From: Gammaproteobacteria bacterium
Lineage (GTDB): Bacteria > Pseudomonadota > Gammaproteobacteria > GRL18
Reading direction: 5' to 3'
Assembly: GCA_015488755.1 (NCBI GenBank)
Contig: WFNB01000064.1
Coordinates: 1 to 48,219 of the forward strand
Length of the DNA stretch: 48,219 bases
Part shown: positions 1 through 48,219 of the stretch, one piece after another
Layout: each line of letters starts with the position of its first letter
Position numbering within the stretch: position 1 is the first letter of the stretch
Program-made: the position numbers and the translations under genes
The notes under the pieces: model-generated
Database searches by the model: none
What the model was told of the DNA's origin: nothing
The model's input: the letters and a program-made list of their open reading frames with translations, nothing else

Positions 1-291
1 ATCTTATTAATAACAATAAGATAAAGGCTATACTTACATCAGTTTGTTACTATTTGTTACCGTTTGTCGGTTTTTTGTAGATAAATTTATTAATTTCATG
101 TAACTTCTTAACTAAGTGGATTAAAAAACATTTTTAACTATTTGACTTATAATTTAGAAAAATCTGCTTATTTTTTAACAAACAATCAAAGAAAGAACGC
201 TAAGTAGCTAATTTCTTTGTTTATTTATTTGACATTTTAAGATACTATCTAGTTTGAACAATATAATAAGATAAAAATAGGTTAATAAACT
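1..291. other. Intergenic stretch upstream of the response regulator
   Basis: No coding region is supported here. The first 22 bases form a perfect 8-bp dyad (ATCTTATT, 6-nt loop, AATAAGAT), possibly the end of an element cut by the window edge. A weak ACCG/CGGT hairpin followed by six T lies near 59-77 and could be a poor terminator for a gene to the left. A TTGACA hexamer sits at 229-234, but no good -10 follows at the right distance, so I do not call a promoter. Confidence 0.5.
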
Positions 292-1224
292 ATGACTGTA
301 AAACACGTACTTGTTGTTGATGATTCAAAGTCTGCGCGCTTTATGTTGCGTAAGATGTTGGGAAAAATCAACCTGACAGCTGATCTTGCTGAGTCCGGAG
401 AAGATGCCATCACGTATTTGGAAGAGAATCAGCCTGATGCGATATTTATGGATCATATGATGCCGGGTCTTAATGGTTTAGAGACAGTTCAAAAGATCAA
501 AACTAACCCACAGACAGCCGTTATTCCAGTTGTTATGTACACCTCACAAGATGGTGAAGAGTATGAGAAAAATGTTATTTCTCATGGTATCTTAGATATT
601 TTGCCTAAGCCGGCATCACCTGATAACCTCAGTGCTGTAGTACGCAAATTAAATGCTTTAGAAGCACCTATTGAACAAATACAGACCAGTCAAGAAGCCT
701 CTAATGATGCTCATCATATTTCTACTGAAGAAATTGAGAAAATGGTCAGACGTACTGCCGAAGCTGCGGTTGCTGCTGCCGTTCGTTACCAAGTTATTGG
801 TACTACAGCACAACAATTATCTAAATTTAGAAAAGAGCTTAAGCTGTGTGATGAAAGCAAGGCTGAGGTTATTTCAGAAACCGTTTTTAATTCTCATATT
901 AAACCTTATTCCGATAATGTTTCTATTCAGATTCAAACAGCGATCAATTCGATTCTTGATGATATGAGTCAGAATCAATCCGGTAAAATTGATGCGCAAA
1001 TCTTAGAAGAAATTAAGTCTGTTGCTCGTTTAGCCTCAACAAGTAAAGCCATTGATGCGGCCAAAGAAACCGCTAGTTCGGTTGCTCATGAGTCTATGAT
1101 GATGGTGTCAGACGCAATTAATGAGTCGAATAAGAAAATGGCAAAACGTATTATCATGGCTACTATTTTTGCCTCAAGTATTGGCATTATTTCTGCTATT
1201 GCTGTTTATGCCGCTCTTTTTTGA
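292..1224 (+). CDS. Response regulator receiver protein with C-terminal membrane anchor
   Basis: The first ~120 residues are a canonical CheY-like receiver: acidic pair D10/D11, phospho-acceptor D54 in FMDHMMPG, T84 in MYTSQ and K106 in LPKPAS. Residues ~140-285 are Ala/Glu/Ser-rich and predicted mostly helical, perhaps coiled coil, with no recognisable HTH, GGDEF or other output domain. Residues ~286-310 form one hydrophobic segment at the extreme C-terminus, which would make this a tail-anchored inner-membrane protein with the receiver in the cytoplasm. No histidine kinase is adjacent; a separate Hpt protein lies at 19152-19508. A strong terminator at 1273-1311 isolates the gene from tex. 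Receiver assignment is secure; output is unknown. Confidence 0.9.
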   Translation: MTVKHVLVVDDSKSARFMLRKMLGKINLTADLAESGEDAITYLEENQPDAIFMDHMMPGLNGLETVQKIKTNPQTAVIPVVMYTSQDGEEYEKNVISHGILDILPKPASPDNLSAVVRKLNALEAPIEQIQTSQEASNDAHHISTEEIEKMVRRTAEAAVAAAVRYQVIGTTAQQLSKFRKELKLCDESKAEVISETVFNSHIKPYSDNVSIQIQTAINSILDDMSQNQSGKIDAQILEEIKSVARLASTSKAIDAAKETASSVAHESMMMVSDAINESNKKMAKRIIMATIFASSIGIISAIAVYAALF

Positions 1225-1272
1225 TATCAGCTCATTTTAGAATCTCAAGCGATCATAAAGTCTATAATTTAT

Positions 1273-1311
1273 AAAAAGCTACTATTTACCTAATATAGTA
1301 GCTTTTTTTTT
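1273..1311 (+). terminator. Rho-independent terminator after the response regulator
   Basis: A 13-bp stem (AAAAAGCTACTAT paired with ATAGTAGCTTTTT) with a 9-nt loop is followed by a T run to 1311. It lies 49 bases past the response regulator stop codon. Confidence 0.85.
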
Positions 1312-1366
1312 ACCTGTGCTGTCCTCATATCAACCCTTATCTATTCTCATGTCTGGAAAAAATTAA

Positions 1367-3673
1367 ATGATCCTTGAACCCATTGCTCAAAGAATTGCCC
1401 AAGAACTTAGCATTGAAACTGCTCAGGTAGAAGCCACTATTGCTATGCTTGATGGTGGTGACACCGTTCCTTTTATTGCCCGTTATCGCAAAGAAGTGAC
1501 GGGTAGTCTTGATGATATACAACTGAGGCTGTTAGATGAGCGTTTGATTTATTTACGTGAGTTGGATGAGCGTCGAGATGTCATTATAAAAACCATTACA
1601 GAGCAAGGTAAACTCACTTCAGAGCTGGCACAATTATTACACATGGCAGAGACCAAAACCCGTTTAGAAGATTTATATAAACCATATAAACAAAAGCGTA
1701 GAACCAAGGCTCAAATTGCTCGAGAAGCAGGTTTGGAACCACTTGCTGATGCTTTACTAAGAGATCCTTCTTTAATGCCAGACACTCAAGCAGAGCAATT
1801 TTTAAATCAAAAACCGGATCAAGACATTAATATTACTAGCACAAAAGATGCCCTTGATGGTGCCAAGCAAATTCTTATGGAGCGTTTTGCAGAAAATCCT
1901 GAATTAATTGGTGAGTTACGAGAATATTTATGGACTCATGGCTCTTTAGTATCAAAAGTTGTCACGGGTAAAGAAGAAGAGGGCAGTAAGTTTTCAGACT
2001 ATTTTGACTCCCAAGAAAAACTCGAAGAAATGCCTTCACATCGTATTCTGGCTGTTTTTCGGGGTAGAAAAGAGGGCTATTTAAGTATCAATACTGAACT
2101 GCCAGAGGAAAGTGTCCCTGGTCGTCTATCAATAATGGAGCGTAAAATTGCTCATTATTTTGCTATTGATGACCAACAACGCCCAGCGGATAAATGGTTA
2201 CAAGAAGTTGTGAAATGGACATGGAAAATAAAACTAAAAACCTCCCTAGACATGGATTTAAAAAAACGTTTACGTGAGCAAGCGGATGAATCTGCTATTG
2301 ATGTCTTTGGTAAAAATTTACATGATTTATTATTAGCTCCTCCTGCTGGTCCCAAAGTAACTATTGGACTTGATCCGGGCTTGCGCACAGGTGTTAAAGT
2401 GGTGGTGGTTGATGAGACAGGTAAATTTTTAGATGATGCAACCATTTATCCACATGCGCCTAAAAACCAATGGGATCAATCCCTTCATACACTGGCACAA
2501 TTAGCCAAAAAATATCAGGCAACCTTAATCAGTATTGGTAATGGTACGGCATCAAGGGAGACGGATAAGTTGGCGACTGATCTGATCAAACAAAACTCTG
2601 AGCTAAGGCTCAATAAAATTGTCGTCTCAGAGGCGGGGGCTTCGGTGTATTCAGCATCAGAACTTGCTTCTCAGGAGTTTCCTAATTTGGATGTCTCTTT
2701 GCGTGGTGCCGTATCCATTGCTAGGCGTTTGCAAGATCCATTAGCAGAACTGGTTAAAATTGATCCAAAAGCAATTGGGGTTGGACAATACCAACATGAT
2801 GTCAGTCAGACTCAGCTGTCTAAAAAATTAGATATTGTTGTGGAAGATTGTGTTAATGGAGTGGGTGTTGATTTAAACACAGCATCGGTACCCTTACTGA
2901 CACAAGTTTCTGGATTAAGCCGTACTTTGGCTACTAATATTGTTGCCTATCGTGAGCAACATGGTGCTTTTAATAATCGTAAAGAACTATTAAAAGTCTC
3001 TCGTCTTGGTGATAAGGCCTTTGAGCAGTCAGCAGGATTTCTACGTGTGCTTAATGGTGATAATCCACTGGATAACTCCGCTGTTCATCCTGAAGCATAC
3101 TCACTGGTAGAAAAAATTATGAGTGATACTCAACGAGATATTCGCCAATTGATTGGCGATGTGGCTTTTTTAAAATCGCTAAATCCAGCGGATTATACCG
3201 ACGAACATTTTGGTGAACCCACTGTTGAGGATATTATTAAAGAACTGGAAAAACCAGGGCGTGATCCTCGACCTGAATTTAAGACCGCAGAATTTAAAGA
3301 GGGTATTGAACAACCAAAGGATTTAAAACCAGACATGATCCTTGAGGGAGTGGTGACTAATGTGACCAATTTTGGTGCCTTTGTGGATATTGGTGTGCAT
3401 CAGGACGGTTTAGTACATATTTCCCAGTTAGCTGATAAGTTTGTTAAAGATCCCAGAGAGGTTGTTAAGGCCGGAGATGTGGTCAAAGCCAAGGTGATTG
3501 AGGTTGACTTAAAACGAAATCGAATTGCTCTGACCATGCGCCTTAATGAAAAAGTAGAGCGAAGCCAATCAGAAAAACCTAGAGCAATGAATAAGCGCCA
3601 AAAGCAGAAAATATCACAACCGGCTCCTGAGAATAATGCCATGGCTGCTGCTTTTGCTAAGCTAAAATCCTAA
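1367..3673 (+). CDS. tex: Tex, S1-domain RNA-binding transcription accessory protein
   Basis: At 768 residues this matches the Tex/YhgF family (E. coli YhgF is about 773). Visible parts in order: an N-terminal helical Tex region beginning with LEPIAQRIAQEL, a YqgF/RNase H-like domain starting near TIGLDPGLRTGVK, a helix-hairpin-helix region (SGLSRTLATNIVAYR), and a C-terminal S1 domain (GVVTNVTNFGAFVDIGVHQDG through RIALTMRL). Tex binds nucleic acid and is implicated in transcription and RNA turnover in the cytoplasm; the exact role is not settled in the family. It is apparently monocistronic. A palindromic repeat begins three bases after its stop codon and could help end the transcript. Confidence 0.95.
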   Translation: MILEPIAQRIAQELSIETAQVEATIAMLDGGDTVPFIARYRKEVTGSLDDIQLRLLDERLIYLRELDERRDVIIKTITEQGKLTSELAQLLHMAETKTRLEDLYKPYKQKRRTKAQIAREAGLEPLADALLRDPSLMPDTQAEQFLNQKPDQDINITSTKDALDGAKQILMERFAENPELIGELREYLWTHGSLVSKVVTGKEEEGSKFSDYFDSQEKLEEMPSHRILAVFRGRKEGYLSINTELPEESVPGRLSIMERKIAHYFAIDDQQRPADKWLQEVVKWTWKIKLKTSLDMDLKKRLREQADESAIDVFGKNLHDLLLAPPAGPKVTIGLDPGLRTGVKVVVVDETGKFLDDATIYPHAPKNQWDQSLHTLAQLAKKYQATLISIGNGTASRETDKLATDLIKQNSELRLNKIVVSEAGASVYSASELASQEFPNLDVSLRGAVSIARRLQDPLAELVKIDPKAIGVGQYQHDVSQTQLSKKLDIVVEDCVNGVGVDLNTASVPLLTQVSGLSRTLATNIVAYREQHGAFNNRKELLKVSRLGDKAFEQSAGFLRVLNGDNPLDNSAVHPEAYSLVEKIMSDTQRDIRQLIGDVAFLKSLNPADYTDEHFGEPTVEDIIKELEKPGRDPRPEFKTAEFKEGIEQPKDLKPDMILEGVVTNVTNFGAFVDIGVHQDGLVHISQLADKFVKDPREVVKAGDVVKAKVIEVDLKRNRIALTMRLNEKVERSQSEKPRAMNKRQKQKISQPAPENNAMAAAFAKLKS

Positions 3674-3676
3674 TAA

Positions 3677-3759
3677 ACCTGAACTCTGGATAAAATGATC
3701 TTGAAAATAAATTCAAATTAATCAATATGTTACTTATTCAGTTATCCAGAACTCAGGTT
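3677..3759. repeat. Short copy of a MITE-like palindromic repeat
   Basis: This 83-bp element has imperfect terminal inverted repeats: AACCTGAACTCTGGAT at the left and the complement of AACCTGAGTTCTGGAT at the right. Its left 30 bases and right ~35 bases match the ends of a longer element at 15124-15334. The internal hairpin of the long copy is missing here. No transposase is encoded; if mobile it would need one acting in trans. Confidence 0.75.
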
Positions 3760-3851
3760 AATAAATATTATTAATTCAGGGCTAAAAAAGTAGCTTATAA
3801 TGCTTTATTTTAGCCATTATTAGAATTATTATAAAACATTGTGAATATTGC

Positions 3852-3880
3852 TTGATTTAAAGAATAAGTCACTATAGAAT
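3852..3880 (+). promoter_or_regulatory. Sigma-70 promoter for the 2-Cys peroxiredoxin
   Basis: The -35 TTGATT (3852-3857) and -10 TAGAAT (3875-3880) are separated by exactly 17 nt. Transcription would begin near 3887, about 110 nt upstream of the start codon. Confidence 0.6.
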
Positions 3881-3895
3881 AACCAACTAAATAAG

Positions 3896-3918
3896 TCAGG
3901 TATTTAATGAATACCTGA
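3896..3918. promoter_or_regulatory. 23-bp dyad just downstream of the predicted peroxiredoxin start site
   Basis: A perfect inverted repeat (TCAGGTATT, 5-nt spacer TAATG, AATACCTGA) spans roughly +10 to +32 of the predicted transcript. It could be a repressor operator or a hairpin in the 5' untranslated region. I do not recognise the binding protein. Confidence 0.45.
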
Positions 3919-3998
3919 TATAGACTAGAAACATAGACTAAACTATATCTGAAGTTGTATCCAGATAATAACCATTTTAAACTTAGGAGAAATGGATA

Positions 3999-4604
3999 AT
4001 GAGCGTACTTGTAGGTAGACCCGCCCCCGATTTTACAGCCAATGCAGTTATGGCTGATGGCGAAATAAAAGCAGATTTTAACTTTGCTGAGCATACAAAA
4101 GATAAATATACTGTTTTATTCTTTTATCCACTCGATTTTACATTTGTTTGCCCATCCGAACTGATTGCTTTTGATCACCGTATTAAGGAGTTCACTTCTC
4201 GTGGTGTTGAAGTTGTGGGTTGTTCGATTGACTCTCATTTCACGCATAAAGCATGGCGAAGCACAGAAATTAATAATGGTGGTATTGGTGAAGTAAAATA
4301 TCCTTTAGTTGCGGATATCGATCATTCAATTTGTAAAGCATACGATGTTGAACATCCAGCTGCAGCCGTTGCTTTTCGTGGTTCTTTCTTAATTGACAAA
4401 AATGGTGTTGTTCGTCATCAAGTGGTTAATGATTTACCTCTTGGCCGTAATATTGATGAAATGTTACGTATGATTGATGCCTTACAGTTTACTGAAGAGC
4501 ATGGTGAAGTATGTCCTGCGGGCTGGAATAAAGGTGATACAGGCATGAAAGCAACCACAGAAGGTGTTGCTCAATACCTAGCAGAAGAAGCAGATAAGCT
4601 TTAA
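3999..4604 (+). CDS. 2-Cys peroxiredoxin (AhpC/Prx1 type)
   Basis: The 201-residue protein is a typical 2-Cys peroxiredoxin that reduces hydrogen peroxide and organic hydroperoxides using thiol donors in the cytoplasm. The peroxidatic cysteine is C51 in FTFVCPSE and the resolving cysteine is C172 in GEVCPAGW; the PLDFTFVCP signature is intact. AGGAGA lies at a good distance before the ATG. It has its own promoter and a strong terminator, so it is a single-gene unit between tex and the ilv genes. No ahpF or thioredoxin reductase gene is nearby, so the reductant is not shown by context. Confidence 0.95.
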   Translation: MSVLVGRPAPDFTANAVMADGEIKADFNFAEHTKDKYTVLFFYPLDFTFVCPSELIAFDHRIKEFTSRGVEVVGCSIDSHFTHKAWRSTEINNGGIGEVKYPLVADIDHSICKAYDVEHPAAAVAFRGSFLIDKNGVVRHQVVNDLPLGRNIDEMLRMIDALQFTEEHGEVCPAGWNKGDTGMKATTEGVAQYLAEEADKL

Positions 4605-4711
4605 TTGACTCTATTTTTAGAGTACATATATTGGTTCTATTTGACGATATAGAAAGACTTTTCGTTAATATAAGAAAGTCTGTCTTTTCAGTATAATGAC
4701 TATAAAAATGG

Positions 4712-4747
4712 AAGACTAACCACTTATATAAGTGGTTAGTCTTTTTA
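4712..4747 (+). terminator. Terminator after the 2-Cys peroxiredoxin
   Basis: A perfect 32-bp palindrome (AAGACTAACCACTTAT and its complement) is followed by TTTTTATTT. It may work in both directions. Confidence 0.85.
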
Positions 4748-4892
4748 TTTATGATTATTTTAATTTAAAATAACTATCTGTTTGATTTTTCTACACCATC
4801 GTCTACACCACCTTTTTTCTGCGTTAATTCTTTTTAGCAATCATTTTTTCTCTTTTTAGCCATTAATTATTCATTAAAATTATAAAATTTGC

Positions 4893-4920
4893 TGAAACAC
4901 TTTCTCAGACACTATATAAT
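4893..4920 (+). promoter_or_regulatory. Possible ilvI promoter in a 320-bp upstream stretch
   Basis: A consensus TATAAT (4915-4920) follows a weak TGAAAC (4893-4898) by 16 nt. The leader would be about 140 nt. I looked between 4748 and 5068 for an Ile/Val/Leu-rich leader peptide with an attenuator and saw none; nothing else is recognisable in this stretch. Confidence 0.35.
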
Positions 4921-5068
4921 GGTGGATTAATATCAAAATATATTATATAAAGTTCATCTATTGCTTTTTTACAGATCTTTACTAAAAAATAGCTGAATTA
5001 TCAGTAAATTTTTATCTAAGGCTTGTCTTAAAACACGATTAAATACAAGGTTATACGGGAGTTAAGTA

Positions 5069-6787
5069 GTGGAATTATCAGGTGCTGAAATTATTGCACA
5101 ATTCCTCCATGATGAGGGTGTTGAATATCTATTTGGTTATCCAGGTGGTGCAGTATTACATATTTATGATGCGCTTTTACGAGCAGATTCAGTTAAACAT
5201 ATTCTTGTGCGTCATGAACAAGCGGCGACTCATGCCGCAGATGGTTATTCTCGCTCAACTGGAAAAACAGGGGTTGCTCTGGTTACCTCCGGTCCAGGTA
5301 TGACCAATGCGGTAACAGGTATCGCTACGGCTTATTTGGATTCCATTCCTTTGGTTGTTTTAACAGGACAAGTGCCAACCGGTGTTATTGGTAGTGATGC
5401 CTTTCAAGAAGTTGATTCTGTGGGAATTTCCCGTCCTTGTGTAAAACATAACTTTTTAGTAAAAGATGTCAAAGATTTAGCTGAAACCTTGGCTAAAGCC
5501 TTTTATGTGGCTTCTACTGGGCGTCCGGGGCCGGTTGTTGTTGATATACCTAAAGACATTACCGATCCGAATATTAAGATCCCTTACACTTATCAATCAT
5601 CCATTGAAATGCGTTCTTACAATCCGGTTACTAAGGGACATCCATTTCAAATTAAAAAGGCATTGGAGCTTATGTTGCAAGCCAAAAATCCGGTATTTTA
5701 TACTGGAGGTGGGGTGGTGCTTGGTAATGCATCCCAGTCATTAAGAAGCTTAGTACGACGCTTAAATTTCCCTATTACCAGTACTTTAATGGGTTTAGGT
5801 GCTTATCCAAGTTCAGACGAGCAATTTTTAGGCATGCTAGGTATGCATGGTACTTATGAAGCCAATATGGCGATGCATGATACCGATGTATTGATTGCGG
5901 TCGGTGCTCGTTTTGATGATCGGGTCACGGGACATTTAGAACATTTTTGTCCAACAGCTAAAATTATTCACATTGATATTGATCCCTCATCCATTTCTAA
6001 AACAGTGAAAGTGGATGTACCGATTGTTGGTGATGTTGATGATGTGCTAACCACTATGCTAGAAATGCTTAAAGAAACAGAACAAAATAGCGACACTGAG
6101 GCATTAAAGGATTGGTGGAAACAAATTAAGCAATGGCGTAAGAAAAACTGCTTGCGCTATAACAAAAAGACTAAGAGCATCAAGCCACAATACGTGATTG
6201 AAAAATTGCATGAAGTAACCGATGACGATGCCTATATTACCTCTGATGTGGGTCAGCACCAAATGTTTGCTGCCCAATATTATAAGTTTGAAGAACCTCG
6301 ACATTGGATTAACTCTGGTGGCTTAGGTACGATGGGCTTTGGTTTACCTGCTGCTATGGGGGTGCAATTAGCACATTTGGATAAAACCGTCGCCTGTGTG
6401 ACCGGTGAGGGCAGTATTCAAATGAATATTCAAGAGCTGGCAACCTGTATGCAATATCAGTTGCCTATTAAGATCATTAACCTTAATAACCGTTATTTAG
6501 GCATGGTTCGACAATGGCAGGAATTCTTCTATGAAGGGCGCTATGCCATGTCATATATGGAGTCCATTCCCGATTTTGTTAAATTAGCTCAGAGCTATGG
6601 TCATGTTGGTATGCAGGTTGATCAAAGTGCTGATGTCGAAGAGGCATTAAGAGAAGCCTTTGCGATGAAAGATAAACTGGTTTTCATTGATTTTATTACT
6701 ACTCGTGAAGAAAATGTTTATCCTATGATTGCAGCCGGTAAAGGACAGCATGAAATGGAATTGGCTCCAGATAGCGAATTGGTTTAA
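5069..6787 (+). CDS. ilvI: Acetolactate synthase large subunit
   Basis: Acetohydroxyacid synthase large subunit, 572 residues, of the TPP/FAD-dependent family. It condenses pyruvate with pyruvate or 2-oxobutyrate, the first common step to valine, leucine and isoleucine. Catalytic glutamate E50 lies in VRHEQAATHAADGYSR, and the TPP/Mg motif runs from GEGSIQMN to NLNNRYLGMVRQWQ. The start is GTG with GGGAG upstream (ACGGGAGTTAAGTA-GTG). It is followed 70 bp later by its regulatory subunit and then ilvC, leuA. The ilvI name is chosen over ilvB/ilvG from its pairing with an IlvH-length small subunit. Confidence 0.95.
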   Translation: MELSGAEIIAQFLHDEGVEYLFGYPGGAVLHIYDALLRADSVKHILVRHEQAATHAADGYSRSTGKTGVALVTSGPGMTNAVTGIATAYLDSIPLVVLTGQVPTGVIGSDAFQEVDSVGISRPCVKHNFLVKDVKDLAETLAKAFYVASTGRPGPVVVDIPKDITDPNIKIPYTYQSSIEMRSYNPVTKGHPFQIKKALELMLQAKNPVFYTGGGVVLGNASQSLRSLVRRLNFPITSTLMGLGAYPSSDEQFLGMLGMHGTYEANMAMHDTDVLIAVGARFDDRVTGHLEHFCPTAKIIHIDIDPSSISKTVKVDVPIVGDVDDVLTTMLEMLKETEQNSDTEALKDWWKQIKQWRKKNCLRYNKKTKSIKPQYVIEKLHEVTDDDAYITSDVGQHQMFAAQYYKFEEPRHWINSGGLGTMGFGLPAAMGVQLAHLDKTVACVTGEGSIQMNIQELATCMQYQLPIKIINLNNRYLGMVRQWQEFFYEGRYAMSYMESIPDFVKLAQSYGHVGMQVDQSADVEEALREAFAMKDKLVFIDFITTREENVYPMIAAGKGQHEMELAPDSELV

Positions 6788-6857
6788 TAGCCAAAAATTT
6801 AATACCTGAATTAAGACTAGGTTTAAGAACTAATGTTTAAGAAATAAGAGTGATAAA

Positions 6858-7355
6858 ATGCGTCATATAATATCTATTTTATTAGAAAATGAAGCCGGTG
6901 CTCTTTCAAGAGTCGCTGGGCTTTTTTCAGCCAGAGCTTATAATATCGAATCTCTGACTGTTGCCCCAACTGAAGACTCATCAATGTCTAGAATGACCTT
7001 AGTAACCAGTGGCTCAGCAGAAATTATTGAACAAATCACCAAACAGTTGAATAAGTTAATCGATGTTGTAAAGCTGAATGATTTAAATGTCTCCTGTGAG
7101 CAGCATATTGAGCGGGAAATGATGCTCATAAAATTAAAAGCACCGGTTTCATCGCGTGATGAAATTATGCGTTTAAGCAATATTTTTCGTGGTAATATTA
7201 TTGATGTTAGCGATGATGTTTATACTGTTGAGCTGACAGGAACGAGCGAAAAACTAAATGCCTTTATTGCTGCATTTGATTGCGACAGTATTTTAGAAAC
7301 AGTACGCTCAGGCGTTATGGGTATAGCCAGAGGCAGTTCTTCTTTACATCTGTAA
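6858..7355 (+). CDS. ilvH: Acetolactate synthase small (regulatory) subunit
   Basis: The 165-residue protein has the N-terminal ACT domain of IlvH (RHIISILLENEAGALSRVAGLF, residues ~2-75), which binds valine for feedback inhibition, and the usual C-terminal IlvH domain beginning near EREMMLIKL. Length equals the family norm (about 163). It follows ilvI by 70 bp and is probably cotranscribed. The 192-bp gap to ilvC has no clear terminator. Confidence 0.95.
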   Translation: MRHIISILLENEAGALSRVAGLFSARAYNIESLTVAPTEDSSMSRMTLVTSGSAEIIEQITKQLNKLIDVVKLNDLNVSCEQHIEREMMLIKLKAPVSSRDEIMRLSNIFRGNIIDVSDDVYTVELTGTSEKLNAFIAAFDCDSILETVRSGVMGIARGSSSLHL

Positions 7356-7472
7356 ATAGGTGTTTGATTATGGCAATATAATAGTCATAATACTAGGCAA
7401 TAGTAACTCAAGATGTCTGGCTGTGGTTTAAGTCAGGCTTAATAATAACGAATTTTTTAAAAATAGTAGTAA

Positions 7473-8564
<1,092 letters not shown>

Positions 8565-8638
8565 TCAATAATTGGGTTTTTACTCGGTTTTATTAACACA
8601 ATGATGTTATTATGATCTTTAGTGGTCATAGCTTGAAG

Positions 8639-8674
8639 GAACAGCCTGCTTATTAGCAGGCTGTTCTTTTTTAT
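8639..8674 (+). terminator. Terminator after ilvC
   Basis: An 11-bp stem (GAACAGCCTGC with GCAGGCTGTTC) closes a 6-nt loop and is followed by TTTTTTATT. It separates ilvIHC from pssA-leuA. Confidence 0.88.
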
Positions 8675-8716
8675 TGAATAGCAAACGACATAAGCACCTA
8701 TTAAAAGAATAATAAA

Positions 8717-9544
8717 ATGGATACTCATAATATTTCAAATAAAGATGATGCTCTAGAGCAGGCCGATCCTGTCGATCCTAATTTTGAGGTTAAAGCATCA
8801 AAAAGACATCGTGGTATTTATTTATTACCCAATCTGTTAACAACAGGAGCTTTATTTGCTGGCTTTTATGCCGTTATTGCTGCCATGAATGGTCAATTTG
8901 AGGGGGCTGCATTGGCTATATTTATTGCCATGATCCTTGATGGGCTTGATGGCCGTGTGGCTCGTATGACCAATACCCAAAGTGACTTTGGCGCTGAATA
9001 TGATAGTTTGTCTGATATGGTATCATTTGGTATTGCTCCGGCATTGATTATGTATACATGGTCACTGTCTTCACTGGGGAAAATTGGTTGGCTTGCTTCG
9101 TTTATTTATGTTGTTGGAGCAGCCTTGCGCTTGGCTCGATTTAATACCCAGATTGGCCATGCGGATAAACGTTATTTTCAAGGGCTTGCCAGTCCTGCTG
9201 CCGCTGGTTTTGTGGTTGGCTTTGTTTGGTTATGTGCTGATCACGATATTTCCGGCAATACGCTGAGCTATCTGGCTTTACTTTTTACTATTGGCGCAGG
9301 CTTATTGATGGTGAGTAATGTTAACTATAGAAGTTTCAAAGATTTAGACTTAAAAAATAAAGTGCCCTTTGTCACTATGCTCATTATGGTCTTAATTTTT
9401 ATAACCATTGTATACCAGCCACCTTTTGTCTTATTTTCTATTTTTTCCTTATATACTTTCTCAGGGCTGGTGGGCTATATTATGAAAAAATTTAAAAACA
9501 AAATAAAAACTGAAACACCTGATGAAACACCATCAGCAGAATAA
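8717..9544 (+). CDS. pssA: CDP-diacylglycerol-serine O-phosphatidyltransferase
   Basis: An integral membrane phosphatidylserine synthase of 275 residues in the CDP-alcohol phosphatidyltransferase family. The signature DG(x)2AR(x)8G(x)3D(x)3D is complete: DGLDGRVAR followed by GAEYDSLSD. About seven or eight hydrophobic segments follow a polar N-terminus of ~35 residues, and the C-terminus is Lys/Thr-rich. It makes phosphatidylserine, the precursor of phosphatidylethanolamine. Its place between ilvC and leuA is common in beta- and gammaproteobacteria and does not imply a shared pathway. Confidence 0.95.
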   Translation: MDTHNISNKDDALEQADPVDPNFEVKASKRHRGIYLLPNLLTTGALFAGFYAVIAAMNGQFEGAALAIFIAMILDGLDGRVARMTNTQSDFGAEYDSLSDMVSFGIAPALIMYTWSLSSLGKIGWLASFIYVVGAALRLARFNTQIGHADKRYFQGLASPAAAGFVVGFVWLCADHDISGNTLSYLALLFTIGAGLLMVSNVNYRSFKDLDLKNKVPFVTMLIMVLIFITIVYQPPFVLFSIFSLYTFSGLVGYIMKKFKNKIKTETPDETPSAE

Positions 9545-9580
9545 TATAATTGCCTCTTATTATGGGACGAAATAAATACT

Positions 9581-11116
9581 ATGTCTGATAAATTAATCAT
9601 TTTTGATACAACCTTGCGTGATGGTGAACAGAGCCCCGGCGCATCCATGACCAAAGAAGAAAAAGTACGTATCGCCAAAGTGCTGGAACGTATGAAAGTT
9701 GATGTGATTGAAGCCGGTTTTCCTATTGCCAGTCCGGGTGATTTCGAAGCGGTTAAAGCCGTTGCGGATAGTATTAAAGATAGCACAGTCTGTGGACTTG
9801 CCAGAGCATTAAACCATGATATTGATCGGGCTGGAGAAGCCTTAAAAGGAGCAAACTCTTCCCGTATTCATACCTTTATTGCGACCTCGCCAATTCATAT
9901 GGAGAAAAAATTACGCATGACTCCTGAGCAGGTCGTTGAGCAAGCCGTAAGTGCTGTCAAACGTGCTCGTCAACATACGGATAATGTAGAATTTTCACCT
10001 GAAGATGCCGGTCGTTCTGAGTTGGATTTTTTATGTCTTGTGATTGAAAAAGTCATTGCTGCTGGAGCGACTACGATTAATATCCCTGACACGGTAGGCT
10101 ATAATATACCACATCAGTTTGGCACTCTATTGCATAACTTATTGACTAAAATTCCTAATTCAGACAAGGCTGTTTTTTCTGTACATTGCCATAATGATTT
10201 AGGGTTGGCCGTCGCAAACTCATTATCTGCGGTATTAAATGGTGCCCGTCAGGTAGAGTGTACGATTAATGGTTTAGGAGAAAGAGCAGGTAATGCCTCC
10301 CTAGAAGAAGTTGTTATGTCCATTCGTACTCGTCAGGATATTTTCTCTTGTGATACCTCTTTAGATACCACACAAATTGTTCCAGCTTCTCGTTTGGTTG
10401 CGGGCATTACAGGCTTTCCTGTGCAGCCTAATAAAGCCATTGTGGGCGCGAATGCCTTTGCCCATGAATCAGGCATTCATCAGGATGGTGTCTTAAAGAA
10501 CCGAGAAACTTATGAAATCATGTTAGCAGAAGATGTCGGTTGGACTGAAAATCATATTATCTTAGGCAAACATTCTGGGCGAAGTGCCTTAAAAAGTCGT
10601 TTAAAAGATTTAGGTATTGAATTTACATCAGAAGAAAGCCTCAATGAAGCCTTTGCTCGTTTTAAAGACTTGGCCGATAAAAAGCATGAGATTTTTGATG
10701 ATGATCTGCAAGCCTTAGTTTCTGAGACCAGTAGTTCTCATTATGATGAGCATATTAAGTTAGTCTCTCTTAAAGTGTGCTCTGAAACAGGAGAAGTACC
10801 CAATGCCAGTATCACTTTAAATGTTGATGGCCAAGAAGAATCTGCCCAAGCTGAGGGCAGTGGTCCAGTTGATGCAGCATTTAAAGCAATCGAACAAATC
10901 ATTAATTCCAATGCCGAACTAAAGTTATACTCTGTTAATAATATTACCAGTGGTACCGATGCCTTAGGTGATGTCACTGTGCGTTTGGAAAAATCAAAGC
11001 GTGTTGTGAATGGTCAGGGAGCAGACACCGATATTGTGATTGCTTCGGTTAAATCTTATATCAATGCCTTAAATAAGCTCATTCTGGCTGACGAAAGAGC
11101 GCATCCTCAATTATAA
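9581..11116 (+). CDS. leuA: 2-isopropylmalate synthase
   Basis: The 511-residue enzyme condenses acetyl-CoA with 2-oxoisovalerate, the committed step of leucine synthesis. The catalytic TIM barrel begins with [15 protein letters not shown]; metal ligands are in SVHCHNDLG. The C-terminal ~130 residues form the LeuA dimerisation/leucine-sensing domain ([13 protein letters not shown] onward, with [12 protein letters not shown]). Length is typical of the bacterial form. It follows pssA by 36 bp. leuBCD are not in the window. Confidence 0.96.
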
Positions 11117-11133
11117 TAATCTGTGTCTTGTGA

Positions 11134-11991
11134 ATGAATAATAGTTTAAGACAATATTACTTAAAAACCATAGGAATACAGGCTTGGGCACTGAACTCTT
11201 CGGTGGATGAAGAAATAGTTATTGATTATGATAATGAATATATTCCCATCGTATCGGTAGCAAAAAAAGAGCCTCAGCCTGATCAAGAGCCTCAGCCTGA
11301 TCAAGAGCCTCAGCCTGATCAAGAGCCTCAGCCTGATCAAGAGCTTAAGCCTCAGATAAAGGATAAACATTCTAACAACAATATCCCTCCTTATTCTATT
11401 GAGAATGAGCTTAATAAAACACCAGCACTCTTTAGCTCTGAGTTATTAGAGGCTATTCATACGTGTAAACAATGTGCTGGGCGAAGTGCCCGCTTGAATG
11501 CACTGATTGGGCAGGGCGTAGACAAGGCATCTGTTTTCATTATTAGTGATGCCCCTAGTGCAGAAGAAGATCAGCACCATCAATATCTTGTTGATAAAAG
11601 CCAGTTATTATTTGATCGCATGTTAACAACCATTGCCCTAGAAAATCATTATTTTTACACTGGCATTGTGAAATGTTATTCCTTAGATAATTATGCGACC
11701 AGTGATATGGATATAACAAACTGCCGTGAATTTTTATTCTCACAAATAAAACATATCAAGCCCTCTGTTTTATTGGTGCTGGGTGCTAGACAGGCTCAAA
11801 GTGTGTTAAATTCCAAACAAAGCTTCAATGACTTAAGAGGACAAGTACATTATAGTGACATTGATGGTATCAACTATCCTATTATTATAAGCTATCATCC
11901 GGCTTATTTATTGCGTAATCCCGAGTATAAAAAAGAGGCTCTGGATGATTTATTGCGTTTAAAATACTGTGTTGAAGAAGCTAGCCACTAA
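11134..11991 (+). CDS. Family 4-like Fe-S uracil-DNA glycosylase with psi (HolD)-like N-terminus
   Basis: Three parts are visible in 285 residues. (1) Residues 5-20, LRQYYLKTIGIQAWAL, resemble the start of E. coli HolD (psi subunit; W/YL...GI..W.L), which contacts the clamp loader. (2) A polar linker containing four perfect EPQPDQ repeats (46-69). (3) Residues ~100-280, a UDG family 4 domain: cysteines C111, C114, C181 and C197 (CxxC, then C-x15-C) fit its iron-sulfur ligands, YFTGIVKC fits the central motif and HPAYLLRNP (255-263) the C-terminal motif. Motif 1 reads SDAPSAEED instead of the usual GE(A/G)PGxxED, so activity is uncertain. The stop abuts the rimI ATG (TAAATG), as holD-rimI adjoin in E. 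coli. The UDG fold call is firm; the psi role is inference. Confidence 0.8.
   Translation: MNNSLRQYYLKTIGIQAWALNSSVDEEIVIDYDNEYIPIVSVAKKEPQPDQEPQPDQEPQPDQEPQPDQELKPQIKDKHSNNNIPPYSIENELNKTPALFSSELLEAIHTCKQCAGRSARLNALIGQGVDKASVFIISDAPSAEEDQHHQYLVDKSQLLFDRMLTTIALENHYFYTGIVKCYSLDNYATSDMDITNCREFLFSQIKHIKPSVLLVLGARQAQSVLNSKQSFNDLRGQVHYSDIDGINYPIIISYHPAYLLRNPEYKKEALDDLLRLKYCVEEASH
11269..11340 (+). repeat. Four perfect 18-bp tandem repeats inside the UDG-like gene
   Basis: The unit GAGCCTCAGCCTGATCAA is repeated four times without a mismatch and followed by a degenerate partial unit. It is in frame and encodes EPQPDQ x4 in the linker between the N-terminal peptide and the UDG domain. Perfect identity suggests recent slippage and likely length variation between strains. 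Confidence 0.95.
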
Positions 11992-12462
11992 ATGGAATAC
12001 GATATTAACTCCGAATTTGCTACTCATATTCGTCAAATGACTCCTTTTGATTTACCCCCTGTAATGTGTATCGAAAATACAGCCTATGAGTTTCCGTGGA
12101 CCAAGGGTATTATGTCAGACTGTCTAAATTCCGCTTATCATTGTTATGTCAGTGAGAAAGAAGGAATGATTCAAGCCTACATGATATTTAGCAGCGTATT
12201 GGATGAGGTACATTTATTAAATATCTGTGTTGATCCACAACAACAAAATAAAGGCTTTGGTACGGCATTTATGCATTGGCTTTTGGCTTATGCACGCACT
12301 AATGCAGCAAAAACAATTTATTTAGAAGTAAGAGCCTCTAATCAACAGGCAATACAATTGTATGAAAAATTAGGTTTTAATGAAATGGGTATTCGTGCTA
12401 ATTATTACCCAACAAAGAAGGGCAAGGAAGATGCCTTATTATTTGCCTATGAGATACTATAA
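11992..12462 (+). CDS. rimI: Ribosomal protein alanine N-acetyltransferase RimI
   Basis: A 156-residue GNAT acetyltransferase that acetylates the N-terminus of ribosomal protein S18. The acetyl-CoA loop is VDPQQQNKGFG (Q-x-x-G-x-G pattern), and EVRASNQQAIQLYEKLGF is the RimI signature. The start codon directly follows the stop of the UDG-like gene, so translation is probably coupled. RimI upstream of prfC is the same neighbourhood as in E. coli. Confidence 0.93.
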   Translation: MEYDINSEFATHIRQMTPFDLPPVMCIENTAYEFPWTKGIMSDCLNSAYHCYVSEKEGMIQAYMIFSSVLDEVHLLNICVDPQQQNKGFGTAFMHWLLAYARTNAAKTIYLEVRASNQQAIQLYEKLGFNEMGIRANYYPTKKGKEDALLFAYEIL

Positions 12463-12522
12463 AGTCGTATAAACCACCCAGTTTTATCGTTAATAAATCA
12501 AATTTAAGTGGATAATTTTCAA

Positions 12523-14103
12523 ATGAGTGAATTTTTAGACGAAATAAGACGCAGACGTACTTTTGCCATTATTTCACACCCAGATGCAGGTAAAACAACC
12601 CTAACTGAAAAGCTTCTATTATATGGAGGTGCTATTCAGATGGCAGGTACGGTCAAAGGTCGAAAAGCAGCTCGACATGCAACCTCTGATTGGATGGATA
12701 TGGAAAAAGAACGGGGTATTTCAGTCACCTCCTCAGTGATGCAGTTTCCTTATAAAGAATGCATTATTAACCTATTAGATACCCCAGGACATGAAGATTT
12801 CTCTGAGGACACCTATCGAACCTTAACCGCAGTGGACTCTGCACTGATGGTTATTGACGTTGCTAAGGGTGTTGAACAACGTACTGTGAAACTCATGGAA
12901 GTCTGTCGTCTCAGAGATACTCCCATTCTAACTTTTATTAATAAATTGGATAGAGAAGGGCGTGATCCTATTGATTTAATGGATGAAGTAGAGCAAGTGC
13001 TCAAAATTGACTGTGCACCTATTACTTGGCCTATCGGTATGGGCAAGCGATTCAAAGGTGTCTACCATCTTTATCACGATAAAGTTCATATGTTTAGTGC
13101 CACTCATGGTGGTAAGATCCAAAATGGTGAAATCATTGAAGGATTAGACAATCCAAGGCTTGATGCGCTGATTGGCGAGCAGGCAGAAGAACTGCGAGAA
13201 GAAGTTGAACTTGTTCGAGGTGCCAGTAATGAGTTTGATTTAGAATTATTTTTAGCTGGTGAACTCACACCTGTCTTTTATGGCTCAGCTATTAATAATT
13301 TTGGTGTTGATGAAATGCTCGATGCTTTTGTAGACTATGCACCTGCACCCAAAAATAGAGCCACCTTATCTCGTGTTGTAAATGCGGATGAGGAAAATAT
13401 GACTGGTTTTGTGTTTAAAATTCAAGCTAATATGGATCCCCAACATCGTGATCGGGTGGCTTTTATGCGTATTTGCTCAGGCCAATATACCAAGGGTATG
13501 AAAATGCGTCATGTGCGTATTGAAAAAGACATCCAAATAGCCAATGCGATTACCTTTATGGCACAGGATAGAAGTCATGTTGAAACGGCCTATTCAGGTG
13601 ATATTATTGGTTTACATAATCATGGAACCATTCGCATAGGAGATACCTTTAGTCAGGGTGAAGAATTAAAGTTTACGGGTATCCCCAACTTTGCTCCTGA
13701 ACTTTTTCGACGAGCAAGACTAAAAGATCCCTTAAGAATGAAAGCCTTAATGAAAGGTCTTGAACAATTAAGTGAAGAAGGAGCAACACAATTATTTAAG
13801 CCTCTTAATAATAATGATCTCATTCTTGGAGCGGTAGGGATTTTGCAGTTTGATGTTGTGAAAGAGCGCCTTAAGGGTGAATATAAGGTTGATTGCAATT
13901 TTGAACCCGTCAATGTGCAAACGGCACGTTGGGTTATTTGCCAAGATGAAACTAAATTGGCTGACTTTAAAAAGAAGCTCAGTGATAACCTAGCAATTGA
14001 TGGTGGTGGTGACTTAACTTATATTGCCCCGACCCGAGTAAACTTAAACTTAACCATGGAGCGTTGGCCAGAAATTGAATTTTTAGAAACTCGTGAACAC
14101 TAA
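12523..14103 (+). CDS. prfC: Peptide chain release factor 3
   Basis: A 526-residue translational GTPase that recycles RF1/RF2 from the ribosome after termination. G1 is [16 protein letters not shown]2 and switch I lie around [11 protein letters not shown]3 is [12 protein letters not shown] and G4 is NKLD. The ATG at 12523 is preferred over a GTG at 12508 because [16 protein letters not shown] aligns with the known RF3 start and AGTGGA lies 10 nt upstream. Length agrees with E. coli RF3 (529). Confidence 0.95.
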
Positions 14104-14227
14104 GTAAGGGTATTGTATTTATACATTATTATGCCCATTTAAAATAAGTTAAGGCAAAGAGCAAATGCAATCTTTTTAATGGAGTGTATTTACTCATACA
14201 GATTTTTATATAGAGATGGAGAATTTT

Positions 14228-14443
14228 ATGTCACTTGAACGTGCATTATTTTTATTAGCAAGTATTATGGTTATTAGCAGTACATTATTGGATATGGCTT
14301 TCCCTAATGGTTATTGGCAATGGTTTACCTTGTTTGTTGGTGTAAATATGCTGCAAAGTACATTTACCGGATTTTGCCCGCCTAAATTCGTATTTAAAAA
14401 ATTAGGCATTAAATCAGAAGCTGAAATATGTAAAATGAAATAA
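14228..14443 (+). CDS. DUF2892 inner-membrane protein
   Basis: A 71-residue protein of the DUF2892 family (MSLERALFLLASIMVI..., two hydrophobic helices, NGYWQWFTLFVGVNMLQSTFTGFCPP). The ATG at 14228 is chosen because GGAG sits 8 nt upstream; an in-frame ATG at 14216 would add MENF. In E. coli YgaP this domain is fused behind a rhodanese domain. Here a separate periplasmic rhodanese is the next gene, 146 bp downstream. The exact function of DUF2892 is not known; it may support membrane sulfane-sulfur handling. Confidence 0.85.
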   Translation: MSLERALFLLASIMVISSTLLDMAFPNGYWQWFTLFVGVNMLQSTFTGFCPPKFVFKKLGIKSEAEICKMK

Positions 14444-14589
14444 GCTTGGTATACGTTAGGCTAATTAACCTCATCCTAGTTCAAGCTTAATCTAAGTGTT
14501 TACCCATATAAGAAAAAGGATTTCCCTTGCAATGAAATATTAGAGTATGCTAAAATAGTGAAACTTTAATTAACCATGGGTATGTTATT

Positions 14590-15018
14590 ATGCATTACAC
14601 AATAAAATCTCAACTACTTGCTGTTATTTTTTTGCTATCAGTATCCTTGTTTTCCACTGTTTCAGCAGATGTTGGACAGTTGACAAATGAGCAAGTTAAG
14701 ACACTTATGGATGAAAACGTGCCTATCATTGATATTCGTAGACCTGATGAATGGAAATCAACCGGTGTTATTAAGGGTAGTCATTTATTAACCTTTTTTG
14801 ATTCCAAGGGTGATTATGATTTAGATAATTGGTTAAAAAAACTGGATAAAATTGTCAAAAAAGATCAAAAGTTTGTTGTGGTTTGTCGCTCTGGAAATCG
14901 TTCAGGACAAGTGACACAGTTTTTAGATACGCAATTACACTATACAAAAGTAAACCACTTAAAAAATGGTATTAAGAATTGGATAGGTGCAGGCGATCAG
15001 GTCGTTTCTGCTAAATGA
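14590..15018 (+). CDS. Periplasmic rhodanese-like sulfurtransferase
   Basis: The 142-residue protein starts with a clear Sec signal peptide (hydrophobic core residues 8-21, probable cleavage after VSA at 26). A single rhodanese domain follows: IIDIRRPDEW, then the active-site loop CRSGNRSG with persulfide-carrying C99. The loop size is that of sulfurtransferases. Its place next to a DUF2892 membrane protein suggests a two-gene version of YgaP with the rhodanese on the periplasmic side. A bidirectional terminator follows. The sulfur donor and acceptor are unknown. Confidence 0.9.
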   Translation: MHYTIKSQLLAVIFLLSVSLFSTVSADVGQLTNEQVKTLMDENVPIIDIRRPDEWKSTGVIKGSHLLTFFDSKGDYDLDNWLKKLDKIVKKDQKFVVVCRSGNRSGQVTQFLDTQLHYTKVNHLKNGIKNWIGAGDQVVSAK

Positions 15019-15061
15019 TACTTCAGAGTATTATTTTTCTTTATTGTTAGTAAACTTTCGT

Positions 15062-15095
15062 AATTAAAAAAACCGACTTTATGTCGGTTTTTTAA
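15062..15095. terminator. Bidirectional terminator after the rhodanese gene
   Basis: The stem ACCGAC/GTCGGT is flanked by an A run on one side and a T run on the other (ATTAAAAAAACC ... GGTTTTTTAAT), so it should work in both directions. Confidence 0.8.
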
Positions 15096-15123
15096 TGGTT
15101 GCTTTTTTTGTTATGATATAATT

Positions 15124-15334
15124 AACCTGAACTCTGGATGAGATGATCTTGAAAATAACTTCAGAATGTTGATTAGCCTGTATTTGTGGAAGAAGTCTCT
15201 TTGGCATGGATGCCAAAGTGAAGCCTACAAGGATGTATTCACGCCCGAAGGAAGTACTCTTGGGGTGCGGCGACTTCTGTAACAAATGCAGGCTAATCAA
15301 TACGTTACTTATTCAGTTATCCAGAACTCAGGTT
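15124..15334. repeat. Long nested copy of the MITE-like palindromic repeat
   Basis: The outer ends match the short copy at 3677-3759 (AACCTGAACTCTGGAT at left; TTATCCAGAACTCAGGTT at right). Inside is a second, larger hairpin (15169-15300) with perfect 12-bp arms TTGATTAGCCTG/CAGGCTAATCAA extended by TATTTGT/ACAAATG and AGAAGTC/GACTTCT. Near its left arm is a small stem TTTGGCA-TGGA-TGCCAAA at 15200-15217. It fills most of the 434-bp gap between the rhodanese and DAHP synthase genes. It contains no credible gene. Confidence 0.8.
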
Positions 15335-15452
15335 AATTACGTCCCTATTTCTAGATTCTAGGGTGATCGGCTTATGATCAAAAAATAATCCTAGAAAAAT
15401 CCTATATAAACTCTTTGTATCATTAGCAAGGGCTGATGAGTGGAATAATCGT

Positions 15453-16520
15453 ATGACAGTTAAAACGGATGATTTACGTATTTGTAGTGTCAGTGAAGTG
15501 GCTGCGCCTGAGGCGATACATCAACAGTTTCCCAGCACTGAAAATGCACAAAGTACGGTTGAAAATGCTCGTAACGAAATACATAGAATTCTAACAGGCC
15601 AGGATGATCGACTGATTATTGTTATTGGTCCTTGTTCTATTCATGATATTAAAGCGGCAAAAGAATATGCTCATCTCATAAAAACAGCACGTGAAAAATT
15701 ACAAGATGATTTATTAATTATCATGCGAGTTTATTTTGAGAAACCAAGAACAACAGTTGGTTGGAAGGGATTAATTAATGATCCTGATTTAGATGGCTCC
15801 TTTGCTATTAACAAAGGGCTGGGTATTGCACGTAATTTATTGGTCAGTGTTAATGATCTTGGTGTGCCCACAGCCACTGAGTTTTTAGATCTCATTTCAC
15901 CTCAATATGTTGCTGATTTAATCAGTTGGGGAGCCATCGGTGCTCGTACTACAGAAAGTCAGGTGCATAGAGAATTAGCCTCTGGTTTATCTTGTCCCGT
16001 GGGTTTTAAAAATGCTACTGATGGTGGTGTACGAGTAGCCATTGATGCCATTGCTTCGGCTAGTCGCCCCCATGTGTTTCTCTCGGTAACGAAACAGGGA
16101 AAATCTGCTATTTTTACAACGGCCGGAAATGAGGACTGCCATATTATCTTGCGTGGGGGTACAGAGCCTAATTATGATGCAACTCACGTTGAAATGGTTG
16201 CTTCTGAGTTAGCACAAGCAGAAATAAAGCCTAATTTAATGGTAGACTTTAGTCATGCAAATAGCCAAAAACAATTTAATAAACAAATAGATGTCGCTGA
16301 AAATGTTTCTCAGCAAATTGCTGAGGGCGATAGTCGAATTATTGGTGCAATGATTGAAAGTCATTTAGTTGAAGGGCGTCAAAACTGTACTAATAAAGAG
16401 GATTTAACCTATGGCCAAAGCATTACAGATGCCTGTATTAATTGGCAAGATAGTTTTGAGGTATTAAAAAAGTTATCTCAGTCTGTTCAACAACGCCGTG
16501 TGGTTTTAGCAACTGAGTAG
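15453..16520 (+). CDS. 3-deoxy-7-phosphoheptulonate (DAHP) synthase, class I
   Basis: A 355-residue class I (AroFGH-type) DAHP synthase that joins phosphoenolpyruvate and erythrose 4-phosphate at the entry to the shikimate pathway. Conserved blocks: VIGPCSIHD with the metal-binding cysteine, MRVYFEKPRTTVGWKG, GARTTESQVHRELASGLSCPVGFKN, and VDFSHANSQK. I cannot tell the Tyr-, Phe- or Trp-sensitive type from sequence alone, so no gene symbol is given. A small membrane protein gene follows by 25 bp. The long MITE copy lies directly upstream and may separate or carry its promoter. Confidence 0.94.
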   Translation: MTVKTDDLRICSVSEVAAPEAIHQQFPSTENAQSTVENARNEIHRILTGQDDRLIIVIGPCSIHDIKAAKEYAHLIKTAREKLQDDLLIIMRVYFEKPRTTVGWKGLINDPDLDGSFAINKGLGIARNLLVSVNDLGVPTATEFLDLISPQYVADLISWGAIGARTTESQVHRELASGLSCPVGFKNATDGGVRVAIDAIASASRPHVFLSVTKQGKSAIFTTAGNEDCHIILRGGTEPNYDATHVEMVASELAQAEIKPNLMVDFSHANSQKQFNKQIDVAENVSQQIAEGDSRIIGAMIESHLVEGRQNCTNKEDLTYGQSITDACINWQDSFEVLKKLSQSVQQRRVVLATE

Positions 16521-16545
16521 TCGCTTGTTAGCAATGGAGTGATAA

Positions 16546-17073
16546 ATGTCATTTGTTATTGGTGTTATTGCCACATTATTCGTGGTCTTTTTATTGGCCT
16601 TCATCACCATAAAAAAACCTGCTTTTGGGAAAACGATTATTGCTCTATCTCTTGCTATGGTAGTGTTGGCAAGCGTTCTCTATTTTCAAAATGATCAACT
16701 CATTGAACATAAAAAGCATCTTATCGCTCTGGATAATATTGTACTTACCAACATTCAGCAGCAACTAGCTTATGGAAATTATTATAAATTAACCGCGCAA
16801 CTAAGTAATCATTCTAAAAAATATCGTCTACAAACCATCGAATTGGCAATTTCTTTTTATAATTGCCCGTCAGAAACCCCTAAAAATTATAAACAATGTC
16901 AGTTAATAGCAACTAAAAGACACAAAATTCCCACTCGTTTAGCAGCACAGCAATCCACTACGATAGAAAGCTATTTTTTATTAGATGATGAAAATATACT
17001 AGATATTATTAATAATACAAATAAAGGATTTTTATATTGGGATATCCAATTAGTAAATGGATATGCTCGATAA
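16546..17073 (+). CDS. Hypothetical membrane protein with periplasmic beta-rich domain
   Basis: I do not recognise this 175-residue protein at family level. Two hydrophobic segments (about 3-23 and 30-48) are joined by a short Lys-containing turn, and the remaining ~125 residues should face one side of the membrane. That part has beta-strand-like alternation (YKLTAQLSNHSKKYRLQTIELAIS, then a Cys pair NCPSE...QCQL) reminiscent of FxLYD-like Ig domains, but this is only an impression. GGAGTG precedes the ATG and the gene is 25 bp behind DAHP synthase, suggesting cotranscription. It converges on the kinase gene with a 29-bp gap. Confidence 0.7.
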   Translation: MSFVIGVIATLFVVFLLAFITIKKPAFGKTIIALSLAMVVLASVLYFQNDQLIEHKKHLIALDNIVLTNIQQQLAYGNYYKLTAQLSNHSKKYRLQTIELAISFYNCPSETPKNYKQCQLIATKRHKIPTRLAAQQSTTIESYFLLDDENILDIINNTNKGFLYWDIQLVNGYAR

Positions 17074-17102
17074 CTTCTCCAAAGTTTTTTTGTATCCATT
17101 AC

Positions 17103-19046
17103 TTAACCGCCAAAAAATCCTTTTAATTTATTAACAAAGCGTGAAGGATCTGTTTCATAGTCTACTTTTTTCTTTAAGCTTAAGAGCTTAGTATTATTGG
17201 GGTCAAGACTAAGGCCATTATTAATATCTGGCTTAGCTTCTTTGTATTGCCGCTTATCAACCTTTTTCTGTGCCCAGATTGTATATTGTTCAATAATCTT
17301 TTTGATACCTTTTTGTGCCTCAATATTGTCTTTTTCTATAGCAAAAACTTTTCGATAGAAGTAAAGAGCATTATTATTTTTGGGCTTGATCAGATTTTTC
17401 TTAACAAAACTCTTTTTTGCCTGAATAAGTAATTTAGCAATTTCTTTTTGAGGGATCATATCAATAAAGTTTTGAAATTTATGCAATGAATGGTTTTTAG
17501 GATCAAGGCTCAACCCCTTGGTAATGAATTTTTGTGCGTCCTTATATTTTTCCTTACTCATTTTAGCCTTAGCCAAAAGAATATAGGTGGTGACTATTTG
17601 CTTAATGCCTTCTTTTGCCTCTTCATTTTCAGGATCAATTTCAAGGATCTGACGAAAGTAGTAAAGAGCATTGTCTTTCCGTGGGGAAGTCAGATGGTAT
17701 TTTTTAATACTTTCTTGCCCATTAGTCAGTAGCTCTTGGATAGTTTCTTGTTTTAGCTCTTCTTTTAATTGTGCTTCTCTTTCTTGTTTTAAACGTTCTA
17801 TTTCAAGACGACTTGCTTCAGAATTTTGCTGGGATAATTGTTTTTCATGTTCGCCTTTTAGCGCTTCTATTTCTTCTGATGGTGTTGTTTTAGCCATTAA
17901 AATAGAGCCAGAAGAAGATTGTGGAGAAGTAATAGGGTTAGTTATCTCTACAATTTCTTTTTTCTCTTGGATAATATCTTTTGCAGTATTTGCTATCTGA
18001 GCTGAGGAAGGAGTTGCTACATGGTCAGATTCTTTGTTGTTAACTTGATTGCCTTGCTTTGCATCTAAAGAGTCTTCTTCCTGTTGGGAGAACCAAAGCC
18101 CTATGCTAAGAAATAAAGCAATTGATAATAAAATAATGCTTGTCGATACGGCTGTTTTTACTTTTTTCTTTTTTTCTGCCGCAACATATTGTTCAATTAA
18201 ATGATTGTTTATAATTTTTTTCTTAGCTCTACCCGTTTTTAATTCAGGATGATCCTTAAGATATTTATTAATCAAATGAACAACTAGGTGAGGATTTGAT
18301 AAGCGCTCATCAGGATCTTTTGCTAATAAGCTTTCTAGTAAGGGTTGTAGTTTATCAAAGGGTTTGGGAAGTTTTGGTATTGGGGCTTGAATACTATTGG
18401 CAATGGCTTGAATTTCAGTTTCACCCGTGTACGGTTTTTCGCCCACCAGCATCTCATACATCATAATACCAAGACTATAAATATCAACACGATAGTCAAA
18501 TGATTTACCTTGAATCAACTCTGGTGAAGCATAGATGGGGCTGGCATACAAAAAGCTGGAATTCTCTTCTCCACCATGAACTTCTGAGTCTTTGGTTCGA
18601 CGAGAGACACCAAAATCAGTCAAAACGGGAGTATTATTTCTTCGAAATAAGATATTAGCAGGTTTTATATCACCATGAATCACCCCTTGTTTATGTATAA
18701 AATGTAGGGCATCGGCAATTTTACAGATAATACTTAAAGCTTCATAGGCATTGATTTTTGCTTTAAGTCGTTCTTTGAGGTCGCCACCTTCAAGGTATTC
18801 CATGGCAATAAAATTATTTTCATCACCATGAACAACGTCAAAAATGGTGATAACATTAGGATGTTTGAGCGATGCAATGATCCGCCCTTCATCAATAAAT
18901 GATTTTTTAATTGATTCGTCAAGATCAGCATTAAGAAATTTTAAAACAACTTTGCGTTTTAAAGAATCTTGTTCTGCTAAATAGATGCTTGCCATTCCCC
19001 CCTGAGCAAATAACTTATGTATTTTGTATCCTACAATAGACTTCAT
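17103..19046 (-). CDS. Membrane Ser/Thr protein kinase with two periplasmic TPR-like repeats
   Basis: A 647-residue bacterial Hanks-type kinase. The kinase domain (~5-265) has a P-loop variant AQGGMAS (first Gly replaced), VAIK-type lysine K36, alphaC E53, catalytic HGDIKPAN (D126, with Gly where HRD has Arg), DFG at 144-146 and ASPE at 173-176. A transmembrane helix spans ~299-320. The outer part has a Glu/Gln-rich coil (~390-440) and two homologous ~95-residue repeats (each with ALYYFR/ALYFYR, LSLDP). It ends in SRFVNKLKGFFGG. Its kinase domain is closely related to the one at 37577-39109, which has one repeat. An Hpt gene lies 105 bp upstream on the same strand. No clear ribosome binding site precedes the ATG. 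Substrates are unknown. Confidence 0.9.
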   Translation of the reverse strand: MKSIVGYKIHKLFAQGGMASIYLAEQDSLKRKVVLKFLNADLDESIKKSFIDEGRIIASLKHPNVITIFDVVHGDENNFIAMEYLEGGDLKERLKAKINAYEALSIICKIADALHFIHKQGVIHGDIKPANILFRRNNTPVLTDFGVSRRTKDSEVHGGEENSSFLYASPIYASPELIQGKSFDYRVDIYSLGIMMYEMLVGEKPYTGETEIQAIANSIQAPIPKLPKPFDKLQPLLESLLAKDPDERLSNPHLVVHLINKYLKDHPELKTGRAKKKIINNHLIEQYVAAEKKKKVKTAVSTSIILLSIALFLSIGLWFSQQEEDSLDAKQGNQVNNKESDHVATPSSAQIANTAKDIIQEKKEIVEITNPITSPQSSSGSILMAKTTPSEEIEALKGEHEKQLSQQNSEASRLEIERLKQEREAQLKEELKQETIQELLTNGQESIKKYHLTSPRKDNALYYFRQILEIDPENEEAKEGIKQIVTTYILLAKAKMSKEKYKDAQKFITKGLSLDPKNHSLHKFQNFIDMIPQKEIAKLLIQAKKSFVKKNLIKPKNNNALYFYRKVFAIEKDNIEAQKGIKKIIEQYTIWAQKKVDKRQYKEAKPDINNGLSLDPNNTKLLSLKKKVDYETDPSRFVNKLKGFFGG

Positions 19047-19151
19047 AAATTAAAAAAACCACATTCCATATATTTTATTATTAAGCAATTATCTTCATTA
19101 TTAGTCATTATAACAAGGGCAACTCAAGCAGTACAAAACTTAGCTAACAGT

Positions 19152-19508
19152 TTACTTATATCTCTGTGCTCGGATCACCTTATCTATTTCAATAAAAATT
19201 AATTCCATATTTTTTTCTACTTGTGCCATACTTAAATTAAAGAGTTCATTATCTATTTTTCTGATAAGTTCGATTAGAGCAGGTGTACCAACATATCGCA
19301 GGCCCCCGTGTATTTTATGGATAATATTATGTAACTCATGCCAGTTTTTATTTTTAAAGTTATTATTTATTAGTTGAGATTGAAGGGCTTTTTTATAATC
19401 CGGCAGTTCTTTTATCAGTATTGCTAATAAATCATCTGCTAACTGTTCATTACCGGCAACCAACTGCACGGCTTTATCTTTATCAAGAGTCGCTAATTGC
19501 TTGGGCAT
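19152..19508 (-). CDS. Stand-alone Hpt (histidine phosphotransfer) protein
   Basis: A 118-residue four-helix Hpt protein. The core HNIIHKIHGGLRYVGTPAL resembles the Hpt domain of BarA-type hybrid kinases (IHKLHG...GxP); H64 is the likely phosphorylated histidine. GGAGAG precedes the ATG at good spacing. It would carry phosphate between a hybrid histidine kinase and a response regulator, neither of which is adjacent. Its same-strand neighbour is a Ser/Thr kinase 105 bp downstream. The receiver protein at 292-1224 is a possible but unproven partner. Confidence 0.85.
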   Translation of the reverse strand: MPKQLATLDKDKAVQLVAGNEQLADDLLAILIKELPDYKKALQSQLINNNFKNKNWHELHNIIHKIHGGLRYVGTPALIELIRKIDNELFNLSMAQVEKNMELIFIEIDKVIRAQRYK

Positions 19509-19591
19509 TATCTCTCCAAAAAATTCTTTATTGTATGACTATAGCATAAAGCGCTAAAATAGGATTATATGTTAATTGGAATTGGAAAAAA

Positions 19592-20482
19592 ATGAATTAT
19601 CCTACCATTGAAGCTTTTGTTGGCCATACGCCATTAGTGAAATTGCAACGTTTACCTGGTGATACCAGTAACCAGATCCTAGTAAAACTAGAGGGTAATA
19701 ATCCAGCAGGTTCTGTTAAAGATCGACCTGCATTAAGTATGATTTTACGAGCAGAGCAACGGGGTGATATAAAACCTGGAGACACGATTATTGAAGCTAC
19801 CAGTGGCAATACTGGAATTGCCTTAGCAATGGCGGCTGCGATAAAAGGGTATAAAATGATCTTAATTATGCCTGATAATATGACCGAAGAACGTCGCGGG
19901 GCAATGAAAGCCTTTGGTGCTGATATTATTTTAACACCAGCAGAAGGAAGTATGGAAGCGGCTATCGACCTTGCAAGAAAAATGGAACAAGAAGGTCAGG
20001 GTATTGTTTTAGATCAATTTTCTAATGAAGATAATCCTGTTGCTCATTATTTAGGTACAGGGCCTGAGATCTGGCGTGATACACAAGGACAAATTACCCA
20101 TTTTGTCAGTGCTATGGGTACTACGGGAACTATTATGGGGACTTCTCGATTTTTAAAAGAAAAAAACTCTGCTATTGAAATTGTTGGTGTACAGCCAGAA
20201 GATGGCTCAAAAATAGCCGGTATTAGACGTTGGCCAGAAGAATATCTGCCTAAAATATACCATGCAAATGAAGTTGATAGACTATTAGATGTGAGTCAGG
20301 ATGAAGCAGAAAATACCGTACGCGCTTTGGCTGCTCAAGAAGGTATTTTTGCTGGTGTCTCATCGGGTGGTGCGGTGGCCGCAGCACTTAAACTTTCTGC
20401 CACGCTAGAAAATGCCACCATTGTCGCCATTATTTGTGATCGCGGTGACCGTTACCTTTCAAGCGGTGTTTTTCCTGCGTGA
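19592..20482 (+). CDS. cysM: Cysteine synthase B
   Basis: A 296-residue PLP enzyme that makes cysteine from O-acetylserine and sulfide or thiosulfate. The PLP lysine is in NPAGSVKDRPAL, the substrate loop is EATSGNTGIALA, and SSGGAVAA lies near the phosphate-binding end. The RRWPEEYLP stretch and ~296-residue length favour CysM over CysK. It is transcribed divergently from the Hpt gene across 83 bp. CysM accepting thiosulfate would suit a sulfur-oxidising lifestyle. Confidence 0.92.
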   Translation: MNYPTIEAFVGHTPLVKLQRLPGDTSNQILVKLEGNNPAGSVKDRPALSMILRAEQRGDIKPGDTIIEATSGNTGIALAMAAAIKGYKMILIMPDNMTEERRGAMKAFGADIILTPAEGSMEAAIDLARKMEQEGQGIVLDQFSNEDNPVAHYLGTGPEIWRDTQGQITHFVSAMGTTGTIMGTSRFLKEKNSAIEIVGVQPEDGSKIAGIRRWPEEYLPKIYHANEVDRLLDVSQDEAENTVRALAAQEGIFAGVSSGGAVAAALKLSATLENATIVAIICDRGDRYLSSGVFPA

Positions 20483-20531
20483 TGCACTATTTTCTCACAG
20501 ATGCTCAATGACTCACTAAATTAGATATCGT

Positions 20532-22790
20532 ATGCTTATAAAACAGCTAAGATTGACTCTCATTTTTATCATTGCTCTGTCTTATCTATTATTAACCTCT
20601 TACTCGTTTGCTATTTCTAGTATTAGGCTATCATTTGAGCAGTTATTAATGCTTGGGATGGCAAAAAACACCTCTCAAGCACCTTCCACAGTGCAAAATT
20701 CTGACTTTTTAAAACAGCTCCAATTGGATCAATTGACTATTGAGCTTGATTTATTAAGTGATCCCACACAACTGACTATAAACTTAAACCAGCTTAAACT
20801 ACCTGAACCGTATAATAATCTAACGAATATAAGTATCAGCTGTCCACAATTATCCTTTATTCATGGTGCGATTCACTGCTTAAAGGGAAAAATTCATTTT
20901 TTAGGTCTAAGTGGTACACAGCAAAATACGACAAACTTTTCTTTTTTATATGATCCTCAGCAAGATACATTGCACTTCAAACTAGAGTCAATGAATATAG
21001 GCGCTGGAGAACTTGGTTTTGAAATACAATTACATAAACAAACATGGCAATCTAAAATAACCTTAAAGCATTTTTCCTTTGCCTTACTAAAACCTTACTT
21101 AAAGCATTATTTACTAGATAAATCAAATGGTAATAGTGAACTTCTAGATAATACTTTAGCTAATATTGATTTGGAGTTAACTAGCAGTGGTATCTTAGGC
21201 AGTAAAGTTAACAAGAATACAGCATGGCTTAAATCTGCTCACCTACAAGCTAAGTTAACAAAATTATCCTATCAGTTCGGTGATAATATGGCTGATAACC
21301 TAGCCTTGAATATAGACCTTAATGTGCATCAAGGTGCTAAAAAATCACACCCATTTGAGCCAGAAAATCATTATCAATTGGCTCTTAAGCTGAATAAGAT
21401 AACAGGGGAAATTTTACAAAATGATAGTTACATTGTTCCTACTGGTAAAGAAGAACTCAGTGCCGTTGTCCAGTATGATGCGAATAATCAGCTAGTAAAA
21501 ATAACCCACTTAACCCTGCAAAACAAGGGTATATTTACCATAAAGTCTAAGGCACATATTAATTTAAAAAAGAGTACCCCTCTTGTAACTACGGAAACTC
21601 AAATTACTTTGAGTAACTTAGAAAAGTTAACCAGTCTGTATTTAGATAATATTTTTTCAGACACTCAATATGAAGGTTTGCAGCTTTCAGGCAGGTTTAA
21701 GGGAATAATTAAAAAAAATAACGATAATGTTGAGCTTGCGACTGAATTTATTGATTTTTCAGCGGCTTTAAATGAACAATTCTCTTTGGTTGACTTAAAT
21801 GGTGAAATTCATTGGAATAATGATGATCAGAAGAAGCACCCTGTCGCAGCAAGTAAACTGCTATGGCAGGAATTAAGCCTCAATCATTTGCCCTTTAGTC
21901 AGGTTGAATTAAATTTTGCCATTCATCATGATTATTTGCAATTAAATAAAGAGGTAGATATTCCTCTTTTTGATGGTGCTTTGCATATTAATTCTTTGGA
22001 AATTTCTCAAATGTTAGGCAATTTACCTGATGCCTATAAGCAGGTAACAGACAAGCAAGTAAAAAATAGTCCAACAAGCACTGGCCTGACTATTACTATT
22101 GATGGTTTTATTAAACCAGTGTCTCTTGCTCTATTATCCGAACATTTTGGCTGGCCGTTATTAGATGGTTCATTATCAGCGGTGATCCCATCCACCACCT
22201 ATAATGAAAAATATCTTAAAGTCGGTGGTGCTTTAATGCTACAAGTCTTTGACGGTATTATTATTATTAAAGATTTAGAAATTGTAGAACCCTTGCAAAG
22301 CTATGCACAATTATTTGCGAACATTGATTTAAACAACCTAAATTTACAGGCATTAACAAAAACCTATAATTTTGGCGAGATTCAGGGTCGGGTAGAGGGG
22401 AAGTTATCTGGACTGGAATTAAGTGCTTGGGCTCCTGTTGCGGTGGATGCTTATATCCGAACGCCGGCAAATGATGACAGCAGTCACAAAATCAGCCAAA
22501 GAGCGATTGATAATTTATCCAGTCTGGGCGGGGCTTCAGGCTTATTATCAAGAAGTTTCCTAAGTTTTTTTGAAACCTTTCGCTATGACAAAATTGGTTT
22601 AAGTTGTAAACTAAAAAATAATATTTGTCGCATGTCAGGTGTTGAAAGAAAAGGGGATTCATATTACATTGTTAAAGGTGGTGGAATTCCAAGAATTGAT
22701 GTCATGGGTTTTCAACGGCAAGTAAACTGGCAGGTTCTTATTAGTCGTTTGAAAGCCATTCAATCAGCTAATGAAGCCGTTATTGAATAG
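20532..22790 (+). CDS. ydbH: YdbH-family (AsmA-like) intermembrane lipid transport protein
   Basis: A 752-residue protein with one N-terminal membrane anchor (~9-28) and a long, beta-rich periplasmic part with AsmA-like alternation, as in the TamB/YhdP/YdbH group that bridges inner and outer membranes. The C-terminal block ending GGGIPRIDVMGFQRQVNWQVL fits the YdbH C-terminal domain. It is somewhat shorter than E. coli YdbH (about 879). The next gene is a YdbL-domain lipoprotein, the partner order seen in E. coli (ydbH-ynbE-ydbL), but no separate ynbE lies between them. YdbH acts redundantly with TamB and YhdP in phospholipid movement in E. coli. It starts 49 bp after cysM. Confidence 0.8.
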   Translation: MLIKQLRLTLIFIIALSYLLLTSYSFAISSIRLSFEQLLMLGMAKNTSQAPSTVQNSDFLKQLQLDQLTIELDLLSDPTQLTINLNQLKLPEPYNNLTNISISCPQLSFIHGAIHCLKGKIHFLGLSGTQQNTTNFSFLYDPQQDTLHFKLESMNIGAGELGFEIQLHKQTWQSKITLKHFSFALLKPYLKHYLLDKSNGNSELLDNTLANIDLELTSSGILGSKVNKNTAWLKSAHLQAKLTKLSYQFGDNMADNLALNIDLNVHQGAKKSHPFEPENHYQLALKLNKITGEILQNDSYIVPTGKEELSAVVQYDANNQLVKITHLTLQNKGIFTIKSKAHINLKKSTPLVTTETQITLSNLEKLTSLYLDNIFSDTQYEGLQLSGRFKGIIKKNNDNVELATEFIDFSAALNEQFSLVDLNGEIHWNNDDQKKHPVAASKLLWQELSLNHLPFSQVELNFAIHHDYLQLNKEVDIPLFDGALHINSLEISQMLGNLPDAYKQVTDKQVKNSPTSTGLTITIDGFIKPVSLALLSEHFGWPLLDGSLSAVIPSTTYNEKYLKVGGALMLQVFDGIIIIKDLEIVEPLQSYAQLFANIDLNNLNLQALTKTYNFGEIQGRVEGKLSGLELSAWAPVAVDAYIRTPANDDSSHKISQRAIDNLSSLGGASGLLSRSFLSFFETFRYDKIGLSCKLKNNICRMSGVERKGDSYYIVKGGGIPRIDVMGFQRQVNWQVLISRLKAIQSANEAVIE

Positions 22791-22890
22791 CCTGCTTTTT
22801 TATTCAGCGCTGATTCAGATACATTATGCCATAGTCATAGTGACACCAAAGTATTGGCAGTTTCTCAATGGTTAACCTAAATAAATAATA

Positions 22891-23571
22891 ATGGTGAAAA
22901 TAATGAACTCAAACTCTATGGATAGCATGAAACACTCTCATCTTAGCTCATTAATATTGGTCTTGTTAGTGAGTATTAGTCTGATATCCTGTGTCACAAT
23001 TAATATTTATTTTCCAGCCGCGGCTGCCGAAAAAGTAGCAGAGAAAATTGTCAATGATGTATTACAATCAGGTGGGGCGCCTACATCGGACACAAAACAG
23101 AAAGAAACAAATGATCAAGGGCAATTAGAGCTTAAACACTCTTCCCCCTCTTATAGCCATTCTACTCAAGCATTGCTTAGCATTGTAAATTTTATTATTC
23201 CTGTAGCAGAAGCAGGGCAGGCCAATATCTCCATAGACTCACCTAAGATCCGTTCGATTAGAAAAAGTATGGAGAAGCGTCAGGCTAAACTTGCTCCTTA
23301 CTATAAATCAGGTGCGGTTGGTTTTACCAATAAAGGCTTAATTGCCAGCATCAGTAGCAAGAGTCTATCCATTAAACAAAAATCTACTGTTAATAAGTTA
23401 GTAAAAGCAGAAAATAGAGATCGATTAGCATTATATTCTGAAATAGCCAATGCCAATGGCCACCCTGAGTGGCAAGCAGATATTCAAAAAACATTTGCTA
23501 AAACTTGGATTAATAAAATTTCAAAAGGTTGGATGTATCAATCCAATTCTGGGAAGTGGGCACATAAGTAG
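22891..23571 (+). CDS. ydbL: Lipoprotein with YdbL (DUF1318) domain
   Basis: The protein has a lipoprotein signal ending in the lipobox LISC (C34) and then VTINIYFPAAAAEKVAEKI, a segment typical of DUF1318 lipoproteins. Residues ~112-226 form the DUF1318/YdbL domain (SPKIRSIRKSM, YYKSGAVGFTNKGLIA, NRDRLALYSEIANANGHPEW, GWMYQSNSGKW). E. coli YdbL is soluble and the separate lipoprotein YnbE supplies the outer-membrane end of the bridge. Here one protein appears to do both. The start may be the ATG at 22903, which has GGTGA six bases upstream; the ATG at 22891 lacks a good site. It follows ydbH by 100 bp. Confidence 0.85.
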   Translation: MVKIMNSNSMDSMKHSHLSSLILVLLVSISLISCVTINIYFPAAAAEKVAEKIVNDVLQSGGAPTSDTKQKETNDQGQLELKHSSPSYSHSTQALLSIVNFIIPVAEAGQANISIDSPKIRSIRKSMEKRQAKLAPYYKSGAVGFTNKGLIASISSKSLSIKQKSTVNKLVKAENRDRLALYSEIANANGHPEWQADIQKTFAKTWINKISKGWMYQSNSGKWAHK

Positions 23572-23629
23572 GAATGGGAGTGGCTGAAAAAACGATACAC
23601 CTATATTATATTAGCTCAATAGATAACTC

Positions 23630-23911
23630 ATGACCTGTTATTGCAAAGAAAGAGAAATAAACAGCAATTTTGCTAAAACAATAGAAAATATTCCTGATGG
23701 TTTTTGCGGGATCTGTGATATTTGTGGTGAACCAGGGCATATGCGTGCCCACCCTAGACAGGCAACGACAGGGGCTTGGTGTGATAAACACTGGCATGAA
23801 TTGACTCATTACAAAATAATCACTTTGGCTGATATTGTCCCTTTCTTGTTTTATAGTATTATCATTGGCATTTTTTTATTGATGCTTTGGAATATGACAT
23901 CATATTTTTAA
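23630..23911 (+). CDS. Small Cys/His-rich putative metal-binding membrane protein
   Basis: I do not recognise a family for this 93-residue protein. Six cysteines (C3, C5, C26, C29, C32, C51) and five histidines (H37, H41, H54, H56, H60) crowd the first 60 residues, including CGICDIC and CDKHWHELTH, suggesting one or two zinc or other metal sites. Residues ~70-88 are a single hydrophobic helix, so the metal domain would be membrane-tethered. No strong ribosome binding site precedes the ATG. The residue pattern makes a chance reading frame unlikely. It ends 35 bp from the convergent TetR gene. Confidence 0.65.
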   Translation: MTCYCKEREINSNFAKTIENIPDGFCGICDICGEPGHMRAHPRQATTGAWCDKHWHELTHYKIITLADIVPFLFYSIIIGIFLLMLWNMTSYF

Positions 23912-23946
23912 TGTCATAAAAAAATCAACGAGACTCCCTCCTAGAA

Positions 23947-24528
23947 TTAAAATAAACAAGAAAATAATTGTTGTTCTATCGTGTTAATTTTTTGTTCATT
24001 GGGATTTGTTTTTGCTAACACTCTAAGTCCCCAAATGGATAACATAATAAATTGAGCTAATTCTATAGGGTTTTTCTGCATAGCTAACTCACCTTCTTTT
24101 TGCGCATCAAGTAAGGCATTGCTGATGATAACTTCAATATCAGAAAAATAGCTATTAGCTGCTTGCTTAATCACCTTGTCAGTAGAATTTGTTTCAAGTA
24201 CGGTATTGACAAGAAAACAGCCCATGTGTTCATCACCTTTTCGTGTCTCATTTATGATAAGTAATAAAAAATCTTTAATTCCCTGAAGTGGTGTCTTTGC
24301 ATTGTTTAGGCATTGATTTATTGTTTGTACACTGCATTGAGCGTAATGTTCTAAAGTGGCTAAAAAAAGTCCCTCTTTTGACTGAAAGGCAGCATAAAGA
24401 CTCCCAGGCTTCAGGTCTGTTGTTTGTACAAGATCAGCCATACTGGTTTTACAATAACCTTTTTCCCAAAAGAGCCGCATTGCTTTGTTTAGTACTTGCG
24501 TTCGATCAAATTCAATTTTTCTTGCCAT
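23947..24528 (-). CDS. TetR/AcrR-family transcriptional regulator
   Basis: A 193-residue TetR-family repressor. The N-terminal HTH is clear: LNKAMRLFWEKGYCKTSM, then LVQTTDLKPGSLYAAFQSKEGLF. The C-terminal ligand-binding part includes the TetR_C-like stretch HMGCFLVNTVLE. AGGA precedes the ATG. It is divergent from a peroxiredoxin-like gene, and the 126-bp region between them carries three copies of one dyad, so it very likely represses both genes. Related regulators of this shape respond to electrophiles or reactive compounds through cysteines; one (C in HMGCFLV) is present, but the signal is inference. Confidence 0.92.
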   Translation of the reverse strand: MARKIEFDRTQVLNKAMRLFWEKGYCKTSMADLVQTTDLKPGSLYAAFQSKEGLFLATLEHYAQCSVQTINQCLNNAKTPLQGIKDFLLLIINETRKGDEHMGCFLVNTVLETNSTDKVIKQAANSYFSDIEVIISNALLDAQKEGELAMQKNPIELAQFIMLSIWGLRVLAKTNPNEQKINTIEQQLFSCLF

Positions 24529-24570
24529 AAGTCATCCTAGTCCACAGATTAAAAATTACATAGAGAATAT

Positions 24571-24637
24571 TTGAATGTTTATTCAATTATATATTGAGCA
24601 ATCGTTCAATATTCTTTATAATTGAACACTTATTCAA
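24571..24637. promoter_or_regulatory. Three TetR-type operators between the regulator and peroxiredoxin-like gene
   Basis: Three 16-bp dyads share the pattern TTGAnn-N4-nnTCAA: TTGAATGTTTATTCAA (24571-24586), TTGAGCAATCGTTCAA (24594-24609) and TTGAACACTTATTCAA (24622-24637). The first is a perfect palindrome around a 4-nt centre. The second covers the -35 and the third the -10 end and start site of the predicted peroxiredoxin promoter; the first overlaps a possible -35 (TTGAAT on the minus strand) for the TetR gene. Confidence 0.75.
24594..24622 (+). promoter_or_regulatory. Sigma-70 promoter for the peroxiredoxin-like gene
   Basis: TTGAGC (24594-24599) and a consensus TATAAT (24617-24622) are separated by 17 nt. 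The start site would be near 24629, leaving about 26 nt of leader. Confidence 0.7.
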
Positions 24638-24654
24638 TTATAAGGAAGTTTATC

Positions 24655-25311
24655 ATGAAATCATTAAAAGAACAGATTGCTGAGTATGATGCAGAAAAAG
24701 TAAAACAGGTACCTGCTGATATATTAGAAATAATGGATCAAGCCACCAATCACCTTAAAGACAGTAAATTAGAAAATAATGCCTTAAAAACACAGGATAT
24801 TGCTCCAGAATTCAGCTTGCCTAACCAAAAAAATGAACAACAGTCCTTGCGATCATTGCTCAGTCAGTCAGCTATTGTGTTGAGTTTTTATCGGGGTGGA
24901 TGGTGCCCTTATTGCAATCTAGAATTATACGCTTTACAACAGATTTTACCTGAGATTGAGGCCTATGGGGCTAAGCTTATTGCTATTTCCCCAGAAGTAC
25001 CTGATCACTCTCTATCAACACAAGAGAAAAATAATCTGACATTTGATATTTTATATGACAAGGGTAATCAGCTTGCCAAACAATTTGGCTTGGTCTTTAC
25101 ATTGGCCGAAGAGTTACGCCCAATTTATGATAAATTTGACCTTGATATCCCCGATCACAATGGTGATGATTCCTTCGAATTACCAATGCCAGCTACTTAT
25201 ATTATTAGCCAAAGTGGACGAATACACTATCATTTTATTAATGCAGATTACACTCAACGTTCAGAACCTGTTGAGGTACTTAAACACTTACAAAGTCTTT
25301 ATGCTGAATAA
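24655..25311 (+). CDS. AhpC/TSA peroxiredoxin-like protein with CPYC motif
   Basis: A 218-residue thioredoxin-fold protein of the peroxiredoxin-like AhpC/TSA group. The active site is FYRGGWCPYCNLE with C84 and C87, so it may act as a 1-Cys/atypical peroxiredoxin or thiol oxidoreductase. Residues 1-45 form a helical N-terminal extension common in this group. The ATG at 24655 is chosen because AAGGAAG lies just upstream; an in-frame TTG at 24622 falls inside the promoter. The divergent TetR regulator and its operators suggest induction by a reactive compound. It meets the HDOD gene end to end with a 4-bp gap. Confidence 0.88.
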   Translation: MKSLKEQIAEYDAEKVKQVPADILEIMDQATNHLKDSKLENNALKTQDIAPEFSLPNQKNEQQSLRSLLSQSAIVLSFYRGGWCPYCNLELYALQQILPEIEAYGAKLIAISPEVPDHSLSTQEKNNLTFDILYDKGNQLAKQFGLVFTLAEELRPIYDKFDLDIPDHNGDDSFELPMPATYIISQSGRIHYHFINADYTQRSEPVEVLKHLQSLYAE

Positions 25312-25315
25312 TAAT

Positions 25316-26233
25316 CTATATTTTAGGTAATAAAATAGCCAGCATTTGTAATGAATCCATCTCAATTTCAAATAAAATATCCTCTACAATGGACTCATTA
25401 ATTGACAATGCTTGATTGATTTTTGGCTCAACATGCTTGATGTAGGTATTTGCCATAGTACTATCTGGAATATTGAGCATTGTAGAGTCAGACAATTGAG
25501 GCTTATCCAGTTCAAGTATGCCGCTGTAACTATTTGCCACATTCAGAATCATTGCCTCCTTATAAAATACTTCTTCACTAATAGTATCTGGCTGATGTAA
25601 GTAGCGAATGGCCAAAACAATTTTATTGGGTATTTGCCAATGTTCTAATAATGCTGCACTGATTTCATTATAGGTAAAATTAAAATATTTTTTTTCAATA
25701 CAATGCTCTTTCACATTAGGGGAGTTAATGTGTTCATGCAGGACATCTAGAACCTTTTTAGAATGTGAATAGCAACAGACCAATTGCCCTAAGCGGCTCA
25801 TGAGACCGGAAATGAATAAATGATCAGCCTCAGGATGCTTGAGTTTTTTAGCGAGACGCTTGGCAATGAGACCAAAATGAACTGAACGCAGCCAAAAGCT
25901 TTCCATTTCAACACTGGAACAACAATTGTCCTGATTAATATGTCTACTGATGCTATCCATTAAAATCAGACTTTGCACTTCTTTTAAACCAATCAGAGTG
26001 AGTGCTTGGTTAAGTGTACTTATTTCTGAGCGAAAGCCATACAAAGCACTGTTGGCAAGCTTTAAAAGCTTAGCGCTCAAGGCGCCGTCAGTACGTAGTA
26101 TTTTAGCAAATTCATCGATTGATGCCGTACTGGAATATATTTTTTGTTCTAATTGCTGATAGAGCTTGGGTAAGGTGTATAATTTACCACCATCAAGAAC
26201 AAATTGATTAATAATAATGTCGATTTCATGCAT
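25316..26233 (-). CDS. HDOD-domain signalling protein
   Basis: The 305-residue protein is mostly one HDOD domain (LPKLYQQLEQKI, ILRTDGALSAKLLKLANSALYG, LTLIGLKEVQSLILMD, LWLR-type helix SFWLRSVHFGLIAKRLAKKL, FISGLMSRLGQLV). HDOD domains resemble HD phosphohydrolases but lack metal ligands and usually act in protein-protein signalling. No GGDEF, EAL or receiver domain is attached. The last ~60 residues are less conserved. No clear ribosome binding site is seen at the ATG. Its pathway is unknown. Confidence 0.9.
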   Translation of the reverse strand: MHEIDIIINQFVLDGGKLYTLPKLYQQLEQKIYSSTASIDEFAKILRTDGALSAKLLKLANSALYGFRSEISTLNQALTLIGLKEVQSLILMDSISRHINQDNCCSSVEMESFWLRSVHFGLIAKRLAKKLKHPEADHLFISGLMSRLGQLVCCYSHSKKVLDVLHEHINSPNVKEHCIEKKYFNFTYNEISAALLEHWQIPNKIVLAIRYLHQPDTISEEVFYKEAMILNVANSYSGILELDKPQLSDSTMLNIPDSTMANTYIKHVEPKINQALSINESIVEDILFEIEMDSLQMLAILLPKI

Positions 26234-26313
26234 AATGGTATACTATTTTAGTGTGTTATTTTAAAGTAACTGAGTAGTATTATAACATTTAACTTAATGA
26301 TAAGGGTTAACAC

Positions 26314-26988
26314 ATGAATCGTTCTGATTTTTTAGACATAATTGGCTTTAGTCGTCATAAAACTGTTTATAAAGAAAAAATTATTTCTGGAATAGGCGGT
26401 TTTATTGGCATATTTGCTATTTTTATGACCAGCCAGTGGCTACTTGATCCTCAAGTGGCGGTATTTATTGTACCCTCAATGGGAGCCAGTGCGGTATTAT
26501 TATTTGCCGCCCCCCATGTCCCTTTTTCTCAACCTTGGAATGTGTTTGCGGGACATTTAGTTTCTGCTCTCGTTGGGGTTGCTTGTTGGCAAATCATCCC
26601 AAATTATGTCATAGCCGCATCGGCTAGTGTTGGCATTGCTATTAGTATTATGTATCTGTTACGCTGTACTCATCCCCCTGGGGGGGCAACTGCCTTAGCA
26701 GCCGTTATTGGCAGTGATAAACTTCATAATCTTGGGTACAGTTATGAAATAGCTCCTATCTTGTTAAATACCATCACCATTCTATTCGTTGCTATTGCTT
26801 TTAATGCCTTATTTAAATGGCGTCGTTATCCAGCTAAGTTATTTAGCCAGAAGAAAAAAGAACCCCTAAGCCGTCCAGCCATTAAGCATGAGGACTTTGT
26901 TTATGCATTAAGCCATATCGATACATTTGTTGATATTTCTGAAGAGGATTTGGTAAAAATTTATGAGCTGGCAGCAAAAAGGAAATAG
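26314..26988 (+). CDS. HPP-family integral membrane protein
   Basis: A 224-residue membrane protein with the HPP signature LRCTHPPGGATALAAVIG and four to five hydrophobic helices, followed by a ~45-residue cytoplasmic tail (from ~180). Family members have been linked to nitrite transport in plants and cyanobacteria, but the bacterial role is largely unproven. AAGGGTT precedes the ATG. It diverges from the HDOD gene across 80 bp. No CBS domain, which some members carry, is present. Confidence 0.9.
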   Translation: MNRSDFLDIIGFSRHKTVYKEKIISGIGGFIGIFAIFMTSQWLLDPQVAVFIVPSMGASAVLLFAAPHVPFSQPWNVFAGHLVSALVGVACWQIIPNYVIAASASVGIAISIMYLLRCTHPPGGATALAAVIGSDKLHNLGYSYEIAPILLNTITILFVAIAFNALFKWRRYPAKLFSQKKKEPLSRPAIKHEDFVYALSHIDTFVDISEEDLVKIYELAAKRK

Positions 26989-27024
26989 TCTTTATTTATT
27001 GAACTTATTCTTTTTAAAAAGGAC

Positions 27025-27053
27025 TTGATATGCAGGGGATATGCCCCTATAAT
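27025..27053 (+). promoter_or_regulatory. Near-consensus sigma-70 promoter upstream of rimP
   Basis: TTGATA (27025-27030), 17-nt spacer and TATAAT (27048-27053) form one of the best promoters in the window. The spacer holds a small dyad AGGGG-N5-CCCCT (27034-27048) that could be an operator. Transcription would start near 27060. Confidence 0.75.
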
Positions 27054-27059
27054 CTAGCC

Positions 27060-27268
27060 AATTATTTATGGGTGCTTGCAACGTAAATGTGGCAATTAGG
27101 TATACTGTAAGTAATCTAATATATTGTTTTTAAATTAATATATTACTGTTTTGTTTAGAGATTTTTTGAAATGTGATTCTAAGCGTTCTGTTTGCCAAGT
27201 GGTTTCAGAACAAATAGAAGTGAGATAAACAGAGAATTTTTGAAAGTGGGCCTATGGCCCATTTTTTA
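27060..27268 (+). ncRNA. Candidate structured noncoding RNA or rimP operon leader
   Basis: The ~209-nt segment from the strong promoter to a rho-independent terminator has no credible ORF. It contains three stem-loops: TAATATATT/AATATATTA (27117-27145), GTTCTG/CAGAAC (27185-27211) and the terminator TGGGCC/GGCCCA (27247-27261). It is either a free small RNA or an attenuated leader of rimP-nusA-infB. In E. coli a tRNA gene (metY) and terminators precede rimP; no tRNA fold is seen here. Confidence 0.45.
27247..27267 (+). terminator. Terminator 137 bp upstream of rimP
   Basis: TGGGCC-TAT-GGCCCA followed by TTTTTTATTT. Its place between a strong promoter and the rimP operon suggests either the end of a small RNA or a read-through (attenuation) point. 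Confidence 0.75.
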
Positions 27269-27404
27269 TTTGTGATAGATTATTTTTTAATTCCTCTTTA
27301 TGGCTAGTGTATTTAAAGTAGTAGCGTTATACAGTAGCGATGAAACAGGATTTAAAATTTTTATAAGGCCAAAGCCTTTATGAGACACTTGGTGAGACAA
27401 AAGC

Positions 27405-27872
27405 ATGACCATTAAAACTCAAGAGTTAGAAAATTTATTGGAGCCCGTTGTTAGCTCAATGGGCTATGAGTTTGTTGGTCTTGAATATTTATCTCAGGGA
27501 CGTCATTCAACACTGCGTATTTATATTGATTCCGAACAGGGTGTTGGTGTTGACGATTGTGCTAATGTGAGTCGACAGCTTAGTGCGGTCTTAGATGTTG
27601 AAGACCCTATTGCCAGTGAATATTCTTTGGAGATTTCTTCTCCAGGCCTAAATCGGCCACTATTTAAAATCGACCAATATGAGCGTTTTATTGGTGAAGA
27701 AGTGAAGTTTAAGACAATTCACCCACAACTGGATAATGGTCAACGCAAATTTAAAGGCACAATACATAGTGTAGAAATAGAAGATAATACCATTACATTT
27801 GATATTGATGATCAGATGTTAATTGTAATATTTACCGAGATTGATTCGGCAAATATTATTGCAAAATTTTAA
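27405..27872 (+). CDS. rimP: Ribosome maturation factor RimP
   Basis: A 155-residue RimP (YhbC) homologue needed for 30S maturation. The N-terminal domain has LEPVVSSMGYEFVGLEY and the conserved SRQLSAVLDVEDPI...YSLEISSPGLNRPL block; the C-terminal SH3-like domain follows. It opens the rimP-nusA-infB-rbfA-truB operon with 31 bp to nusA. Confidence 0.96.
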   Translation: MTIKTQELENLLEPVVSSMGYEFVGLEYLSQGRHSTLRIYIDSEQGVGVDDCANVSRQLSAVLDVEDPIASEYSLEISSPGLNRPLFKIDQYERFIGEEVKFKTIHPQLDNGQRKFKGTIHSVEIEDNTITFDIDDQMLIVIFTEIDSANIIAKF

Positions 27873-27903
27873 TTGATAGTGCTTAACTTACCAAGGTAAC
27901 AAT

Positions 27904-29484
27904 ATGAGCAAAGAAATTCTCCTAGTGGTTGATGCCGTTTCACATGAGCGTGGAATTGACAAAGACATCATTTTTGAGGCATTAGAGTCTGCATTAGCTT
28001 CTGCAACCAAGAAAAAAAGTGGCAAAGAAATTGATGTTAGAGTAGCGATTGATCGTGAGACAGGTGATTATGAAACCTTTCGCCGCTGGCAGGTGCTTGA
28101 TGATGAAGTTGATCCCTTTGAGTATTATGATAAGCAAGTGCTCCTTTCTCGTATTACTGAAAAACATCCTAATTTAGTGCCTGGTGATTTTATAGAAGAG
28201 CCGATCGACTCTGTTGAGTTTGGTCGTATTGCTGCCCAGACCGCTAAACAGGTTATTGTTCAGAAAGTAAGAGAAGCTGAACGCAAAAAAGTTGTTGATG
28301 AATATCAGCAAAGAGTGGGCGAAATGCTCTCTGGTACTGTTAAACGTATTGAACGAGGCAATGTTATTGTTGATATTGGTCAAGGTATTGATGCCATTAT
28401 AAAAAGAGAAGATATGATCCCAAGAGAACCTGTACGCAATGGTGATCGGATCAGAGGTTATTTATACGAAGTTAAAAGTCAAGCTAGGGGGCCGCAACTG
28501 AGTTTAAGTCGTATTTCTTCAGAATATTTAGTTGAATTATTTAAAATCGAAGTACCTGAAATCGGTGAAGGTTTAATTGAAATTCATAATGCTGCCCGAG
28601 ACCCTGGCTTACGCGCAAAAATAGCGGTAGAAGCCCATGATGAGCGTATTGACCCAGTAGGTGCTTGCGTAGGTATGCGTGGCTCACGAGTGCAAGTTGT
28701 ATCCAATGAGTTAGCTGGAGAGCGGGTTGATATTATTTTATGGGATGAAAATAATGCCCAATTTGTTATTAATGCCATGTCACCGGCAGAAGTAAAATCC
28801 ATTGTGGTTGATGAAGAACGTAATGCTATGGATATTGCGGTAGATGAATCACAGCTTTCTCAGGCAATTGGACGTAATGGACAAAATATTAAGTTGGCTT
28901 CTCAACTAACAGGTTGGGACTTAAATGTCATGACCGTTGAAGAAGCTGAAAACAAAGATGAAGAAGAAGCCCAAAAAGCATTGACACAATTGATGGATGA
29001 TTTAGGTGTTGATGAAGATTTGGCTATTCTACTGCTGAATGAAGGGTTTACTTCTTTAGAAGAAGTAGCCTATGTACCTCTGCAAGAAATGTTGGATATT
29101 GAAGAGCTAGATGAAGAAACTGTTATGGCTCTACGTGAAAGAGCTAAGGATGTTTTATTAACTAAAGCAATTTCAGATGAAGAGCAATTAGGCGATGCTG
29201 AGCCAGCTACTGATTTATTAGAGATGGATGGTATGAATGAGCAACTAGCTCATCAGTTAGCATCCAGAAATATCATATCAATGGAAGATTTGGCAGAGCA
29301 ATCAGTTGATGATTTGCTTGAAATTCAGGACATGGATGAGAAACAAGCTGCTGAGCTTATTATGACCGCACGTGCACCGTGGTTTGCCGAGGAAGAACTT
29401 GCTGATAACGAAGTAGCTAAAAGTGATGTTGTAAAAGATACAGTGATAGATGAACAAACTGTAGCTTCAGAAGATAAGAAGTAA
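27904..29484 (+). CDS. nusA: Transcription termination/antitermination factor NusA
   Basis: The 526-residue protein has the full proteobacterial layout: N-terminal RNA polymerase-binding domain (~1-130), S1 (EMLSGTVKRIERGNVIVDIGQ), KH1 and KH2 (VGACVGMRGSRVQVV; SQAIGRNGQNIKLASQLTGW), then two acidic repeats (around LMDDLGVDEDLAILLLNEGF and LLEMDGMNEQLAHQLASRN) that are typical of gammaproteobacteria. It controls pausing, termination and antitermination. The very C-terminus is a short acidic tail. Confidence 0.97.
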   Translation: MSKEILLVVDAVSHERGIDKDIIFEALESALASATKKKSGKEIDVRVAIDRETGDYETFRRWQVLDDEVDPFEYYDKQVLLSRITEKHPNLVPGDFIEEPIDSVEFGRIAAQTAKQVIVQKVREAERKKVVDEYQQRVGEMLSGTVKRIERGNVIVDIGQGIDAIIKREDMIPREPVRNGDRIRGYLYEVKSQARGPQLSLSRISSEYLVELFKIEVPEIGEGLIEIHNAARDPGLRAKIAVEAHDERIDPVGACVGMRGSRVQVVSNELAGERVDIILWDENNAQFVINAMSPAEVKSIVVDEERNAMDIAVDESQLSQAIGRNGQNIKLASQLTGWDLNVMTVEEAENKDEEEAQKALTQLMDDLGVDEDLAILLLNEGFTSLEEVAYVPLQEMLDIEELDEETVMALRERAKDVLLTKAISDEEQLGDAEPATDLLEMDGMNEQLAHQLASRNIISMEDLAEQSVDDLLEIQDMDEKQAAELIMTARAPWFAEEELADNEVAKSDVVKDTVIDEQTVASEDKK

Positions 29485-29507
29485 TCAAGGGCGAGGAGAT
29501 TTAGATC

Positions 29508-32132
29508 ATGTCAGAAACAAATGTTACACAATTTGCCGAAACGGTCGGCACGCCCGTTGAACGTCTTATAGAACAGATGCACAGTGCAGGAATTATGGTT
29601 AAAGGACCTGATGCAGTTATCAGTGATGCTGAAAAAAAGCAATTACTCAGTTATTTGCGCAACAAGCACGGCTCTGTAAAACAAGCATCACCGAATAAAA
29701 TTGTCTTGCGACGAAAAACCACCAGTGAGCTGACAGCAACATCAAGCAATAATAAGTCCAGTAGCAAGGTTAAAGTTGAAGTCAGGAAAAAGCGCACCTA
29801 TGTTAAACGTAGTGAAATAGATAAACCTGCTTCCTCTGAGGATGCTGAACTATTAGAAGCAAGACGTGTTTTTCAGGAAGCAAAAAAAGCAGAAGAAGAC
29901 ATGAAAGCCTTACAAGCTGCTAACAAAGAAGCTGAAAATCGTTCACAACAAGAGCTTGAACGTAATGAAGCAGAAAAGGCAAAATTAGAAGCAGAAAAAC
30001 TGGTTGCTCAAAAGGAACAAGAAAAACAAGAAAAATTGGCTGAGCAAGCTCGTTTAGAGGCTCAGTTAAAAGAAAAGCGTGAAATTGAACAATTAGCTAG
30101 AAAACAGACAAAACCTATTTTAAAAGAAGCTCCAAGGGGTGGTATAACTAAGCCAAAGCCTGCTGTAGCTAAACCTAAGACAACCAAAGAAGCGCCCAAA
30201 ACACGTACAGATAACACCAAAAGACACCCTGATAAGCCTAAGTTTTCGGCTTCTAAAGACAAAAAAGGTGGTGCTAAGCAATTTAGAAAGCCTGATGCTT
30301 CTAAGGGACGTTTTAAGAAAAAACGGATGCCTAAGCCAGAAATTGAAACACGTCATGTTTTTGAAAAACCAACAGAAGTCAAAGTAATTGACGTTGAGAT
30401 CCCAGAAACCATTAAAGTAGGTGACCTAGCACAAAAAATGTCTGTAAAAGCAGGCGAAGTCATCAAAATTATGATGAATATGGGCAGTATGGTCACGATC
30501 AACCAAATGCTTGATCAAGAAACCGCTTCCATTGTTATTGAAGAAATGGGACATACTCCTATTTTGATGAAAGAAGAAGAAATTGAAGAAAATCTCATGG
30601 AAGAGCATAGTAAAGGTGTAAAAGTACATCGTGCACCTGTGGTCACCATTATGGGGCATGTTGATCATGGTAAAACATCATTACTTGACTATATTCGTGA
30701 ATCAAAGGTTGCTGATGGCGAAGCCGGTGGTATTACTCAGCACATTGGTGCTTATCATGTAGAAACAGATAAGGGGATGATTACCTTTCTTGATACTCCA
30801 GGACATGCAGCCTTTACCTCAATGCGTTCTCGTGGTGCTAATGCAACTGATATTGTTATTGTTGTGGTTGCCGCAGATGACGGTGTTATGCCACAAACAA
30901 AAGAAGCCGTACAACATGCAAAAGCAGCCAATGTACCTATCATTGTAGCGGTTAATAAAATTGATAAAGAAGCCGCTGATCCAGAACGTGCTAAAAGTGA
31001 ATTAGCAGCACTTGATGTCATTCCAGAAGACTGGGGTGGCGATGTAATGTTTATGCCCGTGTCAGCAAAAACAGGGCAGGGTATTGATGATTTACTTGAT
31101 GCTATTTCTGTTACTGCTGAAGTCATGGAACTAGAAGCCATACCAGATGGGCCTGCTAAAGGTATTGTTATTGAGTCTCGTTTGGATAAAGGTCGTGGTA
31201 CTGTTGCGACCATTCTGATCCAAAGTGGTCAGTTGAACAAGGGTGATATTATTATTGCTGGACAGGACTATGGTCGTATTCGAGCCATGATGGATGAAAA
31301 TGGTAAAACAATTAAGCATGCAGGTCCTTCAATTCCAGTTGAAGTGCTGGGTTTATCTGGTACACCAAGTGCAGGTTCAGAAGTATTAGTGGTTAAAAAT
31401 GAACGTAAGGCTCGTGAAGTTGCTTTGTTCCGTCAAGGTAAATACCGAGATGTTAAACTTGCTAGACAACAGGCTGCTAAGCTTGAGAATATGTTTAGCA
31501 AAATGGAAAATGGTCATGTTCAGACGGTTAATATTATTCTTAAAGCCGATGTTCAGGGTTCTGTTGAAGCAATATCAGAGTCATTAAGAAAACTTTCTAC
31601 AGATGAAATTAAAGTCAATATCGTTGCTGATGGTGTTGGTGGTATCAATGTTTCTGATGCCCAACTGGCCGTTGCTTCAAATGCTATTATTGTTGGTTTT
31701 AATGTTCGTGCAGAGGTTTCTGCTAAGAAAATCATTGAAACCGAAAATGTTGACTTACATTACTATAGTGTTATTTATGATATTTTAGATGAAATAAAAT
31801 CAGCAATGACCGGTATGTTAGCACCTAAATTCAAAGAAGATATCATTGGTTTAGCTGAAGTTCGAGATGTATTTCGCTCACCAAAACTTGGAGCAATTGC
31901 TGGTTGTATGGTTATTGACGGTACACTTAAACGCAATAGTCCTATTCGCGTTTTACGTGAAAACGTGGTTATTTATGAAGGTGAATTAGAGTCACTGAGA
32001 CGTTTTAAAGATGATGTTCAAGAAGTTAAATCCGGCACAGAGTGTGGTATTGGTGTTAAAAACTACAATGATGTTAAGCCTGGCGATCAAATTGAAGTCT
32101 ATGAACGTGTTCAAGTAAAAAGGACGCTTTAA
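29508..32132 (+). CDS. infB: Translation initiation factor IF-2
   Basis: An 874-residue initiation GTPase. An IF2_N motif opens the protein ([22 protein letters not shown]); a long charged Lys/Glu/Ala-rich coil spans ~100-270; a second IF2_N-like region ([25 protein letters not shown]) precedes the G domain ([26 protein letters not shown]). Domains II-IV complete the normal length. GAGGAG-like GCGAGGAG precedes the ATG. It brings fMet-tRNA to the 30S subunit. Confidence 0.97.
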
Positions 32133-32134
32133 CT

Positions 32135-32524
32135 ATGCCTGCTGATTTTAGTCGTAGTCGTCGAGTTGGAGAGCTTATTCAGCGAGAGTTGGCGACATTA
32201 CTAACGAGGGAAGTCAAAGACCCTCGTTTGTCTTTAATCTCAATTACAGCTGTTGATGTAACTCGAGATATGGGCTTGGCAAAAGTGTTTTACACCATTA
32301 TTGATACACAAACAGATGATGCTTTTGATGAACATAAAAAGCAAGTTAAAGAAGGTTTGAAAAAAGCGTCTAGCTTTTTGCGCTATGAATTAGGCAAAAG
32401 GATAACACTTCGAGTCGTGCCCAGTCTAGACTTTCGTTATGATGAATCAGTAAGACAAGGAGCACAATTAACTCAGCTTATCGATAGCGCAATCGCCGAT
32501 GATAAAGAACGCAGTTCGGACTAA
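32135..32524 (+). CDS. rbfA: Ribosome-binding factor A
   Basis: A 129-residue KH-like protein that binds the 30S subunit for 16S rRNA 5'-end processing and cold adaptation. Typical blocks: SRSRRVGELIQRELATLL, KDPRLSLISITAVDVTRDM, LRVVPSLDFRYDESVRQGAQL. The start lies 2 bp after the infB stop, so translation is probably coupled. Confidence 0.96.
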   Translation: MPADFSRSRRVGELIQRELATLLTREVKDPRLSLISITAVDVTRDMGLAKVFYTIIDTQTDDAFDEHKKQVKEGLKKASSFLRYELGKRITLRVVPSLDFRYDESVRQGAQLTQLIDSAIADDKERSSD

Positions 32525-32612
32525 CAAATAGGATGCAAATAATTCAATTGCTATTTCGTATGCTCTGTTGTATTTCTTAAAACCACTTCCCACATAGACA
32601 AATAACACACTC

Positions 32613-33572
32613 ATGGCACGTATAAAAAAAGGCCGCCTTGTCAATGGTATTCTTGTTTTAGATAAACCAACAGGCATTACTTCTAATGCCGCATTACAAA
32701 AAGTCAAACGCCTTTATAAAGCACAAAAAGCGGGACACACAGGAAGCTTGGATCCATTAGCAACAGGTGTTTTGCCTATTTGCTTAGGAGAAGCAACTAA
32801 GATATCTCATTATTTACTCGATGCTGATAAGCGTTACCGAGCTAAATGTATTTTAGGTGCTGTGACCACAAGTGGTGATTCAGATGGCGAGGTTATAGAT
32901 ACCAAGCCAGTCCCTAATATTACTAAAAATCAATTACTTGAGTTACTGGCTTCGTTTGAGGGGGAGCAAGATCAAACACCACCTATGTTTTCAGCATTGA
33001 AGCATAATGGTCGTCCTCTTTATGAATATGCTAGAGAAGGTATTGTCATTGAGCGAAAACCCCGAAAAATCACCTTATTTGAAGTAACACTTTTAGACTT
33101 TTCAATAACGAAAGATGAGTGTGTTCCTGATTTTATTGAAATAGAAGTGTATTGCTCAAAAGGTACTTATATCCGTACACTCTGTGAAGACATTGGCCAA
33201 TCTTTAGGTTGTGGTGCTTATATCAGTGCCTTACGGCGTATTGATTCAGGGCCATTTAGTCTGACACAAGCCATAAGCCTTGAACAACTCTATGCCCAGT
33301 TTGAGCCCGAGCAGGCGTTAGATGAAGCACAACAAATACAACTTGATGAAACACTTTTACCTGTTGATAGTGCGATTAAACAATTTCCAGTGGTAGCCCT
33401 TAATAAAGAGCAATTAGAACAGATACAACATGGAATGAGTATTGAATTCAATGACTGTGATGGTGATACAAAAGCCCATAATTATCGTTTATATTATGAA
33501 AATACCTTAATTGCATTGGCCGTGTTAGACAATAACAATCATTTAAAACCAAAGCGTTTATTGTTTTTATAA
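32613..33572 (+). CDS. truB: tRNA pseudouridine(55) synthase TruB
   Basis: A 319-residue pseudouridine synthase acting on U55 in the tRNA T-loop. The catalytic aspartate is in GHTGSLDPLATGVLP; other blocks are LVLDKPTGITSN, the QTPPMFSALKHNGRPLYEYAREG motif and YCSKGTYIRTLCEDIG. It follows rbfA by 88 bp in the usual order. Confidence 0.96.
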   Translation: MARIKKGRLVNGILVLDKPTGITSNAALQKVKRLYKAQKAGHTGSLDPLATGVLPICLGEATKISHYLLDADKRYRAKCILGAVTTSGDSDGEVIDTKPVPNITKNQLLELLASFEGEQDQTPPMFSALKHNGRPLYEYAREGIVIERKPRKITLFEVTLLDFSITKDECVPDFIEIEVYCSKGTYIRTLCEDIGQSLGCGAYISALRRIDSGPFSLTQAISLEQLYAQFEPEQALDEAQQIQLDETLLPVDSAIKQFPVVALNKEQLEQIQHGMSIEFNDCDGDTKAHNYRLYYENTLIALAVLDNNNHLKPKRLLFL

Positions 33573-33643
33573 GGCCAAGGGGTAAAGCAATACAGACACA
33601 TATCCTAGCTGCAAATTTTATATCATTCAATTAGTTATATTTC

Positions 33644-33672
33644 TTGTTATAAGTGACTTGAGCAGGTAAAAT
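33644..33672 (+). promoter_or_regulatory. Sigma-70 promoter for rpsO-pnp
   Basis: TTGTTA (33644-33649), 17-nt spacer, TAAAAT (33667-33672). The start site near 33679 leaves a ~140-nt leader before rpsO, long enough to hold the S15 autoregulatory structure known for rpsO mRNAs, though I could not assign a specific fold. Confidence 0.6.
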
Positions 33673-33821
33673 ACACGCCTTGTTTGAAGCCTATTGATTA
33701 TTTATAGCTTCATCCTTTAGTTGAGCACATTGGTTTAAACAGATGGACTTATATAATTGCTATTAATTATAGTTATTATTCGACTGTTTTTACTGACACT
33801 TTAATGTTTTAGGAGAAAAAA

Positions 33822-34088
33822 ATGATTTCTGTCCAACAGAAGAGCGAAATAGTAAAAGAGCATAGCCGTGGCACTAATGATACCGGTTCCCCAGAAGTTC
33901 AAGTTGCTTTGTTAACAGCAAAAATTATTGACTTAACAGAGCACTTCAAAGTTCATAAGCATGATTTCCACTCTCGTCAGGGCTTATTAAGAATGGTAAG
34001 CAAGCGTCGTAAAATGCTTGATTATCTAAAAAGAAAAGATGCCGAACGTTATCGTGCGCTTATTTCTAAATTAGGCTTACGTAAGTAA
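33822..34088 (+). CDS. rpsO: 30S ribosomal protein S15
   Basis: An 88-residue S15 (E. coli has 89) with all conserved parts: [63 protein letters not shown] precedes the ATG. S15 binds 16S rRNA early in 30S assembly and normally represses its own translation. rpsO-pnp order is conserved. Confidence 0.98.
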
Positions 34089-34108
34089 ATTAATAACAAT
34101 AATTGTCA

Positions 34109-34145
34109 AGTCCTGAGGTGAACTTTTTTGCCTCAGGACTGTTTT
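34109..34145 (+). terminator. rpsO-pnp intergenic hairpin (terminator or RNase III site)
   Basis: A perfect 10-bp stem AGTCCTGAGG/CCTCAGGACT closes a 12-nt T-rich loop and is followed by GTTTT. In E. coli the same gap has an attenuating terminator and RNase III processing sites that govern pnp autoregulation. Confidence 0.75.
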
Positions 34146-34171
34146 AGTTGAATAAACGGAGCACAAATAGC

Positions 34172-36304
34172 GTGACACCCATTAAAAGAACATTTAAATT
34201 TGGACAAGATACAGTCACTCTTGAGACTGGCGAAATCGCTCGTCAGGCATCAGGAGCAGTTATGGTTACAGTTGGAGGTACTTCTGTATTTGTTACCGCC
34301 GTAGCCAAAAAAGAAGCCAGAGCTGGTGCTGATTTCTTTCCTTTAACAATTGACTATCAAGAAAAAACCTATGCGGCAGGTAAAATCCCTGGTGGTTTTT
34401 TTAAACGAGAAGGTCGTCCAAGTGAAAATGAAACACTGATTTCTCGCTTAATTGATCGTCCCTTACGCCCTTTATTCCCTAAAGGTTATTACAATGAAAT
34501 TCAGGTTATTTGTACCGTGGTTTCATTGAACCCTGATATTGATCCTGATATTCCTGCAATGATTGGTGCATCCGCTGCTGTTTCTCTAGCAGATGTTCCT
34601 TTTAACGGCCCGATTGGTTGTTGTCGTGTGGGCTATATTGATGGTGACTATGCATTAAACCCATCTCGTGAACAATTAGATGAATCAGAGCTCGATTTAG
34701 TTGTGGCTGGTACGGATAGTGCTGTATTAATGGTTGAGTCAGAAGCCGATGAGTTATCTGAAGATGTGATGCTTGGTGCCGTTATGTTTGGTCATGAGCA
34801 ATCACAAATTATTATTAATGAAATCAAAGCTTTTGTTGCAGAAGTAGGCAATAGTAAAACAGATTATGTTGCGCCTGCTGTTGATGAAGAACTTGTTAAT
34901 GCTGTGAATAGCGAGTGTGATAGCGCTGTATCGGATGCTTATAAAATAAGTGATAAATTAGAGCGTTTAAATAAACTGGATGATATTCGTGCCCAGTTGA
35001 TTGAAAAATACTCTGGTGAAGAAGATGCTAAATGGTCTGATAGTGAACTTTCAGGGGCTTTTTCTAAGCTAGAAAAAAGAGTGGTTCGAAGCAGTATTAT
35101 TGCCGGTAATCCTCGTATTGATGGTCGTGATACTAAAACAGTACGTCCTCTACACATTCGCACAGGTGTACTTGAGCGCACTCATGGTTCAGCATTATTT
35201 ACTAGGGGTGAAACTCAGGCCTTGGTTGTCACTACCTTAGGCACCGCTCGTGATGCACAAATAATTGATGCACTTGAAGGTAGCTACAAAGATTCCTTTA
35301 TGTTGCACTACAACTTTCCTCCATATAGTGTTGGCGAAACAGGACGTGTTGGTACACCAAAACGTCGTGAAATTGGTCATGGTCGTTTAGCAAAACGTGG
35401 TGTTGCGGCGGTACTACCAACGGTTGAAGAATTCCCATATACCATTCGAGTTGTTTCAGAAATTACCGAATCAAATGGTTCAAGTTCTATGGCTTCTGTT
35501 TGCGGTACCAGCTTATCCTTGATGGATGCAGGTGTGCCTATTTCTTCGCCTGTCGCAGGTATTGCAATGGGTCTGATTAAAGAAGATGATGACTTTGCTG
35601 TATTAACAGACATACTTGGTGATGAAGATCATTTAGGTGATATGGACTTTAAAGTAGCCGGTACAGAAAACGGTGTTAATGCTCTGCAAATGGACATTAA
35701 GATTGAAGGTATAACCAAAGAAATTATGGAAATAGCCTTGGCTCAAGCAAAAGATGCTCGTTTGAATATTCTTGGCCAAATGAATGCAGTCATCTCATCT
35801 GCTAGTACGGATATGTCTGATTATGCACCACGGATACTCACCATTGAGATTAATCCAGAAAAAATTCGCGATGTTATTGGTAAAGGTGGTTCGACCATTA
35901 AAGCCTTAACTGAAGAAACCGGTGCAAATATCGACATCAATGATGAAGGTATTGTTAAAATATCCTCTGTTGATAATGCTGCAGCACAAGAATGTAAGCG
36001 CCGTATTGAAGAAATTACTCAGGATGTTGAAGTAGGCAAAATCTATAATGGTCGTGTGACTAAAATTATGGACTTTGGTGCTTTTGTTACTATTATCCCA
36101 GGTAAAGATGGCTTAGTTCATATTTCACAAATCTGTGAAGAGCGTGTAAACAATGTAACAGACAAACTATCTGAAGGTGAATTTGTTGATGTTAAAGTGC
36201 TTGAAATTGATAAGCAAGGTCGTATTCGTTTAAGTATGAAAGCGATTGTTGCTGATGCAAAAGCCGTTGAAGCAACAGATGAGACAGCTGCTGATAGTGA
36301 ATAA
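34172..36304 (+). CDS. pnp: Polynucleotide phosphorylase
   Basis: A 710-residue 3'-5' phosphorolytic exoribonuclease. Two RNase PH domains ([35 protein letters not shown]), an all-alpha linker, then KH ([21 protein letters not shown]) and S1 ([26 protein letters not shown]). The start is taken as GTG at 34172, with CGGAG 11 nt upstream, since [12 protein letters not shown] aligns with known PNPase starts; a TTG at 34148 lies close to the hairpin. An acidic C-terminus ends the protein. It forms a trimer and joins the degradosome in relatives. Confidence 0.97.
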
Positions 36305-36358
36305 GCATTACAGCGATCATTTTTAATACGATCGGTGATAGCAGTAAATTTCTTATTG

Positions 36359-36396
36359 AACCACCCACTATTATTTAATTATGGGTGGTTTTTTTA
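36359..36396 (+). terminator. Terminator after pnp
   Basis: AACCACCCA pairs with TGGGTGGTT across a 14-nt AT-rich loop and is followed by a T run. It ends the translation/RNA-decay cluster before the kinase genes. The next 180 bp (36397-36576) are AT-rich with no feature I can name. Confidence 0.85.
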
Positions 36397-36576
36397 TGTT
36401 AGTAACATAATACTAGATAGACCTCTCAAAAATATCTTTTAATATTTTTCGTATATCAATATATACAGACAAATATGACTTTATCAGTTAGTATAAACAA
36501 ACTATTTACCTCATTCTAATTTTTACAATTAGATGCGGTAGCTTTCTATATCCGTTAAAAAATAAAAATAATAATT

Positions 36577-37545
36577 ATGAGCGTTATTAAGGGTTACCAA
36601 ATTCAGGGTATTCTTGCTAAAGGAGGGATGGCTACTATCTACCTTGCTTTACAGGAATCACTCCAGCGCCATGTGGCATTAAAAGTATTAAGTCCTAAAT
36701 TAGATACGAGTATTCTAGAGCACTTTTTAGATGAAAGCCGTATTATTGCTTCATTGAAACACCCCAATATTATCCCCGTTTTTGATGTGGGACGTGTAGG
36801 TATGCATTTCTACCATGCAATGGAATACATTGAGGGTGGTGATTTAGAATTAAAAATTACTCAGGGAATTGATCATAATACAGCCCTAGAAATTATTATT
36901 GAGCTTTCTGATGCCTTACACTTGGTTCATAGCAAAGGCATCATCCATGGAGATATTAAGCCAGCTAATATTGTTTTTCGCAGTGATGGCAGTCCTGTGC
37001 TTACTGATTTTGGTATATCAAAAAGAACAACCACATTAACAGAAGTCGATCAAGAAGAAAATATTTTTGCCAGCCCCAGTTATGCCAGCCCTGAACTTAT
37101 GTTAGGTGAACAATTTGACAAAACTGTCGATATTTACAGTTTAGGCATTGTGCTTTATGAAATGCTCATAGGTGAAAAGCCATTTCAGGGTAAAACGCAA
37201 GCTGAAATGGTTACTAGCCATATACAAGATACCATACCAAGCCTACCCAAAGAAATGCAAGCTCTGCAACCATTGATAAATGGCATGCTGGCAAAAAATA
37301 AAAATGACAGAATTTCTGATGCCTCAGTGATTTCAACATTTATAAAAAAATATTTACGCGATCATCCAAGTGCAAAACAAAATGCTATTATTCAAGATGA
37401 ATCAATGGAAGGTGAGGTATCCTTAGAATACATATCAGATAAAACACACAAAACCAATATTACTTCTCCAAGAATATTATTGCCACTACTACTTATATTA
37501 TTAAGTGCAAATATTGCTTTTGCCCTTTGGTATTTTTTATTTTAG
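36577..37545 (+). CDS. Membrane-anchored Ser/Thr protein kinase, short form
   Basis: A 322-residue Hanks-type kinase: P-loop variant AKGGMAT, K36 in VALKVL, E53, HGDIKPAN (D126), DFG 144-146, and a YASPE stretch. One transmembrane helix (~300-320) ends the protein with almost nothing outside, so it has no sensor domain of its own. Like the other two kinases in the window it has Gly in place of the HRD arginine and lacks a clear ribosome binding site. It is followed 31 bp later by a second kinase and then an FHA gene, likely one transcript. Confidence 0.92.
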   Translation: MSVIKGYQIQGILAKGGMATIYLALQESLQRHVALKVLSPKLDTSILEHFLDESRIIASLKHPNIIPVFDVGRVGMHFYHAMEYIEGGDLELKITQGIDHNTALEIIIELSDALHLVHSKGIIHGDIKPANIVFRSDGSPVLTDFGISKRTTTLTEVDQEENIFASPSYASPELMLGEQFDKTVDIYSLGIVLYEMLIGEKPFQGKTQAEMVTSHIQDTIPSLPKEMQALQPLINGMLAKNKNDRISDASVISTFIKKYLRDHPSAKQNAIIQDESMEGEVSLEYISDKTHKTNITSPRILLPLLLILLSANIAFALWYFLF

Positions 37546-37576
37546 GCTATTTTTACTAACTTCTAACTTGTTAATG

Positions 37577-39109
37577 ATGAAAGCGATTAAAGGCTATAAA
37601 ATTGAAAAACTTCTCACCAAAGGAGGCATGGCTTCCATCTATTTGGCTGAGCAAGTTTCCTTAAAACGTCAGGTCATTCTTAAATTATTAAACCCTGAAC
37701 TTGATAAGAGTATAAAAAAACAATTTATTGAAGAGGGGCGTATCATCGCCTCTTTGAAACATCCTAATATTATTACTGTATTTGATGTAGTTAGTAATGA
37801 ACAATATAATTTTTTATCCATGGAATATTTGCCTGCAGGTGATCTCAAGCGTCGCTTATCAAAAAAACTAGACCTTTATTTTGCTTTGCAGGTTATCAGT
37901 AAGATTGCCGATGCCCTACACTGTATTCATAAACAAGGGATTATCCATGGTGATATTAAACCTGAAAACATTCTTTTTCGTAGCAATGACTGCCCACTCT
38001 TAACTGACTTTGGTATTTCACATAAGGCAGAGCCTAAACAAGAAATGGAACTAAGCGGTCAGTCCTTATACGCCAGTCCATCCTATGCCTCACCTGAACT
38101 TGTTCAAGGTAAGCCCTTTGACTATCGAACTGACCTCTATAGCCTTGGTATTATGATGTATGAGCTTATTGTTGGAAAAAAACCGTTTGTTGGTGATTCT
38201 GACCTAGAAATTATTGCTAATAGTATTCAACAATCAATTCCTAAATTGCCTGCACAACTGAGTGAGTTGCAACCCTTACTAGAGAGTCTTTTAGCAAAAA
38301 CACCCGATGAACGCTTATCTGATGCTAAATTAGTTACTCGCTTTATTGATCAATACTTAAAGGAACAATCACATCTAAAAGAAGTATCACATGAAACCAA
38401 GCTAATTGATACGGATGTAGTGGTAGAATATATTGCTAAGAAGAATAGTAGCTATCCGCTTTTTAATAAAATATTTCTATTTATTAGCTTGCTGACTATT
38501 TTATTTGTCGTACTTTTTAATTTCAATCAGGCTTTTATTTCTTTATTTAAAACAAAGACAGATCCTATTATAAAAACCGCTTTAAATAAAAAAAATACAA
38601 CCAGTGAATTGAAACAACGGCATCAAAAAATAATAAACCCGCAAGTATTGACTAGCAACTTTGAAGTATCTGATAATGAGACTTTGCTTAAGGCATTCTC
38701 TAAAAATAATGATAATGCTAAGCAGCAAGAGAAAGCTCGTGAAGAGCAACGCCTTAAAAAGCAACAAATTGCCGATTTATTATTAAAAGGAAATGCTTCA
38801 CTTAAACAAATGAAACTAACCATACCTAAAAAAGAGAGTGCTCTTTTCTTTTTTAATAAGGTTTTACTGTTAGATGCTAGTAATAGTAAAGCGCAACAGG
38901 GAATTGATAAAATTGTCTCTCAATATGAACAATTAGCCAGAGCTGAAATGGGAAAATACCATTATAAAAAATCACAGTACTATATTAACAAAGGCTTAAG
39001 TATTGAGCCTAGAAATAAGGATTTACTTGCTCTAAAAAATAAAGCGAATTTAAAAAGTGAGCCTAGGCGGGTCGTTAATAAAATTAAAAACTTTTTTATT
39101 AATCTATAA
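37577..39109 (+). CDS. Membrane Ser/Thr protein kinase with one periplasmic TPR-like repeat
   Basis: The kinase domain (~5-265; K36, HGDIKPEN with D126, DFG 144-146) is most like the kinase at 17103-19046, both sharing IKGYKI/IVGYKI starts, SLKRxVxLKxLN and GRIIASLKHPN. A transmembrane helix near 285-310 is followed by a basic/Gln-rich coil and one ~95-residue repeat (ALFFFNKVLLLD, YYINKGLSIEP), ending RRVVNKIKNFFINL. The ATG at 37577 (or the adjacent one at 37574) is chosen because it aligns with the other kinases; an upstream in-frame GTG at 37505 would overlap the preceding gene. An FHA gene follows. Confidence 0.92.
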   Translation: MKAIKGYKIEKLLTKGGMASIYLAEQVSLKRQVILKLLNPELDKSIKKQFIEEGRIIASLKHPNIITVFDVVSNEQYNFLSMEYLPAGDLKRRLSKKLDLYFALQVISKIADALHCIHKQGIIHGDIKPENILFRSNDCPLLTDFGISHKAEPKQEMELSGQSLYASPSYASPELVQGKPFDYRTDLYSLGIMMYELIVGKKPFVGDSDLEIIANSIQQSIPKLPAQLSELQPLLESLLAKTPDERLSDAKLVTRFIDQYLKEQSHLKEVSHETKLIDTDVVVEYIAKKNSSYPLFNKIFLFISLLTILFVVLFNFNQAFISLFKTKTDPIIKTALNKKNTTSELKQRHQKIINPQVLTSNFEVSDNETLLKAFSKNNDNAKQQEKAREEQRLKKQQIADLLLKGNASLKQMKLTIPKKESALFFFNKVLLLDASNSKAQQGIDKIVSQYEQLARAEMGKYHYKKSQYYINKGLSIEPRNKDLLALKNKANLKSEPRRVVNKIKNFFINL

Positions 39110-39215
39110 GCCATAAAAGTATAAATTTTATAAGTATTATTCATTTTAGGTATAAATATTTTGTTATAAGCGCTATCATATACAACATTTCATGAATTAT
39201 CTTTAAGGAGTTCAA

Positions 39216-39689
39216 ATGAGACTGGTTTTAAGGTTTGATGGTCAGGATGTACAAGAGTTTGTTCTTGATAAAGAAATTATTAATATTGGCCGAACAGCAA
39301 AAAATGACATAGTGATTGATAACTTAGCCGTTAGCAGTCTCCATGCCTGCGTTCACAATTCTAATGATGATTTTATACTAGAGGATATGGGTAGTACCAA
39401 TGGTACCTTTGTAAATGACAATAAAGTTGATCGTCACACATTAAAAAATAGTGACATTATTACTGTGGGCAAGCATCAATTGGTGTTCTTTAGTGAATCA
39501 TCTACTACTAGCGCTGATGCTGAAATTGAGCCTGATGACAGTGAAGCAACGGTCATGATGTCAGCAGATTTTCAACAACAATTACAGAATGAATTGTCTA
39601 AGAGTAAAACAGTTACTCAGACCCTACAAAAAAGACAAGAGAAAAAAAGTTTTTGGGGTAAAATTAAAGCAATGCTTGGTTTGGGGTAA
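39216..39689 (+). CDS. FHA-domain phosphopeptide-binding protein
   Basis: A 157-residue soluble protein. The FHA domain (~1-95) keeps the phosphothreonine-binding residues: NIGRTAKNDIVI, the SxxH in VSSLHA, and GSTNGTFVN. The rest is an acidic linker with ATVMMSADF (a possible phospho-acceptor threonine) and a basic tail ending KKSFWGKIKAMLGLG that resembles the kinase C-termini. TAAGGAG precedes the ATG. It is the natural reader of phosphorylation by the two upstream kinases. Confidence 0.93.
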   Translation: MRLVLRFDGQDVQEFVLDKEIINIGRTAKNDIVIDNLAVSSLHACVHNSNDDFILEDMGSTNGTFVNDNKVDRHTLKNSDIITVGKHQLVFFSESSTTSADAEIEPDDSEATVMMSADFQQQLQNELSKSKTVTQTLQKRQEKKSFWGKIKAMLGLG

Positions 39690-39732
39690 ATTGTACTGAT
39701 ATGCAGTTAGTTCCGGCCTTATCTGAAATTTT

Positions 39733-39755
39733 GATATGGGGCAAAGCCCCATATC
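39733..39755 (+). terminator. Hairpin after the FHA gene
   Basis: A perfect 10-bp stem GATATGGGGC/GCCCCATATC with an AAA loop lies 43 bp after the FHA stop. The following ATTTCGTTCT is a poor T tract, so efficiency is uncertain. Confidence 0.55.
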
Positions 39756-39930
39756 ATTTCGTTCTCAGTCTTGAAATTATCACCGATTATTGTTTCAAGT
39801 CATCCAAGTAGTTCTTCAGACCAATCTAAAAATACCATATTTTTTAATTTATAGATTGCAAAATATCACTGAGTTTTTTATCCTTACCAATAGCATGGTA
39901 ATATGTTTTTCGAATGTGAGGTTACCCAGT

Positions 39931-40659
39931 GTGAATAAAATAATATTTTTTAATTTTAAATTATGCAGGGTAATTAACTGCATTATCAGTATGCTACTTC
40001 TATGTAGGTCCCTGAATATCAATGCGCAACCAATAAGGTTACAAGCACCTTCAGATAAAGGTGTTAAACTGGAAGAAAAAGATCGGATGGCTCGTAAACA
40101 GTTGGCTGTTATGCTGAGTAAAGCACTAAACAACTCTGATGTTCAAGATAAAATTACCCAGTTTGGCCAAGAACATACTATTTTATGTAATGTTTGTCAT
40201 GGAGACGATGGTAATGCCAAACGCTCTGGTGTGCCAAACCTTGCGGGTCAGAATCCTGTCTACTTGCTTGATCAGATTCAGCGTTTTAGTGATGGTCGAC
40301 GTTATGATCGAACAATGGCATCTCTGGCCTCAACGTTTAATGAGCAAGAGAAGGTTATGTTGGCCTTGTATTATTCAAAGATGGAAGTTAGGCCAAGCAA
40401 AATTCAAGATCTTGAGCAATGGAATGCTGGCAAGAAAATATATGATGTCACCTGTGCACAGTGTCATGGTAAAAATGGGCATGGAGAAAAGGGGTATGCA
40501 CGACTTGCAAGTCAGAAAGCGGACTATGTTCTTAAAATGTTAAAGGAGTATCGATCCTACACAGGTCGGCGGGCAAATCCTTGGATGTCAGCAGTGGCTT
40601 CTTCTCTCAATAAAGAGGAAATTGCTGCAGTTGCGGCGTATGTATCTACATTGGAATAA
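39931..40659 (+). CDS. Dihaem class I cytochrome c (c4-like), periplasmic
   Basis: Two c-type haem motifs, CNVCH and CAQCH, each start a class I cytochrome domain, with likely Met ligands in RTMASLA and PWMSAVA. Tandem domains of this size resemble cytochrome c4. The GTG start at 39931 is preferred: GAGG lies 9 nt upstream and it gives a short signal peptide ending LNINA before QPIRL; the longer in-frame upstream reading is not signal-like. It should carry electrons in the periplasm, for example to a terminal oxidase. It converges on sat. Confidence 0.88.
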   Translation: MNKIIFFNFKLCRVINCIISMLLLCRSLNINAQPIRLQAPSDKGVKLEEKDRMARKQLAVMLSKALNNSDVQDKITQFGQEHTILCNVCHGDDGNAKRSGVPNLAGQNPVYLLDQIQRFSDGRRYDRTMASLASTFNEQEKVMLALYYSKMEVRPSKIQDLEQWNAGKKIYDVTCAQCHGKNGHGEKGYARLASQKADYVLKMLKEYRSYTGRRANPWMSAVASSLNKEEIAAVAAYVSTLE

Positions 40660-40685
40660 GCAGAGCTTTTGCATAAAAGCTCTGC
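40660..40685. terminator. Hairpin between convergent cytochrome c and sat genes
   Basis: A perfect 11-bp stem GCAGAGCTTTT/AAAAGCTCTGC with loop GCAT starts one base past the cytochrome stop codon and lies 12 bp from the sat stop. T tracts are poor on both strands, so it may protect 3' ends rather than terminate. Confidence 0.55.
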
Positions 40686-40697
40686 TAAGTATTAAGA

Positions 40698-41888
40698 TTA
40701 CTTAATGCTTTCGTAATAATCCATTAGAATTTGAGCAACTTCTGGGCGTGAAAATTCTTTTGGTGGTGCGATACCATTGCCTAACATTTCACGTACTTTA
40801 GTGCCAGAAAGTAACACAAAGTCATCTTTGGTATGATCAGGTGCTTCACACATCATAACAACCTTATCTAACTTTTTAGAATAAGCCGTGTGATCAGCCT
40901 TGAATATTTCAATATCTAATGCTCCTTCAGGCACATCGTTATCAAATATTGTTTGTGCATCAAAGGCACCATAATGATCACCAACACCAGCATGGTCACG
41001 ACCAATAATAAAATGAGTTGCGCCCATATTTTGACGGAAAACAGCATGCAAAACACCTTCACGAGGGCCGGCATAGAGCATATCAAAACCATAACCGGTA
41101 ACCATTGCACTGTTTTTAGGGAAATATAATTCAACCATTTTACGAATAGCCGCATCGCGTACTGGAGCAGGGATATCACCTGGCTTTAGCTTGCCTAATA
41201 ACATATGGATCACCAAACCATCACAGCCTAAACGATCCATTGCCATATGACAAAGCTCTTCGTGTGCTAAGTGCATTGGGTTACGTGTTTGGAATGCCAC
41301 AATTTTATTCCAGCCACGTTCAGCAATTTCATTGCGAATTTCAACAGCAGTACGGAAAGTATCTGGGAATTCAGTTTGAAAATAAGAAAAGTTTAAGACT
41401 TTAATCGGACCGGACAAACAAACTTTACCTTGAGCAACAAATGCATCAACACCTGGATGTGCTTCATCTGGGCTTGGGCTATAGACTTTTTCGGAAATTA
41501 AAGCAATATCTTCATCACTGAATTGTTCAACAGCTTCAACATCCATAACAGCAAGAATAGGGTTGCCATCAACGTTTGGATCTTTAAGAGCAATGCGGTC
41601 ACCGGCTTTAATATCACCAGCATCTTGAAGTAAATTTAGTACCGGTGTTGGCCAGAAAAGACCAGAAGTGGTTTTCATATCAGTTGCAACTGATAATGCA
41701 TCTGCTTTGTTCATGTAACCTGTTAAAGGGTTAAAGTAACCTGCACCTAACATAACAGCATTGGCAGCAGAAGCAGAACTAACTAAAATAGAAGCCAAGC
41801 CTTCAGCTTCTTTTTGCAGTGCTTCATTTTCAGCAGAATCATAAACGAAAAGCGGGTTGAGTTCATCGGACCCATGAGGTTTAATCAT
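40698..41888 (-). CDS. sat: Sulfate adenylyltransferase (ATP sulfurylase)
   Basis: A 396-residue single-domain ATP sulfurylase of the Sat type, unrelated to CysDN. It has the N-terminal PUA-like part and the catalytic part with QTRNPMHLAHE (200-210), GRDHAGVGDHYG and LLSGTKVREML. In sulfur oxidisers it turns APS plus pyrophosphate into ATP and sulfate; in sulfate reduction it runs the other way. No kinase domain is fused. The ATG at 41888 is chosen because GGAG lies upstream; a farther in-frame ATG at 41945 lacks support. aprAB are not in the window. A perfect FNR-type dyad lies ~100 bp upstream. Confidence 0.96.
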   Translation of the reverse strand: MIKPHGSDELNPLFVYDSAENEALQKEAEGLASILVSSASAANAVMLGAGYFNPLTGYMNKADALSVATDMKTTSGLFWPTPVLNLLQDAGDIKAGDRIALKDPNVDGNPILAVMDVEAVEQFSDEDIALISEKVYSPSPDEAHPGVDAFVAQGKVCLSGPIKVLNFSYFQTEFPDTFRTAVEIRNEIAERGWNKIVAFQTRNPMHLAHEELCHMAMDRLGCDGLVIHMLLGKLKPGDIPAPVRDAAIRKMVELYFPKNSAMVTGYGFDMLYAGPREGVLHAVFRQNMGATHFIIGRDHAGVGDHYGAFDAQTIFDNDVPEGALDIEIFKADHTAYSKKLDKVVMMCEAPDHTKDDFVLLSGTKVREMLGNGIAPPKEFSRPEVAQILMDYYESIK

Positions 41889-41985
41889 GTAATTTCTCCA
41901 AATATTGACATAATGCATCGGCTTATCCAATGCGACCAAAAGCATTTAAACCGCGTAAGATTAGCGTATTTTTTTATTAATATAA

Positions 41986-41999
41986 TTGATATTTATCAA
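41986..41999. promoter_or_regulatory. FNR/ANR-type site upstream of sat
   Basis: TTGATATTTATCAA fits the FNR/ANR consensus TTGAT-N4-ATCAA exactly. On the sat strand its centre is about 41.5 bp from the start site predicted by a weak -10 (TAATCT, 41963-41958), the class II activator position. The rest of the 331-bp divergent region (41889-42219) is AT-rich; TTGATT (42121) and TATAAT (42160) hexamers toward the receptor gene are not well spaced. Confidence 0.5.
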
Positions 42000-42219
42000 A
42001 ACAAATAAAAAGAATTATCGGCCTTAATTTTACACGAGTAAAACTGAAGCTCGATTTTACCAGAAAATTACTTCAACTTGGGAATTAATACTTAATTAAT
42101 GCTACGCTAAGTACAGAGCTTTGATTGCACAAAATTATGGAATAATTTATATCATGCTATATAATAAGGTTTATAGTTTATACCAACTTCTCTAGCCACA
42201 AACAGTCAGATTATTAAAA

Positions 42220-43398
42220 ATGAAATTTTATAACCGTATTCGCTTTAAAATCGCCTTGGGATTTCTTATTGTTACGTTAATTCCTGCCACTATTATTGGT
42301 TTTTATGCTAATTATGTGTCAACAAACACTTTATTAGCACAAGAATACAATAATCAAAAAGAGTTGGTTAGAACACTGAATAACTCAATCGAATCCTTTT
42401 TAGGATCCGCTGAAGATGATGTGCTTTTTTTAAGTTTATCGACACCAATGCAAACCTATCTAGCACAAAGCACTTCTTCTAATAATAAAAAGCAACTGAA
42501 AAAAGATATAGCAAAGGAATTTTATGCCTTTGCTAGACAGCGAAAAATATACTATCAAATTCGTTACTTAGATGAAAATGGTCAAGAAATTGTGCGTATT
42601 GATTCTAATAAACGCAATAGTCATATTGTTCGAGAGAAAAAACTACAAAACAAAGGAGATAGAGGATATTTTAAAAATTCTGTCGGTTTAGCTGTCGGTG
42701 ACATGTTTGTTTCAAAGCTGGATCTTAATAGAGAACATGGAAAAGTAGAAGTGCCTCATAAGCCTGTTATTCGTTATGCAACTCCGGTTCAGTATACGAG
42801 TGGTCCACATAAAGGGGATAGTGCAGGTATTATCATTACCAATGTCGCAGCCTCTGTTTTCTTAGATAAAATTGCCGATACTGCTCTTGTTGATAATAAT
42901 GGCTTTTATATGGCTGGGGTTAATAAAGACAAATTGTGGGGTAGTAAACAGGATCTTGGTAGCAATGAAAATTTTAAAACTGATCATGCCAATATTAAGG
43001 ATCAAATTTTTGGCTTAAAATCAGGGCAAATTGATGATGGTGAGTATGCGTATATTTTTTCTCAAGTTAAGATCCCAGGCGCTACCTATGAATGGTATCT
43101 CATTGCCAAAAAGTCGATGGATAAAATTTTAGCCAGTGTGAATGAATTTCAAATCACTTTTTTATCCATACTTGCTGCCAGTATTTTTATTGCCTTGCTT
43201 ATTGCTTGGATTGTTGACTCAAGAATTACTCGTCCAATTGAAAATTTAACTGAAATGGCAAATAAAGTCAGCAAAGGACAGATTATGATTAAAATAGATG
43301 TCTCTGATAAAGGAGAAATTGGCGAATTGGCTCATGCCTTTGAACGGATGCGGGTCAGTATGGTTAAAGCCTTTGAACGTATGAAAAAACGTTCATAA
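42220..43398 (+). CDS. Cache-HAMP transmembrane receptor without output domain
   Basis: A 392-residue protein with transmembrane helices at ~11-30 and ~310-330. The periplasmic part between them has the double-PDC (dCache-like) pattern (YYQIRYLDENGQEIVRIDSN, GDRGYFKNS, KPVIRYATPVQ, GIIITNV). A HAMP domain follows (DSRITRPIENLTEMANKVSKG ... ELAHAFERMRVSM) and the protein stops there, so no kinase, GGDEF or methyl-accepting domain exists. Output must pass to another protein; the next gene (52 bp on) encodes a DUF4388-like protein and is the obvious candidate. Confidence 0.9.
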   Translation: MKFYNRIRFKIALGFLIVTLIPATIIGFYANYVSTNTLLAQEYNNQKELVRTLNNSIESFLGSAEDDVLFLSLSTPMQTYLAQSTSSNNKKQLKKDIAKEFYAFARQRKIYYQIRYLDENGQEIVRIDSNKRNSHIVREKKLQNKGDRGYFKNSVGLAVGDMFVSKLDLNREHGKVEVPHKPVIRYATPVQYTSGPHKGDSAGIIITNVAASVFLDKIADTALVDNNGFYMAGVNKDKLWGSKQDLGSNENFKTDHANIKDQIFGLKSGQIDDGEYAYIFSQVKIPGATYEWYLIAKKSMDKILASVNEFQITFLSILAASIFIALLIAWIVDSRITRPIENLTEMANKVSKGQIMIKIDVSDKGEIGELAHAFERMRVSMVKAFERMKKRS

Positions 43399-43450
43399 TA
43401 ATTTCATTATGTATGTTACAGAGTTAATAATCTAAGAGTAGGGAGCAACA

Positions 43451-44113
43451 ATGAGCAGGGAAAATCAAGAACTTTCTTACGATGAGTTGATGCAAGAATT
43501 AGCTCAATTATGTAGTACTGAAAGTACTGGTACCATGTTTATCGTCAGTGATGCTAAGCATTCAGCTCGAATTGGTATTCAAAATGGTGAAATTATATGT
43601 TTTGCCTATCGAATGCATAAGGGCTTTGATGCACTCTTAGAGTTATATGATATGAATACAGGGAAATATCATTTTTCTAACGGCATATTCAATCCTTATA
43701 GCAAGCTAGAACTACCAGAAACACCAGAATTATTGCAGCATTTTAAGCTTAAAACCTTTCCTCAGTCAGCGGTCACAGAAAGTGAAGCTAATTTATCTAG
43801 CACAATAAAAGTTGACAAGCCATTATTATCAGAAGCATTATCAGCAGTCCCACCTCCTGTAGCAAGCACTAAAACAAGTAAACCCGATTTTCCATCAAGC
43901 CAAGTAGTAACATTTATTGATAATATCGAAGCAGCTTTAACAAACTATTTGGGGCCTTTTGCCGATATTACTATCCATGATTATCTTGCCAGTCATAATA
44001 GGCCAGAAAATAGACTTGATTTTAAAAATATGATTAATTTTCTAACACTTGAAATTGATGAGGTTTCTGATCAAGAAGCATTTAAAAAACAATGCAGTGC
44101 CATATTAAGGTAG
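43451..44113 (+). CDS. DUF4388-like (PATAN-type) signalling protein
   Basis: Residues ~10-100 resemble DUF4388 (ELAQLCSTESTGTMFI, IGIQNGEIICFAYRMHKGFDALLEL, GKYHFSNG), the domain of cyanobacterial PatA-type regulators. After a Ser/Pro-rich linker, residues ~155-220 carry IEAALTNYLGPFADITIHDYLA, which recalls a small C-terminal module seen on proteins linked to bacterial Ser/Thr kinases. GGGAG precedes the ATG. No enzymatic motif is present. With the Cache-HAMP gene just upstream it probably forms a two-gene sensor/adaptor unit; the biochemical role is unknown. Confidence 0.75.
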   Translation: MSRENQELSYDELMQELAQLCSTESTGTMFIVSDAKHSARIGIQNGEIICFAYRMHKGFDALLELYDMNTGKYHFSNGIFNPYSKLELPETPELLQHFKLKTFPQSAVTESEANLSSTIKVDKPLLSEALSAVPPPVASTKTSKPDFPSSQVVTFIDNIEAALTNYLGPFADITIHDYLASHNRPENRLDFKNMINFLTLEIDEVSDQEAFKKQCSAILR

Positions 44114-44336
44114 CCCAAGCATAAGAATATCAGAGACATTTGTGAGGTTTACCTAAAAATAATTCATTATGCGCTAACAAATAATAAGCTCACTCATTAG
44201 TAACATCATTTCCCCTTTCTAAAATCTATTCTTGTAATTACCTTAACGTGCTACCATATACACTATTTACAGGCTTAAAAATAAATAATTATCTATTGAG
44301 CTGACAATTAAACCCCAATCTGGAGTTCTGTCTGGA

Positions 44337-47300
44337 ATGACAAACCTAATGAGCAATAAGCATACTGATAATAAGAATTCGACTACTCTTATAGAGCAAC
44401 AAAATAATACCGACAAGCAATGTTTTTCTTCCTTTAAATGGCTTCAAAGTGAGCAAATAACATCACTTGATATTACTATTCACCAGTTTGAGCACATTAA
44501 AACAGGTGCTATGCACTATCACATTGCTGCCGATAATAATGAGAATGTTTTTCTCGTTGCCCTGCGCACTATTCCCACTGATTCAACAGGAGTTGCTCAT
44601 ATTCTTGAACATACGGCACTCTGTGGTAGTAAAAACTATCCCGTTAGGGATCCATTTTTTATGATGGTCAGACGCTCACTAAATACCTTTATGAATGCCT
44701 TTACTTCCAGTGATTGGACTGCCTATCCTTTTGCTAGCCAAAATAATAAAGATTTTAATAATCTCTTGGATGTTTATTTAGATGCCGTCTTTTTCTCTCG
44801 TTTAGATGAATTAGATTTCGCTCAGGAAGGACACCGCTTAGAATTTGAGCAGGTTGATGATGCCAATTCTGAGCTACAGTTTAAAGGTGTTGTCTTTAAT
44901 GAGATGAAAGGGGCTATGTCATCCACTGTGAGTGCTTTATGGCAAACTGCCAGCAAATACCTATTTCCTACCCAAACGTATCATTTTAATAGTGGTGGAG
45001 AACCCAGCGACATTCCTGATCTAAGCTATCAGCAGTTAAAAGAATTTTATCAGATACACTATCATCCAAGTAATGCTGTTTTTATGACTTTTGGCAATAT
45101 TCCTGCTTCTAGCCATCAAGAAAAGTTTGAACAACAAGTCTTATCAAAGTTTGATCGCCTTGATAAAACCATCACCGTTCATAATGAAAAGCGTTATTTT
45201 TCTCAAGTGACTATTGAAGAAAGTTATCCATTAGACCCAAATGATGATCACCATAATAAAACACACTTAGTCATGGGTTGGTTATTAGGGCAAAGTATTG
45301 ATCTTGAAGAACAAATTGAAGCACAATTTTTGGCCAGTTTATTACTAGAAAATTCAGCATCACCTTTAATGCAGGCACTTGAAACAACTGACTTAGGTAA
45401 TGCACCATCACCCTTATGTGGCTTGGAAGATTCAAATAAAGAAATGAGTTTTCTCTGTGGTTTAGAAGGAGCAAGTGCTGATAATGCACAGGCTTTTGAA
45501 GCATTAGTTATAGAAGTGCTCGAAAAAGTTGCTAAAGAGGGCATTAATGAAGAACAAATTGATGCAGTTTTACACCAATTAGAGCTTAGTCAACGTGAGA
45601 TAGGTGGCGATCATTATCCGTTTGGTTTGCAGTTAATATTATCAGGCTTATCAACTGCAATTCATCGTGGTGATGTCCTCAAACATATGAATATTGATGC
45701 CGCACTATTATCACTGCGTGAAAAAGCAAAAAATCCGGATTATGTAAAAAATCTAGTGGTAGAGCAACTACTCAACAATCCACATAGGATAAGATTAACC
45801 TTTAAACCTGATGGCCAATTAGAGCAACGTCGTAATGATGCAGAGAAAGCACGCTTAGCTAAAATTAAAGAAAGTCTAAATGATAAAGAAAAACAAAAAA
45901 TAATTAGTTTATCTGCCGATTTAGCTCAAAGGCAAAATCAAATTGAAGAAAATGTTGAAGATATTTTACCTAAGGTAACTGTTGCTGATGTCCCAGAAAA
46001 TATTCACATACCATTAGGTCAAGAAAACAGCTACTCAACTATCAAGGTTTCATTTTTTGATCAAGGTACTAATGGTTTAGTTTATCAGCAATTATTACTT
46101 AATATGCCTGATTTTACAGAGGAAGAAAGACAGCATCTACCTATTTTCAACTACTGCTTTGGTGAACTAGGTTGTGGTGAAATGGATTATTTACAAATGC
46201 AGATTTATCAGGCAAAGGTATCCGGTGGCATACATTCAGGTGGTAGTATGCGTGGTCATATTGATGATGAACAAAAAGTCCAAGGCTTTTATAGCATATC
46301 AGGTAAAGCATTACTCAATAACCATAAAAAAATGACTGAGTTACTCAAGCACACCTTTCAGAGCATCCGTTTTGATGAACTTGATCGCATTAAAGAACTG
46401 GTTTCTCAAATTAGAATACGTAAAGAAAATAGTATTACTGGAAATGGTCATTCTCTGGCAATGCAGGCTGCTGCAAGTGGCATGAGCCCAGTGGCACTGC
46501 TTAATCATAAAAACTCAGGGCTAGCCAGCATTACTTTTATCAAAGAGCTTGATCATCAGCTCGATAAAGATAATGACCATAGTGCAATCAATAAACTCAC
46601 TGCTATTCTAAAAGCTATTCATGCTAAATTGCTTAGAGCACCAGCACAGTTTCTATTGGTGTGTGAAAAACAGGCTTATCAATCCTGCTGTGATGACATT
46701 CTAGATGCTTGGAACGGTGCTCAATTAAAGCCTGTTACAGCCAATTCATTATTAAACTTACCCACTATCCGAATACAGGTGAAACAGGCTTGGTTAACCA
46801 ATACTCAGGTTAATTTCTGTTCTAAAGCATATGCCACTGTACCTATTGGTCATCCTGATGCTGCAGCACTCACCGTACTGGGTGGGTTTTTACGCAATGG
46901 TTTTTTGCACCGAAGCATCCGAGAGCAGGGTGGGGCCTATGGCGGTGGTGCTAATCAGGATTCAGCTAACGCTTGTTTTAAATTTTTCTCTTACCGAGAT
47001 CCTCGTCTGAGCGATACCTTGGCTGATTTTGATCAGTCTTTACAATGGCTATTAGAGACAAAGCATAACTACCAGGCATTAGAGGAGGCAATACTCGGCG
47101 TTATCAGTAGCATTGATAAGCCCAGTTCACCAGCAGGTGATGCCAAACAAACCTTTCAGAATAATTTATTTGGTCGCAATGCCCAACAACGGCAAAAATT
47201 CAGACAAGAAATACTTATGGTGTCTATTTTAGATCTACAAAGAGTTGCTCAAGAGTATCTTGTTAATAAAGAGGCCAGTATTGCCATAGTAACTAACAAT

Positions 47301-47354
47301 GAACACCAAGATGAGTGTCTTAAAATGGGCTTAGAAATTATTACACTGGTCTAA
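44337..47354 (+). CDS. M16C zinc metalloprotease (presequence protease PreP-like)
   Basis: A 1005-residue single-chain M16 peptidase of the PreP/Cym1 type. The inverted zinc motif HILEH gives ligands H88 and H92 with catalytic E91; the distal ligand E189 lies in VVFNEMKGAM. ALCGSKNYPVRDPF and the tandem inactive half toward the C-terminus (AVSGG-like AKVSGGIHSGGSMRG; REQGGAYGGGA) match the family. It degrades short unfolded peptides inside a closed chamber. No signal peptide is seen, so it is likely cytoplasmic. The first ~35 residues are polar and unlike the rest; an ATG at 44349 is an alternative start. Confidence 0.93.
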   Translation: MTNLMSNKHTDNKNSTTLIEQQNNTDKQCFSSFKWLQSEQITSLDITIHQFEHIKTGAMHYHIAADNNENVFLVALRTIPTDSTGVAHILEHTALCGSKNYPVRDPFFMMVRRSLNTFMNAFTSSDWTAYPFASQNNKDFNNLLDVYLDAVFFSRLDELDFAQEGHRLEFEQVDDANSELQFKGVVFNEMKGAMSSTVSALWQTASKYLFPTQTYHFNSGGEPSDIPDLSYQQLKEFYQIHYHPSNAVFMTFGNIPASSHQEKFEQQVLSKFDRLDKTITVHNEKRYFSQVTIEESYPLDPNDDHHNKTHLVMGWLLGQSIDLEEQIEAQFLASLLLENSASPLMQALETTDLGNAPSPLCGLEDSNKEMSFLCGLEGASADNAQAFEALVIEVLEKVAKEGINEEQIDAVLHQLELSQREIGGDHYPFGLQLILSGLSTAIHRGDVLKHMNIDAALLSLREKAKNPDYVKNLVVEQLLNNPHRIRLTFKPDGQLEQRRNDAEKARLAKIKESLNDKEKQKIISLSADLAQRQNQIEENVEDILPKVTVADVPENIHIPLGQENSYSTIKVSFFDQGTNGLVYQQLLLNMPDFTEEERQHLPIFNYCFGELGCGEMDYLQMQIYQAKVSGGIHSGGSMRGHIDDEQKVQGFYSISGKALLNNHKKMTELLKHTFQSIRFDELDRIKELVSQIRIRKENSITGNGHSLAMQAAASGMSPVALLNHKNSGLASITFIKELDHQLDKDNDHSAINKLTAILKAIHAKLLRAPAQFLLVCEKQAYQSCCDDILDAWNGAQLKPVTANSLLNLPTIRIQVKQAWLTNTQVNFCSKAYATVPIGHPDAAALTVLGGFLRNGFLHRSIREQGGAYGGGANQDSANACFKFFSYRDPRLSDTLADFDQSLQWLLETKHNYQALEEAILGVISSIDKPSSPAGDAKQTFQNNLFGRNAQQRQKFRQEILMVSILDLQRVAQEYLVNKEASIAIVTNNEHQDECLKMGLEIITLV

Positions 47355-47424
47355 TATAGACCCATTCTACTTGAAATGGACTGAATACTGAAAAGACCTT
47401 TAGAATAAATTAACGCTAAAACCA

Positions 47425-48114
47425 ATGACAAACACATTTAAAGAATCTTTTTATTTTTTTCAAAAAAACAGTTTAAAACTATTGCTTTATACCTTTTCTA
47501 TCGGTTTATTGATTATATTTTTAGCTGCTTTAATTGTACCTGTATTTTTTTCAGATATGGGTGCACAAGAAATTAATACGGAAACAGTTAAACCTTTTGC
47601 TCAATTATTGGATCTATTTGTTAAGCCCATCTATACAGGAGGGCTGGTGACATTGATCTATGCTTTGGCAATGGGAAATAAAGCCAGTATAGCCAATAGT
47701 CTTTTTTCAGGTATTGTACGTTGGCCCTATATGCTTGTTGCTAATATTTTAACATCAATACTTGTTTTTGCTGGCCTAATGGCTTTTTTTCTACCTGGTA
47801 TCTGGATTTTTAGCCGTTTATTCTTAGTTCCGTATCTGATTATACTAAAAAAACAAACACCCTTTAGCGCCTTAATACAAAGCTATCAATATACGAAAGG
47901 CTATTCTTTAGTTATATTAACCGACATGTCTTTTCTGATAATTTTCTTTATTGTAACGGCACTTAGCCTTGATGTGTTACAACTAACACATCCTATTTTA
48001 CTCCTGATCCTGCTATTACTTTTTCAAACAATGGCCTATGTTATTTATTATCGTCATTATGAAATTCTAGAAAAAAAGTTTCATAGTCGTACAGATATAA
48101 CTCCTCCTGTATAA
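47425..48114 (+). CDS. YciC-like integral membrane protein
   Basis: A 229-residue protein with about six hydrophobic helices. The layout (MTNTFKESFYFFQKN start, amphipathic SIANSLFSGIVRWPYM segment, then LPGIWIFSRLFLVPYLIIL) resembles the YciC/UPF0259 family of inner-membrane proteins of unsettled function. It lies 70 bp after the M16 protease with no terminator seen between. The remaining bases to the window end hold only a weak GATAGT/ACTATC dyad. Confidence 0.7.
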   Translation: MTNTFKESFYFFQKNSLKLLLYTFSIGLLIIFLAALIVPVFFSDMGAQEINTETVKPFAQLLDLFVKPIYTGGLVTLIYALAMGNKASIANSLFSGIVRWPYMLVANILTSILVFAGLMAFFLPGIWIFSRLFLVPYLIILKKQTPFSALIQSYQYTKGYSLVILTDMSFLIIFFIVTALSLDVLQLTHPILLLILLLLFQTMAYVIYYRHYEILEKKFHSRTDITPPV

Positions 48115-48219
48115 ACAAAGCAAACATTAGAGATAGTCTGTAGAAAAAAACTATCAAAAATACGCTATATTTAATAGAATGATTATTCATATTCTGTGCT
48201 TCATATAATGACCCAATAT

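Follow-up and report, generated by a model that had tools for sequence, protein, structure and literature searches.

The stretch of DNA analysed here (the window) comprises 48,219 nucleotides, positions 1 to 48,219 of contig WFNB01000064.1 (assembly GCA_015488755.1; GTDB lineage Bacteria; Pseudomonadota; Gammaproteobacteria; GRL18). A noncoding unit, consisting of a promoter, a predicted leader RNA and an intrinsic terminator, lies in it between the gene of an HPP-family membrane protein and rimP (Table 1). A preliminary description of this DNA had placed the unit before the rimP-nusA operon, and the Pfam identification of RimP and NusA agrees with this. The open reading frames that follow nusA are presumably infB, rbfA, truB and rpsO, as judged from sequence and gene order. 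The region of about 209 nt had also been described as free of open reading frames; apart from the HPP gene and rimP, the ORF list holds none longer than 41 amino acids that overlaps 26980-27410, which bears this out. The upstream neighbours vary among relatives: in the flanks examined, some of them from shortened loci, an HPP-like protein was found in 10 of 20 loci and an HDOD-like protein in 4 of 20; the host has both.

Table 1. Features upstream of and within the start of the rimP operon in the window.
Feature	Position	Strand	Basis or detail
HPP-family membrane protein gene, upstream of promoter	26314-26988		Pfam PF04982
Promoter: -35 TTGATA (27025-27030), 17-nt spacer, -10 TATAAT (27048-27053)	27025..27053	+	11/12 consensus bases
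Predicted leader RNA up to terminator, predicted start ~7 nt after -10	27060..27268	+	Fold -55.2 kcal/mol, z -4.85
5' hairpin (predicted)	27061..27115	+	Fold
Second hairpin, AU-rich (predicted)	27117..27145	+	Fold
Long imperfect hairpin adjoining terminator (predicted)	27155..27243	+	Position of two adjacent hairpins in many relatives
Intrinsic terminator, rimP-leader type, GGGCC-TAT-GGCCC-ATTTTTT	27242..27266	+	11 pairs, 5 GC, loop 3, then T-run
Terminator hairpin as predicted in leader fold	27244-27264	+	Fold
Possible ribosome-binding site GGTGAG	27391..27396	+	8 nt 5' of rimP start codon; read from sequence
rimP, first gene of operon	27405..27872	+	Pfam RimP_N 5.9e-30, DUF150_C 4.9e-12
nusA, presumed feedback regulator	27904..29484	+	Pfam NusA_N, S1, KH domains

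A 3-kb scan returned 9 promoter-like sites against 10.8 in shuffled sequences, and two sites scoring at least 11/12 were found across the whole window on both strands. By count alone the promoter is within chance, and its support comes from its conservation in relatives. Of 20 loci of the order, 19 contain TATAAT[CT]TAG; in the remaining one the contig breaks off within the leader. The sequence was also read in a further locus (L123), and the same promoter is found in 20 genomes of the order. In two genomes of other genera (G016 and G018), TATAAT was seen by eye within otherwise different sequence. The TTGATA-N17-TATAAT promoter of the preliminary description stands on its consensus match and on this retention. 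The AGGGG/CCCCT dyad noted in its spacer does exist in the window, but it is not conserved, since only 2 of 19 promoters, one of them the window's, can form at least four of the five pairs, and it was ruled out as a conserved operator. When the window's spacer was shuffled 2000 times, dyad arms of equal length arose in 85 cases. The spacer of one relative (L005) carries a longer dyad of different sequence, equalled in 4 of 2000 shuffles.

Terminator-like sites numbered 4 in the 3-kb scan against 1.5 (sd 1.4) in shuffles. The sequence GGGCCTATGGCCCATTTTTT at 27248-27267 conforms to the motif of Naville and Gautheret (2010), a GGGc(...)gCCC stem with a T-stretch. The bare short motif gave 5 matches in the host genome against 4 for the reversed control; because it is this common, the argument rests on place and conservation and not on the motif alone. 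Pairing of an antiterminator with the 5' arm of the terminator was searched for in 19 leaders, each with 200 single-base shuffles, and no conserved form was found. Two mutually similar leaders (L008 and L010) beat all but 1-2 of their 200 shuffles and a third (L007) all but 10, while the window gave no signal, with 80 of 200 shuffles as low. Immediately 3' of the T-run, at 27268-27285 and beyond the expected end of a terminated RNA, most members of the genus have ATTTGTG, and the mean identity over the 10 nt that follow the T-run is 0.74 in 18 leaders.

A DNA search of 57 genomes produced matches in 25. Within the host's genus and family, these covered promoter and terminator or the terminator alone; in other families of the class they were few, short and limited to the terminator. 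The sample of the order contained 24 genomes, one of which (G023) gave no RimP match. The other 23, of which 20 came from the DNA search and three were reached through RimP, all have the terminator before rimP, and rimP and nusA lie downstream in all 20 loci from the DNA search, host included. Mean identity in 18 leaders, with L003 dropped for its short body, was 0.77 for the promoter, 0.46 for the body and 0.96 for the terminator. In 18 of 19 leaders, 128-194 nt separate the -10 element from the terminator stem; in the remaining leader, that of G010, the distance is 48 nt. This leader (L003, on G010:C165) is a natural minimal form in which promoter, terminator and rimP linkage are retained.

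The distance from the T-run to the rimP start, with start codons set by alignment to the RimP of the window, spans about 20-137 nt in the 23 genomes, the window being the longest at 137 nt and the other 22 falling at about 20-106 nt. The shortest gaps are those of G016 (about 20-23 nt, its start being uncertain by one codon), G018 (26 nt) and G004, G019 and G020 (31 nt each). At about 20-31 nt, the gaps of these five genomes cannot accommodate a full separate rimP promoter, and in the window the promoter scan found no promoter-like site on the + strand between terminator and rimP. Transcripts of rimP may alternatively arise from a weak promoter that overlaps the terminator or from one within the variable body.

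The three hairpins and terminator announced in the preliminary description are found again in the predicted fold of 27060-27268, and none of 200 shuffles reached its energy. Two adjacent hairpins just 5' of the terminator were obtained for 13 of 17 leaders, whereas 714 of 3400 shuffles gave this layout (mean z -3.56). The test favours real sequences because the segment starts were picked from earlier folds, and the window is one of the four leaders that fail it. Left out were L003, whose body is short, L015 and L017, which nearly duplicate L013, the truncated L019, L124 and L125. Relatives show two-sided changes at the base of the second hairpin (CUGUUC/GAACAG and CUGCUC/GAGCAG). MAFFT alignments of the body, in which stems were misplaced, were set aside.

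A covariance model of the two-hairpin part, R1, was built from six leaders. On its own alignment it had a covariation score of 0.210, compared with 0.148 in shuffles, of which 19 of 500 scored as high; 87.0% of its paired cells could pair, a level reached by 61 of 500 shuffles and falling to 38-41% when the structure was slid. R1 found 5 of 16 loci outside its training set (L016, E 0.00014; L004, 0.0026; L014, 0.012; L006, 0.04; L011, 0.26), with wrong-place matches starting at E 0.044. It missed the other 11 of these 16 loci, the window included; a search of the whole window did not find the leader, and 27 of the 71 rimP loci outside the order gave zero matches. Many relatives share the layout, but covariation on six sequences is modest and the window does not fit the model. 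A two-hairpin structure is likely in the genus, whereas that of the window's own body is a prediction only. No conserved sequence signal was found in the variable hairpins.

ARAGORN detected no tRNA in the window and, in the flanks examined, none upstream of rimP in the loci of all 23 genomes of the order; a degenerate tRNA in the leader was rejected on these scans. They covered 33 loci (25 outside the order and 8 of the order), then 5 and 19 further loci of the order. Outside the order, 21 of the 25 loci have tRNA-Met, two have tRNA-Leu only (L089 and L096) and two have none (L100 and L108). The host genome gave a single initiator tRNA match (L115, G000:C47:6551-6627), on a different contig from the window; an open reading frame near it seems to encode a CRISPR-associated protein. 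The earlier remark that the unit replaces the metY tRNA arrangement of E. coli is correct, because the examined loci of the order lack the tRNA and the host's initiator tRNA match lies on contig C47.

A wider sample was drawn from the best 80 of 560 RimP-encoding stretches. Close relatives by RimP among these 80 are uncultured Gammaproteobacteria, including Thiohalomonas sp. and a Bathyaustriella thionipta symbiont. The motif GGGC-N2-8-GCCC followed by a T-run was looked for in the last 350 nt before rimP, or less where the locus was short, and was present in 69 of the 80 loci, with 0.09 expected; elsewhere within the same loci, 2 sites occurred in 628,320 bases. Nine of these loci (L035-L043), all with the motif, belong to genomes of the order that had been counted before, which leaves 60 of 71 outside the order; the loci are non-independent, many being from Vibrio and Pseudoalteromonas. 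A/G-TTT directly follows the T-run in 51 of the 60 motif-bearing loci outside the order. The 11 loci without the motif include two Bathymodiolus symbionts and similar loci. In L048, L049, L051, L062 and L068, two of them Bathymodiolus symbiont records, a C-rich then G-rich terminator after tRNA-Met is the sole one seen before rimP, and it may have taken over the place of the attenuator. E. coli K-12 has the same motif, GGGCTTTAGGCCCTTTTTTT, directly 5' of rimP.

Naville and Gautheret (2010; PMC2965389) describe a rimP-leader attenuator with a GGGc...gCCC stem and a T-stretch, 4-130 nt from the gene. In its general form, as given there, neither a visible antiterminator nor a larger conserved structure is seen; a protein that recognises the stem is argued for, with NusA as the best candidate, and a B. 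subtilis leader of 180 nt is mentioned. The window shares with this attenuator the stem and T-stretch upstream of rimP and the lack of a larger conserved structure and of a visible antiterminator, but differs in its spacing of 137 nt to rimP, slightly beyond the published range, and in having its own variable hairpins upstream. Like the E. coli metY-rimP-nusA-infB leader with its terminators t1 and t2, it has a promoter followed, immediately 5' of rimP, by a terminator with the same motif; unlike that leader, it lacks metY and the CCCCG..CGGGG terminator, and a single promoter was seen. The B. subtilis rimP (ylxS) leader, compared by description only, is of similar length and also has a terminator before the operon.

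The Rfam rimP leader (RF01770) has the same position and terminator type, but the window scores 14.9 bits against a gathering score of 47. None of 114 genomes of the class reached this cut-off, whereas 1 of 14 control genomes did. Weak matches occur in 66 of the 114 class genomes, the host having none, and the family is unusable across the class because such matches often lie on several contigs per genome. Other Rfam families gave eight weak matches, all far under their cut-offs. 6S RNA (RF00013) was rejected: the window has no match, and the genome's 6S RNA lies on another contig (G000:C112:92233-92441), a match of 209 nt against a model of 187 positions. In four genomes of the host's genus, 6S RNA falls below the Rfam cut-off. 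No paper on the leader of this order was found in a literature search whose coverage lay outside most subscription journals. A leader terminator with NusA as candidate regulator is a known idea, published in 2010 (PMC2965389).

These data, all drawn from sequence, suggest with a probability of about 0.85 that the unit serves the rimP-nusA-infB operon as its 5' leader and transcription attenuator. A conserved sigma-70-type promoter would start the transcript, which would then meet the near-invariant intrinsic terminator directly 5' of rimP. Since the terminator stands between promoter and rimP, transcripts from this promoter reach the operon solely by read-through. Many of them would end at the predicted terminator as an RNA of roughly 209 nt, and the fraction that continues past it would help to set the levels of RimP, NusA and IF2. 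NusA may strengthen termination and so feed back on its own synthesis. E. coli mutants with reduced NusA termination are reported to show raised operon transcripts (PMC6511841) and B. subtilis nusA is controlled by NusA-stimulated termination in its leader (PMC12288461); by analogy, NusA feedback would be the likeliest control of the leader. An E. coli reporter carrying the rimP 5' UTR and ORF fell in a Rho mutant, an effect left unexplained in that paper (PMC7815308); this result is no evidence about intrinsic termination. The hairpins between promoter and terminator would probably serve folding, pausing or RNase processing. It is conceivable, if doubtful, that in this order without the usual tRNA the lineage-specific hairpin pair next to the terminator either binds an operon product (NusA, RimP or IF2) or undergoes RNase cleavage, as a new read-through sensor on an old and widespread terminator.

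Other readings of the unit would give the terminator a smaller part. It is unlikely that the hairpins act mainly as RNase III-like processing sites governing how the operon mRNA decays and that the terminator is secondary. RNase III sites are reported in the E. coli leader (PMC6511841, PMC5371410), and a long hairpin is predicted in the window (27155-27243); against this, the conserved part is the terminator and not the hairpins, and G010 lacks most of the body. Less probable still is an independent trans-acting small RNA gene that simply lies upstream of rimP, rimP having another promoter. Such a gene would account for the unit's own promoter and terminator, the fold z of -4.85 and the two-hairpin layout in 13 of 17 leaders, and PMC5391140 lists the rimP leader with the attenuator-derived RNAs that associate with ProQ, so that accumulation of such leaders is possible. 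Against it stand the linkage to rimP in all 23 genomes of the order with a rimP found, a body that is the least conserved part (0.46) and measures only 48 nt in G010, and the gaps of about 20-31 nt in five genomes, too small for a full rimP promoter. The body model, which recovers the leader in just 7 of 24 genomes, gives no strong second copy, with weak off-site matches in three genomes (E 0.095, 0.24 and 0.6).

Of 25 loci scanned outside the order, 21 have tRNA-Met before rimP, whereas the order's own loci have none. This distribution, together with the position of the host's only initiator tRNA match on another contig, would also be expected of a relic, a promoter and terminator that remained without regulatory role after loss of an initiator tRNA gene. 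The higher identity of terminator (0.96) and promoter (0.77) than of body (0.46) points instead to continuing selection and makes a relic very hard to credit. Of the two possibilities raised in the preliminary description, the new independent small RNA is unsupported, the unit being tied to rimP in 23 of 23 genomes, and the leader reading fits the comparative evidence from these genomes and their tRNA-free loci. As part of an attenuator, a terminated leader RNA could accumulate.

The unit is a real conserved element and ordinary in kind, as built-in stop signals before this operon are known in many bacteria. The finding adds to the range of the rimP-leader attenuator an order of uncultured gammaproteobacteria in which the usual tRNA is missing, one relative being recorded as an animal symbiont. 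It also shows which parts of the arrangement are retained, namely promoter and terminator and not the stretch between them. The order thereby offers a clean natural case for establishing what recognises the conserved GGGC..GCCC stem.
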